Positions 1 to 64,000 of a stretch of 64,000 bases of DNA are shown here, one piece after another. The position numbers and the translations under genes were made by a program. The stretch spans positions 62,001-126,000 of the forward strand of contig JACPXC010000007.1 of assembly GCA_016196755.1 (NCBI GenBank). Reading direction: 5' to 3'. Under the pieces are notes generated by a model. The model saw only the letters and a list, made by a program, of their open reading frames with translations, ran no database searches and was not told where the DNA came from. The stretch is from Elusimicrobiota bacterium. Its GTDB lineage: Bacteria > Elusimicrobiota > Elusimicrobia > UBA1565. The stretch's first letter is position 1. Every line of letters starts with the position of its first letter.

Positions 1-774
1 GAGGCGCGCCGGAACCACCGCTCCCGCGGCTACGACGAGACGAGGTCGTTCCTCTTCACGGACGCCGACAGCGTCATGGTCGACGGCGAGCGCGGAGTCG
101 TCGACGCCTACTCCGGGATCTTCGTGCCCGGCACCAGCGGCGACGGCGGCCGCTACGACGAGCGCGGAGACCAGGACGGGGACGGCTACCACGAGACCAA
201 AGGCATGAACGTGGAGCACATCTGGCCGCAGTCCTACTTCGACAGAAAGCTGCCGATGCGCTCGGACCTCCATCATCTGATGACCACCTTCCAGCACCCC
301 AACGGCATGCGCGGACGCCTGCCGTTCGGCGAGGTCCCCGACCGCGCCGTGGAGTACCAGAACTGCTGCGGCGCGCGCATGGGCGCCGGCGTCTTCGAGC
401 CCCCGGACTCGGCCAAGGGCCGGGTGGCCCGGGCGATGCTCTACTTCATGGTGCGCTACGCGGGCACCAACATCATCCCCGGTTCGGTCGCCCACCACTT
501 CTGGAACTCCCGCATCGAGACCTTCCTCGACTGGAACCGCCGCTTCCCGGCCGACCAGTTCGAGCGCGAGCGCAACGGCACCGTGGCGGAGTTCCAAGGC
601 AACCGCAACCTCTTCGTCGACGACCCGACGCTGGCCGACCGCATCGGCGCGGAGGCCTTCGTGCTCAGCCGCGGCCAAGGCGTCACGTCGGCGCACGGCT
701 ACGGCGAGACGGCCCGGGGCTCGGACACGGCGGGACGCTCGCGCGGCTCCAGCCGCAAGCCCCGGCGCCGATAG
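1..774 (+). CDS. Endonuclease I family nuclease, 5'-truncated by the window edge
   Basis: The frame is open from base 1, so the N-terminus lies outside the window; an internal ATG at 76 is not the real start. The protein carries the endonuclease I (His-Me finger) signature: NVEHIWPQS with the general-base His, followed by SDLHHL, an Asn in the HPNGMR stretch that should bind the metal, PFGEV, and near the C-terminus the family block QGNRNLFVDD. Members are secreted or periplasmic enzymes that cut DNA and often RNA non-specifically using one divalent metal ion. It is closely related to the complete gene at 860-2080, which suggests a tandem duplication. The last ~30 residues are a basic Arg/Ser-rich tail absent from its neighbour. 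Confidence 0.85.
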   Translation, partial: EARRNHRSRGYDETRSFLFTDADSVMVDGERGVVDAYSGIFVPGTSGDGGRYDERGDQDGDGYHETKGMNVEHIWPQSYFDRKLPMRSDLHHLMTTFQHPNGMRGRLPFGEVPDRAVEYQNCCGARMGAGVFEPPDSAKGRVARAMLYFMVRYAGTNIIPGSVAHHFWNSRIETFLDWNRRFPADQFERERNGTVAEFQGNRNLFVDDPTLADRIGAEAFVLSRGQGVTSAHGYGETARGSDTAGRSRGSSRKPRRR

Positions 775-859
775 CCCATAACGGCGTAGGCCCATTGGCG
801 GCCGCCCCGAGCCCCGACCGGCCCGGGTACAACGGCGCCCAAAGCGGCATCCTCGAACT

Positions 860-2080
860 ATGATCCGCCGGAGCCTCCAGTGGCTCAGCGTCCTGCTGTG
901 CGCCGCCCCCGCGTTCGCTCAGATCCGTTCGGCTCACCTGCCCGCGCGCGTCCCCGCGACTCCCCTGGGCATGGCGGGGGCCGCCGCCGGTTTCCCGGGC
1001 ACGCTCCCGACGCTCGCCGCCTCCCCCTCCTTGACCCTGCCGCTCCCGGTCCTGGCCGCTCCGAGGGCCGCGGCCGCCCCCAAGGCACTGGAGGCGGCAC
1101 TTCCTCGCGATAACGCTCGGTCGGCCGCCGCCGCGCTCGCGGCACCGGCGGGCCCGGCCAACGGCGTCAAGAAACCCTGGCGCGCCCAGACCTTCGCGCA
1201 GATGCTGGCCGACCTCAAGCGGCGCGCCGCTCCCCCGGCCGCCGACCGCCCGCCGTCGGAGGCCTCCGGGCGCGCCAAAGAGCTCTTCGACGGGGCGGCT
1301 CCGGCGCCCGTCCCCGCCGCCCCCGCGGCGGGCCCCGCCTCCTACACGGGCATCTTCCCCGGCCGGACCGGGACGGACCTGCGCGACGCCCTGCGCGAGG
1401 AGCTGCGCGCCAGCCATCGCGGCCATGATTACGAGACCGCGCGGACCGCGCTGTTTAGCCGCGTCGACAACGTCACGGTCGACGGCAGGCGCGGGGTGCG
1501 GGACGTCTATTCCGGCGTCTTCGTCCCAGGCAGGAGCGGGGACGGCTGGCGCTACCGCGGCTCGCTCCGCTACGCGGGGCCCCGCGACGAGACGCTCCAC
1601 CTCAGCGTGGAGCATGTCTGGCCGCAGTCGTTCTTCGGGCATCGGCTCCCGCTGCTCTCGGACCTCCACAACATGCTGCCCGCGTTCCACCGCCCCAACG
1701 AGCTGCGAGACCGCCTCCCGTTCGGCACGGTGCCCGACGCTTCCGTGAGCTACTACAACGCCTTCGGGGCGCGCATGGGCGCCGGCGTCTTCGAGCCTCC
1801 GGACTCGGCCAAAGGGAAGGTAGCCCGGGCTTTGCTCTACTTCCTGGTGCGCTATGGGGACGAGGGCATCCTGCCCGCGGGTCTCGCCCGCTATTTCTGG
1901 AACTCCCGCATCCAGACCTACTTGATCTGGAACCGGCGCTTCCCCCCCGACGCGTCCGAGCGCGAACGCAACGACGCCGTGGCGGCGCTGCAAGGCACCC
2001 GCAACCCATTCGTCGACGACCCGTCGCTGACCGAGCGCATCGGCGCCAAGGCCTTCGAGCTCACGCCCGTCCACCGATAG
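860..2080 (+). CDS. Secreted endonuclease I family nuclease with Ala/Pro-rich leader
   Basis: 406 residues. Residues 1-20 form a signal peptide ending in AFA. Residues ~25-165 are Ala/Pro-rich low-complexity sequence. The nuclease domain follows (~165-406), with SVEHVWPQS (Glu251 and His252 as metal ligand and general base), SDLHNM, metal-ligand Asn280, PFG and QGTRNPFVDD near the C-terminus. Family members are extracytoplasmic non-specific nucleases used in nutrient scavenging, biofilm DNA turnover or competition; the role here is not shown. The catalytic half matches the upstream partial gene almost block for block. No clear Shine-Dalgarno precedes the ATG. The Ala/Pro leader is much longer than in typical family members and recurs in unrelated proteins of this window. 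Confidence 0.88.
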   Translation: MIRRSLQWLSVLLCAAPAFAQIRSAHLPARVPATPLGMAGAAAGFPGTLPTLAASPSLTLPLPVLAAPRAAAAPKALEAALPRDNARSAAAALAAPAGPANGVKKPWRAQTFAQMLADLKRRAAPPAADRPPSEASGRAKELFDGAAPAPVPAAPAAGPASYTGIFPGRTGTDLRDALREELRASHRGHDYETARTALFSRVDNVTVDGRRGVRDVYSGVFVPGRSGDGWRYRGSLRYAGPRDETLHLSVEHVWPQSFFGHRLPLLSDLHNMLPAFHRPNELRDRLPFGTVPDASVSYYNAFGARMGAGVFEPPDSAKGKVARALLYFLVRYGDEGILPAGLARYFWNSRIQTYLIWNRRFPPDASERERNDAVAALQGTRNPFVDDPSLTERIGAKAFELTPVHR

Positions 2081-2134
2081 TCCCCTCCTCCCCCCTTGCC
2101 TTAACGCCGCAATCCCTTTAACATCCTGGAGGTC

Positions 2135-3316
2135 ATGGACGTCCTGGTATTCGACGACGACCCGACGACGGTCGACATGCTCACCGAGATCCTGGTCCGG
2201 GAGAGCTTCACCGTCAAGTCGTTCCCCGGCGGCCACCGCGCCCTCGAGACGATCCGCGCGCTCAAGCCCAAACTGGTCCTGCTCGACATCATGATGCCCG
2301 GCGGGGACGGCCTCAGCATCCTCAAGTCGCTGCGCGCCGACCCCGAACTGCGGCGTCTGCGCGTCGTGGTCATCAGCGCCAAGCGCTCGGTGGGCGACGA
2401 CACCCTGGCCGCCTCGCTGGGCGCCGACGCCGTCCTGCCTAAGCCGTTCGACATCGCGGAGCTGCGCTCCACGCTGCTGTTCTACCTGCGCGCCACCGAC
2501 CGCCTGCCGGAGGTCCAGCAGGCCGTGCTGTGCGCCCGCGTCGCCGGCTGCTGGTCCGGCGGATCGGTTAACCGCCCTACGAGCTGCGTCCTCGTCTCGA
2601 TGGGCCCCAACCGCGTCATCCTCGACGCCGGCACCGGCCTGGCCGCCGCCGACCTCGCCTTCACCTCGAATGCGACGGAGGTCTGGCTCCTGCTCACCCA
2701 TTTCCACCCCGACCACCTCGACGGCCTGGCGGGTCTCATGCGCCTGCCGAACTGCCGCCTGAAGGTCGCGGGACCGCGAGACGTCAGCGCCGAACTCTCC
2801 GAGGTGGTGGGAGCCCGCCTCGGCTCGGGGGCTCGCGGCGGCCGCATCGACTACTTCCCGCTCGGGGAGGGCGAGTTCATGATCGCCCCGGGCCTGAGCT
2901 GCTCGACCCTCATGACCCGCCATCCCGGCACGACGCTGGCCTACCGGCTCTCCTGGCTCGGGCGCTCGATGATCTACTGTCCCGACAACGAGCTCGAGCC
3001 CGGCGGCGGACCGCGCTCGCATTTCAGCGAGAAGCTCGGCCGCTTCGTGCGCGGAGCGGACCTGCTCTTCCACGACGCCCGCTACCGGGCGGCGGAGCTG
3101 CCGTCCAAGCGGGGCCAGGGCCACTCCTCGGCCGTCGACGCGGCCGCGCTCGCCGCGGCAAACGGAGTGCGGCGTCTTGTCCTGTTCCACGCCGACCCCG
3201 CCTATTCCGACGAGGAGCTGGCCCTCGAGCGCCGCGACGCGCTCGCTGCCGTCGCGGCCGATCAGGCGGTCATCGACGTGTCCTGGGCCAAACCCGGGCT
3301 CGACATCATGGTCTAA
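2135..3316 (+). CDS. Response regulator receiver fused to metallo-beta-lactamase-fold hydrolase
   Basis: 393 residues. Residues 1-115 are a receiver domain with the acidic pocket at Asp8/Asp9, phospho-acceptor Asp51 in LLDIMMPGGDG, the switch Ser81 and Lys103 in LPKPF. Residues ~135-393 are a metallo-beta-lactamase fold with the zinc motif HFHPDH (189-194) and further His/Asp ligands (TRHPG, CPDNE, FHDARY, GQGHSS). The family resembles RNase Z/PhnP/cAMP-phosphodiesterase-type phosphodiesterases. Inference: phosphorylation of the receiver controls a zinc hydrolase, perhaps one acting on a cyclic nucleotide or RNA. No DNA-binding output domain is present. GGAGG lies just upstream of the ATG. 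No histidine kinase is encoded nearby. Confidence 0.9.
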   Translation: MDVLVFDDDPTTVDMLTEILVRESFTVKSFPGGHRALETIRALKPKLVLLDIMMPGGDGLSILKSLRADPELRRLRVVVISAKRSVGDDTLAASLGADAVLPKPFDIAELRSTLLFYLRATDRLPEVQQAVLCARVAGCWSGGSVNRPTSCVLVSMGPNRVILDAGTGLAAADLAFTSNATEVWLLLTHFHPDHLDGLAGLMRLPNCRLKVAGPRDVSAELSEVVGARLGSGARGGRIDYFPLGEGEFMIAPGLSCSTLMTRHPGTTLAYRLSWLGRSMIYCPDNELEPGGGPRSHFSEKLGRFVRGADLLFHDARYRAAELPSKRGQGHSSAVDAAALAAANGVRRLVLFHADPAYSDEELALERRDALAAVAADQAVIDVSWAKPGLDIMV

Positions 3317-3324
3317 AGAACGTG

Positions 3325-3366
3325 AAAAAAGAGCCGGGGCCGTCCCTATGCGAGGGGCGGCCCCGG
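3325..3366 (-). terminator. Rho-independent terminator of tRNA-Glu
   Basis: A 13-bp stem (3334-3346 pairing with 3354-3366, one mismatch) with a 7-nt loop. On the minus strand it is followed by a run of six T at 3330-3325. It lies directly downstream of the minus-strand tRNA and also separates it from the convergent gene ending at 3316. Confidence 0.78.
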
Positions 3367-3383
3367 ACCGTTCCGGCGACGGG

Positions 3384-3457
3384 TGGCGCGTACGGGATTT
3401 GAACCCGTGATCTCCGCCTTGAGAGGGCGGCGTCCTAGGCCGCTAGACGAACGCGCC
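3384..3457 (-). tRNA. tRNA-Glu (anticodon CTC)
   Basis: On the minus strand a full cloverleaf can be drawn. A 7-bp acceptor stem (GGCGCGT/ACGCGCC) is followed by TTCGTCTAGCGGCCTAGGAC in the D region, as in other bacterial tRNA-Glu. The anticodon stem CCGCC/GGCGG encloses loop CTCTCAA with anticodon CTC, and the T arm is CGGGTTCGAATCCCG. The discriminator base is A and CCA is not encoded. It reads GAG, which should be the dominant Glu codon in this GC-rich genome. Confidence 0.96.
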
Positions 3458-3479
3458 ACTCGTCGCCGGACAGGGCGTC

Positions 3480-3485
3480 AGTATA
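3480..3485 (-). promoter_or_regulatory. Possible -10 element for tRNA-Glu
   Basis: TATACT on the minus strand, 22 bases upstream of the tRNA 5' end. No convincing -35 is seen at 16-18 bp, so only the -10 is supported. Confidence 0.3.
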
Positions 3486-3506
3486 CCAAAAAGCTAGAAT
3501 GTCGCC

Positions 3507-3941
3507 GTGGGAAGACTACTGCTCGCGGCGGCTCCGGCGGTCCTCTTCGGCTGTGCCGCCGCCTTCGCCCCCGCCCGGCCCGCCTGGCCGTCCCTCCCCG
3601 ACGGCCACTTCATGCATGTCGGGGATTTCCTCCAGGTCACCGGCACGGGCCGCGCCGCCAAGCCATCCCGCAACGAGACTCAGGAAAGGTCCGAGGCCCG
3701 CGACGCCGCACTGCTCGACGCGTGGACGCGCCTCAAGAGCTACGTGGACGCCCTGCCGCTCGAGGGCGGAGGCAGCGTCTACGGGGCGGCGCGCAACGAC
3801 GCGGCCCTGGCCAAGGGGATGGAGCGGCTGATCTACGCGGCCCAGATCGTCACGACGCGCTACGACGGCCCGGTGGCCGCCGTCGTGGTCCGCGTCGACA
3901 AGGTGGCGCTCAACCGCCTCCTCGGGACGGATTTCAAGTGA
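3507..3941 (+). CDS. LPP20-like lipoprotein
   Basis: 144 residues from a GTG start. The N-terminus is a short lipoprotein signal with Cys16 in a VLFGC lipobox-like context. The rest has the look of LPP20-type outer-membrane lipoproteins: a helix rich in Ala/Asp/Arg (EARDAALLDAWTRLKSYV) followed by a beta segment ending in VAAVVVRVDK. Function of this family is mostly unknown. The stop codon overlaps the GTG of the downstream S9 peptidase (GTGA), so translation is coupled. A TAGAAT box at 3495-3500 sits only 7 nt before the start, suggesting a leaderless message. Family assignment is by pattern only. Confidence 0.6.
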   Translation: MGRLLLAAAPAVLFGCAAAFAPARPAWPSLPDGHFMHVGDFLQVTGTGRAAKPSRNETQERSEARDAALLDAWTRLKSYVDALPLEGGGSVYGAARNDAALAKGMERLIYAAQIVTTRYDGPVAAVVVRVDKVALNRLLGTDFK

Positions 3942-5770
3942 GCGGCCTCATCGAGCGCGAGCTGCTGTTCGGCAACCCGGTCAAAGCCGCGCCCAAGGTC
4001 TCCCCCGACGGCCGCCGTCTGGCCTTCCTGGCCCCCGACGAGGGCGTCCTCAATGTCTGGCTGGCGGACTCGACGGCCCCCGGCGCGCCCGCCCGGCCCG
4101 TCACCCGCGACCGCGGACGCGGGATCCGCGCCTACTTCTGGGCCTGCGACGGCAAGAGTCTCGTCTACGCCCAGGACAAGGACGGCGACGAGAACTGGCA
4201 TCTGCACCAGACCGACAGCGAGACCGGGCGCACCCGCGACCTGACGCCCTTCGAGGGCGCCCAGGCCCACGCCTTGGCCACCGACCCCAAGTTCCCCCAC
4301 GAGCTGCTGGTCACGGCCAACGCCCGCGACAAGCGCGTGCACGACGTCCTGCGCGTCGACCTTCGCGACGGTTCCTCACGGACGGTCTGCGAGAACCCCG
4401 GCGACGTCATCGGCTGGCTGGCCGACTCCGAGTTCCGGGTGCGGGCCGCCAAGGCCCAGCGGCCGGACGGGGGAACCGAGCTGCGCGTGCGCGACGCGGA
4501 GACCGGCCCGTGGCGGACGGTGGCCTCCTGGGGACCCGACGACCAGGGGGGCGCCATGGGATTTACGCCCGACGGCGCCTCGCTCTACGTCGAGACCAGC
4601 CTCGGCGCGGACACCACCCGGCTCGTGACCCTGCGCCTGTCCGACGGCGCCGAGACCCCGCTCTTCCATGACCCGCGCGTCGACCTCGGCGGAGCGCTGT
4701 TCCATCCGGTCGACCTCCGGCTCCAGGCCGTGGCCGTCGAGCCGGAGCGCCTGGAATGGACCGTCCTCGACCCGGAGATCGCCGAGGACTTCAAGGTCCT
4801 GCGCGCGGCATGCCCGGGCGATTTCGAGGTGGTCAGCCGCGACGACGCCGACCGGGTCTGGGTGGTTTTCTACAACAACGACTCCCGCCCCCCCTGCTAC
4901 TTCCTTTATAAGAGGGACACCCGTACGGCCGAGCACCTGTTCTCGACCCGCCCGGCCCTCGAGGGCATCCCCCTCGGCCCCATGACCCCGGTCACCATCC
5001 CGGCGCGCGACGGGCTGAGCCTGCGGGGCTACCTGACCCTCCCGCCCGGTGTAGCACCCAAGCACATCCCCCTCGTCCTGCTCGTCCATGGCGGGCCCTG
5101 GGCCCGGGACCGGTGGGGTTGGAGCCCCGAAGCGCTTTGGCTGGCCGACCGCGGCATGGCGGTCCTGCGCGTCAACTTCCGCGGCTCGACCGGCTACGGG
5201 AAGTCCTTCCTGCACGCCGGCGACCGCGAATGGGGCGCTAAGATGCAGGACGACCTGACCGACGCGGTGCGCTGGGCCGTCAAGAGCGGCGTGGCCGACC
5301 CGGCCAAGGTCGCGGTCTACGGGGGCTCCTACGGCGGCTACGCCGCGCTGGCCGGCGCCGCCTTCACCCCCGAGGTCTACGCCTGCGCGGTGGACATCGT
5401 CGGGCCCTCGAACCTCGAGACGCTGATCCGCTCCATCCCCCCCTACTGGGAGCCCATGAAGCGCATCTTCGAGCTTCGGGTGGGCGACGTCGACAAGGAG
5501 CCCGAGTTCCTGCGCGCGCGCTCCCCCCTGCACGCAGCCGAGCGCATCGCGATCCCGCTCCTCATCGCCCAGGGCGCCAACGACCCGCGCGTCAAACAGG
5601 CCGAGAGCGAGCAGATCGTCTCGGTCCTGCGCGCCAAGGGCAAGCCCGTCGAGTACATGCTGTTTGCCGACGAGGGCCACGGCTTCGCGCGGCCCGAGAA
5701 CCGGCTGAGGTTCTACGCCGCGGCCGAGGCCTTCCTGTCCAAACACCTCGGCACGCTGTCTACGAGCTAG
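3938..5770 (+). CDS. Prolyl oligopeptidase family (S9) serine peptidase
   Basis: 610 residues from a GTG that overlaps the previous stop. The N-terminal two thirds is a beta-propeller with DPP-IV/acylaminoacyl-peptidase-like repeats (SPDGRRLAFL, GFTPDGASLYVET). The alpha/beta hydrolase domain starts near residue 350 and holds the triad Ser464 (GGSYGG), Asp549 (ANDPRV) and His581 (DEGHGF). Such enzymes cleave short peptides, usually in the cytoplasm when, as here, there is no signal peptide. It is placed between a lipoprotein and pilT in one rightward run, with 8 bp to pilT. Exact specificity (dipeptidyl versus acylaminoacyl) cannot be read from sequence. Confidence 0.92.
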   Translation: MSGLIERELLFGNPVKAAPKVSPDGRRLAFLAPDEGVLNVWLADSTAPGAPARPVTRDRGRGIRAYFWACDGKSLVYAQDKDGDENWHLHQTDSETGRTRDLTPFEGAQAHALATDPKFPHELLVTANARDKRVHDVLRVDLRDGSSRTVCENPGDVIGWLADSEFRVRAAKAQRPDGGTELRVRDAETGPWRTVASWGPDDQGGAMGFTPDGASLYVETSLGADTTRLVTLRLSDGAETPLFHDPRVDLGGALFHPVDLRLQAVAVEPERLEWTVLDPEIAEDFKVLRAACPGDFEVVSRDDADRVWVVFYNNDSRPPCYFLYKRDTRTAEHLFSTRPALEGIPLGPMTPVTIPARDGLSLRGYLTLPPGVAPKHIPLVLLVHGGPWARDRWGWSPEALWLADRGMAVLRVNFRGSTGYGKSFLHAGDREWGAKMQDDLTDAVRWAVKSGVADPAKVAVYGGSYGGYAALAGAAFTPEVYACAVDIVGPSNLETLIRSIPPYWEPMKRIFELRVGDVDKEPEFLRARSPLHAAERIAIPLLIAQGANDPRVKQAESEQIVSVLRAKGKPVEYMLFADEGHGFARPENRLRFYAAAEAFLSKHLGTLSTS

Positions 5771-5778
5771 GAGAGACC

Positions 5779-6825
5779 ATGGAGCTAGTCGAGATCCTCA
5801 AGGCCGCCGTCGGGCAGGGCGCCAGCGACGTCCACCTCACCACCGGCAGCGTCCCGCTGGTGCGCGTCCACGGCGAGATCCAGGACCTGGCCGGCTTCTC
5901 CACCCTCAACGCCGACGACTGCCGGCGCATGATCTACTCGATCCTCTACGAGGAGCAGCGCGCCAAGTTCGAGGCCCACATGGAGCTCGACTGCTCGGTC
6001 CAGATCCCCAACATGGCGCGCTTCCGCGTCAACGTCCTGCGCCAGCGCGGCTCGGTGGAGGCCGTCCTGCGCGTCATCTCCTCGACCATCCCGACGCCCG
6101 AGCAGATCGGCCTGGGTCCCAAGGCGCTGTCGATGGCCGACCTCGGCAGCGGCCTGGTCTTGGTCACCGGTCCGACGGGCTCGGGCAAGTCCACCACCCT
6201 GGCCTGCCTCATCGACCGCATCAACCAGACCTCCAACAAGCACATCCTCACCGTCGAGGACCCCATCGAGTACCTCTACACCCGCTCCAAGTGCGTCATC
6301 CGCCAGCGCGAGGTGGGCTCCGACACCGAGTCGTTCCAGGCCGCCCTGCGCCACGCCCTGCGCCAGGACCCCGACGTCATCCTGGTCGGCGAACTCCGGG
6401 ACTTGGAGACCATCCAGCTGGCCCTCACCGCCGCCGAGACCGGCCACCTCTGCCTGGCCACCCTGCACACCCGCGACGCGGCCTCCACCGTCGACCGCAT
6501 CATCGACGTCTTCCCGGCCCACCAACAGCAGCAGATCCGTGTCCAGCTGGCCGGCTCGCTCAAGGGCGTCATCACCCAGCTCCTGGCCCCGCGCGCCGAC
6601 GGCCAGGGCATGGTGGCCGTGCGCGAGATGATGTTCGCCACGCCCGCGCTGGCCAACCTCATCCGAGAGGGCAAGACCCACATGATCCGCAACGTCATCG
6701 AGACCAGCGGCAAGGATGGGATGTTCACGATGGACAAGAGCATCGAGGAGCTCGTGCAGCGCGGGACCATCACGCGCGAGGAAGCCGAGGCGATGGGGTT
6801 CACGGGGCAGAAGAAGCTCCGCTGA
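5779..6825 (+). CDS. pilT: PilT-family twitching motility ATPase
   Basis: 348 residues, the usual length. Residues 1-100 form the N-terminal PAS-like domain with ASDVHLTTGSVP. The ATPase core has Walker A GPTGSGKST (131-139), the Asp box around TVEDPIEY, Walker B with ILVGELRD (family consensus ILVGEMRD) and the His box TGHLCLATLHT. PilT is the hexameric cytoplasmic retraction motor of type IV pili. AGGAGA precedes the ATG by 4 nt. No other pilus gene is in the window, but the giant FN3 protein and secreted nucleases fit a surface-active lifestyle. Very secure call. Confidence 0.95.
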   Translation: MELVEILKAAVGQGASDVHLTTGSVPLVRVHGEIQDLAGFSTLNADDCRRMIYSILYEEQRAKFEAHMELDCSVQIPNMARFRVNVLRQRGSVEAVLRVISSTIPTPEQIGLGPKALSMADLGSGLVLVTGPTGSGKSTTLACLIDRINQTSNKHILTVEDPIEYLYTRSKCVIRQREVGSDTESFQAALRHALRQDPDVILVGELRDLETIQLALTAAETGHLCLATLHTRDAASTVDRIIDVFPAHQQQQIRVQLAGSLKGVITQLLAPRADGQGMVAVREMMFATPALANLIREGKTHMIRNVIETSGKDGMFTMDKSIEELVQRGTITREEAEAMGFTGQKKLR

Positions 6826-6903
6826 CCGTTTCCGTTCTTACCTGGCTCTTACCTTTCGTAAACATCCCCGTGACCGCCGCCTGCCATCCTGGCGGCAAGG
6901 GCC

Positions 6904-7335
6904 ATGCCGCGCCTTTCCTTGGCCGTCGTCGCCGCGTTCCTGCTCGCAGCCCCTTCCGGCGCCGCCGAGGGCAAAGCCTGCGCGGCCTTTAAAGCCCGCC
7001 TCGCCGCCTTCCATGCCGCCCAGAGCGCCGAGTTCACCGCCGCGGGCCGGCGCCGCCGCGACCTCGAGGCCTCGCTGAGCGCCGAGGCCGCCAACGCCCG
7101 GGCCCTGGCCGCCTCGCTCTTGCGCCAAGCCCGGCGCGCCCGGAGCGGCGCGCTGCGCCAGGTCCTAATCCAGCAGTCGCGCGCGGCGGGCGAGGCGGCG
7201 GCCTCCGCCAAGCGGCGGCTGGCGCAGGCGGTGGGTGAACGGCGCGCCGCCGAGGCGGGGTTCAAGGAATCCTACAAGGAGCAGGCCCGGGCGCTGCTGG
7301 GAGAGCGCCCACCCGGCTGCGCGCTCAGAGAGTAG
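6904..7335 (+). CDS. Secreted Ala/Arg-rich helical protein, unknown function
   Basis: 143 residues. A clean signal peptide (residues 1-20, cleavage after SGAA or AAEG) precedes one long predicted helix rich in Ala, Arg and Glu, with Cys near both ends of the mature chain (Cys26 and Cys139) that could form a disulphide. I recognise no family. It lies 78 bp after pilT on the same strand and meets the methyltransferase gene tail to tail. Codon usage matches its neighbours, so it is probably real. Confidence 0.6.
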   Translation: MPRLSLAVVAAFLLAAPSGAAEGKACAAFKARLAAFHAAQSAEFTAAGRRRRDLEASLSAEAANARALAASLLRQARRARSGALRQVLIQQSRAAGEAAASAKRRLAQAVGERRAAEAGFKESYKEQARALLGERPPGCALRE

Positions 7336-7344
7336 GAGCCCGCC

Positions 7345-8115
7345 TTACCGCGGGCGGCCCTTGATGCGAACGGCGCGCTCGCCGTCGTCTTCGTCGGGGA
7401 CGCTCTTGCGCGGCGGCTCCACGCGGTCGGCCGCGACGATCAGGCGCATCGAGTCGAGGCCGTACGGCTTGCCGTGGTAGTCGCCCCAGACGCCGTGGAC
7501 GCGAAAGCCGCCGTCGGCGAGGAGGCGCCGCAGCTCGGTCAGCGCGTACACGCGCAGGGTCTCGCCGCCCTTGGGAGGCTTGCCGCCGCGCGAGGAGAAG
7601 CCGCGGCCGTCCAGGCGGCCGGTGACGAGGTCGAAGGCGCCGTCATGGGCGCCGAGGTTGCGCACCAGCCACTCGCGGTTGAGGAGGTCGAGGAGCAGGC
7701 GGCCGCCGGGCTTGAGCGAGCGGTGGACCGCCTGCAGACAGCGCAGGTCGTCGCGCTCGGAGGGCAGCGAGCCCAGCGGGTTGCGCACGATGATGACGGC
7801 GTTGAACTCGCCGTCGTAGGGGATGCGGTCGAGCCGGCTGGCGAGAAAATGCACCGTCAGGGCCTCGGACTTGGCGCGCTCGCGCCCGCCGGCCAGCGCC
7901 TCGGTCGTCGCTTCCATCCCCACCACGCGGTACTGGCGCCGGGCCAGCTCCAGGGTCTGGGCGCCGGCCCCGCAGCCGAGGTCCAGGACGCGCGAGCGGT
8001 GCTTGAGCTCGAGGAAGCGCTCGAGCCCGTCGACCTGGGAGCGTATCCGCGCCTCGGGGCGCAGGACGGACTCGGAGCCGAAGAGCTTGGTCTTCCAGTG
8101 CGGGGCGGGTGTCAT
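7345..8115 (-). CDS. Class I SAM-dependent methyltransferase
   Basis: 256 residues. SAM motif I is VLDLGCGAGAQTLELA (residues ~44-59); the acidic residue ending beta-2 is in VVGMEAT; the motif near residue 110 is AVIIVRNPLGSL and the post-II block is KPGGRLLLDLLN. The pattern is that of small-molecule methyltransferases (UbiE/Methyltransf_25 type); substrate unknown. It has a perfect TATAAT 8 nt upstream of its ATG, overlapping the stop codon of the upstream small gene, so a leaderless transcript is likely in addition to readthrough. Confidence 0.88.
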   Translation of the reverse strand: MTPAPHWKTKLFGSESVLRPEARIRSQVDGLERFLELKHRSRVLDLGCGAGAQTLELARRQYRVVGMEATTEALAGGRERAKSEALTVHFLASRLDRIPYDGEFNAVIIVRNPLGSLPSERDDLRCLQAVHRSLKPGGRLLLDLLNREWLVRNLGAHDGAFDLVTGRLDGRGFSSRGGKPPKGGETLRVYALTELRRLLADGGFRVHGVWGDYHGKPYGLDSMRLIVAADRVEPPRKSVPDEDDGERAVRIKGRPR

Positions 8116-8123
8116 CGCGTCCG

Positions 8124-8129
8124 ATTATA
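8124..8129 (-). promoter_or_regulatory. -10 element (TATAAT) for the methyltransferase gene
   Basis: Perfect TATAAT on the minus strand ending 8 nt before the ATG at 8115. A weak TCGACC lies 15 bp further upstream. Transcription would start within 1-3 nt of the start codon. Confidence 0.42.
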
Positions 8130-8283
8130 CATCGTGCTCGAGTCGGTCGAGGCGGGCCTCGACCTTGGCCAGGCGGCGGGCGAGGTCCGCGGGGTCGGCG
8201 GCCTTGAGCGCGCTAAAGAACAGGACGTAGGCGGCCAGGCCGCCGAGGGCCGCCGCGCCTACGGCGGTGAGAAGGAGGATCAC
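8125..8283 (-). CDS. Small single-pass membrane protein with C-terminal coiled coil
   Basis: 52 residues starting at a GTG that overlaps the stop of the SRPBCC gene (GTGA). Residues 1-25 are one strongly hydrophobic segment (MILLLTAVGAAALGG onwards); residues 30-52 form an amphipathic heptad-like helix (LARRLAKVEARLDRLEHDV). Size and plan recall CcmD-like or other tiny membrane scaffolds, but no motif supports a name. The start overlap and codon usage suggest a real gene in the SRPBCC transcript. Confidence 0.52.
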   Translation of the reverse strand: MILLLTAVGAAALGGLAAYVLFFSALKAADPADLARRLAKVEARLDRLEHDV

Positions 8284-8804
8284 TTGCGACGGGACGGCGC
8301 GGCTTTTTTCCGGCGGGCGGGAACCCGGACCTTGAGGTCGAGCGTCTCCCCTTTGCGCGCCCGGCCCGTCTCCAGGTAGACCTTGAGCTTGGCCAGGCAG
8401 TCTTCCCAATGCGTCCGCACCGAGCCGCGCAGCTCCGTCCCGCGCGCCGAGGCGGAGAAGCCGGCCTGCACCAAGGTCAGCTCGGACGCCCGGCCGCGCT
8501 TCTCGATGAAGAAGGTCGCTAGCGGGGGCAGGCCCTTGGGGAGCGTGCGGTCCTCCTCGAGCAGGGCCACCTTGCGGGCGGGCTCCAAGTCGACGAAGTA
8601 GCCGGCCGCCTCGCGCCGGCCGGCACGGGCGGCCACACCCCACTCCATGCGCCAGCGCCCCATGTTGCGCGCGTCGGTCTCGGCGCGGTCGAGCCACCAG
8701 ACGCAGAGCTCGCGCGCCGAGGTCAGGGCGCGGTAGACCTCGGAGGGCTGGGCTTTGACGAGGACGGACAGGCGGATGTCGCGGGTGCGGCGGGGGCTCG
8801 GCAC
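8280..8804 (-). CDS. SRPBCC/AHSA1-type START-domain protein
   Basis: 174 residues from GTG 8804. It has the AHSA1-like pattern: early VLVKAQPSEVYRALTSA, WWLDRAE, a central sheet around GYFVDLEPARKVALL, TFFIEKRGRASELTLVQAGF and a last helix with HWEDCLAKLKVYLETG. This fold makes a hydrophobic ligand cavity; substrates vary. The C-terminus adds a lysine/arginine-rich tail. TACAAT at 8817-8812 ends 8 nt from the GTG and no Shine-Dalgarno is present, again suggesting leaderless translation. Confidence 0.8.
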   Translation of the reverse strand: MPSPRRTRDIRLSVLVKAQPSEVYRALTSARELCVWWLDRAETDARNMGRWRMEWGVAARAGRREAAGYFVDLEPARKVALLEEDRTLPKGLPPLATFFIEKRGRASELTLVQAGFSASARGTELRGSVRTHWEDCLAKLKVYLETGRARKGETLDLKVRVPARRKKAAPSRRK

Positions 8805-8870
8805 AGGGAGGATTGTAGTACACGCCCCGGAGAGCCGCTAGACCTAGACCTGACCTGACCTAGAGCCTCA

Positions 8871-9395
8871 TTAGGGCCTGAAGCCGATACGTCGAGGCGG
8901 CGCAGGCGGGCGCGCCATGAGAGCACGGATGGCATCAAAAACGGTCTTGAATTGCATGTCGTAACGCTTTTCCAGCTCATCCAAGCGTCGAGCCAGGCTC
9001 TTGCTGTCCGCCAGCATTGCCCGCAGCAATACGAATGCCCGCACCACTTGTACGCTCGCCCTCACGGCAGCCGGACTGTTCAAGATACTCGCCAACATGA
9101 TTACCCCGTTTTCCGTAAAGGCCATAGGCCGATGAGGGGAAAAGCGCAGGCGGGTAAGGTGGTCGCATTTTGCGACCACCTCCGATTTCTCTTCTAACGT
9201 CAGGCGAAACATGAAATCCGACGGGAATCGCCTCCGATTTCGGCTCACTTGCTCATTTAGCCGCTTCGTCGAAACTCCATAGACTTCTGCCAAGTCGGAA
9301 TCAAGCATGACACGGCGGCCGCGGATCATCAAGATTCTCCGTTCGATAGGTAGAACCTCAACTCTTAGAATTCGCCCCATCCTTCTAGTACGCAA
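8871..9395 (-). CDS. ORF6N-domain DNA-binding protein
   Basis: 174 residues. The ORF6N domain spans residues ~15-105: IRGRRVMLDSDLAEVYGV, TKRLNEQVSRN, RFPSDFMFRLT and MAFTENGVIMLASIL are strong family signatures. The C-terminal helix carries a coiled-coil LDELEKRY. ORF6N/KilA-N proteins are phage or plasmid DNA-binding proteins that also sit as solitary cargo on chromosomes. The gene has clearly lower G+C and different codon choice from its neighbours, which fits horizontal transfer. An internal Met at residue 6 is an alternative start. Confidence 0.86.
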   Translation of the reverse strand: MRTRRMGRILRVEVLPIERRILMIRGRRVMLDSDLAEVYGVSTKRLNEQVSRNRRRFPSDFMFRLTLEEKSEVVAKCDHLTRLRFSPHRPMAFTENGVIMLASILNSPAAVRASVQVVRAFVLLRAMLADSKSLARRLDELEKRYDMQFKTVFDAIRALMARPPAPPRRIGFRP

Positions 9396-9445
9396 AATGA
9401 CGAAAAAAGTTCCCTCTTCAAAAGCCTAAAGCCTGACGCCGGTCA

Positions 9446-12400
9446 ATGAGCGGGGTCAAAACACGACCTGGGACTTCGGAGGACCTCCGACGGGCCGGGG
9501 GGCCTAGGCCTTCGATTCCCCCCTGGCCCTGGTGGGTCACCCGCCCATCAGGCATCCTTAATATACTGACCTTCTACAGACGCCTGACCGCCGCCGGCCT
9601 AGCCGCCGTCGTCACAGCCCTGGCCCCCGGTATGGAGCCCTACCGGCTTTTTGCCCAGATCAGAGCGGGCGCCATGGAGGTCCCCGTCACGATGGGGACC
9701 CCCGGGCTGAAAATGGGCGGCGCCTCGCCCGTTTCCGCCAACGTGTCGCTGGCCGCTCCCGCGGCATTGACCGGGCCCGCAGGGCTGGGGACCAGCCTCC
9801 CCAATCCTTCGCTGACCGGTCCTTCCGCCGCGCCTAGAGTCCAGGCAACGGCCGCCCCAACGACTGCGGCTCAAGCGGCTTCACCGAATCCGACCGTTGC
9901 AACCCCCGCCGCTCCGGCGATTCTAGCCGCCGCAGGCCCGCTGGCGGCCGTTCAACCTGCCGCCGCCGGCGCCCCGAAGCCCGCCCCGCTTTCCCGCATG
10001 TCCGCCGCTCCCGCCCCGGCCAAGGCCACCAAGCTCTCCCGCGCGGCGAGCGTGGACGCCACCCTCGACTCGGTAGCCAAAGGCGCCGACCCCCGCGCCG
10101 CCCTCGACACCCTCTACGCCGGCGGCCAAGGACGCGCCGCCTTGACCGACCCCGCCCAGGCCGGGACCCTCAACGCCGTCCGCCCCGCCCTGGCCCCCGC
10201 GTCCGAAGAACCGGCTCCCGACGCCGAGCCCGCCGTCACATTCCTGAAAAAGGATGCCCCTTCGGAAGAGCCCGCCCAGGGCTTCTTCGGCCGCCTCAAG
10301 TCCAAGCTCGCCGCCTTCGGCGACTTCAACCGCTCCGAGAAGGCCTACATCATCGGCCAGGCCGTGTTCCTGCTCGCCATCAGCATCTATCTGGCCAGCA
10401 TGCCGCTGATGGTGCAAGCCCTGACCGGCGACGCCGCGATGACCGGCGTCGCGCGCATGGTCCACTACTGGACCTTCGCCGGAGCCTCGCTGTTTGCCGG
10501 CGGCATCGTCCAGCGCACGCCGATGAAGCGCATCCTGGTCGGCTCGGCGGTGACCCGCGCCCTCATCTTCGGCTCGATCGGCCTGCTGGCCCTGTCCGGG
10601 GGCCTGCCCTGGGCCGGCTTCCTGGCCCTGGTGGCCGTAAACGCCCTCATCGTCTCGATGAACCACCTAGTCGACATCGACACCGACGGGGCCCGCAAGG
10701 TCTTCACCAGCGACAAGAAGATCGAGCAGGGCGGCTACCTCTACGACCTCATCTACTACGGGATGATGCTGGTCGTGCCGCCCCTCATCGGTTTGCCGAT
10801 CGACTGGCTCGACGCGACCTACGGCCCCGGCATCGGCGCCGCGGCGGGCTTTGCCGCCTTCTTCGCCGTGATGAGCGCGGCCGCCTTCATCTACGCGCGC
10901 TTCGTCACGGTCAACGGCGAGGCCAAACCCCTGCGCGAGCGCCTCGGCCCCCTCGGCCGCGTCCTCGACTTCCTGCAGGCCGGCTGGGAGATCGTGCGCG
11001 AGGCCCCGGCCCGCAACTGGAAGACCCTCAAGCTCATCTGGTCCAAGCCCAAGGTCCTCTGGCGCGCCATCCCGGCCACGGCCGAGAACTTCGTCGAGGA
11101 CGCGGTCTTCGCCGTGGTCCTGCCGACCTTCGCCATCGACATCCTCAAGGCCGGCGCCTCGGGCAACGGTGTCCTGCTCTCGGCCGTGACCCTGGGCGGG
11201 CTCATCGCCTCGACCTTCCTCGTCAAGTTCGCCCGCAAGATCGAGGGCCGCATCGGCACCTACGCGTTCCTGACCTATCTGACCGTCGTGGCCTCGCTGG
11301 CCTTCGTGCCGTCGATCGCCTTGTGGACGGCGCCGTCGCTGCTGCTCGCCGTCCCGGCCGTCCTGGCGATGAAGATGATGTATCAGCCGCTGCGCTCGCG
11401 CATGCGCGCCCTGCTCCAGGTCGAGATCAAAAACGACCCCGAGGCCGCCAAGCGCGGCGAGGACATCAACGCCCTGATGACGGTCTTCGAGGTGCTCTCG
11501 GCCGGGGCCGGCGGCCTGGCCTTCGCCTGGCTCTTCAGCAACGGCGCCGCGCTCCAGAGCACGCTCGGAGACAACGCCGCGATGAAGGTCGTCACCGTGG
11601 CCCTGATGGGCATCGCGGCGTTCTACATCCTCGGCCTGAGGATGCTCAGGAGCTCGTTCTCGAGCTGGTCCTGGTTCTCTTCGCCCAAGGGCTCCGAGGC
11701 CAAGGAGCGCGAGAAGCTCGACAAGAACCTCGCCCGGCTGGGCTATCCGCCGGTCAAGACCGTGACCGTCTCCGAGCCGGTCTCCAAGGACCGGCCCACC
11801 GTCGCCATCCTCGCCCCGGCCTCCCCCTACAAGCTCTCGATCGTCCGCGAGGGCGGGCGCCAGGCCCCCGGCGACGTCCACCTGGTCTTCGACGCCTCGT
11901 GGCTGGTCCAGGAGACCCTGCCCGACGGCTCGACCCGCATCCTGATGACCAAGGGCCTGTTCTTCGACGACGCCGGTCAGCCCTGGCTGGCCGAGTACGA
12001 CCAGCCGCGCCTGGTGCGCTACTTCGCCGACTACTTCACGCTGGGCTCCAACGACCGCGAGGACGGCGTCCCATTCGAGAAGGGCCTCGACACCCCGATG
12101 TCGAGCTCCGTCGAGCTCGAGTCGGTCACCAACGACAAGCTCTTCACCCGGGTGCTGATGGCCGGCAAGGGCGTGGCCGTCCCGGCCACTTTGGCCTTCC
12201 TTCTGGCCTCCCACCCGATGGGCGCCCAGGCGGGCTTCGAGCGGAACGGCGTCTCGCTCGAGAACCTGGCCGGCGGCAATGTCGCCGCGGTGCGCGCGCG
12301 CGTGGCGGCCTTCATCGCGGCCAACGCCGGGCGCCTCGGCGGCGAGGTGGTCGTGAAGCCCTCCGGCCCGCAGTGGCACTCCAGCCGAGGGGTCAAGTTC

Positions 12401-14404
12401 TTCAAGACCACCCAGGTGTCGGACATCGCGGCCCACGTCATCGCCCTCTCCAAGGACGGCATGATGACGCCCGACGGCGCCGTCCTCATCGACTCGCGCG
12501 TCACCCCGCCGCCCCTGCACTTCGCCGTCTCGGAAGGCGGGGCCCGCGCCCCGCCCGAGGGCGGGCACCAGGGCGCCGGCATCCGCCTCGGCCAGGACGT
12601 CACCCTCGACTTCTCGGCCGGCGCCCCCAAGCGCGACTGGAACATGCGCCTCTTCGCCCAGCGCACGCCCTGGGACGGCGCGGCCAACTCCGGCATCTTC
12701 GTGCGCGCCGGCCCCTGGGGCAAGCCCACCGTGGCCGAGCCGGGGGGACCCAGCGCCGACGAGAAGGCCGACCCCGAGTACGCCGCCGTCGTCATGCCCT
12801 TCGAGGACGTCATCGGCGCCCTGCGCGAGCAGCACGGCCTGCTCAAGACCGAGGAGGAGGTCCGCGAGTTCCGTTGGTCGCTCGAGGCCACCGCCCGCGG
12901 CGCGCTCGAGGCGCTCTGGGAGAACGAGGCCAAGCTCCGCGCCGAGGGCAAGATCCCGCGCCAGGCCTCCACCGACTTCGTCGGCCTCGACGTCATGCTG
13001 CACTGGGTGGGCGGCAAGCTCATCCCCACCGTCATCGAGATCAACGACCACGACTCGGGCGGCCAGATGCAGCTCGACCAGTTCTACCCCGAGCGCGCCG
13101 GCGAGCACTCCCGGGCCTGGGTGGCCACGATGCTCCAGCGCGCCCGCCGGGACTCCCTCAAGGGCAAGCGCATCCTGATCGTCGGCGGCGGCTACCACGG
13201 CAAGCGCTTCATCTTCGAGCGCGCCAAGGAACTCGGGGTCAAGGTCACTTTGCTCGACCGCCCGGGCTCGCTGATGGCCGACCTGGTCGACGAGTTCGTG
13301 CCCGTGGCCGACCTCGACGCCAAGGGCGCTCCGGCCGCCCTCGAGGCCCTTGAGGCGAAGGCCCGCAAGTTCGACGGCATCACCTCGTTCTGGGAGGACG
13401 ACATCCCGCTGACCGCCGAGCTCGGCGAGAAGCTCGGGCTCAAGTTCCTGCCCCTCGACGGCGCCAAGGCCGCGCGCAACAAGCGCCGGACCCGCGAGGT
13501 CATGGCGGCGGCCGGCCTGCCCACGCCGCGCTTCGCCCCGGTCCGCTCCGACGCCGAGCTCGAGCAGGCCGTCAAGACCGTGGGATTTCCGGCCATCCTC
13601 AAGCCGGCTTCCGGCGCCGAGGCCAAATTCGTGAGGGAGGTCGCCAACGCCGCCGAGGCTCGCGCCGCCTGGAAGTCGCTTGCCGAGGAAGTGGCCAAGG
13701 AGGCCGGCCACGACGGTGCCTTCTCGGCCTCGGTGGGCCTGGTCATGGAGCAGTTCCTCGACGGCGAGGAGGTCGACGTCGACCTGGTCTTCCAGGACGG
13801 CAAGCCGGTATTCTCGTCGGTCGCCGACAACTGGCCGACCAAGCGCCCCTACTTCCTCGCCACCGGCTCGAGCCTGCCCAGCCACCTGTCCCGGGCCACC
13901 CAGGACGCCCTGACCGCTCTGGCCGTGAAGGCGGCCGAGGCCCTGAAGCTCGGCACCGGAGTCCTCCACATCGAGATGAAGATGACCTCCGAGGGCCCGC
14001 GGGTCATCGAGGTCAACGCGCGCATGGGCGGCGTCTACGTCCGCGACTGGGTGAAAGCGGTCTGGGGCGTGGACCTGGTCGAGGAAGGCCTGATGGCGGC
14101 GGTCGGCGTCCCGGGCAGACCCTACAAGTCGCCCGAGCCGCTGGCCCACCTCGAGGGCCGCTTCCTGATCCCGGAGGTCTCGGGGACGCTGACCGAGTTG
14201 GCGGTGCCCGCAGGCTTCGCGAAGGACCCCGCGCTCTACGAACTGCGCAAGATGATCAAGGTCGGCAGCGCGGTGCGCGTGCCGCCCAACGGCAACGACC
14301 GCGTCGGGATGATCACCGCCCAGGGCCGCAGCGCCGCGGAGGCAGAACGCGCCCTGATGCGGCTCGACGGGCAGGTGACGATGACGGTGGAGTCCGCGCC
14401 TTAG
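9446..14404 (+). CDS. MFS-type transporter fused to carnosine-synthase-like double ATP-grasp ligase
   Basis: 1652 residues from this ATG, though the true start may be later: there is no Shine-Dalgarno and residues 44-71 look like a signal peptide (RRLTAAGLAAVVTALAPG, ending LFAQ). Residues ~80-290 are Ala/Pro-rich. Residues ~294-740 contain 11-12 hydrophobic segments in two halves, MFS-like. Residues ~785-1240 match the N-terminal half of carnosine synthase (VVVKPSG, TDFVGLDVML, VIEINDHDSGG). Residues ~1240-1652 are its catalytic ATP-grasp half: LIVGGGYHGKRF, FDGITSFWEDD, LVMEQFLDGEEVDVDLVF, HIEMKM, VIEVNARMGGVYVRDW. Vertebrate CARNS1 joins beta-alanine and histidine. Inference: an ATP-dependent amino-acid ligase physically tied to a transporter. 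Substrates are unknown. Confidence 0.9.
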   Translation: MSGVKTRPGTSEDLRRAGGPRPSIPPWPWWVTRPSGILNILTFYRRLTAAGLAAVVTALAPGMEPYRLFAQIRAGAMEVPVTMGTPGLKMGGASPVSANVSLAAPAALTGPAGLGTSLPNPSLTGPSAAPRVQATAAPTTAAQAASPNPTVATPAAPAILAAAGPLAAVQPAAAGAPKPAPLSRMSAAPAPAKATKLSRAASVDATLDSVAKGADPRAALDTLYAGGQGRAALTDPAQAGTLNAVRPALAPASEEPAPDAEPAVTFLKKDAPSEEPAQGFFGRLKSKLAAFGDFNRSEKAYIIGQAVFLLAISIYLASMPLMVQALTGDAAMTGVARMVHYWTFAGASLFAGGIVQRTPMKRILVGSAVTRALIFGSIGLLALSGGLPWAGFLALVAVNALIVSMNHLVDIDTDGARKVFTSDKKIEQGGYLYDLIYYGMMLVVPPLIGLPIDWLDATYGPGIGAAAGFAAFFAVMSAAAFIYARFVTVNGEAKPLRERLGPLGRVLDFLQAGWEIVREAPARNWKTLKLIWSKPKVLWRAIPATAENFVEDAVFAVVLPTFAIDILKAGASGNGVLLSAVTLGGLIASTFLVKFARKIEGRIGTYAFLTYLTVVASLAFVPSIALWTAPSLLLAVPAVLAMKMMYQPLRSRMRALLQVEIKNDPEAAKRGEDINALMTVFEVLSAGAGGLAFAWLFSNGAALQSTLGDNAAMKVVTVALMGIAAFYILGLRMLRSSFSSWSWFSSPKGSEAKEREKLDKNLARLGYPPVKTVTVSEPVSKDRPTVAILAPASPYKLSIVREGGRQAPGDVHLVFDASWLVQETLPDGSTRILMTKGLFFDDAGQPWLAEYDQPRLVRYFADYFTLGSNDREDGVPFEKGLDTPMSSSVELESVTNDKLFTRVLMAGKGVAVPATLAFLLASHPMGAQAGFERNGVSLENLAGGNVAAVRARVAAFIAANAGRLGGEVVVKPSGPQWHSSRGVKFFKTTQVSDIAAHVIALSKDGMMTPDGAVLIDSRVTPPPLHFAVSEGGARAPPEGGHQGAGIRLGQDVTLDFSAGAPKRDWNMRLFAQRTPWDGAANSGIFVRAGPWGKPTVAEPGGPSADEKADPEYAAVVMPFEDVIGALREQHGLLKTEEEVREFRWSLEATARGALEALWENEAKLRAEGKIPRQASTDFVGLDVMLHWVGGKLIPTVIEINDHDSGGQMQLDQFYPERAGEHSRAWVATMLQRARRDSLKGKRILIVGGGYHGKRFIFERAKELGVKVTLLDRPGSLMADLVDEFVPVADLDAKGAPAALEALEAKARKFDGITSFWEDDIPLTAELGEKLGLKFLPLDGAKAARNKRRTREVMAAAGLPTPRFAPVRSDAELEQAVKTVGFPAILKPASGAEAKFVREVANAAEARAAWKSLAEEVAKEAGHDGAFSASVGLVMEQFLDGEEVDVDLVFQDGKPVFSSVADNWPTKRPYFLATGSSLPSHLSRATQDALTALAVKAAEALKLGTGVLHIEMKMTSEGPRVIEVNARMGGVYVRDWVKAVWGVDLVEEGLMAAVGVPGRPYKSPEPLAHLEGRFLIPEVSGTLTELAVPAGFAKDPALYELRKMIKVGSAVRVPPNGNDRVGMITAQGRSAAEAERALMRLDGQVTMTVESAP

Positions 14405-15048
14405 CGGATGGCCGGCCCGCCCGGGCCGTCCTTCAAGGTCCGGAAGGTGTTGACGAGCGTATTGAGGCGCTCTTTGTACTTGTCGAAGCCGGCCCGAGTG
14501 GCCGGATAGATCAGGACGTAGAAGCCCGAGTCCATCGGCAGCACGACGTAAGCGTGCTGGCGGACCACGAAGTTCTTGCCGGTCCCTCTCTCCTCCGAGA
14601 GCCCGAAGCGCAGGCCGGGCGGCGCGTCCATCGGGGCGACGACCACGAAGTGCGTGGCCTCCCAATTGCTGACCTCGACCCTCTGCGGCTCGACCTGGAA
14701 GACCCGCCCCGGGCCATAGACGTCGCGCAGGGTGCGGGCGATGAAGTCCTGAGGTGAGGCGTAGGCCTCGATCGTGCCGTCCGGCAAAGTACGCACGCGG
14801 TTCTTGCCGTACCAGCGCACCTGGAGCGTCGGCACGCCGCGGTGGAAATCGGCGTCGAACGGGCCGACGAAGGTGTAGTTGTAGTAGTCGTCGCCCTGCC
14901 GGTCGAGGTAGACGCTCCAGCCCCAGGGGACCTCGGCCGTGAAGTCGCCGGCCTCGGAGGAGTACTTGATGTACTTCGGAGGTTTGCAGGCGGTGGAGAG
15001 CGCCGCCGACGAGACGAGGAGGGCCGCCAGGAGTCGCCGCGCTCGCAT
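14401..15048 (-). CDS. Lipoprotein of unknown function (PsbP/DcrB-like pattern)
   Basis: 215 residues. The signal ends in a lipobox-like LSTAC with Cys20. The mature part begins KYSSEAGDFTAEVPWGWSV, then has a beta-rich domain with ASPQDFIARTL and ends with LNTLVNTFRTL. This order (user-specified protein recovered against a wall of strands, final NTFR helix) resembles PsbP/DcrB-type lipoproteins, but that is pattern similarity only. The last 4 nt overlap the convergent fusion gene. It has its own consensus-like promoter inside the end of dedA. Confidence 0.72.
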   Translation of the reverse strand: MRARRLLAALLVSSAALSTACKPPKYIKYSSEAGDFTAEVPWGWSVYLDRQGDDYYNYTFVGPFDADFHRGVPTLQVRWYGKNRVRTLPDGTIEAYASPQDFIARTLRDVYGPGRVFQVEPQRVEVSNWEATHFVVVAPMDAPPGLRFGLSEERGTGKNFVVRQHAYVVLPMDSGFYVLIYPATRAGFDKYKERLNTLVNTFRTLKDGPGGPAIR

Positions 15049-15061
15049 GCCGATTGGGCCG

Positions 15062-15090
15062 ATTATAACAGGGAATCCCGGGCCTGTCAC
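15062..15090 (-). promoter_or_regulatory. Sigma-70-type promoter for the lipoprotein gene
   Basis: GTGACA (15090-15085), 17-bp spacer, TATAAT (15067-15062) on the minus strand; the start codon is at 15048, giving a leader of about 6-8 nt. The -35 overlaps the dedA stop region. Confidence 0.58.
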
Positions 15091-15722
15091 GCCCGCCGCA
15101 TCCGCGCGCGCAGGAAGAGGATCAGCGCGAAGGCGCCGGCGACGATGCCCAGCGACACGAAGGATTCCGCCTTGTTGAGGTTGCCGGCGAGCCCCTCGTA
15201 GGAGTCCCGGGTCATGTAGCCGAGGACCCCCAAGACCAGGCAGCGCGGGACGGAACCGAGGAACGTCCATATCGTGAACGGGGCCGCCGGGATGCGCAGG
15301 ACGCCGGCCGCGGCCGAGATGAGCGAGAGCGGGACGATCGGCAAGGCGCGCAGAAAAAACAGCATCGGTCCGACCCGGCCTTCGAGGCGCTTCTCCATGC
15401 CTAGGATCTCGTCCCACGTAAATCCCAAGAAGGACGAGAAGCGGTCGATGACGGGCTTCCCCCCCCAGTAGGCGATGCCGTAGCCGATGAAGGCGCCCAA
15501 GGTGGACGCCACGGCCCCGGGCAGGACGATCTTGCCCAGGATGCCCGGCAGCGCCGCGCCAAGACCCAGGCCGGGCTCGATGAGGATGGCCCCCGCGCCC
15601 ATGATGATGAGCGGCGACGGGATGGGGACGATCACCGACTCGATGATCACCCCGATGAAGACCGCGGCCGCGCCGTGGGTCTTTATGAGAGCCATGATCC
15701 ACGCCGTCGCTTGGGTCATCAT
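15087..15722 (-). CDS. DedA family (SNARE-associated) membrane protein
   Basis: 211 residues with 5-6 hydrophobic segments. Family marks: early VIIESVIVPIPSP, GYGIAYWGGK, the conserved FFLRALPIVPLSLISAAAG block with Arg and Pro in the re-entrant helix, and a basic C-terminus. DedA proteins are inner-membrane undecaprenyl-phosphate or phospholipid flippases needed for envelope homeostasis. The start is one of two adjacent ATGs. The 31-bp AT-rich gap to the divergent sigma factor gene must hold both promoters. Confidence 0.9.
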   Translation of the reverse strand: MMTQATAWIMALIKTHGAAAVFIGVIIESVIVPIPSPLIIMGAGAILIEPGLGLGAALPGILGKIVLPGAVASTLGAFIGYGIAYWGGKPVIDRFSSFLGFTWDEILGMEKRLEGRVGPMLFFLRALPIVPLSLISAAAGVLRIPAAPFTIWTFLGSVPRCLVLGVLGYMTRDSYEGLAGNLNKAESFVSLGIVAGAFALILFLRARMRRA

Positions 15723-15753
15723 ATCGTCATATTAACATTAGTAAAGTCTGCCC
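15723..15753. promoter_or_regulatory. Divergent intergenic region between dedA and the ECF sigma gene
   Basis: 31 bp, clearly AT-richer than its surroundings, containing TAATAT on the minus strand (15734-15729) just before dedA. No convincing -35 for either direction is visible, as might be expected if the rightward promoter is read by the encoded ECF sigma factor (inference). Confidence 0.4.
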
Positions 15754-16329
15754 ATGGAGACGGAGGAGGACCGACTCGTCGTCAAACGCGTGCTGGCCGG
15801 CGACCGCCAGGCGTTCGCCGTCTTAGTCGAGCGCCACCAGGGCCGGGTCCGCCAGGTCTGCCTCGGCATGCTCGGCAACCCCGCCGCGGCCGACGACGCC
15901 GCCCAGGAGGCTTTCCTCAAGGCCTATCGCTCCTTGGCCGCCTTCCGCGGCGACGCGGCCTTCTCGACCTGGCTGACCCGCCTGGCCACGAACCATTGCC
16001 TCGACGTCCTGCGGGCCGAAGCCCGCCGCCCGACCTCGTCCTGGGACGCCCTGCTCGAGGCCGACGGGGAGCGCGTCGAGCGCCTTCTCAAAGGAGACCC
16101 GGACCCGGCCGCCGCCGCAGAGGCCGCCGACCTGGCCGGCCGGCTCCTCGCCGTCCTGCCCGAGCAGCAGCGCGCCGCCCTCCTGCTGTGCGAGACCGAG
16201 GGCCTGAGCTACGAGGAGATCGCCGAGGCGCTCGCCTGCTCGGTCGACTCGGTCAAGGCCCGTTTGCGCCGGGCGCGACGGACCCTCGAGGAGAAGCTGC
16301 GACACTTTATGGACCAAAAAATCGTCTAA
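15754..16329 (+). CDS. ECF-type RNA polymerase sigma factor
   Basis: 191 residues, typical ECF length. Sigma region 2 spans ~20-90 (AFAVLVERHQGRV, DAAQEAFLKAYRSL, FSTWLTRLATN) and region 4 spans ~125-180 (VLPEQQRAALLL, LSYEEIAEALACSVDSVKAR as the helix-turn-helix). No region 3. It heads a six-gene run: anti-sigma-like membrane protein, Spy/CpxP-like protein, TolC, MacA, MacB. Inference: an envelope or metal/antibiotic stress sigma that controls the efflux system and itself. Confidence 0.93.
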   Translation: METEEDRLVVKRVLAGDRQAFAVLVERHQGRVRQVCLGMLGNPAAADDAAQEAFLKAYRSLAAFRGDAAFSTWLTRLATNHCLDVLRAEARRPTSSWDALLEADGERVERLLKGDPDPAAAAEAADLAGRLLAVLPEQQRAALLLCETEGLSYEEIAEALACSVDSVKARLRRARRTLEEKLRHFMDQKIV

Positions 16330-16342
16330 AGGATAGACCCCC

Positions 16343-16696
16343 ATGGAAGAAGACCTCGACCCCGCCGCCCAGGAGCGCTGGAGCCGTCTCTCCAAGCGCC
16401 TCTTCGCCGCCCCCCCCGCCGACCCGGCCTTCACCGCCCGGATCATGGCCCGCATCGAGGCCGAGGCGCCCCGCGGTCTCCTCGAGCGCCTGTTCGACTC
16501 CCTTCAGCCCGCGCCGATGTTCGGACTGGCCGCCGTAGCGGCGGCTCTCATCATCATGCTGGCCGGCGGGGCCGAGACCGTCGGCGCCGAGGACCTTCTC
16601 CTGGCCGACGCCGGGGAAGGCGCGACCGCCTGGCTGGCGTCGCCTGCCGCCCCCGAGCCTGACGATCTGCTGGCCATGGCGTTGGAGCGCCGATGA
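16343..16696 (+). CDS. Putative anti-sigma factor, single-pass membrane protein
   Basis: 117 residues. Residues 1-50 are a hydrophilic cytoplasmic segment with Asp/Arg/Glu-rich helices (AAQERWSRLSKRLF, FTARIMARIEAE), residues ~60-77 are one membrane helix (MFGLAAVAAALIIMLAGG) and the rest is a short acidic extracytoplasmic tail. Position directly after the ECF gene and the topology fit an anti-sigma. No zinc HxxxCxxC motif is present, so it is not a ZAS type. The stop overlaps the next start (ATGA). Confidence 0.62.
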   Translation: MEEDLDPAAQERWSRLSKRLFAAPPADPAFTARIMARIEAEAPRGLLERLFDSLQPAPMFGLAAVAAALIIMLAGGAETVGAEDLLLADAGEGATAWLASPAAPEPDDLLAMALERR

Positions 16697-17064
16697 GGAT
16701 CGAATGGAAGCAGGTCGTCGCCGGCCTGGCCGTCGGTATGATCCTGGGCGCGGGGATGGGCGCCTGGCGCATCCGCCACCTGCACCGTGGGCTGGGCGCG
16801 GAGGGCCACCAGCGCCGCATGCTCGAGCGCTTCAGCAAGCGCCTCGAGCTCACCGACGACCAGCGCGCCAAGGTCTCGACGATACTCGACAACAAGCGCC
16901 GGCGCCTGGCGGCCATGCGCGCCGAGGCCGCCCCGAAATTCGAGGAGCTCCGGACCTCGACCCGCGGGGAGATCCGCGCTTTGCTCACCCCCGAACAGCT
17001 CCCCGCCTTCGATAAGCTCGCGGCCGAACCCGAGATGCGCCGAAAGAAGCGCGGCCGGCCGTGA
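16693..17064 (+). CDS. Spy/CpxP/CnrR-like periplasmic stress sensor
   Basis: 123 residues. An N-terminal membrane anchor or signal (residues 6-24) is followed by a helical hairpin. The block LERFSKRLELTDDQRAKVSTIL and the later LLTPEQLPAFDKL are typical of Spy/CpxP/ZraP heavy-metal-sensing or periplasmic chaperone proteins, where LTxxQ repeats mark the fold. Such proteins sense misfolded protein or metal and modulate the associated sigma or two-component system. Overlaps both neighbours by 4 nt. Confidence 0.72.
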   Translation: MRIEWKQVVAGLAVGMILGAGMGAWRIRHLHRGLGAEGHQRRMLERFSKRLELTDDQRAKVSTILDNKRRRLAAMRAEAAPKFEELRTSTRGEIRALLTPEQLPAFDKLAAEPEMRRKKRGRP

Positions 17065-18311
17065 ACCTCCCCCTCCTGGCGGCCGCGCTTTTCTTGGCGC
17101 CCGCCTCCAATGCCGCGGAACCCACCCCGCGGCTCCTGAGCTGGCAGGAGTGCGTATCGCTGGCCGGCCGCCTCAACCCCGACCTGCTCTCCTCTCGCCT
17201 CTCGGTCGAAGCGGGCTCGCAGCGCTACTGGAGCAGCGTCAACGGCCTCCTGCCGCGGGTCTCGCTCTCCAACCGCGTCAGCGACTCGAACTCCGCCACC
17301 GGCGCCTCGCGCTGGACCGCCGACGGCACCGCCTCGCTAGACGTCTTCAACCTGGCGACCTACTCCCGGGTCAGCGCCTCCTCGGCCTCGCTGCGCCGCG
17401 CCGAGGCCGCCCTGCGCCTGCGCTCGGCCGAGATCCGCCAAGCTCTGCGCCGCGCCTTCGCCCAGATGATCTTCGCCCAGGAGCAGGTCGCCGTCGCCGA
17501 CCGCATCCGCGACCTGCGCCGGCGGAACGCCGAGCTCGTGGGACTAAAATACGCCTCGGGCCGGGAGTCCAAGGGCAACAGACTGCGCTCCGAGGCCGGA
17601 CTGACCGAGGCCGAGGTGGGCCGCGCCCAGGCCGCGCGCGCTCTGCGGGTCGCGCGCCGCGAGCTCTCGCGCCGGCTGGGCCTCGAGGCCGACGAGGTCC
17701 TGCTCGCCACCGGGACCCTGGCCATCGCCCCCGTGCCGCCGGCGCCCGACTCGGCCGCCCTGGCCGCCGTCCACCCGGCGGTCCAGCAGAGCGCGGCCTC
17801 CGAGGCCCTGGCCCGCGCGGCGCGGACCGAGGCTCGCGCCGGCTTCATCCCCTCCCTGTCGGTGAGCGCCTCGAAGGGCCTGAGCGGTCGCTCCTACTTC
17901 CCCGAAAAGCCGTCCTGGAGCGCGTCCGGGAGCCTGAGCCTGCCGCTCTTCGGCGGCGGCCCGACGGCGGCCTATCACGTCGCCTCGGCGGCGGGCCACG
18001 ACGTCGCGCGCGCCGCCCAGGACCTGCGTTCCGCCCGCGAGTCGGCGCGTACCGCCATCGAGACCGCCTGGGCCGGCCTCGCCGACAACGCCGACCAGCT
18101 CAAGGTCCAGAGCGCCTTCCTCGAGGCCGCCCGCCAGCGCAACGAGGAGTCCTCGGTGCGCTACAGCTCGGGCCTCATGAGCTTCGAGAACTGGGAGCAG
18201 GTGGTCACCGACCTCGTCAACTTCGAGCGCAGTTGGGTCCGCGCCCGCCGCGACGCCTTCATCGCCGAGACGGACTGGGACAATTCCACGGGCAGGGCCT
18301 TGGGGGAATGA
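17061..18311 (+). CDS. TolC-family outer membrane efflux protein
   Basis: 416 residues from GTG 17061, overlapping the previous stop. Signal peptide at residues 1-19. The two internally similar halves of the OEP family are visible: SWQECVSLAGRLNPDLL at the start of repeat 1; strand-turn regions around VSLSNRVSDSNS and SLSVSASKGLSG; long coiled-coil helices rich in Ala/Arg/Glu; the late NEESSVRYSSGLMSFENW typical of the second helix pair. It forms the trimeric outer-membrane channel for the MacAB-like pump encoded next. Confidence 0.89.
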   Translation: MNLPLLAAALFLAPASNAAEPTPRLLSWQECVSLAGRLNPDLLSSRLSVEAGSQRYWSSVNGLLPRVSLSNRVSDSNSATGASRWTADGTASLDVFNLATYSRVSASSASLRRAEAALRLRSAEIRQALRRAFAQMIFAQEQVAVADRIRDLRRRNAELVGLKYASGRESKGNRLRSEAGLTEAEVGRAQAARALRVARRELSRRLGLEADEVLLATGTLAIAPVPPAPDSAALAAVHPAVQQSAASEALARAARTEARAGFIPSLSVSASKGLSGRSYFPEKPSWSASGSLSLPLFGGGPTAAYHVASAAGHDVARAAQDLRSARESARTAIETAWAGLADNADQLKVQSAFLEAARQRNEESSVRYSSGLMSFENWEQVVTDLVNFERSWVRARRDAFIAETDWDNSTGRALGE

Positions 18312-19309
18312 ACATGAGACGATGGATCATCGCGGCGGTCCTGGCCGCGGGGCTGGGGGCCGCCTGGTTCCTGAGCCGCGGCGCGGGCGCCGACGCAGAA
18401 TCCTCGCGCGGCGTCGCGGCGACCGTCGGCCGGGTCGAGGAGTCCGTCGAGACCACCGGCGAGGTCGTCCCCCTCAACCGCGTCGAGATGAAGCCCCCCA
18501 TCTCCGGGCGCATCGAGAAGCTCCTGGTCGACGAGGGCAGCTTCGTGAAGGCCGGGCAGATCGTGGCCTGGCTCAGCTCCGCCGACCGCGCGGCCATCCT
18601 CGACGCCGCGCGGGCCAAGGGCCCGGAGGAGCTGGCGCGCTGGGAGGACACCTACAAGGCCACGCCGATCGTCGCCCCCATGTCGGGGACGATCATCCTG
18701 CGCAACGTCGTGGTCGGCCAGACCGTCGACGGCGGGACCGTCCTGTTCGCGCTGGCCGACAAGCTCATCGTCCTGGCCCGGGTCGACGAGACCGACATCG
18801 GCCGGGTCAAGCCCGACATGGCGGCGCGCATCATCCTCGACGCCTACCCGGATTCCCCGATCGAAGGGAAGGTTTCCACCCTGCTCTTCGAGGGCAAGAA
18901 CGTCTCCAACGTCATCACCTACGGGGTCAAGGTGGAGCCGAAGGAGGTCCCGCCGTTCTTCCGCTCCCAGATGACGGCCAACATCAAGCTCCTCGTGCGC
19001 AGCCGCGAGGACGCCGTCCTGGTCCCCCTGGCCGCGATCAACGCCGGCCGGCGCGGCGGCAAGCGGGTGATGGTCCCCGGCCCCGACGGCAAGCCCGTTC
19101 CCCGGGAGGTCAAGACGGGCTCCGAGATGGGCGACAAGGTCGAGATCCTCGAGGGCCTGGAGGCGGGCGAGACCGTCCTCATCGTGCGCCGGCGCTACTC
19201 CCCCCAGCGCGCCAACTCGAGCCCCCTCGTCATGGGCGGGCGGCCGAAGGAGAAGGGCGGCGGGCAAGACTCCGGCCGCGGACGCCGCGGGGGCGGCGGA
19301 GGGAACTGA
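18308..19309 (+). CDS. macA: MacA-like periplasmic adaptor with an unusually short hairpin
   Basis: 333 residues (start at 18308, or two codons later). Residues 5-20 anchor the protein. The lipoyl halves are recognisable: IEKLLVDEGSFVKAGQIVAWL and the mate TIILRNVVVGQTVDGGTVLF. Between them only ~35 residues remain, whereas MacA has a long alpha-helical hairpin there that docks to TolC. Beta-barrel and membrane-proximal domains follow (DETDIGRVKPDMAARI, VLVPLAAI, EILEGLEAGETVLI). The C-terminus is a Gly/Arg-rich tail. Its start overlaps the tolC stop. Confidence 0.88.
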   Translation: MNMRRWIIAAVLAAGLGAAWFLSRGAGADAESSRGVAATVGRVEESVETTGEVVPLNRVEMKPPISGRIEKLLVDEGSFVKAGQIVAWLSSADRAAILDAARAKGPEELARWEDTYKATPIVAPMSGTIILRNVVVGQTVDGGTVLFALADKLIVLARVDETDIGRVKPDMAARIILDAYPDSPIEGKVSTLLFEGKNVSNVITYGVKVEPKEVPPFFRSQMTANIKLLVRSREDAVLVPLAAINAGRRGGKRVMVPGPDGKPVPREVKTGSEMGDKVEILEGLEAGETVLIVRRRYSPQRANSSPLVMGGRPKEKGGGQDSGRGRRGGGGGN

Positions 19310-19313
19310 GCCC

Positions 19314-21293
19314 ATGGCCCTCATCGAGCTCGACGGCATAACGCGCTCCTACTTGGTGGGCGGCGAGGAGCTCAAGGTCCTCAAGGGCATCTCGCTCCGC
19401 ATCGAAGAAGGGGAGTTCGTCGCCGTCATGGGGCCCTCCGGCTCGGGAAAGTCCACGCTCACCCAGATCCTGGGCCTGCTCGACCGGCCGACCTCGGGAG
19501 CCTACCGCCTGCAGGGGCGCGACGTCTCGCGGCTCTCCGACGACGAGGGCGCGGCCCTGCGCTCGCGCACGATCGGCTTCATCTTCCAGATGTTCAACCT
19601 GCTGGCGCGCACCAGCACCTTAGACAACGTCGTCCTGCCGATGATCTACTCCGGCGCGCCCGACCGCGAGACGCGCGCCCAGGAGCTCCTCGCCGACGTG
19701 GGCCTCTCCGACCGGCTGGCCCACAAGCCCAACGAGCTCTCAGGCGGCCAGCAGCAGCGCGTGGCCATCGCGCGCGCCCTGGTCAACCGCCCGCGCATCA
19801 TCTTCGCCGACGAACCCACCGGCAACCTGGCCTCCGACCAGGCGTCGGAGATCATGGCTCGCCTCAAGCTCCTCAACCGGGCCGGGATCACCATCATCAT
19901 GGTGACCCACGAGCCCGAAGTGGCGGCCCACGCCGGGCGGATCATCCGCATCAAGGACGGCCTGGTGGTGGCCGACGAGCGAAACGAGGACCGCTCGGGC
20001 GGCGGGATCGCCGTCCTGACCGCTCCGGCGCGGCCCGCCCCGCCCGCCGAGGCCGTCCAAGTCGCCGCTCTGAGCGCCGCCGAGTTCCGCGAGTACGGCG
20101 CCTCGGCCCTGCGCGCCCTGGCCGCCAACAAGGTGCGCTCCGGCCTCTCGATGCTCGGCATCCTCATCGGCGTCGCCGCCGTCATCGCGATGCTGGCCGT
20201 CGGCCGCGGCGCGCAGAAGGCCATCGAGGCCCGGCTGGCCAGCTTGGGCTCGAACCTCCTCATGGTGCGCTCCGGCGCGCGCAACATGGGCGGGGTGCGA
20301 GGCGCCCGCGGGGCCGTGAGCCGTCTCACGCTCGACGACGTCAAAGAGCTGGCCAAGGCCCACCCCTCGATCAAGGCCATCGAAGGCAACGTCGGCGGCT
20401 CGGCCCAGGTCGTCTACGCCAACAAGAACGTCAACACCCAGGTCACGGGCGCCACCCCCCTCTTCGCCTCGATGCGCAACTCGGAGCCCGCCTTCGGACG
20501 CTTCTTCACCGAGGAGGAGGACGAGCTCCAGGCCCGCGTCGTCTTGATCGGCCAGACCGTGGCCAACAACCTCTTCGGGGAGGAGGACCCGGTCGGCAAG
20601 GAGGTCAAGCTCAACCGGGTCAACTTCCGCGTCATCGGCGTGCTCCCGCTCAAGGGCGCCAACACCTTCCGGGACCAAGACGACACCGTCCTCATCCCGC
20701 TGCAGACCGCGATGAAGCGGGCCTTGGGCAAGAGGTTCCTCGACACGATCGCCATAGAGTGCGAGACCCCCGAGTCGATCCCCGAGGTCATGGCCGACGT
20801 CACCGAAGTCATGCGCCGCCGCCACCGCCTGCCCGCCCAGCGCGAGGACGACTTCGAGATCCGCAACATGGCCGACATCCAGGCCGCCCTCTCCGGGACG
20901 ACCCAGACCTTCTCCCTGCTCCTCGGCATCGTCGCCGCGATCTCGCTCTTGGTCGGCGGGATCGGCATCATGAACATCATGCTGGTGTCGGTCAGCGAGC
21001 GCACCCGCGAGATCGGCCTGCGCAAGGCCGTCGGCGCGACCCGGCGCGCCATCCTGTCCCAGTTCCTGCTCGAGGCCGCCGTGCTGTCGACCCTCGGCGG
21101 GATCCTCGGCATCCTGCTCGGGACCTCGGTCTCCTTCATCCTGTCCACCTTCTCGGGCTGGCTGGCGGTTGTGTCCCCGGGCTCCGTCGCGCTGGCCTTC
21201 GTCTTCTCGGCGGGCGTGGGGATCGTGTTCGGCTTCTGGCCCGCGCGCAAAGCCTCGCTGCTCTCGCCGATCGAAGCCCTGCGCTACGAGTAG
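19314..21293 (+). CDS. macB: MacB-like ABC transporter (ATPase-permease fusion)
   Basis: 659 residues. ATPase domain 1-225: Walker A GPSGSGKST (40-48), Q-loop FQMFNLL, signature LSGGQQQR (142-149), Walker B IIFADEPTG (162-170), H-switch VTHEPE. The permease has one N-terminal membrane helix (~275), a large periplasmic domain (~300-525) and three C-terminal helices with the FtsX motif region (VSERTREIGLRKAVGA). MacB dimers act as mechanotransmitters that drive TolC-linked efflux of macrolides, toxins or lipoproteins. The gene follows macA by 4 nt. Confidence 0.95.
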   Translation: MALIELDGITRSYLVGGEELKVLKGISLRIEEGEFVAVMGPSGSGKSTLTQILGLLDRPTSGAYRLQGRDVSRLSDDEGAALRSRTIGFIFQMFNLLARTSTLDNVVLPMIYSGAPDRETRAQELLADVGLSDRLAHKPNELSGGQQQRVAIARALVNRPRIIFADEPTGNLASDQASEIMARLKLLNRAGITIIMVTHEPEVAAHAGRIIRIKDGLVVADERNEDRSGGGIAVLTAPARPAPPAEAVQVAALSAAEFREYGASALRALAANKVRSGLSMLGILIGVAAVIAMLAVGRGAQKAIEARLASLGSNLLMVRSGARNMGGVRGARGAVSRLTLDDVKELAKAHPSIKAIEGNVGGSAQVVYANKNVNTQVTGATPLFASMRNSEPAFGRFFTEEEDELQARVVLIGQTVANNLFGEEDPVGKEVKLNRVNFRVIGVLPLKGANTFRDQDDTVLIPLQTAMKRALGKRFLDTIAIECETPESIPEVMADVTEVMRRRHRLPAQREDDFEIRNMADIQAALSGTTQTFSLLLGIVAAISLLVGGIGIMNIMLVSVSERTREIGLRKAVGATRRAILSQFLLEAAVLSTLGGILGILLGTSVSFILSTFSGWLAVVSPGSVALAFVFSAGVGIVFGFWPARKASLLSPIEALRYE

Positions 21294-21815
21294 TCAGTCG
21301 GCCCAGGGGTCGGCCGGCGGCATGCGGCCGCTGTGGACCGTCTTGGCCAGCTTCTCCACCGGATAGCCCTGGGCCTTCGCGCGCGCCACGACAGCGTCGT
21401 AGACCGCGGGCTCGAGGGTCGGTGTCCGGCTGATGACCCAGAGCCGGTCGCGCGCCGGGTTGCCCACCGCGGCCCAGCGGTACTCGGGGTCGAGGTCGAT
21501 GACCCAGTAGTCCGAGCCGAAGAACAGGAAGAAGCGCGCGAAGAACTTGACCGTCGAGCCGGGCTCGGTAGGTTTGGCGACCCCGTTATAGGGTTTGTAC
21601 TTGGCGCCTTTATAGCAGGTATTGAGCAGGTCGAAGCCGCCGCCGTCGCGCAGGCGATAATGGACGACGGTATCGGAACAACCCGCCTGGGGTGCGTTGG
21701 GCAGGACGGCGACCTCGTACCAGGTACCCATGTACTTGGCCAGGTCCATGCTCCCGACGGTCTTCGGCGGGGCGGAGGCGGCCCAGACGGCGGCGGCGAG
21801 CAGCAGAGCCTTCAT
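21294..21815 (-). CDS. blc: Bacterial lipocalin (Blc family)
   Basis: 173 residues with a signal peptide but no lipobox Cys, so it is probably a soluble periplasmic protein. Lipocalin signatures: GTWYEVAVLPN (residues 30-40, containing the GxW motif), DLLNTCYKG, SDYWVIDLDPEYRWAAVG and the third motif RLWVISRTPTL. Blc proteins bind lysophospholipids or fatty acids in the envelope. Two Cys (45 and 67) could pair. The ATG overlaps the DUF1501 stop, so it is co-expressed with the following pair. Confidence 0.9.
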   Translation of the reverse strand: MKALLLAAAVWAASAPPKTVGSMDLAKYMGTWYEVAVLPNAPQAGCSDTVVHYRLRDGGGFDLLNTCYKGAKYKPYNGVAKPTEPGSTVKFFARFFLFFGSDYWVIDLDPEYRWAAVGNPARDRLWVISRTPTLEPAVYDAVVARAKAQGYPVEKLAKTVHSGRMPPADPWAD

Positions 21816-23031
21816 GAGAACACCCCGGTGGCCGGCCCCGGCTTGAAGCCGGGGAAGACCCCGGCCGCCGCGCTCAGCCCCATGGGCCCGCGCAAAGCCT
21901 CGCTCAACACCTGACGGTAATCGGTCGTGACGGCTAGGTCGCGCCCTTCGAACAGGGCCTCGCGCTCCAGCCCCGGCCAGCGGCCGTGGACCCGGCCGCC
22001 GCGCAGGCCGGGGCCCATGAGCATCATGACCGAGCCGTGGCCATGGTCGGTGCCGCGGTTACCGTTCTCCTGGACTGCGCGGCCGAACTCGGTCATCACG
22101 AGGAGCAGGGTCTCGCCGGCCTTCTCGCCCAAGTCCGCGCGGAAGGCGGCCAGGCCAGGCCCCAGCTCCCCCAAGCGCTGGGCCAGGCGCCCGGCATGGG
22201 CGCCCTCGTCGGCGTGGTGGTCCCAGCCGCCGGCCTCGACGAAGGCCAGGCGCACGCCCACGTCGGCCTTGAGCAGACGCGCCAGCTCGAAGAGGTCGCG
22301 CCCGAGCGGCCCCTTCGGATAACCGGCGGCCTCTTGGTCGCCCTTGCCCTTTCCCGGCAAGCGGCTCAGCAGGCCCGAGGCCTCGCGCAGGTCGTGCGCC
22401 GCGCCGGCCAAGAGGGCATCCACCGCCTCGTCGTACATCGCCTCGAAGCCGCCGACCTTGAGCCCGCCCTGGCGTACCTGGTCGGCGTCCGAGAAAGCCA
22501 TGGCCGGCGCGGCGCCGCGCAGGCTGCGCGGCAGGCGCGCGGCCACGGCCACCGCGGCCAGCGGCCCGGTCCGCCAGGACGGCGCGGCGGCCAGCGCGCG
22601 GTTCATCCAGCCGTCGGCCGCGGCGCGGCCGGTGACGCCGCACTCCATGTAGTCCTGGGCATCGAAGTGCGAGCGCGTGGGGTCCGGCGAGCCCGCGGCG
22701 TGGACGAACGCCAGGTCGCGCGAGCGGTAGAGCGGCAGGAGCGGGGCCAGCGACGGATGGAGCCCGAAGCGGCCGTCCAAGTCCAGACAGCCCCCGTCCG
22801 CGCCGGGGGCCGCCAGGGCGATGCTCGGGCGCAGACGCTTGTAGAGCGGGTCCTTCCAAGGCGCGAGGATGTTGAGCCCGTCGGCCGCGCCGCGCAGGAA
22901 CAGGACGGCCAGCGTGCGCTTGGTCGCCGCCGCGGCCGACGCGGCGCGCGCCAGCCAGGCCGGCAGCCCGCCGAAGCCGGCGGCCAAGCCGCCGCCTAGA
23001 GCGAGGAAGGAGCGCCGCGTCATGGGGCGGC

Positions 23032-23035
<4 letters not shown>
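21812..23035 (-). CDS. DUF1501 family protein with Tat signal
   Basis: 407 residues. The start MSRPMTRRSFLALGGGLAAG is a twin-arginine signal. DUF1501 hallmarks follow: LAVLFLRGAADGLNILAPW, FVHAAGSPDPTRSHFDAQDYME, GGWDHHADEG and TEFGRAVQENGNRGTDHGHG. The fold is sulfatase/alkaline-phosphatase-like, with many metal-type His/Asp residues, but no activity is established for the family. It is encoded with DUF1800, as is usual in Planctomycetes, Proteobacteria and others. Confidence 0.89.
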
Positions 23036-24617
<1,582 letters not shown>

Positions 24618-24621
<4 letters not shown>

Positions 24622-24767
24622 GTCTTACGCACCCGCTTATAGTCCGCCAGAGATTTGCCTTTGCCCGCTAAAGACTCGGCTTCTGCGCGCTTGAGGCGGC
24701 GACCCCAATCCAAATGGGACATCTCTGCCCGCGTTGCCAGCATCCCTTCCTGGGCGGTAATTGCCAT
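24618..24767 (-). CDS. Possible 49-residue small protein upstream of DUF1800
   Basis: Begins MAITAQEGMLATRAEMSHL and ends SLADYKRVRKT; stop TGA overlaps the DUF1800 start. It is charged, without membrane segment, and has no recognised motif. In its favour are the start/stop overlap and a perfect TATAAT at 24781-24776 only 8 nt before the ATG. Against it is the short length and lower G+C. It may be the tail of a decayed gene. Confidence 0.35.
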
Positions 24768-24775
24768 GCATCGGG

Positions 24776-24781
24776 ATTATA
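24776..24781 (-). promoter_or_regulatory. -10 element (TATAAT) leading to the 49-codon ORF and DUF1800 operon
   Basis: Perfect TATAAT on the minus strand within an AT-rich patch (24760-24850). No -35 match at 16-18 bp. Likely promoter of the small ORF/DUF1800/DUF1501/lipocalin transcript. The remainder of 24782-24903 shows no coding signal. Confidence 0.38.
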
Positions 24782-24903
24782 TATCGGAGCGCACTCGGAG
24801 TTTACGCTATCAACTGTCCACGGGGATCGTTCGATTCACGGATACGCAATTCGACTCTGCCTGGACGCAGTGCGATCGGATTCCTCCCTCTTGTCCAATC
24901 CGC

Positions 24904-24909
24904 TACAAT
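24904..24909 (+). promoter_or_regulatory. Possible -10 element of the acyl-CoA dehydrogenase/biotin transcript
   Basis: TACAAT 20 nt before the ATG at 24929; a weak TTCCTC lies 17 bp upstream. No operator for a biotin repressor (BirA-type palindrome) was recognised here. Confidence 0.28.
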
Positions 24910-24928
24910 GGCTTTCCCCGGGGGAACC

Positions 24929-26080
<1,152 letters not shown>

Positions 26081-26106
26081 GCCCGGAATTTCCTAGGATA
26101 CCCTCG

Positions 26107-27087
26107 ATGACGGCCCCCAAGACCCTCTCGGAAGTCCGCGAGCTCTACGCCCGGCCGCTGCTCGACCTCGTGTTCGAGGCCGCGGGCGTCCACAGGAGCC
26201 ACCACGACGCCTCCGAGGTCCAGCTCTGCACTTTGCTCTCGATCAAGACCGGGGGCTGCGCCGAGGACTGCGCCTACTGCCCGCAGTCGTCCCACCACAA
26301 GACCGCGGTCAAGGCCGAGCCCCTGCTGGAGACCGGCGCCGTGCTCGACGCCGCCCGCGCCGCGAAAGCCGCCGGCTCGACGCGCTTCTGCATGGGAGCG
26401 GCCTGGCGCGAGGCCGGCGACGGGCCGGAGTTCGAGCGCGTCCTCGACATGGTGCGCGGCGTCCGCGGACTCGGTCTCGAGGCCTGCTGCACGCTCGGCA
26501 TGCTGACCGAGGACCAGGCGAGGCGGCTCGCCGAGGCCGGTCTCACAGCCTACAACCACAACCTCGACAGCTCGGAGTCGTTCTACGGAGAGATCATCGG
26601 CACCCGCACCTACAAGGACCGACTCGACACCATCAAGGGCGTGGCCAAGGCCGGCATCTCGCTGTGCTGCGGCGGCATCCTCGGGATGGGCGAGAGCGCG
26701 GAAGACCGCGTGGGCCTGCTCCATACCTTGGCCTCCCTCGACCCCCAGCCCGAGAGCGTGCCGATCAACGCCCTCGTGCCGATCGACGAGACCCCGCTGG
26801 CCGGCCGCGCGCCGCTCGATCCCTTCGACTTCGTGCGCACGATAGCCGCGGCGCGCATACTGCTGCCTAAGGCGATGGTTCGCCTTAGCGCCGGCCGCCT
26901 GAGTCTTAGCCCCGAGGCCCAGGCCCTGGCCTTCCTCGCCGGGGCGAACTCGATCTTCACCGGGGAGAAGCTTCTGACCACGTCCAACCCCGGCGCGGAC
27001 CTCGACGCGGCCCTGCTGGGCTCCCTCGGGCTCAAGGGCCGGCCGCCGTGCAAAGACGATGAGCCCGCCCTTGCTGCACAGGCTTAG
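26107..27087 (+). CDS. bioB: Biotin synthase
   Basis: 326 residues. Radical SAM cluster motif CAEDCAYC (Cys51, Cys55, Cys58), then CPQSSHH, the Cys-rich ACCTLGML block, [12 protein letters not shown], the GGILGMGE element and VPINALVPI, all BioB hallmarks including the Arg/Cys ligands of the [2Fe-2S] cluster that donates sulphur. It converts dethiobiotin to biotin. Unlike most bio operons this one is ordered B-F-D-A. The 3' end overlaps bioF by 29 nt. Confidence 0.96.
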
Positions 27088-28204
27088 CCGAGAGCTCTCG
27101 GCTCTGCGCTCGACCTCGCGCCACCGCGCCCTCAAGCCCGCCGCCGGCGTCGACTTCACTTCAAACGACTATCTAGGCCTCGCCCGTCATCCCGCCCTGG
27201 CCGAGGCCGTCCGCGCCGCGCTCGACCGGACGGGAACGGTGGGCTCGGGCGGCTCGCGCCTCCTGCGCGGCAACCATCCGGAGCACGAGGCCCTGGAGGC
27301 GGCCGCCGCCAAGTTCTTCGGGTCCGAGAGCGCCCTCTACTGCGCCTCCGGCTTCGACGCGAACCTGGCCCTGTTCTCGACCCTGCCCTCGCGCCGCGGC
27401 GCCATCGTCCTAGACGAGCGCGTCCACGCCAGCGTCAAGGAAGGCGCCCGGGCGTCGTTTGCCAAGAAATACACGGCGCGCCACAACGACCTGGCCTCAT
27501 TCGACGCGGCCCTGACCAAGGCCCGCGCCGCCGGGGTCCACGACGTCTTCATGGCCGTGGAGAGCGTCTACAGCATGGACGGCGACCGCGCTCCTCTGGC
27601 GGCGCTCTTGGCCCTGGCCGAGAGCCACGAGGCCACCTTGGTCGTCGACGAGGCGCATGCCACCGGGCTCTTCGGGCCGCACGGACGGGGCCTCTGCGAG
27701 GGCATGAAGAGCCCCCTGCTCGTCTGCGTCCACACGGCCTCGAAGGCGCTCGGCGCCTCCGGGGCGCTGGTCTCCGGCAGCCGGCTGGTCACCGAGTACC
27801 TCGTCAACGCGGCGCGCCCGTTCATCTATTCGACCGCCCCCTCCCCGCTCATCGCCGCGGCGGTGCGCCGGGCCCTCGCGCTCATCGACGAGGAACCCTG
27901 GCGGCGCGAGCGGGTCCACTCACTGGTCAAGGCGGCCCGCCGTCTGCTGCCCCCATCCCTGTCGCGCTGGACCCTCGGCGGCGAACTGACCCCGATCCTC
28001 CCGGTATTCATCGGTGCGGAGGACGCCGCCCTAAGCGCCGCGCGCTACGTGTCGGAGCGCGGCCTCGACGTCCGGGCCATCCGCCCGCCCACCGTGCCGG
28101 AAGGGACCAGCCGCCTGCGCCTCTCCCTCAACGCCGGCCTCGACGAGAGCGACCTCGTCCGCCTGGCAAAGGCCCTGAAGGCCGCGGAGGCCGATGGAGC
28201 ATAA
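27059..28204 (+). CDS. bioF: 8-amino-7-oxononanoate synthase
   Basis: 381 residues. Alpha-oxoamine synthase marks: [66 protein letters not shown], and PLP lysine 229 in [11 protein letters not shown]. Condenses pimeloyl-ACP (or -CoA) with L-alanine. The start sits inside the bioB 3' end. Confidence 0.95.
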
Positions 28205-28811
28205 ACGCATCGTCGTAGCCGGCACCGACACCGGCGTGGGCAAGACCATGGTCGCCGCGATGCTGACCCTGGGCCTCGACGCCTGCTACTTCAAGCCCCT
28301 GCAGTCCGGCACGCATGGCGGCACCGACACCGAGCGGGTGAAGGCGCTGACCGGCCTCTCCCCGGCGCACTTCCTGCCCGAGCGCTACGTCTTCAGCCGT
28401 CCGCTCTCCCCGCACCGGGCTTCCGAGCTCGACGGGGTGGAGATCAACCCCCGGGCGCTGACCCTGCCCCCGCCGGCCTCGCGGCCCTTGGTCGTCGAAC
28501 TGGCCGGAGGGCTCCTCGTGCCGGTGACCCGCAGCCTGCTCCAGGTCGACGTCCTCGCCTCCTGGCGCGTCCCGGTCGTCTTGTGCGCGCGCACCAGCCT
28601 GGGGACGATCAACCACACCCTGCTTTCGACCGAGGCCCTGCACCAGCGCGGCATCGAGGTCCTGGGCGTGGCGTTCGTCGGCGAGGCCAATGAGGATTCC
28701 GAGCGGACCATCTGCTCGTTTGCGGCCGTGCGGCGGCTGGGACGCCTGCCCTGGATCAAGAAGCCGACCGCCGCGGCCCTGCGCAAGGTGTTCAAGGGCT
28801 TCACGCTGTGA
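28194..28811 (+). CDS. bioD: Dethiobiotin synthetase
   Basis: 205 residues. P-loop GTDTGVGKT at 10-18, the KPLQSGTHGG substrate loop with catalytic Lys, VVELAGGLLVPV (EGAGG-like, here ELAGG) and the CARTSLGTINHTLLS block. ATP-dependent closure of the ureido ring of 7,8-diaminononanoate. Overlaps bioF by 11 nt and bioA by 4 nt. The Glu-Leu-Ala-Gly-Gly variant replaces the usual Glu-Gly-Ala-Gly-Gly. Confidence 0.94.
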   Translation: MEHKRIVVAGTDTGVGKTMVAAMLTLGLDACYFKPLQSGTHGGTDTERVKALTGLSPAHFLPERYVFSRPLSPHRASELDGVEINPRALTLPPPASRPLVVELAGGLLVPVTRSLLQVDVLASWRVPVVLCARTSLGTINHTLLSTEALHQRGIEVLGVAFVGEANEDSERTICSFAAVRRLGRLPWIKKPTAAALRKVFKGFTL

Positions 28812-30055
28812 CCGTCGCAGACCCGATCTGGCGCCCCTACACCCAGCACGCCACGAGCGCGCCGCCCGTCTTCATCGAGCGGGCCGCGGGGGCGACGCTC
28901 CACGCCAAGGAGGGCCGGAAGATCTTCGACGCCATCTCCTCGTGGTGGGTGACGCTGCACGGCCATGCCCACCCCCGCATCGCCGCCGCCATCGCGCGCC
29001 AGGCCGCCAGCCTGGAGCAGGTCATCTTCGCCTCCTTCACCCACGAGCCCGCCGAGCGGCTCTCCGCCGCCCTGCTCGCCAAGGCGCCCAGGGGCCTGGA
29101 CCGGGTGTTTTATTCCGACGACGGGTCCACCGCCGTCGAGGTGGCCGTCAAGATGGCGGTGGGCTACTGGAGCCGGCGCGGCGAGCGCCGTCCGCTCATC
29201 GTCGCCTTGGAGGATGCCTACCACGGCGACACCTTCGGGGCCATGTCGGTCAGCGCGCGCGGAGCTTTCACGGCGGACTACGGCTCGATGCTCTTCGAGG
29301 TCCGGCGGGTGCCGTGGAACGAGCCGGCGGCCCTGGAGGCTCTCCTCAAGGCGGAAGGGGAGCGGGTCGCCGCGATGATCGTCGAGCCGCTGGTGCTCGG
29401 CGCGGGCGGGATGCTCATGTATCCGCCCGCCGTCCTCGAGGCCTTCGCCGACGCCTGCGCGCGTCATGGGGTCTTGTTCATCGCCGACGAGGTCATGACC
29501 GGCTTCGGGCGCACGGGCACGCTGTTCGCCTGCGAGCAAGCCGGGGTGACACCCGACATCCTCTGCCTCTCCAAAGGCCTGACCGGGGGCTTTCTGCCGC
29601 TGGGCGCGACGCTGGCTAAGGAGGCCGTCTTCCAGGCCTTCCGCGACCAGGACCGCGCCAAGACCTTCTTCCACGGGCACTCCTATGCGGGGAACCCCAT
29701 CGCCTGCGCGGCGGCGTTGGCCAGCCTGGCGGTCTTCGACGAGGAGCCGGTCTTCGAGCGAATCGCTAAGATAGCGGCCATCCACCAGAGGGAGCTCAAG
29801 CGCTTCGCGGGCCGCCCCCAGGTCGTCGAGACCCGACAGACCGGCACGATCGCCGCCGTCGAACTGCGCGTCGGCGACTCGGGTTATCTGAGCGGCCTGG
29901 GCCCCAAGTTGCTCGAGTTCTACCTCTCCAAGGACGTCCTCCTGCGCCCGCTGGGGAACGTCGTCTACCTTTTGCCGCCCTACTGCTCGAGCGAACGGGA
30001 GCTGGTCCATGCTTACGACGCGATCGAAGAATCCTTGGTACTCCTCCGAGACTGA
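28808..30055 (+). CDS. bioA: Adenosylmethionine-8-amino-7-oxononanoate aminotransferase
   Basis: 415 residues from GTG 28808. BioA-specific N-terminus IWRPYTQHATSAPPV, then DAISSWWVTLHGHAHP (the Trp-Trp of BioA), FYSDDGSTAVEVAVKM, DAYHGDTFGAMS, IADEVMTGFGRTG and PLP lysine 256 in CLSKGLTGG. Uses SAM as amino donor. The last 47 nt overlap the start of the ferritin-like gene. Confidence 0.95.
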   Translation: MTVADPIWRPYTQHATSAPPVFIERAAGATLHAKEGRKIFDAISSWWVTLHGHAHPRIAAAIARQAASLEQVIFASFTHEPAERLSAALLAKAPRGLDRVFYSDDGSTAVEVAVKMAVGYWSRRGERRPLIVALEDAYHGDTFGAMSVSARGAFTADYGSMLFEVRRVPWNEPAALEALLKAEGERVAAMIVEPLVLGAGGMLMYPPAVLEAFADACARHGVLFIADEVMTGFGRTGTLFACEQAGVTPDILCLSKGLTGGFLPLGATLAKEAVFQAFRDQDRAKTFFHGHSYAGNPIACAAALASLAVFDEEPVFERIAKIAAIHQRELKRFAGRPQVVETRQTGTIAAVELRVGDSGYLSGLGPKLLEFYLSKDVLLRPLGNVVYLLPPYCSSERELVHAYDAIEESLVLLRD

Positions 30056-30644
30056 GCCCCTGCGCGAGGAGGCCCGGGCCTTTCTGGCCGCGCTCTGCCG
30101 CCGGCCGGCGGACCACGCTCGCTTCCTCAACACCCTTTCGCTCATGGAGCACGTGGGCAGCCGCAAGATCATGCTCAGCCACGAGGGGCGCCCGCTGGCC
30201 GAGGATGCCCTGAAACACCTCTCCGAGGAGGCGCGCCACGCGCACTTCTTCCGCCGCGCAGCCGAGAAGGTGGCGGGGCGGAGCTTGGGGTACGGCGCCG
30301 GCGACGCCTTGGCCCCTTGGTCGGGGCGGATGTACATGGAGCGCCTCGACGCCGCTCTGACCAAGCGCCTAGGCGATGACCGCGCGCTGGCCTACCGCTA
30401 CGTGACCTTGGCCGTCGAACTGCGCGCGCAGTGGTTCTACGAACTCTACCAGGAGGTCTTGAGCGCGGAGGAGATGTCACTGTCGCTCAAGAGCGTCCTG
30501 GCTGAGGAGGACGCCCACCTCAAGGAGATGCAGGAGGCCCTGGAGAAGGCCGACCCGCTCTACGAGCCGCGCTGCGCGGAATTCTCGACGCTGGAATCCG
30601 GCCTGTTCGAGAAGTGGTTCGCGGCTATGGGGCTGGCAGGCTAA
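30009..30644 (+). CDS. Ferritin-like di-iron protein in the biotin operon
   Basis: 211 residues, all helical, with the complete set of ligands of a ferritin-like di-iron site: Glu47 (LMEHVGS), Glu74/His77 (EEARH), Glu137 (VELRAQW) and Glu167/His170 (EEDAH), one per helix plus two ExxH motifs. It starts 47 nt inside bioA, so it is translationally coupled. No biotin-pathway family that I know has this pattern. By analogy, CADD-type ferritin-like enzymes replace known steps of another cofactor pathway. Inference: an oxidase/oxygenase making or trimming a pimeloyl precursor (no bioC, bioH, bioW or bioZ is seen here), or an iron/oxidative-stress partner. A decayed copy lies at 31190-31524. Confidence 0.75.
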   Translation: MLTTRSKNPWYSSETEPLREEARAFLAALCRRPADHARFLNTLSLMEHVGSRKIMLSHEGRPLAEDALKHLSEEARHAHFFRRAAEKVAGRSLGYGAGDALAPWSGRMYMERLDAALTKRLGDDRALAYRYVTLAVELRAQWFYELYQEVLSAEEMSLSLKSVLAEEDAHLKEMQEALEKADPLYEPRCAEFSTLESGLFEKWFAAMGLAG

Positions 30645-30733
30645 CGCGGGACTAAGGCAGTCGTACGGGGCAACGCACAGATGAGGCGCGCTATCGGCGG
30701 CAACAGGTTAGGAGTTCTTCATCGCCGTAGTCC

Positions 30734-30858
30734 TCATAATGCCGCTACCAATTCCTCCTTGCTCAGACGCGCCTGCCGGAGAATGGAGCGAAGGGTTTCC
30801 GGATTGAGGTCTCCAGAATGATGATTCGCTTGGGCTTAATCTGCGGGAGGCTAGGCAC
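30734..30858 (-). pseudogene. hicA: hicA toxin remnant with internal deletion
   Basis: Starts at a GTG overlapping the hicB stop and reads MPSLPQIKPKRII, the usual HicA N-terminus. In the +1-shifted frame it resumes with the HicA C-terminus (HHSGDLNPETLRSILRQARL, then SKEELVAAL) and stops at 30736-30734. The central ~30 codons, including the catalytic His region and dsRNA-binding core, are missing, so the toxin must be inactive. Confidence 0.66.
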
Positions 30859-31135
30859 GCGCCTGGACAGCCAGGCCTACGCGCATGACGAACTCCTCAA
30901 TGACGGAATCCGGGGACGTCTGGCGGGGGTCTTGGGCCTTAGGCACATGCCGCAGGTAGGGCAAATTGTTTTCGATGGCGGAATCCAGGTAGAATTCGAC
31001 CGCCTCTTGAAGCATCCGCTTGGCCTTTGCGGCCGATAATCCCTCGGAAGCTACATCCAGGTCGAGGCAGAGGGCCGTAAATCCCTTCGGCTGACGGACA
31101 ATAACGCAGGAGAGGGCCAAATCTGAGCGCGTCAT
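30851..31135 (-). CDS. hicB: HicB-family antitoxin, now without a functional toxin
   Basis: 94 residues. The HicB pattern is visible: CVIVRQPKGFTALCLDLDVAS (beta strands with ALC.DL) then EGLSAAKAKRMLQEAVEFYL. HicB binds and neutralises the mRNA interferase HicA and represses the operon. The C-terminal ~40 residues are not typical and no clear ribbon-helix-helix is seen. Lower G+C than the surrounding genome. Its partner has lost its centre, so this is an orphan antitoxin. Confidence 0.7.
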   Translation of the reverse strand: MTRSDLALSCVIVRQPKGFTALCLDLDVASEGLSAAKAKRMLQEAVEFYLDSAIENNLPYLRHVPKAQDPRQTSPDSVIEEFVMRVGLAVQARA

Positions 31136-31147
31136 AAGGATAACCCA

Positions 31148-31176
31148 AGTATAACAGGGTATCCCAGCGCGCGCAA
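31148..31176 (-). promoter_or_regulatory. Promoter of hicB with adjacent inverted repeat
   Basis: TTGCGC (31176-31171), 17-bp spacer, TATACT (31153-31148) on the minus strand, 12 nt before the ATG at 31135. The -35 overlaps a perfect inverted repeat GCGCGC-AATTA-GCGCGC, a possible HicB operator. Confidence 0.42.
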
Positions 31177-31189
31177 TTAGCGCGCAGAC

Positions 31190-31524
31190 TTGTCCATCGC
31201 CTTCCTCGCCAGCCTGGCCGTCTTCGAGGATGAGCCCGCGCGGACCGCGCGCTGGCCTACCGCTACGTCACCTTGGCCGTCGAGCTGCGCGCGCAGTGGT
31301 TCTACGACCTCTACCAGGAGGTCTTGAGCCGAGAAGAGCTGACGCTGTCGCTTAAGAGCGGCCTCGCCGAGGAGGACGCTCACCTCGCGGAGATGCAGGA
31401 GACTCTGAAGAAGGCCGACCCGCTCTACGCGGTCCGTTGCGCGGAGTACGCCGACGTCGAGGCCGGCCTGTTCGAGAAGTGGTTCGCCGCGATCCGGCAA
31501 CAGACTACGGTTGCACCTGCCTAG
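31190..31524 (+). pseudogene. Decayed bioA/ferritin-like copy joined by a deletion
   Basis: Bases ~31195-31238 encode FLASLAVFEDEPA, matching LASLAVFDEEP inside bioA (around 29720-29750). From 31243 the sequence switches to the 3' part of the ferritin-like gene (compare 30378-30644), reading RALAYRYVTLAVELRAQWFY through EKWFAAI in a different frame. The two pieces are out of frame with each other and the first half of the ferritin-like gene is missing (no Glu47 or first ExxH). It is diverged from the intact copy, so the duplication is not recent. Confidence 0.76.
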
Positions 31525-31705
31525 CCCTGGGCAGGTGAATAAGCGGCTGATTGTCAGCCGATCGCAGATCGTGCCTGGCTAGAAACTCATTGTATTGCCG
31601 CCAGAACACTGTATCCCGACCCATAGCCTCCAGTTGCCGTAAGCCGTTAGGGATATGGCCCTCAAAGGTTCGAATCTCCGCAAGACGGCTCCCGCTCAGC
31701 AGCAT
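31505..31705 (-). pseudogene. Unrecognised ORF fragment downstream of the nucleotidyltransferase
   Basis: 66 codons from an internal ATG (the frame is open somewhat further upstream, with FSEADAQIVAHIM preceding it). Contains RTFEGHIPNGLRQLEAMGRD. No family recognised. It overlaps the shifted 3' end of the nucleotidyltransferase frame and the 3' end of the decayed copy, so it is probably the tail of a gene brought here by rearrangement. Confidence 0.3.
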
Positions 31706-32105
31706 GATATGGGCAACGATCTGAGCGTCCGCCTCGCTGAACGCGCCGCCTCGATTGCGCCCGGCCGTCGAGCTTGCCGCGTTCCCGGCTTTGCCAGATC
31801 TCCGCAGTCGAGACGCCGCTCAAAGAGGTGAGGATGTCGATCCGCACCGGCGGCCGGCCGAGTTGGATGACATCGCCGCTCAGGATGTCCTCGGCCGAGA
31901 CCCCGAGGCTCGAGAATCCGAAGTCGCCCAGCGCCGCCACGACTCTCTCGGCGTTTTCGGGGTCGGGATAGACCCAGACGTCCATGTCGCCCGTCGTGCG
32001 GACGAAGCCTTGGTGGATGACGGCAAAGGCGCCGACGAGGACGAACCGGACATCGCGCCCGATCAGAGCCTTTAGGAACTCGCGGAAGTCGAGCTCGATC
32101 GTCAC
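31662..32105 (-). CDS. MNT/AbiEii-like nucleotidyltransferase, C-terminus replaced
   Basis: 147 residues from GTG 32105. The N-terminal ~105 residues are a Pol-beta-type nucleotidyltransferase domain: FLKALIGRDVRFVLVGAFAV, TTGDMDVWVYPDPENAERVV with the Asp-x-Asp metal pair, and VRIDILTSLSGV with the third Asp. In relatives the C-terminus carries an Arg/Lys-rich Lys-x-x-Gly-Arg-Pro-Lys-Asp block; here the frame runs after KLDG into an Arg-rich unrelated tail, so the end is lost through frameshift or rearrangement. Related proteins act as toxins or antitoxins of type IV-like modules. Confidence 0.68.
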   Translation of the reverse strand: MTIELDFREFLKALIGRDVRFVLVGAFAVIHQGFVRTTGDMDVWVYPDPENAERVVAALGDFGFSSLGVSAEDILSGDVIQLGRPPVRIDILTSLSGVSTAEIWQSRERGKLDGRAQSRRRVQRGGRSDRCPYHAAEREPSCGDSNL

Positions 32106-32293
32106 CCGTGGCCGGGGACTATGCGGGCGGTGCGGGCCATCCGAGCCGGGAACTTCCGCCCGGAGGCGGCCCAGGCGAGCCGCGTCATGCGGGTCATCGC
32201 GGCGATCCGCTCCTCCGCTGGGCGGCTGCGCCAATAGCTCAGATCGCCCTGGGGCCCTGGATGGCCCTTCACGATAGCCACGACCCGCTTCAT
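32102..32293 (-). CDS. Small partner protein of the nucleotidyltransferase cassette
   Basis: 63 residues, MKRVVAIVKGHPGPQGDLSY onward, with YWRSRPAEERIAAMTRMTRL, a block common to small (~65 residue) proteins encoded just upstream of MNT-like nucleotidyltransferases. Its TGA overlaps the GTG of that gene. The function of these small proteins is not well established; a toxin-antitoxin role is often suggested. Confidence 0.6.
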   Translation of the reverse strand: MKRVVAIVKGHPGPQGDLSYWRSRPAEERIAAMTRMTRLAWAASGRKFPARMARTARIVPGHG

Positions 32294-32347
32294 GGCTTTA
32301 GTTTAACAGGCGTCCGCGCGGCCTTCAAGCCAAGGGCCTCCGAAATG

Positions 32348-33055
32348 TCATATGAGCCGCTTGAGCAGCCCGTGCATGAACGCGGCGTCCCCTTGCGTCA
32401 TACGCCAGCGCATGAGGCCCCTGCGGAACTTGAGCCGCCGCGTGCGCTCGGACATGTGCATGTTGACGTTGCCCTTGGCCATGGCCCGCATCGCCGTGTC
32501 GACGAGCTCCTCGACCTGGCGCCCCTCCATCATCGGCTCCTTGGGCTCGGAGGCCGAGCTCTCCAGCGAGGCGCGCGCGAGCTCGTAGGCCATCAAGGCC
32601 ACGGCCTGCCCGAGGTTCATCGACGGGGCGTCGTCCTGGGTCGGGATGCGAACCAAGGCGTGGCAGTGGTCGAGCTCCTCGTTGGAGAGCCCGCTCTTCT
32701 CGGAGCCGAACAGGATGGCCACCCTCCCCCCGCCGGGCATGCGCCGGCGCAGCCAGGCGCGCAGGGCCGGCAGGGTGACCTGGGGCTGGCGGAAGCTGCG
32801 GTTGTGCGCCGAGGCGGTGCCGAGCACGAGGCGGCAGCCTTCGGCGGCCTGCGCCATACTGAGCACCGGAGCCGTCTTCAGAAGCTCGTCGCCGTAGATG
32901 GCCGAGGCCGAGGCCTCGCGCCAGCGCGGGTCGAAGGGCTCGACCGCGGCCAGGTCCTTGAAGCCGAAGTTGGTCATCGCCCGCGCGGCGGCGCCGATGT
33001 TGAGCGAGTTGCGGACCCGGACCAGGACGAAGCGCGGCTCGATGCGTCCGGCCAT
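32348..33055 (-). CDS. trmJ: TrmJ-like tRNA (Cm32/Um32) 2'-O-methyltransferase
   Basis: 235 residues beginning MAGRIEPRFVLVRVRNSLNI, giving VRVRNSLNIGAAARAMTNFG of the SPOUT class. Later motifs VAILFGSEKSGLSNEEL and IPTQDDAPSMNLGQAVALMA build the trefoil knot that binds SAM. C-terminal ~70 residues form the TrmJ-type extension (EELVDTAMRAMAK). Methylates the ribose of position 32 in tRNA anticodon loops in well-studied relatives. Ends 5 bp from the caleosin-like gene on the same strand. Confidence 0.88.
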   Translation of the reverse strand: MAGRIEPRFVLVRVRNSLNIGAAARAMTNFGFKDLAAVEPFDPRWREASASAIYGDELLKTAPVLSMAQAAEGCRLVLGTASAHNRSFRQPQVTLPALRAWLRRRMPGGGRVAILFGSEKSGLSNEELDHCHALVRIPTQDDAPSMNLGQAVALMAYELARASLESSASEPKEPMMEGRQVEELVDTAMRAMAKGNVNMHMSERTRRLKFRRGLMRWRMTQGDAAFMHGLLKRLI

Positions 33056-33060
33056 GAGAC

Positions 33061-34812
33061 TCAGTACGCGCGCTCCCGGCGGATGTCTTCCTGGGCCAGG
33101 CCCCGGTAGACGCGGAGCAGCATGTCCCGGCTCACGGCCGGGACCAGCCGTCCCTCTTCCTCGACGACGACGTCGGCGTAGAGTTCGACGAGCTGGTCGG
33201 CGCGGCGCTTGGCGGCCAGCACGCCCTGCCAGCGCGAGAACCAGGACCCGCGGCCCTCGGACTCGTCGCGGAGCGCGTTGCCCTCGCGCATGCGTTTCAT
33301 GTCGGCGGCGCTCATGTGCGCGCGGCCCGGGGCGTAGAGCTCGAACATGCGCTCGAACTCGACTAAGTCGATGTCGCCCGGCGTCAGGCCGCGCTTGTTG
33401 CCGGCCGGGGCGAAGATGCGGCTGTTCGAGTAGCCCTGGGCCTGGAACAGGTTCGGCAGATAGATGTCGAAGGGACGGAACAGGAGCCCCAAGTCCCAGC
33501 GCTCTTGCAGGGACAGTCCGCTCTGGGTCTTGGGGCCGAAGAGTAGGTGCGAGAGCAGGGCGGTCTTGAAGGCCTCGACGACCGAGAGCCCGTGCTCGCG
33601 CATCGCCAGGTAGGTCGAGTCGAGGCGGGCGATCGGGGCGCCCACGTCGGGGGCCTTGAGGAACCAATAGCGCTTCTGGAGCGAGGTCTTGCCCGGCAGG
33701 CTCGAGACGTCGGTCGCCACCGGGATGCCCTCGCGCAGACGCCCAAGCAGGGCGATCTTGAGCAGTTCGATTCCGTCGGCGAAAGCCGCCGTCCGGGACC
33801 GCGTCAGCAGCGCCGAGAGGCCCACGGCGGCGGTCAGGGCCGCGAGGACGGGGTTCGTCGCCGCCAGAGTCCAGGCGGCGTAGCCGGCGCCGATCAGGAC
33901 GGCCTTCACGCCGAGGGAGCTCAGGGCGACGCCGAGACCGGCCTGTTCGACGCCTTTGAACAACGTCGGGAACATCAGGGTGCGGCGCTCGGTGGGGACG
34001 CCGTCCGAAACGGACCGCATCGAGCTCAAGGCGAGCATTCGGCCGTAAGCGGGCAAGAACGGGAGCGCCAGGCCCGCGACGAGCCCGGCGGCCGTCGTCC
34101 AGGCCGCGGCGCCGGTGATGACAGCCGCCGCGCCGACCGCGGCCCCCAGCCCCAGCGTGAGGACGTTCGACCAGAGGATGGCCGTGGAGGCCTTGTTCCC
34201 CTTCTCGAGCATGCGCCGCGGGAAATCCGCCGCGTCGGGCGCGGGAATCGGACGCCGCGCAGCCGCCGGCTTAAGACCGTTAGGCCCCGCTCTGGAGCCG
34301 GACACCGGGACAGGCTCGATCCCATTGGACGTGAAGGGGCGCGCGGCATCGAAGAAAACGCCGGAGGCGGCCCCTTTCGAGCCCAAGGCGGATCGTGGGG
34401 CCGGCTTCGCGATAGCGGCCAGGACGGGGTTCTCGGATAAGCGGACGGTCAGTTCGCGCGCAACGGCGGTCGGGCCGGCGGGCGCGGCGGCCTGGGCGGC
34501 GACCGCCGCCTGGGCTGCCGGAACAGCGACGGCGACCGGAACCGCGGCAACGGAGGCGGAGAGGACGGCGGCCGAAGGACGGGCCACGACGCCGGGCAGG
34601 GTGAGGGTCGGCATGAGACCGACCGAAGGGAGGCTGGGCATGGACGGTCGGAAGACCGGCGCCGCGCCGAGAGCGCCGGCCACCGGCGCCAAGCCCACGC
34701 CGACGGCGGGCGCGCGGACGGCGGCGACGCTCTGGGCGGCTGCGTCGACGGCCGCCCCGGGGACCGAGAGCAGGATGGCGCCGACGACGACGCTGGCGTT
34801 GAATTTCCGCAT
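33061..34812 (-). CDS. Membrane-associated caleosin-like protein with Ala/Pro-rich leader
   Basis: 583 residues from ATG 34812, which has GGAGA at a good distance (an ATG at 34827 is also in frame). Residues 1-27 form a signal peptide; ~28-180 are Ala/Pro/Val-rich; ~190-340 hold several hydrophobic segments. Residues ~374-575 follow the caleosin plan: SLQKRYWFL (EF-hand region), a helix with FKTALLSHLLFGPKT, FRPFDIYLPNLFQAQGYSNS, GDIDLVEFERMFELYAP, LAAKRRADQLVELYAD, DMLLRVYRG. Plant caleosins are calcium- and haem-binding oil-body proteins. Here the EF-hand acidic residues and the haem His are not conserved, so a structural lipid-surface role is more likely (inference). Confidence 0.66.
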   Translation of the reverse strand: MRKFNASVVVGAILLSVPGAAVDAAAQSVAAVRAPAVGVGLAPVAGALGAAPVFRPSMPSLPSVGLMPTLTLPGVVARPSAAVLSASVAAVPVAVAVPAAQAAVAAQAAAPAGPTAVARELTVRLSENPVLAAIAKPAPRSALGSKGAASGVFFDAARPFTSNGIEPVPVSGSRAGPNGLKPAAARRPIPAPDAADFPRRMLEKGNKASTAILWSNVLTLGLGAAVGAAAVITGAAAWTTAAGLVAGLALPFLPAYGRMLALSSMRSVSDGVPTERRTLMFPTLFKGVEQAGLGVALSSLGVKAVLIGAGYAAWTLAATNPVLAALTAAVGLSALLTRSRTAAFADGIELLKIALLGRLREGIPVATDVSSLPGKTSLQKRYWFLKAPDVGAPIARLDSTYLAMREHGLSVVEAFKTALLSHLLFGPKTQSGLSLQERWDLGLLFRPFDIYLPNLFQAQGYSNSRIFAPAGNKRGLTPGDIDLVEFERMFELYAPGRAHMSAADMKRMREGNALRDESEGRGSWFSRWQGVLAAKRRADQLVELYADVVVEEEGRLVPAVSRDMLLRVYRGLAQEDIRRERAY

Positions 34813-34962
34813 GCGTTCTCCAAGCAAGAGCAGGCCCTGATTCTAGCTTCGCCTGACGGAGGGTGGAAGGGCCCTTTGGACCCGCGGGTGGGGACCCAAT
34901 CGCCCTGGGCGCCGCAGCTGGGAAAGCACGGGATTTCCGCGTTTAAAACGGGCCCTGGTTCT

Positions 34963-35796
34963 ATGGCGCGACTCCTGCTATATTGCGTTCGATGCCGTCG
35001 CGTCGGACACTCTGAGACGCCCCCTGAGCCGAACATCCCCAAGAGAGAGGACACGAAAGCGCCCCGTCAGGAACCCGCCGTCCAAAAAAAAGACTCCTGC
35101 GCCATCGGCAGCGTCTATGAGATGCTCAACACCGCCGTCCCGCTGGCGAGGAAGCATCTCCGCGAGCCCCGGCTCTATTCCATCCAGAGAGCCGTCGACT
35201 CCAGCCTCCAGGCGATGATCAGCGACGACAAGGAGTTCCGCTGGGAGTTCGTGTTTTCCGACGCCGAGTCGGAAAAATATCTCCATTTCATCCATTCCAA
35301 AGCCCGGCCGGTGGAATATTTCGTCCTGACAAAGAACCCCAAGGCGTTTGGCAACGCCCTCATACACCGCGCGCCGTCATCCGGCGGCCCGTTTTACGAC
35401 GTAGTCAAATGGTCCTTCGACCCGGCGGCAAAGTCCTGGTCCAAAAAGACGGGCGACGTGGTCACCATGGGCCGATCCCCGTGCGGACTGATCAACGTAA
35501 AGTTCGTCGATTCGCTGGACGTGGAATCCCTGCTGGCGCGGATCGGGGCTCCCATGTGCGACCCGGCTCAGCCGGAACGCTCCAAGGTCCAGGTCTCGCT
35601 CTTCCACCCCGTCCCGTCCGATAGTCCCGGCGCGATATGCAGGGGGCAATCCCTTTTCGGCTTCGCCGACGACGTGTGGGAGAACTACAGGCTGGCGCCC
35701 GCCCCCGGCAATCTCTGGGGAATCTATGCCGACAAGACCGTGACCTTCCTGGATGCCGCAAGCGGGAAAGTCCTCTACCGCGGACCTACGAAATGA
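34963..35796 (+). CDS. Hypothetical protein, possibly exported
   Basis: 277 residues if started at ATG 34963 (the frame is open to 34876, and the start is uncertain). The N-terminus MARLLLYCVRCRRVG is short and only weakly signal-like. The body has two or three beta-rich parts (EFRWEFVFSDAESEKYLHFI, WGIYADKTVTFLDAASGKVL) and four Cys. No family recognised. Its codon use is less GC-extreme than its neighbours. The 3' end overlaps the convergent kinase gene by 11 nt. Confidence 0.5.
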   Translation: MARLLLYCVRCRRVGHSETPPEPNIPKREDTKAPRQEPAVQKKDSCAIGSVYEMLNTAVPLARKHLREPRLYSIQRAVDSSLQAMISDDKEFRWEFVFSDAESEKYLHFIHSKARPVEYFVLTKNPKAFGNALIHRAPSSGGPFYDVVKWSFDPAAKSWSKKTGDVVTMGRSPCGLINVKFVDSLDVESLLARIGAPMCDPAQPERSKVQVSLFHPVPSDSPGAICRGQSLFGFADDVWENYRLAPAPGNLWGIYADKTVTFLDAASGKVLYRGPTK

Positions 35797-37204
35797 CGGA
35801 AAGGCCGCGGCAGGCGGCGACTAGGTCCGCGGCGCTAGGATAGCGGCGGCCGGTCTCGGGAGCCAGCGCCGTCGCGAATACCGCGTCGATCCCCGCCGGC
35901 AGGTCCGGCACCAGCCCGCTGGGCGCCGCCCACAGCGCCTCGCGCTTCTGGGCCAGGAAGTTCGGCCCCTTGAACGGCAGCTCCCCGGTCAGCATCTCGT
36001 AGAGGCAGACCGCCAGGGCGTAGACGTCGACGGCGGCCGAGACGCCCCCCAGCTCCTGCTCGGGCGCCATGTAGGGCGGCGTCCCCCAGGACGGGGCGCG
36101 GGTCAGGCGAGAGACCGACTTGGCGGCTTGGTAGGCGATGCCGAAGTCCATCACCTTGACCTCGCCGGTCGTCGACAGCATGATGTTGGCGGGCTTCAAG
36201 TCGCGATGGATCACCTTGCGTCCGTGGGCGTAGTCGACGGCGGCGCCGGCGCCTTCGAGCACGTGGAGGGAGTCGGCCCAGGCCAGGCGCCCCGAGCTAC
36301 CCAGGCGCTCGGCGAGCGACCGGCCGTCCACGTACTCGAGGGCGAGGTAGACCTGGCCGCCGTCGCGCTCGACGCCGTAGATCGCCACCATGTTGGGATG
36401 CTTGAGCGCGGCCATGACCCGGGCCTCGTTAAGGAGGCGCTCGAGCTCCCGCGGGTCCTGGAGCAGCTCCGCGCGCAGCCGCTTGAGCGCCACGCGGCGA
36501 TCGAGGGTCTTGTCCAAGGCCTCGTAGACCTCCCCCATGCTCCCGCGCCCGAGCGGGCGCACGAGCTCGAAGTTCGCCGCCACGACGCGCGCAGAGGCCG
36601 GCGCCGCCCCCGGGGCGGCGTCGGCGGACGGCCGGGCTCGCCGGACCAGTGCCGCGAATAGGAGTCCCGCCGCCGCGAGCAAACCGGCCGCCCCCGCCAT
36701 GAACCTCCGGAAACTTGCCGTCTCCAGAGCGCGACCGGACTTCTCGCGCAGCGGGGTGAAGAGCGCGCCCTCGACTTTGTAGGCGTCGATGATGCGCTCC
36801 GCCCGCGACTTCATCCGCTCGAGTTCCTCCATGCGCCTGAGCAGGGCGCCGCCGTGCTTGGGGGGAACGAACTCCCCCCGCCTGGCCCGGCCGAGATCGC
36901 GGGTCAGCGCCAGGAGCTGGAGGGCGCGCACTCCCTTGTCGTGGTTGGTGCGCAGCTCCTGCTCCCATGCCCAGAACTCGCCGCACTCTCCGGCCAGGGT
37001 CTCCCAGCGCTTGCTCAGTTCCGGCTTCTGCTCGGAGCCCGGAAACGCGGCACGGATCTCCCTCATCTCGGCCAGGACGGCGTCCATGCGGTCGGCGCGC
37101 TTATGGAACTCCCTCTCGAGGACCTCGATGCCGCGCGGCGAGGCGGCGAGGTCGGAGGAGGACGCGGCTCCGGCCAGACACAGCGCCAGCCGCAGGACCA
37201 GCAT
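35786..37204 (-). CDS. Membrane Ser/Thr protein kinase with N-terminal sensor segment
   Basis: 472 residues. Signal/anchor at 1-20, then an extracytoplasmic helical, coiled-coil-like region (25-165) and one membrane helix at 169-187. The Hanks kinase domain is C-terminal (212-472): GRGSMGEVY (219-227), ATP lysine 241 in VALKRL, HRDLKPAN (333-340, catalytic Asp335), DFG 353-355, GTPPYMAPE (374-382). Most bacterial PASTA or PknB-type kinases have the reverse order. It begins 8 nt after argH and may be the last gene of the arginine transcript, though no functional link is evident. Confidence 0.92.
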   Translation of the reverse strand: MLVLRLALCLAGAASSSDLAASPRGIEVLEREFHKRADRMDAVLAEMREIRAAFPGSEQKPELSKRWETLAGECGEFWAWEQELRTNHDKGVRALQLLALTRDLGRARRGEFVPPKHGGALLRRMEELERMKSRAERIIDAYKVEGALFTPLREKSGRALETASFRRFMAGAAGLLAAAGLLFAALVRRARPSADAAPGAAPASARVVAANFELVRPLGRGSMGEVYEALDKTLDRRVALKRLRAELLQDPRELERLLNEARVMAALKHPNMVAIYGVERDGGQVYLALEYVDGRSLAERLGSSGRLAWADSLHVLEGAGAAVDYAHGRKVIHRDLKPANIMLSTTGEVKVMDFGIAYQAAKSVSRLTRAPSWGTPPYMAPEQELGGVSAAVDVYALAVCLYEMLTGELPFKGPNFLAQKREALWAAPSGLVPDLPAGIDAVFATALAPETGRRYPSAADLVAACRGLSVIS

Positions 37205-37211
37205 GCGGTCC

Positions 37212-38549
37212 CTAGCCCCGCAGCAGGCGCTTCCAGGCCCCGCGCAGCGCGGCGCCGCGGCGCCCGTTCCAGCGCGCCTCCGCGGCCAAGCCGGAGGCCA
37301 GAGCGCGCAGCCCGGGGTTGCCCGGCGCGCCGAGGTAGGCGGGCAGATCCACGCGCCCCGCCGTCCTCTGCCCGTCCTGGCGAGCGGCCGCCGCCACCCG
37401 GCGGTAGGCCTCCCGGAACGGCAGCCCCTTCTTCACGAGGTCCAGCGCGCGCTGGGTCGCCAGCAGGTCCTGGGTCACCGCGGCGCGGCAGCGCGCCGCG
37501 TCGACCCGGACCGCGCCGGCTAGGCGAGCGGCCATATCCACCATCGCCGCGGCCGCATCGAGCGCCGCGAAGAGCGGGCGCTTCGAGAGCTGGAAGTCGC
37601 GGTGATAGCCCGAGGCGGCCGGGCCTGCGGACAGGGCCTGGAGGACCCAGCCCGGGAATTGCGCGGCCCGCGCGCGCAGGAGCTCGGCGACGTCGGGGTT
37701 GCGCTTCTGGGGCATGATGCTCGAGCCCGTCGTGAAGGCGGGGTCGAGCTTCATGAAGCCGAACTCGGCGGTGGCGAAGAGGCAGAGGTCCCCGGCCAAG
37801 ACCCCCAGGTCCTTGGCCACGAGAGCCAGGGCTGAGATCACGGCCGCGTCGATGCGCGGGCGGGAGGTCTGCACGCGCAGGGTGTTCAGCTGAACGCGCG
37901 TGAAGCCCATGAGCCGCGCCGTAAACGCCCTGTCGAGCGGCAGCGGAGCCCCATAGCCTGCCGCGCTGCCCAGCGGCGAGGCGTCGGCCTCGTCGAAGGC
38001 CTGGCGAATCGAGCGGCAGCCGTCCAGGAGCGCCTCCACGTGCGAGGCCGCCCAATGGCCGGCCGTGGTCGGCATCGCGCGTTGAAGATGGGTATACCCA
38101 GGCATCAAGACCTTCGCGTGGCGCCCCGCGAAGGCCGACCAGGCGCCGGCCGCCGCGGCGGCGCCGGCATGGAGCTCGAGCAGGCGGTCCATCATGAAGA
38201 GCCGCAGGTCGGTCTGGACCTGGTCGTTGCGCGAGCGGCCCGCATGGATGCTCTTGCCAAGCTCGCCGAGGCGCTCGGTCAGGCGCTGCTCGACGGCGGT
38301 GTGGATGTCTTCCTGCTCCGGGAGTATGACGAAGGACTCGTCCTCCAGCAGGCGTCCGAGCTCCGTGCGGATCGCCCGCCATTCGCCGTCGGACAAGAGC
38401 CCCAGCTTGACTAGGCCCTTGGCGTGAGCCAGGGTCCCGGTGACCTCGTAGGGCAGCAGGCGCCGGTCGAGGACCGGGTCCTCGCCCACGGTGAAGCGCT
38501 GGACCGCTTCGTCCAAGGTCTGGCCCTCCACCTGCCACAGCTTGCTCAC
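37212..38549 (-). CDS. argH: Argininosuccinate lyase
   Basis: 445 residues. Fumarase/ASL superfamily signatures: GRSRNDQ (104-110), HLQRAMP with the acid His154, and GSSIMPQKRNPD (275-286) carrying the catalytic Ser loop. Splits argininosuccinate into arginine and fumarate. It is the last arginine gene of the leftward operon and overlaps the upstream argE by 4 nt. Confidence 0.96.
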   Translation of the reverse strand: MSKLWQVEGQTLDEAVQRFTVGEDPVLDRRLLPYEVTGTLAHAKGLVKLGLLSDGEWRAIRTELGRLLEDESFVILPEQEDIHTAVEQRLTERLGELGKSIHAGRSRNDQVQTDLRLFMMDRLLELHAGAAAAAGAWSAFAGRHAKVLMPGYTHLQRAMPTTAGHWAASHVEALLDGCRSIRQAFDEADASPLGSAAGYGAPLPLDRAFTARLMGFTRVQLNTLRVQTSRPRIDAAVISALALVAKDLGVLAGDLCLFATAEFGFMKLDPAFTTGSSIMPQKRNPDVAELLRARAAQFPGWVLQALSAGPAASGYHRDFQLSKRPLFAALDAAAAMVDMAARLAGAVRVDAARCRAAVTQDLLATQRALDLVKKGLPFREAYRRVAAAARQDGQRTAGRVDLPAYLGAPGNPGLRALASGLAAEARWNGRRGAALRGAWKRLLRG

Positions 38550-39604
38550 CGTCCCCCCATCAGCCCGAAATAGGCCCGGATCAGCCGCTCGTAGTAGGCC
38601 ACGCCGGCCTCGAGCTCCGCTATCGTAAGGAATTCGTCGAGCGTATGCGAGCGCCGCGAGTCGCCGGGCCCCACCTTCACCGTCGGGATGCCCTTGAGGG
38701 CGACCCAGTCCGAGATCGTCGGCGAGCCGAAGCAGGCGCCGGCGCCGGCCGCCAGCGCGGCGCGCACCACGGGCTGGGCGGGGTCGGTGTCGACCGCGCC
38801 CAGGCGCGAGGAGCGCACCGTCACCGCGCCGCCCACCCGGCCCTGCACCATGGCGACGAGCTCCGACACCTCGTAGGCCGGCGTGGTGCGGATGTCGACG
38901 ACAAGCTTGCAGCGGTCGGGGATGACGTTGTGGCGCTCACCGCCGTGGATCTGGGTGACGGCCAGGCTCGGGAGGCCTAAGGCCGGATGCGGCCGGTCAA
39001 AGCCCACGGCCTCCAGGGCCAGTACGTCGCGCGCGGCTTTCGTCACGGCGTTGTCCCCCCCGCCCCAGGCGGCGTGGGCCGCACGCCCCTCGGCCATGAC
39101 CTCGAGGAGGAGAAGTCCCTTCTGGGCCACCGCCGGCGCCAGGCCGGTGGGCTCACCGACCACCGCGGCGTCGGGACGCGGCAGGAGGGGCAGGAGCTCC
39201 GCCATGCCGCGGTTGGTGGTCTCCTCCTCGCAGACGGCCGAGACGACGACGGTGCCGCGCGGCGCGTCATCCTCGAAGGCCGCCGCCGCGCCCAGGATCA
39301 TCGCCGTGAGGCAGCCTTTGGCGTCGTTGGCGCCGCGCCCGTAGACGCGGCCGTCCTCGACGACGGCCTCGAGCGGCGGCTTGGTCCAGCCCGCGCCGAC
39401 CGGCACGGTGTCCATGTGCGAGTTAAAGAGCAGGGTCGGCCCGCCCGAGCCGAGCACGGCGTGCAGGTTGCGCCCCGTCCGCCGCGGCTCCCAGCCGAGG
39501 TCCTTGAACGTCCCCTCGAGCAGGTCGGCCGCGGCGTCCTCGGCGCCGCTCTCCGAGGGCGTCTGGACCAGGCGGCGCAGCAGGGCGACGGCGTCGCGGC
39601 TCAT
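38546..39604 (-). CDS. argE: M20 deacylase, ArgE type (probably N-acylcitrulline deacylase)
   Basis: 352 residues. M20 metallopeptidase ligands: His63 and Asp65 (NSHMDTVP), Asp94 (GANDAKG), Glu126/Glu127 (CEEE) and GEPTG; a C-terminal His in RRSHTLDEF. Because the operon has an acylornithine carbamoyltransferase in place of a normal OTC, the likely substrate is N-acetyl- or N-succinyl-citrulline and not N-acetylornithine (inference from context). Overlaps argB and argH by 4 nt each. Confidence 0.88.
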   Translation of the reverse strand: MSRDAVALLRRLVQTPSESGAEDAAADLLEGTFKDLGWEPRRTGRNLHAVLGSGGPTLLFNSHMDTVPVGAGWTKPPLEAVVEDGRVYGRGANDAKGCLTAMILGAAAAFEDDAPRGTVVVSAVCEEETTNRGMAELLPLLPRPDAAVVGEPTGLAPAVAQKGLLLLEVMAEGRAAHAAWGGGDNAVTKAARDVLALEAVGFDRPHPALGLPSLAVTQIHGGERHNVIPDRCKLVVDIRTTPAYEVSELVAMVQGRVGGAVTVRSSRLGAVDTDPAQPVVRAALAAGAGACFGSPTISDWVALKGIPTVKVGPGDSRRSHTLDEFLTIAELEAGVAYYERLIRAYFGLMGGR

Positions 39605-40539
39605 GCGGCCACGGCGTCTTTGGCGAGCTCCTTCTGGTAGGCGTCGCGTTCGCGGCTCTCGACGATCATCGTCCCGCAGCCCGCGTTGGTGAACACCTCG
39701 GTGACCAGGGCCGAGCGGCGCATGCCGCCCAGGATGTGGGTGCGGCGCACGCCGCCCCGGAGCGCGGCCACGCAGGCCTGCACCTTCGGCAGCATCCCGC
39801 CGCGCACCCGGCCCTCGGAGCAGAGCTCGAGCACCTCGGCCGCGTCGGCGTGGCTGACCAGGGTCCGCGGGTCGGCCGCGTCGCGCAGGACACCGTCGAT
39901 GTCGGTGAGAAGGAGCAGCTTCTCGGCCTTGAGGGCCTGGGCGATCGCCGACGACAGCGTGTCGGCGTTGAGGTTGAGGATCTGGCCCTGCGCGTCGGCC
40001 ACCAGCGGGGCGATGACCGGCAGGAGCCCCTGGGACAGGAAGCCCTCGAGCAGGGCCCCGTCCACGGTCTCGACGTCGCCGACCAGGCCGTAGTCGACCT
40101 CGACCGGGTCCTCCCCCGGCGCGGGCGACACGCGCACCGGGCCCCTCTTGCGGGCCACGACCAGGCCCGCGTCCACACCCGATAGCCCCACGGCCCTCAC
40201 GCCCTGCCCGCGCAGCGCGGCCACCAGGTCCATGTTGACGAGGCCGCCGCAGGTCATCTTCACGACCTCGAGGGTCTCGGCGTCGGTGACGCGGCGCCCG
40301 GCGACGAGCTTGGTCTCGAGGCCCAAGGCCTTCGACAGGCTCGTGGCCTGGGGACCGCCGCCATGGACCAGCACGACCCGGATGCCGAAATGGTGCAGGC
40401 AGGCGATGTCGGCGGCCAGCCCGGCGCGCAGCTCCTCGCGGGCGAGGACGGCGCCTCCGGCCTTGACGACGAATGTCTTCCCTTTATAGAGCCGCAGGTA
40501 CGGCATGGCCTGGTACAGGGTCACGGGAGCGTCGGTCAT
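39601..40539 (-). CDS. argB: Acetylglutamate kinase-like N-acylglutamate kinase
   Basis: 312 residues. Amino-acid kinase fold: FVVKAGGAVL, VVLVHGGGPQ (glycine-rich loop), NLNADTLSSAIAQAL, LLLLTDIDGVL and GGMLPKVQAC. Phosphorylates N-acylglutamate. The C-terminal region is too short for a fused acetyltransferase, so it is not a bifunctional NAGS/NAGK of the Xanthomonas kind. It starts right at the end of the carbamoyltransferase gene. Confidence 0.95.
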   Translation of the reverse strand: MTDAPVTLYQAMPYLRLYKGKTFVVKAGGAVLAREELRAGLAADIACLHHFGIRVVLVHGGGPQATSLSKALGLETKLVAGRRVTDAETLEVVKMTCGGLVNMDLVAALRGQGVRAVGLSGVDAGLVVARKRGPVRVSPAPGEDPVEVDYGLVGDVETVDGALLEGFLSQGLLPVIAPLVADAQGQILNLNADTLSSAIAQALKAEKLLLLTDIDGVLRDAADPRTLVSHADAAEVLELCSEGRVRGGMLPKVQACVAALRGGVRRTHILGGMRRSALVTEVFTNAGCGTMIVESRERDAYQKELAKDAVAA

Positions 40540-41559
40540 TTAGAGTCCTCCGAGTAGTTTGAGAAGAAGGGCCTTCGCCGTATGGAGGCGGTTCTCGGCC
40601 TGGTCGATGACGACCGACGCCGGGCCGTCGAGCACGGCGTCGTCGACGACGAGGTTGCGGCGCACGGGCAGGCAATGCATGAACAGGCCGGCCTTGGTCT
40701 TCGCCATCTTGGCCGCCGTCATGCGCCAGCGGTCGCGGAACGCGGAATCTTGGGGCGGCGGGACCCCGTAGCTGGCCAGCGAGCCCCAGGCCTTGGCGTA
40801 GACCACGTGGGCGCCGTCGAAGGCGGTCTCGGGAGAGTCGGTGACCGTCACGCTGCGGCCCTGGCGCGCGGCCTCGGCGCGGCACCACTCCATGACGCCG
40901 GGGTCGAGGTCATAGCCCTCGGGCCGGCAGATGGTCAGGTCCATCCCCGCGATGACGGCGGCCTGGGCGGCCGAGTGCGGCACCGCCAGCGGCAGGGCCT
41001 TGATGTGCGGCGCCCAGGCCAGCACGAAGCGCTTGCCGACCGGGTCGGCCTTCTCGCGCAGGGTCATGAGGTCGGCCAGGCCTTGGCAGGGATGGCCCAT
41101 CGCCGACTCGAGGCTGATGACGGGGACCCGCGAGGAGCTCCGGAAGGCGTTGAGCCACGGGTCCGCCTTGTCGTCGGCCCACGATGTGCCGGCCGGGAAG
41201 GCGCGCAGAGCCAAGACGTCGCAATAGCGCGCCAGCACCGGGACGGACTCCTTTAAGTGCTCGGAGGCCTGCCCGTCCATGACCGTGCCGTCGCGCCATT
41301 CCATGTTCCAGGTGCCATTGCCGAAGTGCAGGGTCACCGGATGCGCTCCCAAGGACGCCGACGCCACCTGGAACGAGGTCTGCGTGCGCAAAGACGGGTT
41401 CATGAAGCACAACCCCACCGAGCGGCCCTCGAGCGGCCGGCTGCGCGGCGGCCGGCGCTTGAGCTGGAGCGCCAGGTCGGCCAGGTCGATGGCCGCGCCC
41501 GCGCCCCAGTCGCGCAGGTCGACGAAGTCGCGCGACGGAGCCGCGGCTAGGGCGCTCAC
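40540..41559 (-). CDS. argF': N-acylornithine carbamoyltransferase (AOTCase/SOTCase family)
   Basis: 339 residues from GTG 41559 (overlapping the argD stop). Carbamoyl-phosphate motif SLRTQTS (56-62), HPCQ (156-159) and HCLPVRR (295-301). HCLPVRR, the WNMEWRDGTVMDG block and the C-terminus DQAENRLHTAKALL are typical of the N-acetyl/N-succinyl-ornithine enzymes of Xanthomonas and Bacteroides; ordinary OTCs have HCLPAFH. The residue aligned with the specificity switch (Glu92 in Xanthomonas AOTCase, Pro90 in Bacteroides SOTCase), just before Glu-His, is Ser99 here. From published mutants as I remember them, Ser there favours N-succinylornithine. Confidence 0.92.
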   Translation of the reverse strand: MSALAAAPSRDFVDLRDWGAGAAIDLADLALQLKRRPPRSRPLEGRSVGLCFMNPSLRTQTSFQVASASLGAHPVTLHFGNGTWNMEWRDGTVMDGQASEHLKESVPVLARYCDVLALRAFPAGTSWADDKADPWLNAFRSSSRVPVISLESAMGHPCQGLADLMTLREKADPVGKRFVLAWAPHIKALPLAVPHSAAQAAVIAGMDLTICRPEGYDLDPGVMEWCRAEAARQGRSVTVTDSPETAFDGAHVVYAKAWGSLASYGVPPPQDSAFRDRWRMTAAKMAKTKAGLFMHCLPVRRNLVVDDAVLDGPASVVIDQAENRLHTAKALLLKLLGGL

Positions 41560-42713
41560 TTGTACTCCTTGAGCGCGGCGGCCAGGCGGTCCACCTCGGC
41601 CTCGCCGATGGTCAAAGGCGGCAGGAGGCGCAGGACGTTGGGGTCCTCTGCGAGCCCGGTCAGGATGCGGCGCTCGACTAAGTGGTCGCGCAGTTCGCGC
41701 GCCGGCCGGTCGAGGACGAGTCCCAAGAGCAGGCCCTTGCCGCGGATCTCCTTGAGCGCCGGGTGCTTGAGCTTGGCCCTGAAGCGCGCCTCGAGGGCCT
41801 TGGCCTTGCGCCACAGCCGGCCCTTGATGATGGTCCGGATCGTGGCCTCCACCGCCGCGCAGGCCAGCGGGCCGCCTCCGAAGGTCGAGCCCAGGGCCCC
41901 GGGCTGGAGCTTGTGCACGAGCTCGGGGGCGATGACGATGGCGCCGCAGGGGACCCCGGAGGCCAGGGCCTTGGCGAAGCTCTGCACGCCGGGCTTGACC
42001 CGGAAGGCCTGGGCGGCCGACGGGGCGCCGAGCCGGCCGAGGCCGGTCTGCACCTCGTCGAATATGAGCACGGCGCCGCTCTTGCGGCAGAGCTTCTCGA
42101 GGCCCTTGAGATAGCCCCTGGGCGGCATGACGATCCCGGACATACTCTGGATGGGCTCCAAGATGAACGCCGCCGCGTCGCGCCTCAGGGCGGCCTTGGC
42201 GGCCTTGAGGTCGCCGAAGCGGACATGGACCGTGTCGGACTCGGCACTCGTCATCGCATGCTTGTACTTGGCGATGCCGGTGGCGGCCAGCGAGCCCGCC
42301 GTGCGGCCGTGGAAGGAGCCGTAGGTGGCGACGACCTTGGGGCGTCCGGTGACCAGCCGCGCCACGCGCAGGGCGGCCTCGTTGGCCTCGGTGCCCGAGT
42401 TGCAGAAGAACACCTGGGCGTCCTTGGCGGCGCAGAGCTCGATGAGCGCCGCGGCCGCGCGGGTGCGGACCGACGAGTATACGAGGTTGGAGTAGAACAG
42501 GAGGACGTCGGCCTGCGCGCGCACGGCCGATACCACGGGCTCGGGGCAGTGGCCGAGCAGGGCGACGGCGTGGCCGCCGTAGAGGTCGAGGTACTCGACC
42601 CCCTTGTCGTCGCGCACGAAGTGCCCCTTTCCTCCCGCCACGACGAACGGAAAGCGCCCGTAGGTGGGCAGGACGTACTTGTCTTCCAGAAGCATGGCGT
42701 CGGTCTTCGTCAC
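41556..42713 (-). CDS. argD: Acylornithine aminotransferase
   Basis: 385 residues from GTG 42713 (GTGA overlap with argC). Class III aminotransferase marks: YLDLYGGHAVALLGHCPEPV, FFCNSGTEANEAALRVAR, GSFHGRTAGSLAATG, FDEVQTGLGRLG and PLP lysine 248 in SFAKALASG. The longer frame upstream of this start is an antisense shadow of argC. Converts N-acylglutamate semialdehyde to N-acylornithine. Confidence 0.95.
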   Translation of the reverse strand: MTKTDAMLLEDKYVLPTYGRFPFVVAGGKGHFVRDDKGVEYLDLYGGHAVALLGHCPEPVVSAVRAQADVLLFYSNLVYSSVRTRAAAALIELCAAKDAQVFFCNSGTEANEAALRVARLVTGRPKVVATYGSFHGRTAGSLAATGIAKYKHAMTSAESDTVHVRFGDLKAAKAALRRDAAAFILEPIQSMSGIVMPPRGYLKGLEKLCRKSGAVLIFDEVQTGLGRLGAPSAAQAFRVKPGVQSFAKALASGVPCGAIVIAPELVHKLQPGALGSTFGGGPLACAAVEATIRTIIKGRLWRKAKALEARFRAKLKHPALKEIRGKGLLLGLVLDRPARELRDHLVERRILTGLAEDPNVLRLLPPLTIGEAEVDRLAAALKEYK

Positions 42714-43720
42714 GGATAACTCCCCGGAAGGCGCAGGCCTTCCGATTCGTCGAGTCCCAGCATGAGGTTGAGGTTCTGCACGGCTTGGCCGGCGGCGCCC
42801 TTGATGAGGTTGTCGAGCGCGGCGAGCACCACGGCCTGCCCGCCTTCTACGCGCGCGTAGAGATCGCAGGAATTGGAGCCCGTGACGGCGTTGAGCTCGG
42901 GCGGCGCGTCGAGCAGGCGCAGGAACGGCTTGCCCTCGCAGAACGACGCGAAGGCCGCGGCCACGCGCGCCGCATCCCAGCCTGCGGCGAGCGGCACGGT
43001 AGCGATGGCGTAGATGCCGCGCACGTACGGGCCCGACACCGCGGTCAGCGCGACTTTGAGCCCGCCAAGCGCCTGCTCCACCTCGGGAGCGTGCTGATGC
43101 GCGAGCGGCTTGTAGGCGCGCACGTTGCCTTCCCGCGTCGGGTGGTGCGTGGTGGCCGACGGCTTGACTCCCGAGCCCGAGGAGCCGGTGATGGCCGTCA
43201 CGGCGGCCGTCCCAGTCAGCCCCGTCTTGGCAAGCGGCGCAAGGGCGAGAACGACCGCGGTGGCGATGCAGCCGGGGTTGGCGACGCGCGAGGCGCCCTT
43301 GAGCGCGGCCCCTCCGAGTTCGGGCATCCCATAGACGAAGCTCGGCAAGAGCTGCGGCGAGCGGTGCTCGCGCCCGTACCACACGGGATAGAGCGCCGGA
43401 TCCTTGAGGCGGAAATCGCCAGAGAGGTCGACGAGCTTGAGGCCAGGCGCGCGCTCGAGGAGGCCGGGTGCCTGCTCCATCGCTTCACCGTGGCCGCCAG
43501 CGAGGAACACCACGTCGAGCCCAGCCGGGTCCAGCGTCGGCGCAAAGCTCATGGTCGTATGGCCGCGCAGATTGGGATGGGCCTTGGCCACCGGTTGGCC
43601 GGCATGCGTCGCCGAAGAGGCGCGCACGAGCTCCACGCCGGGATGGCCCAAGAGCAGACGCAGGAGCTCGCCGCCGGTAAACCCCCCGGCGCCGGAAACG
43701 CCGACCTTCGGCTTGGTCAC
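42710..43720 (-). CDS. argC: N-acyl-gamma-glutamyl-phosphate reductase
   Basis: 336 residues. NADP-binding GVSGAGGFTGGELLRLLL, active-site Cys151 in VANPGCIATA, TAITGSSGSGVKPS and the HAPEVEQAL segment. Reduces the acyl phosphate made by ArgB to the semialdehyde. Both ends overlap neighbours by 4 nt. Confidence 0.96.
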   Translation of the reverse strand: MTKPKVGVSGAGGFTGGELLRLLLGHPGVELVRASSATHAGQPVAKAHPNLRGHTTMSFAPTLDPAGLDVVFLAGGHGEAMEQAPGLLERAPGLKLVDLSGDFRLKDPALYPVWYGREHRSPQLLPSFVYGMPELGGAALKGASRVANPGCIATAVVLALAPLAKTGLTGTAAVTAITGSSGSGVKPSATTHHPTREGNVRAYKPLAHQHAPEVEQALGGLKVALTAVSGPYVRGIYAIATVPLAAGWDAARVAAAFASFCEGKPFLRLLDAPPELNAVTGSNSCDLYARVEGGQAVVLAALDNLIKGAAGQAVQNLNLMLGLDESEGLRLPGSYP

Positions 43721-44766
43721 GCCGCCGCCGGCCAGAGCAGGTTCTCCACCGCCGCGCCCAAGGCCTCGGGGTCGAGCCGGGCGTTTAGGGCCGGCACGCC
43801 GATCTGCTTCTCGACGAAGTCCTTGCCCACCGAGTTGTCGGTAGCCGGCCCCGAGATGATGTGGACCGGCAGCTTGAAGCGGTTGCGGTAGAGCTCCGCG
43901 CAGCCCCAGGCCGCCACCGGGTCGGTGGCGCAGAGGACGTGCGCGGTGCCGGCCGCCATGAGCTCGGGGTCGGACAGGATGGCCTGGACCCCGTACTCGC
44001 CCATGATGCCGTCGCCGAGCTCGACGACCAGGCAGTCGGGCTTCTCCTTGTTAAGCGCGTTGATGAGCCCCTTGGAGACCCGGACCGCCACGGCCTCGGA
44101 GGTCGAGGCCATGCCGGCGTCGGTGAAGCTCAGGCTGAAGGCCGCGCCGCGGTCGGTCATCCCCAGGGTGTCGCGCAGGAGCGAGACCCCGGTCAGCTTC
44201 GCGGCCCCCACCCGGCGCCCGCGCCGCGAGAGCACGCGGATGATCTCGCAGCAGGCCGAGGTCTTGCCGGCCTGCATGCAGGAGCCCGCCACGTAGACGA
44301 TCGGCGCCGAGGGCTCGAGCTTGTCGGCGCAGGGCACGGCGTTGTTCTTGATCGTGGCCGGCACGCCGGTGCGCTCGCCAAGGTACGGGAAGCTCAGGAC
44401 GACGCCCAGGACCTCGGCCTTGAGGGGCGGGCCGAGCTCGGGGTTGCCGGCCGTGCACTTGCCGACGATGCCTCCGAGGTTCAAGATGTCGAGCTTGTCG
44501 CCCACGCGCACGCGGTCGGGGACGACGCCGGCGTAGCCGCGCAGGGCGCGGCGAGAGCCGAGCACGGCGGCCAGGATGTCGCCGTCGTTGAGCGGCGTCA
44601 TGCGCCCGTGCAGGTCCTCGACCGAGTTGTAGACGCTCTTGGTGCCGATCACGCGCACGGCCACCACGATCCCGTCCTCCGCCGGCACCTCGGGCGATAG
44701 CAGGGACTCGCGGCTGATCTTCGCGTTCTTGGTGGTAGATGCGATCTTGTCGAATATGACCTTCAT
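43717..44766 (-). CDS. P-loop NTPase of unknown function inside the arginine operon
   Basis: 349 residues, overlapping argG and argC by 4 nt each. Residues 1-155 are a beta-rich domain (VVAVRVIGTKSVYNSVEDL, ILNLGGIVGKC). Residues ~157-349 form a nucleotide-binding domain with GSCMQAGKTS (161-170) as an unusual P-loop, VGAAKLTGVSLLRD, DCLVVELGDGIMGEYGV as a Walker-B-like strand, and ISGPATDNSVGKDFV. It resembles the DUF1611 or BioD/MobB-like class but I cannot name it. Because no N-acetylglutamate synthase gene is seen in the operon, a metabolic role in the first step or in amino-acid activation is a tempting guess, without direct support. Confidence 0.72.
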   Translation of the reverse strand: MKVIFDKIASTTKNAKISRESLLSPEVPAEDGIVVAVRVIGTKSVYNSVEDLHGRMTPLNDGDILAAVLGSRRALRGYAGVVPDRVRVGDKLDILNLGGIVGKCTAGNPELGPPLKAEVLGVVLSFPYLGERTGVPATIKNNAVPCADKLEPSAPIVYVAGSCMQAGKTSACCEIIRVLSRRGRRVGAAKLTGVSLLRDTLGMTDRGAAFSLSFTDAGMASTSEAVAVRVSKGLINALNKEKPDCLVVELGDGIMGEYGVQAILSDPELMAAGTAHVLCATDPVAAWGCAELYRNRFKLPVHIISGPATDNSVGKDFVEKQIGVPALNARLDPEALGAAVENLLWPAAA

Positions 44767-45989
44767 GAGGCCCTCCCGGACCGCAGCGCCAGAGCCATCG
44801 GCAGGGCGTGGAGCTTCGAGAAGCCCGCCGCCTCGGCGCCGTCCCAGAGCTTCGCGGTCTCTCCATAAGCCGCGGCCTGGACGTCCATCAGGCTCCAGGG
44901 GCTCTTGACCCCGGTCACCTCGTAGCGGCCCTTGCCTAAGCGCAGGCGCGCCTCGCCGCTGACCCGGGCCTGGCTCGACTCGATCATGGCCTCGAGGTCG
45001 CGCATGACCGGGTCGTAGTAGAGCCCTTCGTGCAGCATCTGGCCGTAGAAGTCGGCCAGGTGGTTCTTCCAGAAAGCCTGCCAGCGCGTGAGGACGAGCT
45101 TCTCGAGCTCCTGGTGCGCCGCGATGAGCATGAGCGGGGCCGGGGCCTCAAAGCCGATGCGGCCCTTGATGCCGAGGATGGTGTCGCCCAGGTGTACGCC
45201 GCGGCCCAGGCCGTAGGACCGGCCGACGGCGTGCAGGGCCGCCACGAGCTCGACGCCGCCGAGCTTCTTGCCGTCGAGCGAGACCGGCACGCCCTTCTCA
45301 AAGCCGATGACCAGCTCGCGCGCCGCGGTCTCCAGGCCCGAGGCCGGAGTCGGGAAGGCGGCGTCGGGGATGGCGGTCCAGGGGTCGTGGGTCTCGCGCC
45401 CGCCCACCGTCGTCCCCCACAGGCCGGTGTTGACCGAGTAGGCCACGGTCTTGGCCGGGACGCTGACGCCGCGCTCGGCCAGCCAGGCGGTCTCCTGCTC
45501 GCGCGACCAGCCCAGGGCGCGCACCGGGGTGTGGACGCCGAGGCCCGGGGCCAGGGCCCGGAAGGCCCCGTCGAAGCGGACCTGGTCGTTGCCGGCCCCG
45601 GTCGAGCCGTGGGCCACGCCCGCGGCGCCGAGCTTCTTGGCCAGGGTAGCGACGAGCTCAGCCTGCAGGACACGCTCGGCCGAGACCGAGAGCGGATATA
45701 CCCGGCCGCGAAGGACGTTGCCCTTGATAAGGAAGGTCACGAAGCGCGCGAAGAGCTCGGCCTTGGCGTCTAAGGTGTGGTGGGCCTTGGCCCCCAAAGC
45801 CAAGGCGCGCGCCTCGATGGCCTTGAGCTCCCCGGGCTCAAAGCCCCCGGTGTCGACCGTGGCCGTGATCACCTCGGCGTTCAAGGTCTCTTGAAGCCAC
45901 TTGAGGCAAAAGGTGGTGTCGAGGCCGCCGCTGTAGGCCAGCACCAGCAGGGGCTTCCCGGAGGGGGTTGACTGTTTATTCATATTCAT
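44763..45989 (-). CDS. argG: Argininosuccinate synthase
   Basis: 408 residues from ATG 45989 (or 406 from ATG 45983, better placed relative to the promoter). PP-loop AYSGGLDT (residues 18-25), HGSTGAGNDQVRF and AYSVNTGLWG. ATP-dependent joining of citrulline and aspartate. It is the first gene of the arginine operon, placed back to back with argR, and its start codon lies within the ARG-box region. Confidence 0.95.
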   Translation of the reverse strand: MNMNKQSTPSGKPLLVLAYSGGLDTTFCLKWLQETLNAEVITATVDTGGFEPGELKAIEARALALGAKAHHTLDAKAELFARFVTFLIKGNVLRGRVYPLSVSAERVLQAELVATLAKKLGAAGVAHGSTGAGNDQVRFDGAFRALAPGLGVHTPVRALGWSREQETAWLAERGVSVPAKTVAYSVNTGLWGTTVGGRETHDPWTAIPDAAFPTPASGLETAARELVIGFEKGVPVSLDGKKLGGVELVAALHAVGRSYGLGRGVHLGDTILGIKGRIGFEAPAPLMLIAAHQELEKLVLTRWQAFWKNHLADFYGQMLHEGLYYDPVMRDLEAMIESSQARVSGEARLRLGKGRYEVTGVKSPWSLMDVQAAAYGETAKLWDGAEAAGFSKLHALPMALALRSGRAS

Positions 45990-46004
45990 GCATAATTATA
46001 CATA
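45967..46004. promoter_or_regulatory. Tandem ARG boxes (ArgR operators)
   Basis: Two 18-bp sites separated by 2 bp. Core 1 (45969-45982) is TGACTGTTTATTCA; core 2 (45989-46002) is TGCATAATTATACA. Both fit the TGAAT-WWWW-ATTCA dyad with a few changes. Paired boxes 2-3 bp apart are the usual ArgR hexamer target. They cover the -10 elements of both divergent promoters and the argG start. Confidence 0.8.
45968..45996 (+). promoter_or_regulatory. Promoter of argR
   Basis: TTGACT (45968-45973), 17-bp spacer, CATAAT (45991-45996). The predicted start is at about 46003, immediately before the ATG at 46004, so argR mRNA should be leaderless. ARG boxes overlap both elements, implying autoregulation. 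Confidence 0.65.
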
Positions 46005-46022
46005 TGAGCACCGCGATGTCAA
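45995..46022 (-). promoter_or_regulatory. Consensus promoter of the argG operon
   Basis: On the minus strand TTGACA (46022-46017), 16-bp spacer, TATAAT (46000-45995), both perfect. Transcription should begin near 45988-45986, so argG is effectively leaderless, probably using ATG 45983. The -35 lies within the argR coding start. Confidence 0.75.
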
Positions 46023-46483
46023 GAGCCCTCCCCGGCGCCTCCGATAAGCAGACGCGGCAGCGGGCGATCCTCGACGCGGTGGCCGACGGCGACCTGGCCA
46101 CGCAGTCGGACATCGTTCGGACCTTGTCCAAGCGCGGCATCCACGCGGCCCAGGCCTCGGTGTCGCGCGACATCGTCGAGCTCGGGCTCGTGAAAGCCGG
46201 CGGGGTCTACCGGACCGCGCCCGCGGGGGTCGGGGTCGCCGACCCCGAGCTGCCGCTGCGCACCTGGGTGCGCGCCGTCGAGGCCGCCGGCCCCAACCTC
46301 GTGGTCGTGCGCTGCGACCCGGGCACCGCCCAGGGCGTGGCCCGCGCGCTCGACGTGGTCCGCCCGCGCGGCGTGGTCGGCACCGTGGCCGGCGACGACA
46401 CTATCTTCGTCGCGATGCGCACGACCAAGGACGGCACGGCCTTGTCCGCCTACCTCGACGCCCGCATCTCGCGCCGGGAATAA
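46004..46483 (+). CDS. argR: Arginine repressor ArgR
   Basis: 159 residues from ATG 46004 (ATG 46016 is an alternative). The winged-helix N-terminal domain (~15-75) has RQRAILDAVADGDLATQSDI, LSKRGIHAAQASVSRDIVEL with the Ser-Arg-Asp recognition helix typical of ArgR. The C-terminal oligomerisation domain has GVVGTVAGDDTIFVAM, containing the Gly-Thr-x-x-Gly-Asp-Asp-Thr arginine-binding motif. Arginine-bound hexamers repress the operon by binding the ARG boxes directly in front of the gene. Confidence 0.94.
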   Translation: MSTAMSRALPGASDKQTRQRAILDAVADGDLATQSDIVRTLSKRGIHAAQASVSRDIVELGLVKAGGVYRTAPAGVGVADPELPLRTWVRAVEAAGPNLVVVRCDPGTAQGVARALDVVRPRGVVGTVAGDDTIFVAMRTTKDGTALSAYLDARISRRE

Positions 46484-46535
46484 GGCCCCGTTCCGCGCCA
46501 TTGACAGCGCCGGAGCCCTGCCTTACTCTTGGCGT

Positions 46536-47167
46536 ATGGACGGCGGCTATCCCCCGCGCGGCGACTGGCGCTTCGAGGCCGGGCCGCGCGGGCCGCAGAT
46601 GCTCATCCCCGAGAGCCCCCGCTGGGGGCGGTTCGTCCTGGCCGCCCTATGGACCGCCGGCGCCGCCGCCGTCCTTTACAAGCAAGCCGGGTTCTCCGCG
46701 GAGGTCCTCTGGCGCGACGGCGACATGCTCTATCTGCGCGACGGCCCGCCGCTCTTCCAGCTGACGCGCGCGTTCCCCGTGAGCTGGGCGACGGCGACCT
46801 GGCCGACCGGGCCGAGGGCCTCAAGGCCGCGCGCCCCCCCGGCGACTGCGAGTCCATCCTCGCGGAGTTCTTCGGCCTCCACCCGGCCTTCAAAGCCGGC
46901 GGGTTCGACGCGCGCAAGCGGGATATCTTCAAGAAGCTCAGAGCGAACAACGTGGATTTTTCGAGGCTCGGGGGCCGCGCCGACGACTATAGGTCGCTGC
47001 GGGCCTACGTCTCGATCTCGGACCCCGGCGCGAAAGCCGACATCAGCGAGCTCTTCGACCATCGCTTCGAGGTCTACAGTATAGACGCCTATCCCCCAAA
47101 TCACGTGTTCCCCGACGGGATGCTGAAGTTCGCCTTGGCTCTGCCGGGCGACGCGCCGCGGAACTAG
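46536..47167 (+). pseudogene. Frameshifted or chimeric membrane-protein gene
   Basis: From ATG 46536 the frame reads [20 protein letters not shown], one membrane segment and EVLWRDGDMLYLRDG, parallel to the start and middle of the next gene. Near 46780 convincing coding shifts to another frame (ELGDGDLADRAEGLKAARPP through ISELFDHRFEVYSIDAYP, stopping at 47165-47167), with no start codon of its own near the switch. The second part does not resemble the neighbour's C-terminus, so it is either a single frameshift in a diverged paralog or a fusion with another gene. Confidence 0.6.
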
Positions 47168-47168
47168 A

Positions 47169-47690
47169 GTGACCACCGATTACATCCCGCGCGGCGACTG
47201 GCGCTTCGAGGACGGGCCGCAGGGGCCCCGCGTCGTCATCCCCACGCGCTGCTTCTGGCCGGTCATGCTCTTCATGGGCGCTTGGCTGGCCGCGTGGGCC
47301 GTCGGCGAGCTCTCGGCTATCAGGGGCCTTTTGGGTCCCAACCCGTGGTTCGCCAAGCTCTTCCTGCTCGTCTGGCTCTCAGGCTGGACCTTGAGCGGGG
47401 CGCTAGTCGGAGCGATCTTCATCGCCACCTCCGGCCTGTTCCGCGAGGTCCTCTGGCGCGACGGCCGGCAGTTCTTCCGGCGCTGGGAAGGCCTCGGCCT
47501 ATATTGGACGCTGCGCCACGAGGTCTCGGCCATGGGCCCTATAGCGCCGGCCAAGGACGCGGGCGGCCTGCGATTCGATTATGCCGGCAAGGAGATCATC
47601 ATCGGCCTGGGCCTCGATGAAGGCCAGACCGCGCGCCTGCTCGAGCTCCTGCGCGAACGCTTCCGCCTCAAGACCAAGAGCCGCGACTAG
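47169..47690 (+). CDS. Two-helix membrane protein of unknown function
   Basis: 173 residues from GTG 47169. Starts with [20 protein letters not shown], has two hydrophobic segments (about 31-50 and 66-90), then [18 protein letters not shown] and a soluble C-terminus with [19 protein letters not shown]. The arrangement (helix pair then a PH-like soluble domain) recalls small bPH/Ycf4-like proteins but this is only a shape match. Partner of the broken gene just upstream; both share PRGDWRFE and EVLWRDG. Confidence 0.65.
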
Positions 47691-47696
47691 TCCGTC

Positions 47697-50600
47697 TCAG
47701 CCGCCGACCGCGGCCATCGCGCGCGCGGCCGCCGAGCGCACCACGGGGTCGGGGTCCTCGGCGGCCAGCAGGCGCAGGGCCGGGCCGAAGTCCTTGCGCC
47801 GGGGCTTGAGCGGGTCCTGAACCGCGAACAGCGCGGCCACCGCCGTCCCGCGCACCGCGGCCTCGGCGTCCTTGAACGCGCCGTCGAGGAGAGCCAGGCC
47901 CGCCGGGTCGGAGGACTGCGCGGCCGCCAAGGCGCCCAGCGCGCGCAGGGCCGGCTCCGGCGCGGCGAGGGCGCGCGCGATCTCGGACAGAGCTGCGACT
48001 CCCATCCGGCCCAGCCCGCCGGCCGCCGCCTCTCGCAGCATCGCCGACGGATCGCTCAAGCGGGCGGCGACGAGTCCGGCGTCCTCCGGCCGGCCGAGTT
48101 GGGCCAAGGCGGTGAGGGCGGCCTGGACGACCTCGGGCTCGGGGTCGTCGAGCAAGCGGCGCGCGGCCCCGGCGGCCGGCCCGACGAGAGCCTCCGCCTC
48201 CTCACCTTGCTTGGACAGCGCCTGACAGGCCGCGCGCGAGCGCCCGGCCAGGACGGCGGCGAACTCGCGCGCGGCATGATGCCCGATCGGCAGGCGGTCG
48301 AGCACCCGGCCCTCGGCGGCCCGGAAGACGCGGATGAAATCCTCGCGCGAGGAGTCCGGATCCGAGGCCAGGGTCTGGAGGTACGCCCCCAGCCTTTGCG
48401 AGCCCAGGCGGGCGAAGCTCTCCTCGGGGGCGGACTTCCCGCAGAGCCGCTCGGCCTCGGCCAGCAGGACGAGCCGTCCGGGCTCGTCGCCGGTTTCGCG
48501 GTCGAGGAGGATGCCCAGCGAGATAGCCGCCGCGCGGCGCACGCGCCAATCCGGGTCGGCGAGGGTCGCCAGAGCCGTCTCGGCCGCCCCGTTGCCGAAT
48601 ACCGAGAGCATGCCGGCCAGGACCGCCCGGCGCTGGCCCTTGGCGACGGAGAGCTCCACGGCCGTCGCCCGCGCCCCGCGCCGGCCGCCGGCCGAAAGCA
48701 GGAGGCGGGCCCAGACCAGTTCGTCGAAGCGCTCGACCGTCACTAAAGAGGGCAGGAGGCCCGGCGCGTCCGTGCCGTCCTGGAGGATGCGCTCGGCCAC
48801 CGTCAGCGGTACATGGCTCTCGAGCCCCGCGTTGGCCATGGCCGAGAGCCAAGCCGCCAGGCGCTCGCGGGCCGGCAGGAGCTCGGCGGCCAGGACCCGC
48901 TTGAGGACCCGGCGCGCGTCGGCCTCGGCGAAGGGCTCGCGGTCCACGGTCGGCCACTCCGCGGGCGGCGCCGCCAGGGCGGCGTCGTGGGTGAAACCGC
49001 CGTCGGCCCCCCAAGGGTCCGGCTCGGGGGTCTTGAGGATGTTCCCGGTCCCGGTCGCCGCCGCGAACGCGTAGCTCGGAGCGTTGCGCCGCAGCGCGCC
49101 GGCGGCGGCCCCGGCCAGGGCCAGCCGGTTGCGCTCGCCGCGTACGGCGACGAAACCGTGCCCGTCGATGTCGCCGCGGCCGGAGGCCCATTCCGCGGCC
49201 AAGACGTTGTCGTCCCCGGCCACGTCGAGCCAACCGACGCCGTAGTCCCAGCCGAAGCCCGGCCCTACGCCCCAGGTCCGGGCCTCGTTGCGGCTGCCTT
49301 CGACGGCGAGGAGACCGACGGCGGTATGGACGCCGGCCCCTTGCGCGTAGCGCCGAGCCTGGAGGCGGTTGCCGTCGCCATGGATCAAGAGACGTCCGAG
49401 GCCGTGCCAGTAGCCCATGCCTTGAGCCATGTAGGACGCCCGCAGGGAATTGGACGAGCCCGAGACCAGGGCGGTACCGACCCCGCCCGCGGCGAAGGCT
49501 CGCGGGCCCAGGCCGACGCCCTGGCACAAGCTCAGCAGACCGAGGCTCTCGCGCGCGTCGGGCCGCCGTAGGCCGCATTCGGCTTTCCCGCCCGAGCCGC
49601 GCAGGACGAACAGGCCGGCGCCGCGCGTGGTACCGTAGCCTTGGGATGACAGGTCGGAGACGAGCCGCGAGCCGTCTCCCGCCGCGACCATGACGCCGAC
49701 GCCGAAGGCTCCCGCCCCGAGCGAGAACCGGCCGGCGTCGACCGACAGCGGGCCGGCCAGCCAAGCGGCGCCGACCCCGAAGAGACCGGCGCCCAGGGAG
49801 AAGTCGCCCGCGCGCACCGTCTTGGTCCCCGGTTCCGGCGCGACGAAAAGCGCCACCCCGAGCGTCGCCGAGCCGGCCGCGCCGTTAGGGCGCTCCATGG
49901 TGAGCTCATGGCTCATGTCGACGACGACGCGCACCTGGCCGGGACCGGCCAAGGCCGGGGACGCCAGGTAGCGGCTGCGTCCGCCAAGGTCGACGAGGAC
50001 GTCGACGCCTTCGAGGTCGACGTCGCTGAAGACGTCGTCCTGCTTGCCGGAGAGGAGGATGACCCCGCCCGGCGTCTCCCAGCGCAGGCGCCCCGTGAAC
50101 ACCGCGCCGAGGGCCGCCTCGCGCAGGGCCGGCAGGACCTCGTCGATCGTCCACGCCAGGTCATGAGCCGCGACGATGAGCGGCAGGGGGTCGAAAGCGC
50201 CTGCGGTCTCGAAAGCGGCCTCCGTCCCGCCCTCGGGGGGGTCATCGCCGAGCACCAGCGCCGTCATGGCGCCGAGGACCCGCTCGCGCAGGCCGGGCTT
50301 CAACGAGGCCAAGCCTGCGTCGACCTCACTTCGGGCGCGCTGCAGCGACCCCGCCAAGCGGCGCAAGGCCCGCCGCAGCCCCTCGTCTTTCACCGCGCGC
50401 GGCGGCTTCACCCCGGGGCCGACGTCGGCGAGCACGCGGTCCCAGGCGAAGCCCGCCGAGCCCGCCGCCGAGAGCAGCGCCTCGGAGAGGGTGCCCGTCG
50501 GGCCGGCGCGTCTGCGCCCCGCGGCCTCCGGGACGTCGAGCGGGGAGCGCAGCAAGGCCTCGACCGGCTCCAGAGTCGTCGGAGACTCCCAACGGTCGGC

Positions 50601-50741
50601 GCGGATGGCCAGGTCGGCCTCCGCGGCGCGCGCGCGACCCAGCAGCGGCCGGATGAGGTCCGCCGCGCCCACGGACTCGGATGCGGCCGCGGCGGCGGGA
50701 AGGGAGAGGAGCGCGGCGACGAGGATCTCAGGGACGCTCAT
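47697..50741 (-). CDS. Secreted Gly-repeat (beta-helix-like) and HEAT-repeat protein
   Basis: 1014 residues with a signal peptide (1-20). Residues ~20-235 are helical. Residues ~240-575 contain ~30-residue Gly-rich repeats such as [20 protein letters not shown] and [19 protein letters not shown], each with Gly-x-Gly turns and an Asn/Asp before the next strand, suggesting a right-handed beta-helix or stacked beta-solenoid. Residues ~690-1014 are HEAT-like helical pairs ([39 protein letters not shown]). Inference: an extracytoplasmic scaffold or adhesive protein. No enzyme motif is seen. Confidence 0.8.
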
Positions 50742-50768
50742 CGCCGCGCTCCGACGCTCAGCCCGCCG

Positions 50769-50843
50769 TCACTCCTTCCAGGAGGCGGCGGGGACGTAAC
50801 CGACCTTGGTCAGCGAGAGCTTCGCGGCGGCGGCGACGGGCAT
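50769..50843 (-). CDS. 24-residue ORF with ideal ribosome binding site
   Basis: Reads MPVAAAAKLSLTKVGYVPAA then SWKE. AGGAGG lies 5 nt upstream of the ATG, the best Shine-Dalgarno in the window. It ends 27 nt before the start of the large repeat protein, whose own ribosome site is poor, so it may be a translated leader or a small protein. No homology is recognised. Confidence 0.42.
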   Translation of the reverse strand: MPVAAAAKLSLTKVGYVPAASWKE

Positions 50844-50882
50844 GGGGCCTCCTGGTCGTGCGGACCTAGGGGCATCGTACCA

Positions 50883-51677
50883 CTAAAGCCGCTTGCGCTC
50901 CTTGAGGTCGTAGCGCGCCCCGTCCTCGAGCAGGCCGACCGAGAGCTTGAGCCGCCCCGAAGACTCCGCTGTCATGACGTAGGTCGGCCCGAAGGCCTGC
51001 GCCCAGCGCCCGTCGTCGACGACCAGAGCGCAGGGCTCGTCGACTCCCAGCCCAAGGGAGCCGGCGTTCTTGAGGACCAGGCCGAAGAGGCGATTCTCGC
51101 GCTGGCGCACGATGAAGTGCTGATCTAAGATCATCTCGGCGGGCAGCAAGCCTAGGCCGCGGCGGACACCCACGGTGCTGCCGTCGATGACCGAGAAGTC
51201 GCCTTCCCCGGTGAGCATCACTTCGGACATGATCGCCGTGCCCGCGCTGGTCCCTCCGAACACCACCCCCGCCGCGTAGCGCTCCTTGAAAGCCTCGCGC
51301 AGGCCTTGCACGCGGTCCAGGACCTCGGCGATGCGAGACTGGTCGCCCCCGGTGAAGAACACGGCGCTGGACCGGCCTAGCATGGCCAGGAACTCGGCCC
51401 GCTTCTCGCGGATCGTCGTCGTCGCAGGCGCGATATCCATGGCGGGGATCTTGTGCGGCGACAAATAGTCCTTGAACTCGTCGATCTCCTCGCGCGGCTC
51501 GCCGCTGGCCCAGGTGACAAACAGGATGCGCGCATCCTTGCCGCCGGCGCGCTCCATGAAGCGGTCCACCGCCGCCTCCGGAAAGCCTCCGCCGCCGAAC
51601 AGCACCAGCCGCTGGCCGGCGTGCGCCGGCCCGATGGCGGCGACCCAGAGGCAAAGGACCGCGAAGAGGGTGTTCAT
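50883..51677 (-). CDS. Secreted S51-family (cyanophycinase-like) peptidase
   Basis: 264 residues with signal peptide 1-20. S51/cyanophycinase fold: LVLFGGGGFPEAAVDRF, FFTGGDQSRIAEVL, nucleophile Ser144 in GGTSAGTAIMSEVM, a FSVIDGS block, RQRENRLFGLVL and an aspartyl-specific-like DEPCALVV. Such serine hydrolases cleave beta-aspartyl-arginine dipeptides or cyanophycin, or N-terminal Asp dipeptides. It is the mirror-image paralog of the divergent gene at 51709. A link to arginine metabolism (cyanophycin is Asp-Arg) is possible but no cyanophycin synthetase is present. Confidence 0.88.
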   Translation of the reverse strand: MNTLFAVLCLWVAAIGPAHAGQRLVLFGGGGFPEAAVDRFMERAGGKDARILFVTWASGEPREEIDEFKDYLSPHKIPAMDIAPATTTIREKRAEFLAMLGRSSAVFFTGGDQSRIAEVLDRVQGLREAFKERYAAGVVFGGTSAGTAIMSEVMLTGEGDFSVIDGSTVGVRRGLGLLPAEMILDQHFIVRQRENRLFGLVLKNAGSLGLGVDEPCALVVDDGRWAQAFGPTYVMTAESSGRLKLSVGLLEDGARYDLKERKRL

Positions 51678-51708
51678 GGTTTCCTCAAGAGAACTGTTAG
51701 AATCTGCC
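51678..51708. promoter_or_regulatory. Divergent 31-bp promoter region of the two S51 genes
   Basis: The only non-coding DNA between the paired genes. TAGAAT at 51698-51703 is a reasonable -10 for the rightward gene (start codon 6 nt further on). No clear leftward -10 seen. Confidence 0.4.
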
Positions 51709-52503
51709 ATGCATTCAATCCTTTTCTCGGCCATCCTGTCATTGGCCTGCCCCGCCGCGGCGACCTCGCGCCACCTCGTGCTCTTCGGCGGTGGCGAGGA
51801 CCGGCCCCGCGAGGCCATGGAGCGCTTCGCCGAGCTGGCCGGGAAGTCCGAAGCGCGCATCCTGGTGGTGACCTGGGCCACCGAGTACACCGACGACGCC
51901 TTCAAGGGCTTTCAGGACAGCGTCCGCTTCTCCTCGCCGGCCGCCGTGGAGCTGGCCCAGTCCACGGCCGCCGTCGCGGCCGCCCCGGAAGCCTTCCTCT
52001 CCTCGCTCGCTAGCGCCACGGGCGTCTTCTTCACCGGCGGCGACCAGAACGTCGTCTCCTATTTCCTGAAGGAACAGCCGCGGATCTCCGAGGCCCTCAA
52101 GAAGAAGTACCGCTCCGGCTCGGTGTTCGGCGGCGCCAGCGCGGGCAGCGCCGTCATGTCCGAGGTGATGATCACCGGCGAGGGCGACTTCACCGTGATC
52201 GACGGTTCCCGGGTCGGCACCGACCAGGGGCTGGGGCTCCTGCCGGGGGTCATCATCGACCAGAAATTCCTCGCCCGCCAGAGGGAGAACCGCCTCTTCG
52301 GCCTGGTCTTGGAGCGGCCGCAGCTGGCGGGCGTCGGAATCGACGACGGCGCGGCGGCGGCCTTCGACGACGAGCGCGAGGTCCAGGCCTTCGGCCCCGG
52401 TCCGTTGACGATCGTCTTAGGCGAGAAAGGAGCCGCGCGCCTCACCCTCGAGCTGCTAAAGGCCGGCGAGCGCTTCGACCTCGAGAAGAAGAAGCGCCTC
52501 TAG
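51709..52503 (+). CDS. Secreted S51-family (cyanophycinase-like) peptidase, paralog
   Basis: 264 residues, same length as its divergent twin, with signal peptide 1-19. LVLFGGGEDRPREAMERF, ILVVTWATEYTDD, FFTGGDQNVVSYFL, nucleophile Ser144 in GGASAGSAVMSEVM, FTVIDGS, LLPGVIIDQKFLARQRENR and the LDLEKK-like end match the twin at most motif positions. Catalytic His/Glu partners cannot be assigned by eye. Sequence divergence (roughly half identical) says the inverted duplication is old. Confidence 0.88.
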   Translation: MHSILFSAILSLACPAAATSRHLVLFGGGEDRPREAMERFAELAGKSEARILVVTWATEYTDDAFKGFQDSVRFSSPAAVELAQSTAAVAAAPEAFLSSLASATGVFFTGGDQNVVSYFLKEQPRISEALKKKYRSGSVFGGASAGSAVMSEVMITGEGDFTVIDGSRVGTDQGLGLLPGVIIDQKFLARQRENRLFGLVLERPQLAGVGIDDGAAAAFDDEREVQAFGPGPLTIVLGEKGAARLTLELLKAGERFDLEKKKRL

Positions 52504-52555
52504 CCCCAGGCCGGGCGCCCTCATAACCCCGGCGCACCAACGGGGCTCCGCCCCA

Positions 52556-54049
52556 TTAGTCTCGCCGCACGCCGAGCGCCTTTCCCAGGGGCGTGAAGAC
52601 CAGCAGGAAGATCAGGGCCCCCAGCGCGGCCATCCGCAGGAGCAGGGGGTTCCAGTTCCGGCGCTCATCCGGGTCGGCCAAAGCCTTGCGCAGGCGGCGG
52701 TGCGCCGCGCGCGCCTCCTTCTCCGTCGGCTCCGGCCGCGGCCCGATCGCGCCGCCTTGCTCCGCTGCGGGCGGACGTCCGGCCGCCGCCGCTGGGCCTT
52801 GCGCCGACTCCGCGACCGCCGACGGGTGCGGAGGCTCGCCGGCGGAGGACCTTCCGGGGGAGGGCGGGAGCGAAGCTGGACCCGAGGCCGGCGGCGCGCC
52901 GCCCAGCGAGGGCGACCTCGGGGGCGGCGGCGCCCCGAAGGAGAATCCGCCCGAGCCGCCGCCGACCGGCGGCCCGCCTTCTCCGCCGCCCGGGTCCTTG
53001 CGCGGCTCGGAGGCGGGAGCTGGAGCCGCCGCCGCCCCTACGGTCCGCTTCGGAGCCTGCTCGCCGCGCGCCAGCCGGCTCCCGCCGCGGGCCGGGTCGA
53101 ACGCCCGGCCGTGGCCGGGCATATCGACGGCCGGCACCGAGTAGGCCACCACCGGCGCGGCCCCTCCTCCGGCGGACGGGATGCCGCGCTTGTCGCGCTG
53201 GTCGAAGTCCGGAACCACGGCCTTCACGTCGGTGGGGATGACCGACGCCCCCGCGCCGCCGGGGCTCAAGGCCGAGGCTCCCCCGCCGCTCGAGCCTCCA
53301 CCGCCCCCTCCGCTGCCGCCTCCCCCGCTGCCGCCGCCGCTGCCTCCTCCTCCGCCTCCGCCCTTGGGCGCGCCGCCCGGCGGCGGGGGAGGCGGCGCCT
53401 GGCCCAGCTTCTCGACGGTCTTCTTCGCCGTCGAGGTATCCAGGCCCTGGGCCGGGCCCTCGCCGCCGAAGTCGCCCGGCGCGACGTCGGCGTCGCCCTG
53501 CACACTCTGGCACTGGGAGTCTCCGGGCCGCGGGCGATTGATGATGACCGGGTACTGGGAGACGGCGCAGCGCGCGTAGGTGGCGAAGATGGCGCCGTCG
53601 CCGTCGGTGCGGCTCACGCAGGCCCGGTCTCCCATCTCCGGCCGGTTGGTGACGACGGCTCGCTGCCCGACCGGGCAGGAGACCGTCTCGCGCTGGGCGT
53701 CGGCCGTCTCCCAGAGACGCGGGGTGCTCCCCGGCGGCAGGCAGGTCCCATCGCCCGGCATCGGCGAGTGCGTCGTGACCGCTTTCTGCCCGGGCGGACA
53801 GAGCTTCAGGAACTTGTACTTCCCGCCCTCTCGCGCGATCGTGCGCGGCGGGGTGCGCCGGCAGGCGATGATCCGGCCGGAGGCGTCGCGGACTTCTTTA
53901 TATTCCCACGCCTTGAGGCAGAAGGAATGGCCCCGTTCGACGACCACCTCGATGAAGTCAAACGACAGTCCCGCGCCGCGCGCCGACGGCGCGGCCATCG
54001 CGGAGAAGGCCGCGATGACGGCCAACGACGCGGACTTTGCCTGACGCAT
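52556..54049 (-). CDS. Membrane-anchored protein with Cys-pair repeats and Gly/Pro-rich stalk
   Basis: 497 residues. Signal peptide 1-26. Residues ~30-180 contain repeats of ~40 residues with paired Cys: LCPPGQKAVTTHSPMPGDGTC, CPVGQRAVVTNRPEMGDRAC and the weaker CAVSQYPVIINRPRPGDSQC; each has C-P-x-G-Q, T-x-x-P and G-D-x-x-C. Residues ~210-445 are Gly/Pro/Ala/Ser-rich, including a poly-Gly tract with GGSGGG units. A single hydrophobic segment near the C-terminus (LLLRMAALGALIFLLVF) anchors the protein. No known family. Inference: a surface protein on a flexible stalk. It is divergent from the giant FN3 protein gene. Confidence 0.7.
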   Translation of the reverse strand: MRQAKSASLAVIAAFSAMAAPSARGAGLSFDFIEVVVERGHSFCLKAWEYKEVRDASGRIIACRRTPPRTIAREGGKYKFLKLCPPGQKAVTTHSPMPGDGTCLPPGSTPRLWETADAQRETVSCPVGQRAVVTNRPEMGDRACVSRTDGDGAIFATYARCAVSQYPVIINRPRPGDSQCQSVQGDADVAPGDFGGEGPAQGLDTSTAKKTVEKLGQAPPPPPPGGAPKGGGGGGGSGGGSGGGGSGGGGGGSSGGGASALSPGGAGASVIPTDVKAVVPDFDQRDKRGIPSAGGGAAPVVAYSVPAVDMPGHGRAFDPARGGSRLARGEQAPKRTVGAAAAPAPASEPRKDPGGGEGGPPVGGGSGGFSFGAPPPPRSPSLGGAPPASGPASLPPSPGRSSAGEPPHPSAVAESAQGPAAAAGRPPAAEQGGAIGPRPEPTEKEARAAHRRLRKALADPDERRNWNPLLLRMAALGALIFLLVFTPLGKALGVRRD

Positions 54050-54109
54050 GAGACCCCAGAATATCAGGCAAGCCGCCGGAAGGCAAGGCGCGGGAGTCCC
54101 CCGCATTCT

Positions 54110-54151
54110 TGTCAAGCCCCCCTTTTCCTTAATATATCTAGGGCGTTGACA
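54110..54151 (+). promoter_or_regulatory. AT-rich promoter region ahead of the giant FN3 gene
   Basis: TTGTCA (54110-54115), 17-bp spacer, TATATC (54133-54138) is one reading. A perfect TTGACA occurs at 54146-54151 but its best -10 (CTTAAT, 54173-54178) is 21 bp away. The region 54050-54188 has no coding signal. Which promoter is used cannot be settled from sequence. Confidence 0.3.
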
Positions 54152-54188
54152 AGTTCGCAGGGGGGGCCCATCCTTAATAGCGAAGTCC

Positions 54189-57100
54189 ATGCCCCCCGTG
54201 TCAGCCTGGCGCCGAGCCTTGCTTTCCGCCCTCCTCGTGGGCGCCGCCATGCTCCTTTCCCGCCCGGCCCAGGCCCAACAGCCCGGCCTTACCGGCACCC
54301 CGGGCGCGGTGTTCTTCTCGACCTCCGACGTGACCTGGACCTGGAGTCCCGCCACGGGCGCCACGAGCTACAAGATCGTCCTGGCCACCGAGACCGCCAC
54401 GCAGATCGGCACCGTATCGGGGACGACGTTCACGCACGCCGGCCTCGACTTCAACGTCCTCTCGGCCGTCTCCGTCCAGGGCAGCAACGGGTCCGGGGAC
54501 GGCCCGCTGACCAACTCGCCGAGCCGCTTCTCTCTGGCCAACGCGCCCGACGGCCTGGGGGTCACCAACGTCACGGCCACCGACGCCCGCCTGAGCTGGA
54601 ACGGGAACGGCAACCCCGGCGGCACGACCTTCGAGATCCAGAAGTCGACCGACGACGTCTTCTTCGCCCCGCACTCGACCACCACCGCGCCCAACTTCGA
54701 CCTCACCGGCCTGACGCCGCTGACGACCTATTACTTCAAGGTCCGGGCCTACAACAACGACGTCACGCCGACCGCGTTCACCGCGGTCCTCTCGACGCGC
54801 ACGACCGCCGTCCTGCCCGGCCTCCCAGGCACGCCCTCGGGCGTGACCTTGTCGACCGCCGAGGTCTCCTGGTCGTGGACGGCGGCCTCCAACGCCACGG
54901 GCTACAACGTCTACTACTCCACCGACCCCTCCCAACTGCTCGCCGCGGTCGGACCGGCCGCCTTTTTCCACGGCAACCTGCCGGCCAACGCCTTCTCGGG
55001 GATCATCGTGGCCGGCACCAGCCCGGCCGGCGAAGGCCCCGGATCGAACCCCGCGGGAAAGCACACCTTCGCCCGGGACCCCGCCGCCCTTCAGATCGAC
55101 AACATCACCTCGATCTACGCCGCGCTCTCCTGGAGCGCCAACGGCAACTCGGCCGGCACGACCTACGACGTCCAGCGCTCCACCGACGACGCCCTTTTCG
55201 TGACGTTCTCGACGTTCTCGATCGCCAAGGCCACCGTGACCGGTCTCTCGCCGTCGACCTCGTACTACTTCCGCGTCCGCGCCTTCAGCAACGACAGCAT
55301 CCCCACCGCCTACACCGCCTCGCTCTCCACCCTGACCAACCTCACCGGCGGCGTCCCCCCGCCCGGCGGGACCGGGAACCCGAACCCGACCGTCCTGTCG
55401 ACGGCCGACGTCTCCTGGTCCTGGAACGCCGCCAGCGACGCGGAGTACTACGAGATCTACTTGGCCGAGAGCCCCGAGGTGGTCTTCACGACCCAGACGG
55501 CGACCACCTACGTGCAGGGCGGCCTGCCGTCGAACTCGCAGGCGGGCATCGCGGTCCGCCCCGTCAACGCCACCTCGAACGGGCCCAAGAGCTCGGTCGT
55601 GACCGTCTACACCTTCGCGCGGATCCCGGACAACGTCGCCGCCGTCGAGGTCCATCTGGCTTCGGCCAGCTTGACCTGGGGCGCCAACGGGAACCTCGAC
55701 GGCACCACCTATGAGCTGGCGCACTCCACCGACGACTCCATCTACAGGAGCTTCTCGACCTACACCGTGCTGGCCGCCGACGTCGACAACCTGGCCGTGG
55801 GGACCACCTATTACTTCCGCGTGAGGGCGCGCAACGTCGATTACGTGCCCACCGAGTTCTCGGCGGCGCTGGCCACGCGCACCCTAGTGGTCGAGCCGGG
55901 TATGCCCGGCACCCCGTCGGCTCTGACGCTCTCGACGGCCGCCGTGGCCTGGTCCTGGAGCACCGGGACCTTCGCGACGGGCTACAAGGTCACCCTGGCC
56001 ACCAAGCCCGCCGAGCTCCTGGCCCTGGTCTCGACGCCGGCCTTCGTCCACGCCGAACTCCTGCCCAACGGCCTCTCGGGCATCGTCGTGCGCAGCGTCA
56101 ACGGGGCCGGGGAGTCGGCGCTCTCGGCCGACGCCCTCAAGCACACCTTCGCCATGCCCGCCGCGGCGCTGACGGTCCGAAACGTCACCTCGATCTACGC
56201 GGCGCTCACCTGGGACGCCAACGGCAACTCCCCGGGCACGCCATTCGAGGTCCAGAAATCCTCGGACGACGTCCTCTACACGAGCCACGACGTCTATTCG
56301 GTGACCGTAGCCACGATCTCGGGCCTTATGCCGCTGACGACCTATTACTTCAAGGTCCGGTCCTTCAACAACGACTTCGTGCCCACCGCCTTCACCGCCG
56401 CGGCCTCCACCGTGACCGACGCCTCGGGCGGCGTCCCCCCGCCCGGCGTCCCCGGGACCCCCGCCCCGACCGTGCTGTCGACGGGCGGCGTCTCGTGGAC
56501 CTGGTCGGCCGCCGCCGACGCCACGAGCTACCTCCTCTACCGCGCCTCGCAGACGGGCGAGCTCCTCGCCTCCACGCCGACCGCCGCGGTGACGTTCACC
56601 GACCTCGAGGGCAACGCCCTGTCGGGACTCGTCGTGCGCGGCCTCAACGACACCGACCTCGGCCCGGTGTCGCCGTCGGCCACCGCCTTCACGCTGGCCG
56701 GCGTACCCGGGGCGCTCAGCGACGTGGACCTCACGACCGGCTCCGTCACCGTCTCTTGGGGGTCGGGAGGCAACCGTTCCGGCACGCGCTTCGAGCTCCA
56801 GACCTCCACCGACGGGACCGCGTTCACCTCCTATTCGACCTACACGGTGACCGTCGCCACGGTCTCCGGCCTGAACCCCGGGACCTCGTATTACTTCAAG
56901 GTCCGCGCCCGCAACGACGACGCGATTGACTCCGCCTTCACGGCCGTCCTGTCCACCAAGTCGAGCGACCTGGCCCCCGGCGCTCCCGGGACCCCGTCGC
57001 CCACGGTCCTCTCCAGCGTCTCTCTGAGCTGGTCCTGGAGCCCGGCGGTCAACGCCGCGAGCTACGAGGTCTTCCTGGCCTCGAAGACCTCCGAGCTCCT

Positions 57101-60100
57101 GGCCGCGCCGGGAAGCCCCGCGCTCACCCTCTCGGGCCTGCGTCCAAACGGGCTCTCCGCCATCGTGGTGCGCGGCGTCAACGGCGGCGGCACGGGGCCG
57201 CTCTCGGCCTCGGCCACCGCGTTCACCTTCGCCGCCGTCCCCTCGACGCCGGCGGTCGACAACATCACGTCGATCTTCGCCGCCCTCTCCTGGAGCGCCA
57301 ACTCCAACACCGCGGGCACATCCTTCACCCTGCAGCGCTCCACCGACGGGTCCTTGTTCGCCACCTACTCCACCTACACCGTGACGGTGGCCACGGCCAC
57401 CGGCCTCTCGCCGTCGACCAGCTATTACTTCCGGGTGCGCGCGGCCAACGGCGACGGAGTCGACTCCGCGTTCTCGGGTGTCCTGTCCACGCTGACCGCC
57501 GCTTCGGGCGGCATACCGCCGCCCGGCGTCCCGGGGACCCCGACCACGACCTTCCTCTCCACCGCCGACGTCAGCTGGACCTGGACCGCGGCCTCCGACG
57601 CCTCGAGCTACGAGGTCTTCCTGGCCTCCAAGACCGGCGAGCTCATCGCCGCTCCGGTCGGCACCGCCTTCAACCGCTCGGGATTGAGCGCCAACGCCCC
57701 CTCGGGGATCGTCGTGCGCGGCGTCAACGCCACCGACAACGGCCCGCTCTCCCCGCCGGCCACCGCCTACACGCTCGCCCAGGTGCCCGGCACGCCCGGT
57801 GTGCTGGGGGTCAGTTCAGCCTCGGTGAGCCTGGTCTGGGGCGCCAACGGCAACCCGGCCCTGACCACCTACGAACTTCACAAATCGACCGACGGCGCGG
57901 GCTTCATCGTCTATTCGACCTACACCTTGACCTCCGCCCTGGTCTCCGGCCTGGCGGCGTCGACGAGCCAGTACTTCAAGCTCAAGGCCCGCAACGAGGA
58001 CGCGGCCCTCACCTCCTTCTCCGTGACGGCCTCGACCTTGACCAATCCCGCCGCGCCGGGCCAGCCCGGCCCGCCGGCGGCCGTCGCGCTCTCCACCGGC
58101 GACGTACGCTGGACCTGGGCCGGCGGCACCGACTCGACGAGCTACGAGCTCTTCCTCGCCTCGAGTACCTCCGAGCTGCGCGCCGTGGCGGCCACCAACA
58201 CCGTGACCCTCTCGGGCTTCGACCCCAACACGCCCTCGGGGGTCGTCGTCCGCGGGCTCAACGTCACGGGCGCGGGCGCCCTCTCGGCCCCGGCCACCGC
58301 CTATTCGCTGGCGCTGGCCCCGGCGACCCTGAGCGTTCCGGGCGTCAGCTCCGCCTCGGCCTCGCTGGCCTGGAGCGCCAACGGCAACCCGGCCGGGACT
58401 TTCTTCGAGGTCTTCCAGTCGACCGACGACGCCCAGTACACGGCCTACTCCACCTACACCGCCGTCGCCGCGACGGTCGACGGCCTGGCCGCCGCCGCCA
58501 GCCACTACTTCAAGGTCCGTTCGCTCAACGGAGACCTGGTCGCCGCCGGGTTCTCGAACACCGCCTCGACCCTGACGTTCCCGCCGCCGCCGGGCGCGCC
58601 CGGGACTCCCGCGGCGCTGGCGCTCTCCACGGCCGACGTCTCCTGGTCTTGGAACCCCGCGGTCCACGCCGTGAGCTACGAGGTCTACCTGGCCTCGAAG
58701 ACCTCGGAGCTCCTCGCCGCGCCGTCGACCAACGCGGTGACGCTCCAAGGCCTGACGCCCAACGGCCTGACCGGCATCGTCGTGCGCGCGGTCAACGCCA
58801 GCGGACCGGGACCGCTCTCGGCTTCGGCGACGAGCTACAGCCTGGCGATGGAGCCCGCCTCGCTGGCCGTGGTGGCGGTCAGCTCCAGCGTCATCGACCT
58901 CTCCTGGAGCGCCAACGGGAACTCAGCCGGCACGACCTTCCGGCTCGAGAAGTCCACCGACGGGGTCCTGTTCGCGGCGTTCTCGACCTACACGGCCGTC
59001 TCGGCCTCCGCGGCGGGCCTGCCGCCCGACGCCACCCAACACTTCCGGCTCCTGGCCCTCAACGGCGACGCCATCGCCTCGGGCTTCTCGAACACGGCGT
59101 CGACGCGGACCCTGGCGCCTCTGCCGGGTACGCCCGGAACGCCGGTCGGCACCGCGCTCTCCACCAGCCAGATCTCATGGTCCTGGTCCGCCGCTACTTT
59201 CGCGGTCAGCTACCAGGTCTACCTCGCCTCCGATACCTCCGAGCTGATCGCCGTGCCCTCCACCGAGACGTTCGTCCTCGCGGGGCTGAGCACGAACAGC
59301 CTGGCCGGCATCGTGGTCCGGGGCGTCAACGCGAACGGCGCCGGCCCGCTCTCCCCCTCGGCCACGGCCTACACCCTGGCGCAGCCGCCGGCCTCGCTGG
59401 CCGTGGTTAGCGTCGGCTCCGCGGCGCTCAGCCTCTCCTGGAGCGCGAACACCGACCCCGCCGGGACAGTCTTCGCGCTGGAACGCGGGATCGACGGCGG
59501 GGCCTTCTCCGCTTACTCGACCTACACCGCGGTCTCGGCCGTGGTGCCCCACCTGCAGGCCTCGACGACCTACGACTTCCAAGTGCGCGCCTTCAACGGC
59601 GACGGCGTGCCGACCGCCTACACGACCACCGTCACCACGCGAACCCATCCCCCGCTCCCTGGCATCCCGGGGACTCCGGGCGCCGTCGTCCTCTCCACCG
59701 CCGATGTGTCCTGGTCGTGGACCGGCGCCTCGGACGCCTCGAGCTACGAGGTCTATCTCGCCACCGAGCCCGGCGAGCTGCGTGCCGCCACGACGACCAA
59801 CGCGGCGGCGTTCGGCGGCCTGACCCCGAACGCGCCCTCGGCCATCCTGGTCCGCGCGCTCAACGTCACCGGCGCCGGCCCGCTGTCGGGGGCGGCCACC
59901 GCCTACACCTTCGCGATGCCGCCGGCCGCCTCGGCGGTCACCGCGGTCAGCTCGACCTCGGCCTCGCTGGCCTGGAGCGCCAACGGCAGCCCGGGGGGCA
60001 CCGTCTTCGAGCTGCAGAAGTCGAGCGACGACGCGCTCTTCACCGCCTACTCGACCTATACGGCGACGAGCGCCTCGGTCGACGGCCTAGCCGCCGACAC

Positions 60101-63100
60101 GAGCTTCTACTTCCGCGTCCGCGCCCGCAACCAGGACCTCGTCGACACCGCCTTCGACGCCACGGTCTCCACCCTGACCAATCCGCCCCTGCCCGGCCTC
60201 CCCGGGACCCCCATCGGGACGGCGCTCTCCACCGCCGACGTGTCCTGGTCGTGGACCGCGGCGCCGGACGCCCAGAGCTACCAGGTCACTCTTGCGTCAG
60301 AGACTTCCGAACTGCTGGCGTCGCCGCTGACGAACTCCTTCACGCTCTCGGGGCTCGGGCCCAACGGCCTGGCCGGGATCGTCGTTCGCGCCTTCAACCC
60401 GACCGGCGCCGGACCGCTGTCGGGCTCGGCCACCGCCTACTCCCTGGCCATGCCCCCGGCCTCGCTTGTCACAGCCGCCGTCACCGCCACCTCGGCCGAT
60501 GTCGCCTGGGCCTCGGCCGGCAACCCCGCGGGAACCACCTACCAGGTCCAGAAGGCCTCCGACGGCGTCACCTTCTCGCACGTCTCGAACACGCTCTCCT
60601 TGGCGGCAACGGTCCTGGGACTCTCCTCGTCGACGGCCTACGACTTCAAGGTGCGCGCGCTCAACGGCGACGCCGTCGCCTCGGCGTTCTCCAACACCAG
60701 CTCGACGGCGACCAACGGCGACGGCGGTCTCCCCCTGCCGGGCACCCCGGGGACCCCGGTCCTCACCGCGCTGTCGACCGGCTCGATCGTCTGGACCTGG
60801 AGCGCGGCCGCCGGCGCGACGGGCTACCGGGTCTTCCCGGCCTCGAGCCCGACGACGGTGCTGGCCTCCCCCGCCACCGAGCGCTTCAGCTTGGCTGGCT
60901 TGGGACCCAACACCCCGTCCGCCATCGTCGTCCTCGGAGCTAACGGCGTCGGCTACGGCCCTCTGTCGGGCTCGGCCACCGCCTATTCGTTGGCCCTGCC
61001 TCCGACGACCCTGGGCGTCGTCTCGGTCGACTCGACCTCGGCCGTGCTGTCCTGGAACGCAAACTCCAACCCGGCCGGCACCGTCTTCGAGCTCCAGAAG
61101 GCCACCGACGGGGCCTCGTTTACCGCGGTGGCGACGACTACCCTGGCCTCGCTGAACGCCCCCGGGCTCTCCACCGCCACCGCCTACGACTTCCGCGTCC
61201 GGGCCAGAAACGCCGACGATGTCGCCACCGTCTTCTCGAACACGGCCTCGACGGCCACGCCGACGTCCTTGCCCGGCATCCCCGGGTCCCCCGCTCCCCT
61301 GGTCCTCTCCTCCGGCGCAGTCTCCTGGTCGTGGACCGCGGCCGCGCGGGCGACGAGCTACCAGGTCTATCTCGCTTCCAAGACCTCCGAGCTCCTGGCC
61401 TCCCCGGCCGCCAACTCGGTCACCCTCAACGGCTTCTCGCCCAACGCCCTCTCCGGCATCGTCGTGCGCGGCGTCAATGCCGACGGCGCCGGCCCGCTCT
61501 CCGCCTCCGCCACCGCCTACACCTTCGCCATGCCGCCCTCCGGCCTGGCCACGGTCTCGGTCACCGCCACCTCGGCCGACATCGCATGGACGGCCAACGG
61601 CAACCCGGCGGGCACGGATTACCAGGTCCAGAAGTCCACCGACGGCGTCACGTTCTCGCCGGTCTCGAACACCGGCGCGCTCTCGGCCAGCGTCTCGGGC
61701 CTCTCCTCGGCCACGGCCTACGACTTCCGCGTCCGGGCCCAGAACGGCGACCTGGTCTTGACCGCCTTCTCGAACACTACCTCCACCCAGACCAACGGCA
61801 CCGGCGGTCAGCCCCTGCCCGGCGTCCCGGGCACGCCGGCTCTGAGCTCGCTGTCGACCGGCTCGGTGGTCTGGACCTGGACCCCGGCCGCGAATGCCGC
61901 GAGCTACAAAGTCGTCCCGGCCTCGAGCCCCACCACGGTCCTCGCCGCGCCGACCACCGAACGCTTCGGCCTGTCCGCGCTGGGCCCCAACACCCCCTCG
62001 GCCATCGCCGTGCTGGGCGTCAACGCCGTCGGCGACGGCCCGCTCTCGGGCTCGGCCACCGTCTATTCCCTGGCCCTGCCCCCCACGGGCCTCGCCGTGA
62101 CGGGAGTGAGCTCGGGCTCCGCCTCGGTGTCGTGGGATGACAACGGGAATCCCGCCGGCACGGTCTACGAAGTCCAGAAGGCGACCGACGGGACGGCCTT
62201 CACGACGCTGACGACGACCACGGCCTTGGGCGCCTCGGCCTCCGGCCTTACCACCGGCACGAGCCAATACTTCAAGGTACGCGCGGCCAACGGCGACGCC
62301 GTCGACACCGCGTTCTCGGCCACGGTCTCGACATTGACCCACCCGCCCCTGCCCGGAACCCCGGGCACGCCGGTCGGCGTGGCGCTTTCGACCGGCGACG
62401 TCTCCTGGTCGTGGACGGCCGCGTCGGACGCCCAGGGCTACCAGGTCTATCGCGCCTCCAAAACCGCCGAGCTGCTGGCGTCACCGCCGACGAACTCCTT
62501 CACGCTCGCGGGGCTCGACCCCAACGGCCTCTCCGGCATCGTCGTGCGCGCCTTCAACCCCACCGGCGCCGGCCCGCTGTCGGCCGCGGCCACCGCCTAC
62601 TCGCTGGCCCTTCCCCCGGCGGCCCTGGTCACCGTCTCGGTCACCGCCACCTCCGCCGACATCGCTTGGGGCGCCAACGGAAACGCCGCCGAAACCGTCT
62701 ACGAGATCGAGAAGGCGACCGACGGCGTCTCGTTTGACCCCGTGGGCAACACCACCTCCCTGGGCGCCAGCGTCTCGGCGCTGTCCTCCTCGACCGCCTA
62801 CGACTTCCGAGTCCGCGCCCGCAACGGCGACGACGTCGCCAGCGCCTTCTCGAACACGGCCTCCACCCAGACCAACGGCGTGGGCGGCAGCCCGCTGCCG
62901 GGCATGCCCGGCACCCCGGCCCTGACCGCGGTCTCCACCGGCTCGCTCGTCTGGACCTGGAGCGCGGCCTCCGACGCGACGAGCTACAAGGTCTTCCCGG
63001 CCTCGAGCCCGACCACGGTCCTGGCGGCGCCGGCCACCGAGCGCTTCAGCCTTGCGGGCCTGGGACCCAACACGCCCTCCGGCCTCGTCGTCTCGGGCCT

Positions 63101-64000
63101 CAACGCCGTCGGCGACGGCCCACTGTCGGGCCCGGCCACGGCCTACTCGTTGGCCGCGGCTCCCTCGGGGCTGGCGGTCGTCTCCGTGACCTCGGCCTCC
63201 GCCGCGCTGGCCTGGAGCGCGAACGGCAACCCCGCGGGGACCATCTTCGAGCTCCAGCGCTCCGACGACGACGTCCTCTTCACGACCTACTCGACCTACA
63301 CCGCCGCCAACGCCGCCGTGGGCGGCCTGAGCGCGGGGACCACCCAGTACTTCCGGGTCCGGGCCCGCAACGGCGACGCCGTCGCGACGGCCTTCGACCT
63401 CACCGCATCGACGATGACGCACCCGGCGCTGCCCGGCGTCCCCGGCACCCCGGCCGGCGTCGCGCAGTCGACCGCCGACGTCTCCTGGTCTTGGGCCTCC
63501 GCCGCCGACGCCCAGGGCTATGAGGTCTATCGGGCCTCGAAGACCTCCGAGCTCCTGGCCGCGCCGCTGACCAACGCCGTCGTGCTCTCCGGCCTCGGAC
63601 CCAACGGCCTCTCGGGCATCGTCGTGCGCGCCTTCAACCAGACCGGAGCCGGGTCGCTCTCGGCCGCGGCCACGACCTACTCGCTGGCCCTGCCTCCGTC
63701 CGCCCTGGCCTTCACGTCGGTCAGCTCCGGAACGGCCTCGCTAGCCTGGAGCGCGGCCGGCAACCCCGCCGGCACGGTCTTCGAGCTCCAGAAGTCCACC
63801 GACAACGTCCTCTTCGCCGCGCACTCGACCTTCACCGCCGCCGCCGCGGCTCTGAGCGGCCTGGCGCCGACGACGACCTACTACGCGCGGGTCCGCGCCT
63901 TCAACGCCGACGCGTTCGCCACGGCTTTCTCGGCCACGGCCGCCACCATCACGCTGCCCGGGCCGCCGCTAACACCCGGCACCCCCATCGGCACCGCGCT
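54189..64000 (+). CDS. Giant secreted fibronectin-III-like repeat protein, 3' end outside window
   Basis: Open frame of 9812 nt, more than 3270 residues, with no stop before the window end. Signal peptide 1-28 (LLVGAAMLLSRPAQAQ). The rest is an alternating array of two FN3-like modules. Type A starts at PGTP and has LSTADVSWSWTAA, LASKTSELLA, and GIVVRGVNA. Type B has ALSWSANGNPAGT, FELQKSTDD and TTYYFKVRARNGD. The pair repeats about every 538 bp; 18 A modules are countable. Such proteins act as adhesins, stalks or parts of S-layers. No catalytic domain, sortase motif or beta-barrel is seen in the visible part. Confidence 0.9.
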   Translation, partial: MPPVSAWRRALLSALLVGAAMLLSRPAQAQQPGLTGTPGAVFFSTSDVTWTWSPATGATSYKIVLATETATQIGTVSGTTFTHAGLDFNVLSAVSVQGSNGSGDGPLTNSPSRFSLANAPDGLGVTNVTATDARLSWNGNGNPGGTTFEIQKSTDDVFFAPHSTTTAPNFDLTGLTPLTTYYFKVRAYNNDVTPTAFTAVLSTRTTAVLPGLPGTPSGVTLSTAEVSWSWTAASNATGYNVYYSTDPSQLLAAVGPAAFFHGNLPANAFSGIIVAGTSPAGEGPGSNPAGKHTFARDPAALQIDNITSIYAALSWSANGNSAGTTYDVQRSTDDALFVTFSTFSIAKATVTGLSPSTSYYFRVRAFSNDSIPTAYTASLSTLTNLTGGVPPPGGTGNPNPTVLSTADVSWSWNAASDAEYYEIYLAESPEVVFTTQTATTYVQGGLPSNSQAGIAVRPVNATSNGPKSSVVTVYTFARIPDNVAAVEVHLASASLTWGANGNLDGTTYELAHSTDDSIYRSFSTYTVLAADVDNLAVGTTYYFRVRARNVDYVPTEFSAALATRTLVVEPGMPGTPSALTLSTAAVAWSWSTGTFATGYKVTLATKPAELLALVSTPAFVHAELLPNGLSGIVVRSVNGAGESALSADALKHTFAMPAAALTVRNVTSIYAALTWDANGNSPGTPFEVQKSSDDVLYTSHDVYSVTVATISGLMPLTTYYFKVRSFNNDFVPTAFTAAASTVTDASGGVPPPGVPGTPAPTVLSTGGVSWTWSAAADATSYLLYRASQTGELLASTPTAAVTFTDLEGNALSGLVVRGLNDTDLGPVSPSATAFTLAGVPGALSDVDLTTGSVTVSWGSGGNRSGTRFELQTSTDGTAFTSYSTYTVTVATVSGLNPGTSYYFKVRARNDDAIDSAFTAVLSTKSSDLAPGAPGTPSPTVLSSVSLSWSWSPAVNAASYEVFLASKTSELLAAPGSPALTLSGLRPNGLSAIVVRGVNGGGTGPLSASATAFTFAAVPSTPAVDNITSIFAALSWSANSNTAGTSFTLQRSTDGSLFATYSTYTVTVATATGLSPSTSYYFRVRAANGDGVDSAFSGVLSTLTAASGGIPPPGVPGTPTTTFLSTADVSWTWTAASDASSYEVFLASKTGELIAAPVGTAFNRSGLSANAPSGIVVRGVNATDNGPLSPPATAYTLAQVPGTPGVLGVSSASVSLVWGANGNPALTTYELHKSTDGAGFIVYSTYTLTSALVSGLAASTSQYFKLKARNEDAALTSFSVTASTLTNPAAPGQPGPPAAVALSTGDVRWTWAGGTDSTSYELFLASSTSELRAVAATNTVTLSGFDPNTPSGVVVRGLNVTGAGALSAPATAYSLALAPATLSVPGVSSASASLAWSANGNPAGTFFEVFQSTDDAQYTAYSTYTAVAATVDGLAAAASHYFKVRSLNGDLVAAGFSNTASTLTFPPPPGAPGTPAALALSTADVSWSWNPAVHAVSYEVYLASKTSELLAAPSTNAVTLQGLTPNGLTGIVVRAVNASGPGPLSASATSYSLAMEPASLAVVAVSSSVIDLSWSANGNSAGTTFRLEKSTDGVLFAAFSTYTAVSASAAGLPPDATQHFRLLALNGDAIASGFSNTASTRTLAPLPGTPGTPVGTALSTSQISWSWSAATFAVSYQVYLASDTSELIAVPSTETFVLAGLSTNSLAGIVVRGVNANGAGPLSPSATAYTLAQPPASLAVVSVGSAALSLSWSANTDPAGTVFALERGIDGGAFSAYSTYTAVSAVVPHLQASTTYDFQVRAFNGDGVPTAYTTTVTTRTHPPLPGIPGTPGAVVLSTADVSWSWTGASDASSYEVYLATEPGELRAATTTNAAAFGGLTPNAPSAILVRALNVTGAGPLSGAATAYTFAMPPAASAVTAVSSTSASLAWSANGSPGGTVFELQKSSDDALFTAYSTYTATSASVDGLAADTSFYFRVRARNQDLVDTAFDATVSTLTNPPLPGLPGTPIGTALSTADVSWSWTAAPDAQSYQVTLASETSELLASPLTNSFTLSGLGPNGLAGIVVRAFNPTGAGPLSGSATAYSLAMPPASLVTAAVTATSADVAWASAGNPAGTTYQVQKASDGVTFSHVSNTLSLAATVLGLSSSTAYDFKVRALNGDAVASAFSNTSSTATNGDGGLPLPGTPGTPVLTALSTGSIVWTWSAAAGATGYRVFPASSPTTVLASPATERFSLAGLGPNTPSAIVVLGANGVGYGPLSGSATAYSLALPPTTLGVVSVDSTSAVLSWNANSNPAGTVFELQKATDGASFTAVATTTLASLNAPGLSTATAYDFRVRARNADDVATVFSNTASTATPTSLPGIPGSPAPLVLSSGAVSWSWTAAARATSYQVYLASKTSELLASPAANSVTLNGFSPNALSGIVVRGVNADGAGPLSASATAYTFAMPPSGLATVSVTATSADIAWTANGNPAGTDYQVQKSTDGVTFSPVSNTGALSASVSGLSSATAYDFRVRAQNGDLVLTAFSNTTSTQTNGTGGQPLPGVPGTPALSSLSTGSVVWTWTPAANAASYKVVPASSPTTVLAAPTTERFGLSALGPNTPSAIAVLGVNAVGDGPLSGSATVYSLALPPTGLAVTGVSSGSASVSWDDNGNPAGTVYEVQKATDGTAFTTLTTTTALGASASGLTTGTSQYFKVRAANGDAVDTAFSATVSTLTHPPLPGTPGTPVGVALSTGDVSWSWTAASDAQGYQVYRASKTAELLASPPTNSFTLAGLDPNGLSGIVVRAFNPTGAGPLSAAATAYSLALPPAALVTVSVTATSADIAWGANGNAAETVYEIEKATDGVSFDPVGNTTSLGASVSALSSSTAYDFRVRARNGDDVASAFSNTASTQTNGVGGSPLPGMPGTPALTAVSTGSLVWTWSAASDATSYKVFPASSPTTVLAAPATERFSLAGLGPNTPSGLVVSGLNAVGDGPLSGPATAYSLAAAPSGLAVVSVTSASAALAWSANGNPAGTIFELQRSDDDVLFTTYSTYTAANAAVGGLSAGTTQYFRVRARNGDAVATAFDLTASTMTHPALPGVPGTPAGVAQSTADVSWSWASAADAQGYEVYRASKTSELLAAPLTNAVVLSGLGPNGLSGIVVRAFNQTGAGSLSAAATTYSLALPPSALAFTSVSSGTASLAWSAAGNPAGTVFELQKSTDNVLFAAHSTFTAAAAALSGLAPTTTYYARVRAFNADAFATAFSATAATITLPGPPLTPGTPIGTA
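54300..64000 (+). repeat. FN3-like module array, ~538-bp bipartite period
   Basis: VSWSW/VWTWS landmarks lie near 54321, 54858, 55406, 55938, 56484, 57015, 57566, 58100, 58632, 59165, 59700, 60235, 60780, 61315, 61860, 62395, 62940 and 63473. From about 60.2 kb the A modules alternate between two subtypes (STGS-x-VWTW with FPASSPTTVLA, and VSWSW with SELLA), giving a ~1080-bp higher-order unit, a sign of more recent segmental duplication in that part. Confidence 0.85.

Follow-up and report, generated by a model that had tools for sequence, protein, structure and literature searches.

A single protein chain in Elusimicrobiota unites a predicted membrane transporter with two ATP-grasp enzyme halves. 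We found it in the window, a 64,000-nucleotide stretch of DNA from an Elusimicrobiota bacterium, where one long frame encodes, in order, a leader, a linker, an MFS domain, and a double ATP-grasp enzyme (Table 1). All of the parts come from known superfamilies. Judging by the literature that we found, what is new is their coupling in one chain, the second, unclassified ATP-grasp domain, and the recurrence of the fusion in the phylum. A sequence-only reading had proposed this architecture and had known of no described protein in which transporter and ligase are physically joined; our literature search yielded none either, and a search for work on Elusimicrobia together with ATP-grasp, signal peptides, or polyproteins found nothing relevant. 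The segment positions given in that reading were right within a few tens of residues, and the blocks that it quoted (FWEDD, LDGEEVDVDLVF, and EVNARMGGVYVRDW) are all found in the frame.

Table 1. Features of the fusion gene and of related loci; positions refer to the window unless a locus is named.
Feature	Residues	Position	Strand	Basis or remark
Whole frame (leader, linker, MFS, two ATP-grasp halves)	1652 aa	9446..14404	+	uninterrupted
Signal-peptide-like leader	about 41-70	9566..9655	+	alignment
Ala/Pro-rich linker	71-276	9656..10273	+	predicted mostly disordered, pLDDT <50 over most
Short helical linker motif around ALDTLYAGG		10097..10129	+	predicted model; chosen partly by eye
MFS transporter domain, 12 predicted membrane helices	296-735	10331..11650	+	model, profile, charges
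N half, ATP-grasp fold	746-1236	11681..13153	+	predicted model, alignment; no Pfam family
C half, L-amino-acid-ligase type ATP-grasp	1237-1650	13154..14395	+	Pfam, PDB match, alignment
PF18130 ATPgrasp_N	1257-1332	13214..13441	+	E 1.8e-12
PF13535 ATP-grasp_4	1380-1532	13583..14041	+	E 1.8e-19
PF18603 LAL_C2	1572-1649	14159..14392	+	E 1.1e-11
Reversed-order LAL-MFS fusions		L050:5436-9122, L052:5928-10223, L056:6726-10586		checked
Fem/ATE-like domain		L070:8557-9597, L076:8765-9805, L074:54-1037, L072:19147-20205, L078:7776-8837		fused to or near double ATP-grasp

Parts of the fusion protein

The start codon of the frame is uncertain. When relatives are aligned, residues 1-40 show no conservation, and a CTG at 9566 that aligns with the ATG of the nearest relative is a possible translation start. 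The leader contains, in order, RR, a hydrophobic core, LAPG, and EPYRLFA followed by Q, with L59, P61, G62, Y66, and A70 invariant among 13 aligned sequences; a putative cleavage site, judged by eye, lies after A70, between LFA and Q. Downstream of it, the linker is the fastest evolving segment of the protein, and its short helical motif resembles one in unrelated leader-bearing proteins. The gene is flanked by genes on the opposite strand, some of which are kept in close relatives of the window's genome, and no obvious biosynthetic partner genes were seen beside it. We found no support for a long antisense frame (10667-14665, reverse strand) and regard it as a mechanical by-product of the high GC content of the gene.

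The membrane part is transporter-like, as had been proposed. It yields a good predicted model with 12 helices and an MFS fold, for which Foldseek returned MFS structures (sialin, G6PT, DtpA, and NorA). Its only family match is to the model of an H+-antiporter (efflux) family, TIGR00900 (E 3e-12), with a score below the cut-off (46.6 versus 319.6 bits). Searched alone against Pfam, the domain gave no match up to E 10 and did not reach the MFS_1 cut-off, which two relatives (L052 and L074) do reach. Lysine and arginine residues total about 29 in the inside loops and about 2 in the outside loops when both termini are placed in the cytosol (N-in/C-in), and a model combining hydropathy and charge likewise favors 12 helices in that orientation. 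By the positive-inside rule, these loop charges would put the ATP-grasp halves on the cytosolic side. Four charged positions within the helices or close to them (D410, D412, E547, and D552) are invariant or nearly so.

Assignment of the C half to the L-amino-acid-ligase (LAL) type draws on several lines of evidence. Specifically, ATPgrasp_N, ATP-grasp, and LAL_C2 domains occur in the order typical of LALs, all three above curated cut-offs, and the best PDB match is BL00235 (3vot; 403 residues aligned, E 2e-29), with weaker matches to BacD and to another L-amino-acid ligase, 4wd3. Furthermore, K1386 (the lysine of KPxxG) and E1522, N1524, and R1526 (E-x-N-x-R) are invariant. BL00235, BacD, and RizA have in common with the C half the combination of PF18130, ATP-grasp_4, and LAL_C2 along with the E-x-N-x-R motif. 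Yet those enzymes are soluble single proteins of about 410-475 aa, whereas here the ligase makes up the C-terminal quarter of a membrane protein, behind a second ATP-grasp domain. Scores of the C half against models of characterized equivalogs fall far below their cut-offs (43 of 850 bits for BacD, 44 of 840 for DdaF) and so point to no particular substrates.

The N half had been read as non-catalytic, and our results go against this. AlphaFold predicts its structure with confidence (pLDDT 87.9, pTM 0.87), and in Foldseek the model matches Ddl (3lwb, E 2.9e-8), RimK (4iwx, TM 0.67 by target), tubulin tyrosine ligase, and DcsG. In the full-length alignment K971 (KPSG), R1068, D1182 (GLD), and the E and N of E1198-x-N1200 never vary. 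In the predicted model, D1182 and E1198/N1200 sit on adjacent strands, as expected of a working site; their equivalence to metal- and ATP-binding residues was drawn by motif rather than by superposition. On the strength of this model, the N half is predicted to be a complete second ATP-grasp domain with intact catalytic residues. It shares fold and the placement of K, D, and E-x-N with Ddl, RimK, and tubulin tyrosine ligase. By sequence, however, it matches no PDB chain at E <= 1, and searched alone against Pfam it returned nothing up to E 10. An origin of the two halves by internal duplication was considered and dropped, since profile comparison of one with the other shows no similarity.

Recurrence of the fusion and its variants

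Counting only frames that show the MFS side, we find the fusion in the window's genome and in 14 others from Elusimicrobiota, with some copies truncated at the end of a contig (G001, G002, G003, G004, G006, G011, G013, G015, G024, G025, G032, G038, G048, and G052). They are independent assemblies that include other genera and families, which rules out an assembly artifact or frame run-through. Nor are the parts separate genes in related genomes, the circumstance that would have made the long frame an artificial joining of two genes. The MFS part, N half, and C half lie at the same distance from the nearest relative (dN 0.16, 0.16, and 0.18, respectively); relative dN is given instead of dN/dS, since a GC3 of 93% makes synonymous distances unreliable. 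Together with the recurrence, this equality indicates that the fusion is not the product of chance or misassembly. Trees of the MFS part, N half, and C half agree in their main groups, with L064 and L072 discordant, which suggests recombination within the gene.

The N half was matched in 25 of 57 relatives, one of them weakly, and in 11 of 248 genomes of an even sample of the phylum, all of one class. A scan of 84,980 GTDB species genomes returned 22 relatives, 20 titled Elusimicrobia or Elusimicrobiota and 2 only "bacterium"; its query consisted of two N-half peptide patterns, so that LAL-MFS fusions without the N half lie beyond its reach. At least two relatives, G016 (L078) and G023 (L081), retain leader and both halves and are devoid of the MFS part; the leader directly precedes ATP-grasp domains without an MFS domain in L042 and L059 as well. 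The complete genome of G044 (CP096137) has the order of the fusion in frameshifted form (L077:9926-15131), which may reflect sequencing errors or decay.

Ligases and MFS domains have been brought together in other ways as well. G003 and G006 carry the same double ATP-grasp enzyme fused to another MFS lineage, and L074 carries it fused to a relative of that lineage. In a separate family the order is reversed: a leader is followed by a LAL ATP-grasp and then by a 12-helix MFS domain. We checked this arrangement in three loci (Table 1), and the length of the proteins and the position of the ATP-grasp make it likely in L051, L053-L055, and L057. The MFS domains of L050 and L052 constitute a further lineage, and the reversed-order MFS domains are predicted to be N-in/C-in, which would place the ligase on the same face. 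Ligase and MFS have thus been joined independently more than once, which points to functional coupling. A further family (L043-L049, mostly 819-841 aa; domains checked in L043 and L044) has a LAL ATP-grasp in front of a D-Ala-D-Ala-ligase-like one and neither leader nor MFS.

Partner domains and the shared leader

Some relatives bear an extra domain of about 345 aa with weak matches (E about 0.01) to Fem/ATE-like proteins, which may form peptide bonds in a tRNA-dependent manner. This domain is fused to the double ATP-grasp protein in G003, G006, and G206 (L074), and is encoded within about 6 kb of the fusion gene in G016, G023, G024, and G025. The N half is present in 9 of the 10 relatives that have it (hypergeometric P 0.0016, uncorrected for shared descent).

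In one clade, the fusion is followed on the same strand by conserved genes for an M28 peptidase and for two large paralogs that bear the leader (L068:9081-15345, L065:16769-23225, L066, L078, L079, and L080); one of the paralogs matches a PDDEXK nuclease, and L079 additionally encodes a leader-bearing M48 and ABC1-kinase-like protein. A 2423-aa frame (L074:3-7271; G206:C123) contains Fem-like, MFS, double ATP-grasp, and CAAX-protease-like domains and a sigma-70 factor. A 5940-aa frame (L122:328-18147; G117:C31) contains PP2C, a nucleotidyltransferase, an MFS and double ATP-grasp module, and sigma-70 region 2. With its repeated hydrophobic hairpins, several of them with signal-peptidase-like AxA sites, the latter frame resembles a polyprotein threaded through the membrane.

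In 0.8 Mb of sequence from the window's genome, about 14 proteins have a similar leader and linker, among them an HtrA-like protease, a DUF4953 metallopeptidase, and also transporters. Proteases and metallopeptidases of these kinds are normally exported. Bearers of this N-terminal module of signal peptide and Ala/Pro linker (window 33064-34842, L084, L092, L093, L102, L104, L105, L110, L114, and others) are otherwise unrelated, including proteases, PLD, MFS, Na/H exchanger, and kinase-like proteins, and an LDAxFDG...NGV motif is often present. A regular expression for the linker motif, itself partly derived from the same proteins, matched 6 of 13 against 0.8 expected by composition shuffling; a held-out HMM of the short motif gave weak E-values. 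The same genome also encodes MFS fusions to a HAD phosphatase-like domain, recognized by eye (L110:953-4045), and to a domain of the endonuclease/exonuclease/phosphatase family (L092:10531-13317).

Proposed function and alternatives

We give roughly an even chance to the view that the protein, bound to the membrane, both synthesizes and exports a small peptide or amino-acid conjugate with a single chain. On the cytosolic face, the two ATP-grasp halves would link a carboxylate, activated as an acyl phosphate, to an amine. The C half would act like an L-amino-acid ligase, the N half would carry out either another ligation or some related step that uses ATP, and the fused 12-helix MFS domain would export the product, thereby coupling synthesis to export. 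In this scheme we infer the ligase activity, the cytosolic side, export over import, and the peptide nature of the product. The Fem/ATE-like domain that is fused to the protein or encoded near it in relatives fits this view, whereas the lack of obvious partner genes beside the window's gene and the relatives without an MFS part speak against it.

Partial precedents exist for such an arrangement. CARNS1 is a soluble, two-part animal enzyme whose C-terminal ATP-grasp is of the L-amino-acid-ligase type. The sequence-only reading had matched the protein to it block for block; the likeness that we see is in general features, namely the two parts and the LAL-type C-terminal ATP-grasp, and the nearest tested relatives of the double ATP-grasp enzyme, judged by its C half, are bacterial L-amino-acid ligases. 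The beta-alanyl or GABA conjugates suggested in that reading are a guess. MprF, in which tRNA-dependent lipid aminoacylation is paired with a non-MFS flippase, resembles the fusion in carrying synthesis and transfer across the membrane in one chain. For bacilysin, the ligase BacD and the exporter BacE are separate proteins that are encoded by neighboring genes and serve one product (PMC9147277), and the ligase PboG is encoded alongside the MFS proteins PboE and PboI (PMC8473136). In both cases a ligase and an MFS transporter are encoded together, but as separate proteins, whereas here they form one chain.

MFS domains may also be importers or mere anchors. The domain could take up an amino acid or peptide that the cytosolic ATP-grasp halves conjugate at once, driving uptake. 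This would fit the same topology, and importers or peptide symporters (DtpA, PepT, sialin) are among the Foldseek matches; nevertheless, we consider it unlikely, given that the one family model matched by the MFS part is that of an H+-antiporter and that known LAL/MFS pairs export (PMC9147277). Somewhat less likely again is a non-transporting domain that serves as anchor or sensor and tethers the ligase to the membrane, where it might act on a membrane-bound acceptor or on the envelope. That a different MFS takes its place in G003/G006 and L074, and that L078/L081 lack it, would be understandable on those terms, and a Fem-like partner and Ddl-like N half would suit envelope peptides. Yet the MFS part is conserved as much as the enzyme halves, and the invariance or near invariance of D410, D412, E547, and D552 likewise argues against a passive role.

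The leader raises a different set of questions, since a cleavable Sec-like leader would leave the linker outside the cytosol, in conflict with an N-in/C-in MFS domain and a cytosolic ligase. If it is a working signal peptide, the ATP-grasp halves may act outside the cytosol: the leader is of classical Sec type, like those of the HtrA-like protease and DUF4953 metallopeptidase of the same genome, which are of kinds normally exported, and it stands directly before ATP-grasp domains in the proteins without MFS (L042, L059, L078, and L081). ATP is not expected there, however, and the charges strongly favor a C-in orientation, which makes this quite improbable. We assign marginally less probability still to a precursor, made as one chain and then cut, polyprotein-like, into leader, MFS, and ligase. 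A similar module does occur in the 2423- and 5940-aa frames with sigma factor, PP2C, and internal signal-peptide-like AxA sites, but the joint between MFS and N half (735-750) is short, partly conserved in sequence, and free of AxA-like sites. A broader proposal, improbable in our view though less so than either of these two, is that a shared module of signal peptide, Ala/Pro linker, and LDxxFDG helix directs ATP-grasp peptide ligases of Elusimicrobiota to or across the membrane, with ligation at or outside the inner membrane and with the MFS-fused, MFS-less, and polyprotein forms as one system.

If the coupling of synthesis and export is real, the fusion would show, in compact form, how nature channels synthesis into transport and would offer a handle for producing and secreting dipeptides. 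The N half brings to light an unclassified ATP-grasp family. More generally, the recurring leader module and the very long multidomain frames provide a view into the little-known protein architecture of groundwater Elusimicrobiota.

Follow-up and report, generated by a model that had tools for sequence, protein, structure and literature searches.

The window, i.e. the whole 64-kb stretch of DNA analyzed in this work, carries an arginine biosynthesis operon with the gene order argG-X-argC-argD-SOTC-argB-argE-argH, where SOTC stands for a predicted N-succinylornithine carbamoyltransferase. All the genes are oriented in one direction, neighbors abut or overlap by 4 bases, and the operon is divergent from argR; this gene content, order and overlap are shown directly by the sequence. 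According to the family assignment, there is a gene for every step from glutamate to arginine except the first one. The features are as follows:

45968..46483, plus strand: argR, arginine repressor (the limits are those of the ORF, and translation may in fact begin with the ATG at 46004); PF02863 66.7 bits and PF01316 46.4 bits, both above cut-off; TIGR01529 E = 1.3e-27, below cut-off
45989..46002, no strand: ARG-box-like palindrome TGCATAATTATACA in the gap between argR and argG, the sole match in the window to TGNATAATTATNCA at no more than 2 mismatches
45969-45982: weaker ARG-box-like copy with 2 mismatches, 20 bases from the main palindrome
45995..46022, minus strand: sigma-70-like operon promoter TTGACA-16-TATAAT (a 12/12 consensus match only), overlapping the ARG-box-like site
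44763..45989, minus strand: argG, argininosuccinate synthase; TIGR00032 303 bits, cut-off 268
43717..44766, minus strand: gene X between argG and argC, coding for a 349-aa P-loop protein, predicted N-succinylglutamate synthase (co-occurrence, fold)
42710..43720, minus strand: argC, N-acyl-gamma-glutamyl-phosphate reductase; TIGR01850 340 bits, cut-off 234
41556..42713, minus strand: argD, acylornithine aminotransferase; PF00202 above cut-off; TIGR00707 344 bits, below the cut-off of 410
40540..41559, minus strand: carbamoyltransferase gene, predicted SOTC (motifs, alignment, PDB match, tree)
39601..40539, minus strand: argB, N-acylglutamate kinase; TIGR00761 228 bits, cut-off 151
38546..39604, minus strand: argE-like gene for an M20 deacylase, predicted to desuccinylate N-succinylcitrulline; above cut-off with PF01546 and PF07687, short of the TIGR01910 cut-off of 218 with 154 bits
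37212..38549, minus strand: argH, argininosuccinate lyase; TIGR00838 309 bits, cut-off 279.5

The palindrome is the only match in 64 kb, with 0.02 expected, to TGNATAATTATNCA, which we take to be the ArgR consensus, and paired ARG-boxes 20 bases apart are also located upstream of argR in three related loci (L032, L033 and L034). Control of the operon by ArgR is inferred. At positions 45960-46025, argG and argR have overlapping matches to the promoter consensus, with predicted transcription starts at or beside both start codons, so both mRNAs are perhaps leaderless, and the ARG-box-like site covers both -10 elements, although all of this rests on consensus matches only. Downstream of argH there is an ORF (35786-37204, minus strand) whose translation, read by eye, contains serine/threonine protein kinase motifs.

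The carbamoyltransferase ORF runs on the minus strand from 41559 to 40540, the plus strand being interrupted by stops in the same frame, and codes for a product of 339 aa. It possesses the motifs F52-N54-S56..T59 (SxRT from S56), HPCQ at 156-159 and HCLPVRRN at 295-302 (HCLP from 295), and hence the SOTCase motif set Fx(N..)xSxRT, HPxQ and HxLP. The first-pass annotation had described an enzyme of the N-acetyl/N-succinylornithine type with Ser99 immediately preceding Glu100-His101, without giving the strand, and this was confirmed by translation and alignment. The reading as a free-ornithine carbamoyltransferase (ArgF/ArgI) was rejected, as TIGR00658 gave 162.9 bits against a cut-off of 280.85. 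The NCBIfam name of the enzyme is N-acetylornithine carbamoyltransferase (385 bits against a cut-off of 288), the power of that model to separate acetyl and succinyl types being untested. The best PDB match is 3l05 (E = 7.1e-77), which has Ser at the aligned specificity site and which we take to be the E92S mutant, judging from the aligned letter alone.

The acetyl enzyme is marked by Glu92, Asn185 and Lys302 and the succinyl enzyme by A/S/P/V/Q, P and V/I/E, respectively (PMC4581275). The corresponding codons in the window, aligned with X. campestris (Xc) and B. fragilis (Bf) residues, are:

41263..41265, minus strand: Ser99, aligned with Xc Glu92 and Bf Pro90
40990..40992, minus strand: Pro190, aligned with Xc Asn185 and Bf Pro181
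40648..40650, minus strand: Val304, aligned with Xc Lys302 and Bf Ile282

In the alignment, Ser99 falls exactly on Pro90 of B. fragilis SOTCase (1js1) and Glu92 of X. campestris AOTCase (3kzc), and the remaining residues named in PMC4581275 all align at their published numbers. The triad Ser99, Pro190, Val304 is thus shown to be of the succinyl type at all three published diagnostic positions, and the acetyl-type (AOTCase) reading was rejected on it. The substrate-binding set and the 80s-loop Trp are kept, with Bf W75, E142, H176, K236 and R278 corresponding to W84, E151, H185, K256 and R300 in the window. Of the three succinyl anchors in B. fragilis, Arg178 is replaced by Lys187, and X. campestris AOTCase also has Lys there. 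Being a contact in the B. fragilis structure absent from the published diagnostic list, Arg178 was not used as a defining SOTCase feature; the change is conservative and counts mildly against the succinyl reading, its effect on succinylornithine being unknown.

Of the 80 top loci returned by a genome-wide scan, 46 have the acetyl-type triad (E-N-K) and 34 a succinyl-like one, and the split is clean, with no locus combining Glu at the first site and Pro at the second. The triads of the nearest relatives of the window enzyme are P-P-E, A-P-V and A-P-V, i.e. the first letter changes from one small residue to another without ever being Glu. A tree was built from 60 rows, with acetyl-type rows thinned to every fourth; its branch separating acetyl from succinyl types has 100% SH-aLRT support, and the window protein lies on the succinyl side, where it groups with L032, L033 and L034 in a supported set. 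Alignment A3 was made from the window, B. fragilis and 24 of the 34 succinyl-like loci. The earlier claim that Ser is unusual at this site held only in part, since PMC4581275 lists Ser among the succinyl-type letters, and 61 of 69 Bacteroidetes have S, P, A or V there (PMC7311316, GapMind). The claim that Ser points to succinylornithine is supported by all three diagnostic positions and the tree, and so by more than the single residue on which it had rested.

Two side observations concern the sampled loci. In 15 of the 34 succinyl-like loci, mostly from Acidobacteriota (L035, L037-L047, L050, L051, L110), the first site is Thr and the second a Pro of the succinyl type; Thr is outside the published succinyl-type letters. 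L110, a MAG record labelled Proteobacteria, has GNAT ArgA2 in its arginine cluster and is placed among Bacteroidota by the tree, so the label or the bin is perhaps wrong.

The two nearest Elusimicrobia relatives of the carbamoyltransferase come from the MAGs GWA2_69_24 (64%) and REEB337 (60%), both of which possess argR, argG, X, argC, argD, SOTC, argB, argE and argH in the order found in the window, with argR oppositely oriented. In a sample of 149 genomes of the phylum, gene X was found in one, the source genome itself, plus one marginal match (E = 7.3e-4), and among 30 loci fetched in the phylum with the enzyme as query, none of the 29 from other genomes contained a succinyl- or acetyl-type enzyme; the cassette is therefore rare in the own-phylum sample. 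A record titled Diapherotrites archaeon (L048) carries the whole bacterial-type cassette argG-X-argC-argD-SOTC-argB-argE-argH, owing to either transfer or mis-binning. The succinyl route has been described for Bacteroidetes, and it is likely that the succinyl-arginine operon is present outside Bacteroidota.

The missing first step was searched for among known N-acylglutamate synthases, namely ArgJ, full-length ArgA and GNAT ArgA2, with stand-alone short ArgA and ArgA3 being outside the scope. In the source genome, no ArgJ was found, no full-length ArgA (TIGR01890 matched only argB, below cut-off) and no GNAT ArgA2 with a 138-aa fragment as query, for which matches in other succinyl-like genomes serve as positive controls; ArgJ was also absent from all 49 genomes searched, 34 succinyl-like and 15 acetyl-type. 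Gene X, missed by the first-pass annotation, is the candidate first enzyme. It is present in 27 of the 34 succinyl-like loci and in none of the 46 acetyl-type loci, and at the level of whole genomes it is present in 31 of 34 and 0 of 15, respectively, the acetyl side of the latter test covering 15 of 46 genomes. Within the 34 succinyl-like genomes, GNAT ArgA2 is found in two of the three lacking X and in none with X; the remaining one (L039/G156) has neither, its arginine locus being situated on a short 5.4 kb contig.

The same pattern was obtained for Bacteroidota, where three queries (X, GNAT and SOTC) were run over the same 247 genomes. A succinyl-type enzyme occurs in 122 genomes, and this set coincides exactly with the genomes that have X or GNAT ArgA2; neither was found in the remaining 125. 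X alone is present in 20 of the 122, GNAT alone in 101 and both in one (21 with X and 102 with GNAT in all), the genome with both, G227, having X inside the arginine operon and GNAT elsewhere. The thresholds (E < 1e-90 for SOTC and E < 1e-100 for X) were set after a gap had been seen, for SOTC between 322 and 246 bits, and the one for X excluded 8 of 29 matching genomes, which had distant or weak matches only. In the operons L171, L172, L174, L175 and L176, GNAT is located before argG, and in others X lies between argG and argC. The tight co-occurrence of X with the succinyl-type carbamoyltransferase is shown by these counts, but the X/GNAT label changes only twice on the 60-row tree, which leaves few independent events behind the co-occurrence, and the Fisher p values for Bacteroidota ignore relatedness. 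With the acetyl enzymes as an outgroup, X-type rows branch first in this quick tree, from which it may be inferred that X is possibly an older partner of SOTC than GNAT.

GNAT ArgA2, whose query we take to be of the BT3761/Cabys_1732 kind on the basis of operon position, without a comparison with BT3761, owes its own assignment as an N-succinylglutamate synthase to evidence of this kind together with fitness data for BT3761 (PMC9026213, PMC7311316). X takes its place, and the simplest reading is therefore that X catalyzes the same step. An identity of X with GNAT ArgA2 was rejected, X being a P-loop protein. Distant relatives of X in six other Bacteroidota loci (L143-L148) have no arginine operon around them and were not counted as X; one is followed by an isoaspartyl peptidase gene and another is beside an M20 (glutamate-carboxypeptidase-like) hydrolase gene, and they could conceivably be other amino-acid N-acylating P-loop enzymes.

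X does not match any NCBIfam or Pfam family at E <= 0.001. In hmmscan, the window protein gave no match to DUF1611 (PF07755), 19 of the 26 aligned members, not including it, matched this family at E <= 0.1, and all 26 stayed below the gathering cut-off (best E = 1.2e-4); the alignment (A2) contained 26 of 28 sequences, the truncated L036 and L094 being excluded. A PDB sequence search with the single protein returned nothing at E <= 1, and a search with the X profile only weak matches, the best being dethiobiotin synthetase (DTBS, 0.013), with no DgcN among them. Invariant residues in the 26 members include, among others, G167-K168-T169 of the P-loop, K190, R198-D199, E249, G251-D252-G253, D282 and T309-D310. 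In the open-access literature searched, no paper was found naming X or tying DUF1611 to arginine.

The AlphaFold2 model of X built from the 26 members has a pLDDT of 94.7. Its predicted C-terminal P-loop domain matches 2g0t (Z 17.4), the DUF1611 protein 2obn (15.9) and 7xrj, titled 'N-acetyltransferase DgcN-25328' (14.9). The N-terminal 150 residues are confidently predicted as a beta-rich domain, which taken alone finds nothing in the PDB at E <= 0.001 (LexA comes closest, at a VIA Z of 3.5), and no new fold is claimed for it; of the two domains of the DUF1611/DgcN fold, only the P-loop domain has a clear counterpart in X (Z 14.9 to 17.4), the N-terminal domain of X reaching Z 3.5 at best. 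DTBS, CTP synthase and SRP GTPases fit the P-loop domain as well as DgcN does, and so the fold alone leaves the reaction undetermined. DgcN acts in D-glutamate conversion (PMC10845958, PMC12363236). Beyond what the 7xrj title states, DgcN acetylates D-glutamate with acetyl-CoA. A relative acting on glutamate would therefore be a precedent for a P-loop protein acylating glutamate.

Taken together, it is likely, although there are no activity data, that the operon codes for the succinyl-arginine pathway in full, X being a new N-succinylglutamate synthase that is non-orthologous to the known one. In the proposed scheme, the operon would convert glutamate to arginine via N-succinylated intermediates: X would succinylate L-glutamate at the nitrogen, with succinyl-CoA as the presumed donor; ArgB, ArgC and ArgD would lead from N-succinylglutamate to N-succinylornithine, which the carbamoyltransferase would turn into N-succinylcitrulline; the M20 enzyme would strip succinate, and ArgG and ArgH would complete arginine. 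The substrate specificity of every enzyme and the chemistry of X are inferred. The suggestion of the first-pass annotation that the whole pathway runs on succinylated intermediates is accordingly regarded as likely and not as shown; ArgB, ArgC and ArgE are closer to the succinyl-like loci (median identity 47%, 45% and 45%) than to the acetyl-type ones (33, 33 and 28%).

The alternative of an acetylated pathway like that of Xanthomonas, with N-acetylornithine as the cellular substrate of the carbamoyltransferase, is supported by the NCBIfam equivalog name, by Lys187, common to the window and X. campestris, and by the GNAT relative Cabys_1732 having been called an N-acetylglutamate synthase (PMC5317091). 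We consider it very improbable, given that Glu92, Asn185 and Lys302 are all replaced in the window enzyme, that E-N-K is kept in all 46 acetyl-type loci, and that ArgB and ArgE belong to the type seen in succinyl loci. It remains possible, on the other hand, that X performs the first step as an ATP-dependent ligase joining succinate and glutamate, like DTBS or CTP synthase, and not as a CoA-dependent transferase; the invariance of G167-K168-T169, K190 and E249 and the equally good match of DTBS and CTP synthase to the P-loop domain speak for this, and against it stands the title of 7xrj, which makes the glutamate-linked relative DgcN an N-acetyltransferase.

X could also be a regulator, chaperone or carrier in the succinyl pathway, the first step being carried out by an unrecognized acyltransferase encoded elsewhere. 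No activity is known for X, the search scope did not extend to short stand-alone ArgA of the GNAT type or to other acyltransferases, and neither X nor GNAT is found in one succinyl-like genome. Nevertheless, 121 of the 122 Bacteroidota SOTC genomes have either X or GNAT ArgA2 in place of the other, which weakens this explanation because a regulator is not expected to alternate with a synthase, and we regard it as unlikely.

The preferred reading of X as the N-succinylglutamate synthase allows a bolder one, likely as a single joint claim though untested for activity: X would found a non-GNAT P-loop N-acylglutamate synthase family and would catalyze the first step of the succinyl-arginine pathway, perhaps as its original enzyme, in Elusimicrobiota, Acidobacteriota, Planctomycetota, some Proteobacteria and part of Bacteroidota, whereas GNAT ArgA2 would have taken its place in most Bacteroidota. 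If true, X adds a new fold to the enzymes starting arginine synthesis. It would also close a published gap, as Holophagaceae other than Acidiparvus have been described as lacking N-acetylglutamate synthase (PMC11561045), and four Holophagaceae loci in our sample (L053, L071, L075 and L094) carry X. Since the full succinyl triad occurs in several phyla beyond Bacteroidetes, the database name 'N-acetylornithine carbamoyltransferase' is probably wrong there.

Compared with known systems, the window enzyme shares with B. fragilis SOTCase (1js1/2fg6) the SxRT, HPxQ and HCLPVRR motifs, the location in an arginine gene cluster, Pro at Xc185, an aliphatic residue at Xc302 and a non-Glu residue at Xc92, while differing from it at the key site, where it has Ser and not Pro, and in having Lys187 instead of Arg178, the identity being 36%. 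The identity to X. campestris AOTCase (3kzc) is 42% over the whole protein, yet all three specificity residues differ. X has the C-terminal P-loop domain in common with DgcN/DUF1611 proteins (7xrj, 2obn, 2g0t) but lies below the Pfam cut-off and has an N-terminal beta domain without a clear match, and the role of DgcN is in D-glutamate conversion. The Bacteroidetes succinyl-arginine pathway with GNAT ArgA2 (BT3761) shares the order argG-argC-argD-SOTC-argB-argE-argH with the window, whereas the first enzyme here is X and not GNAT, and the X type is found outside Bacteroidota too.
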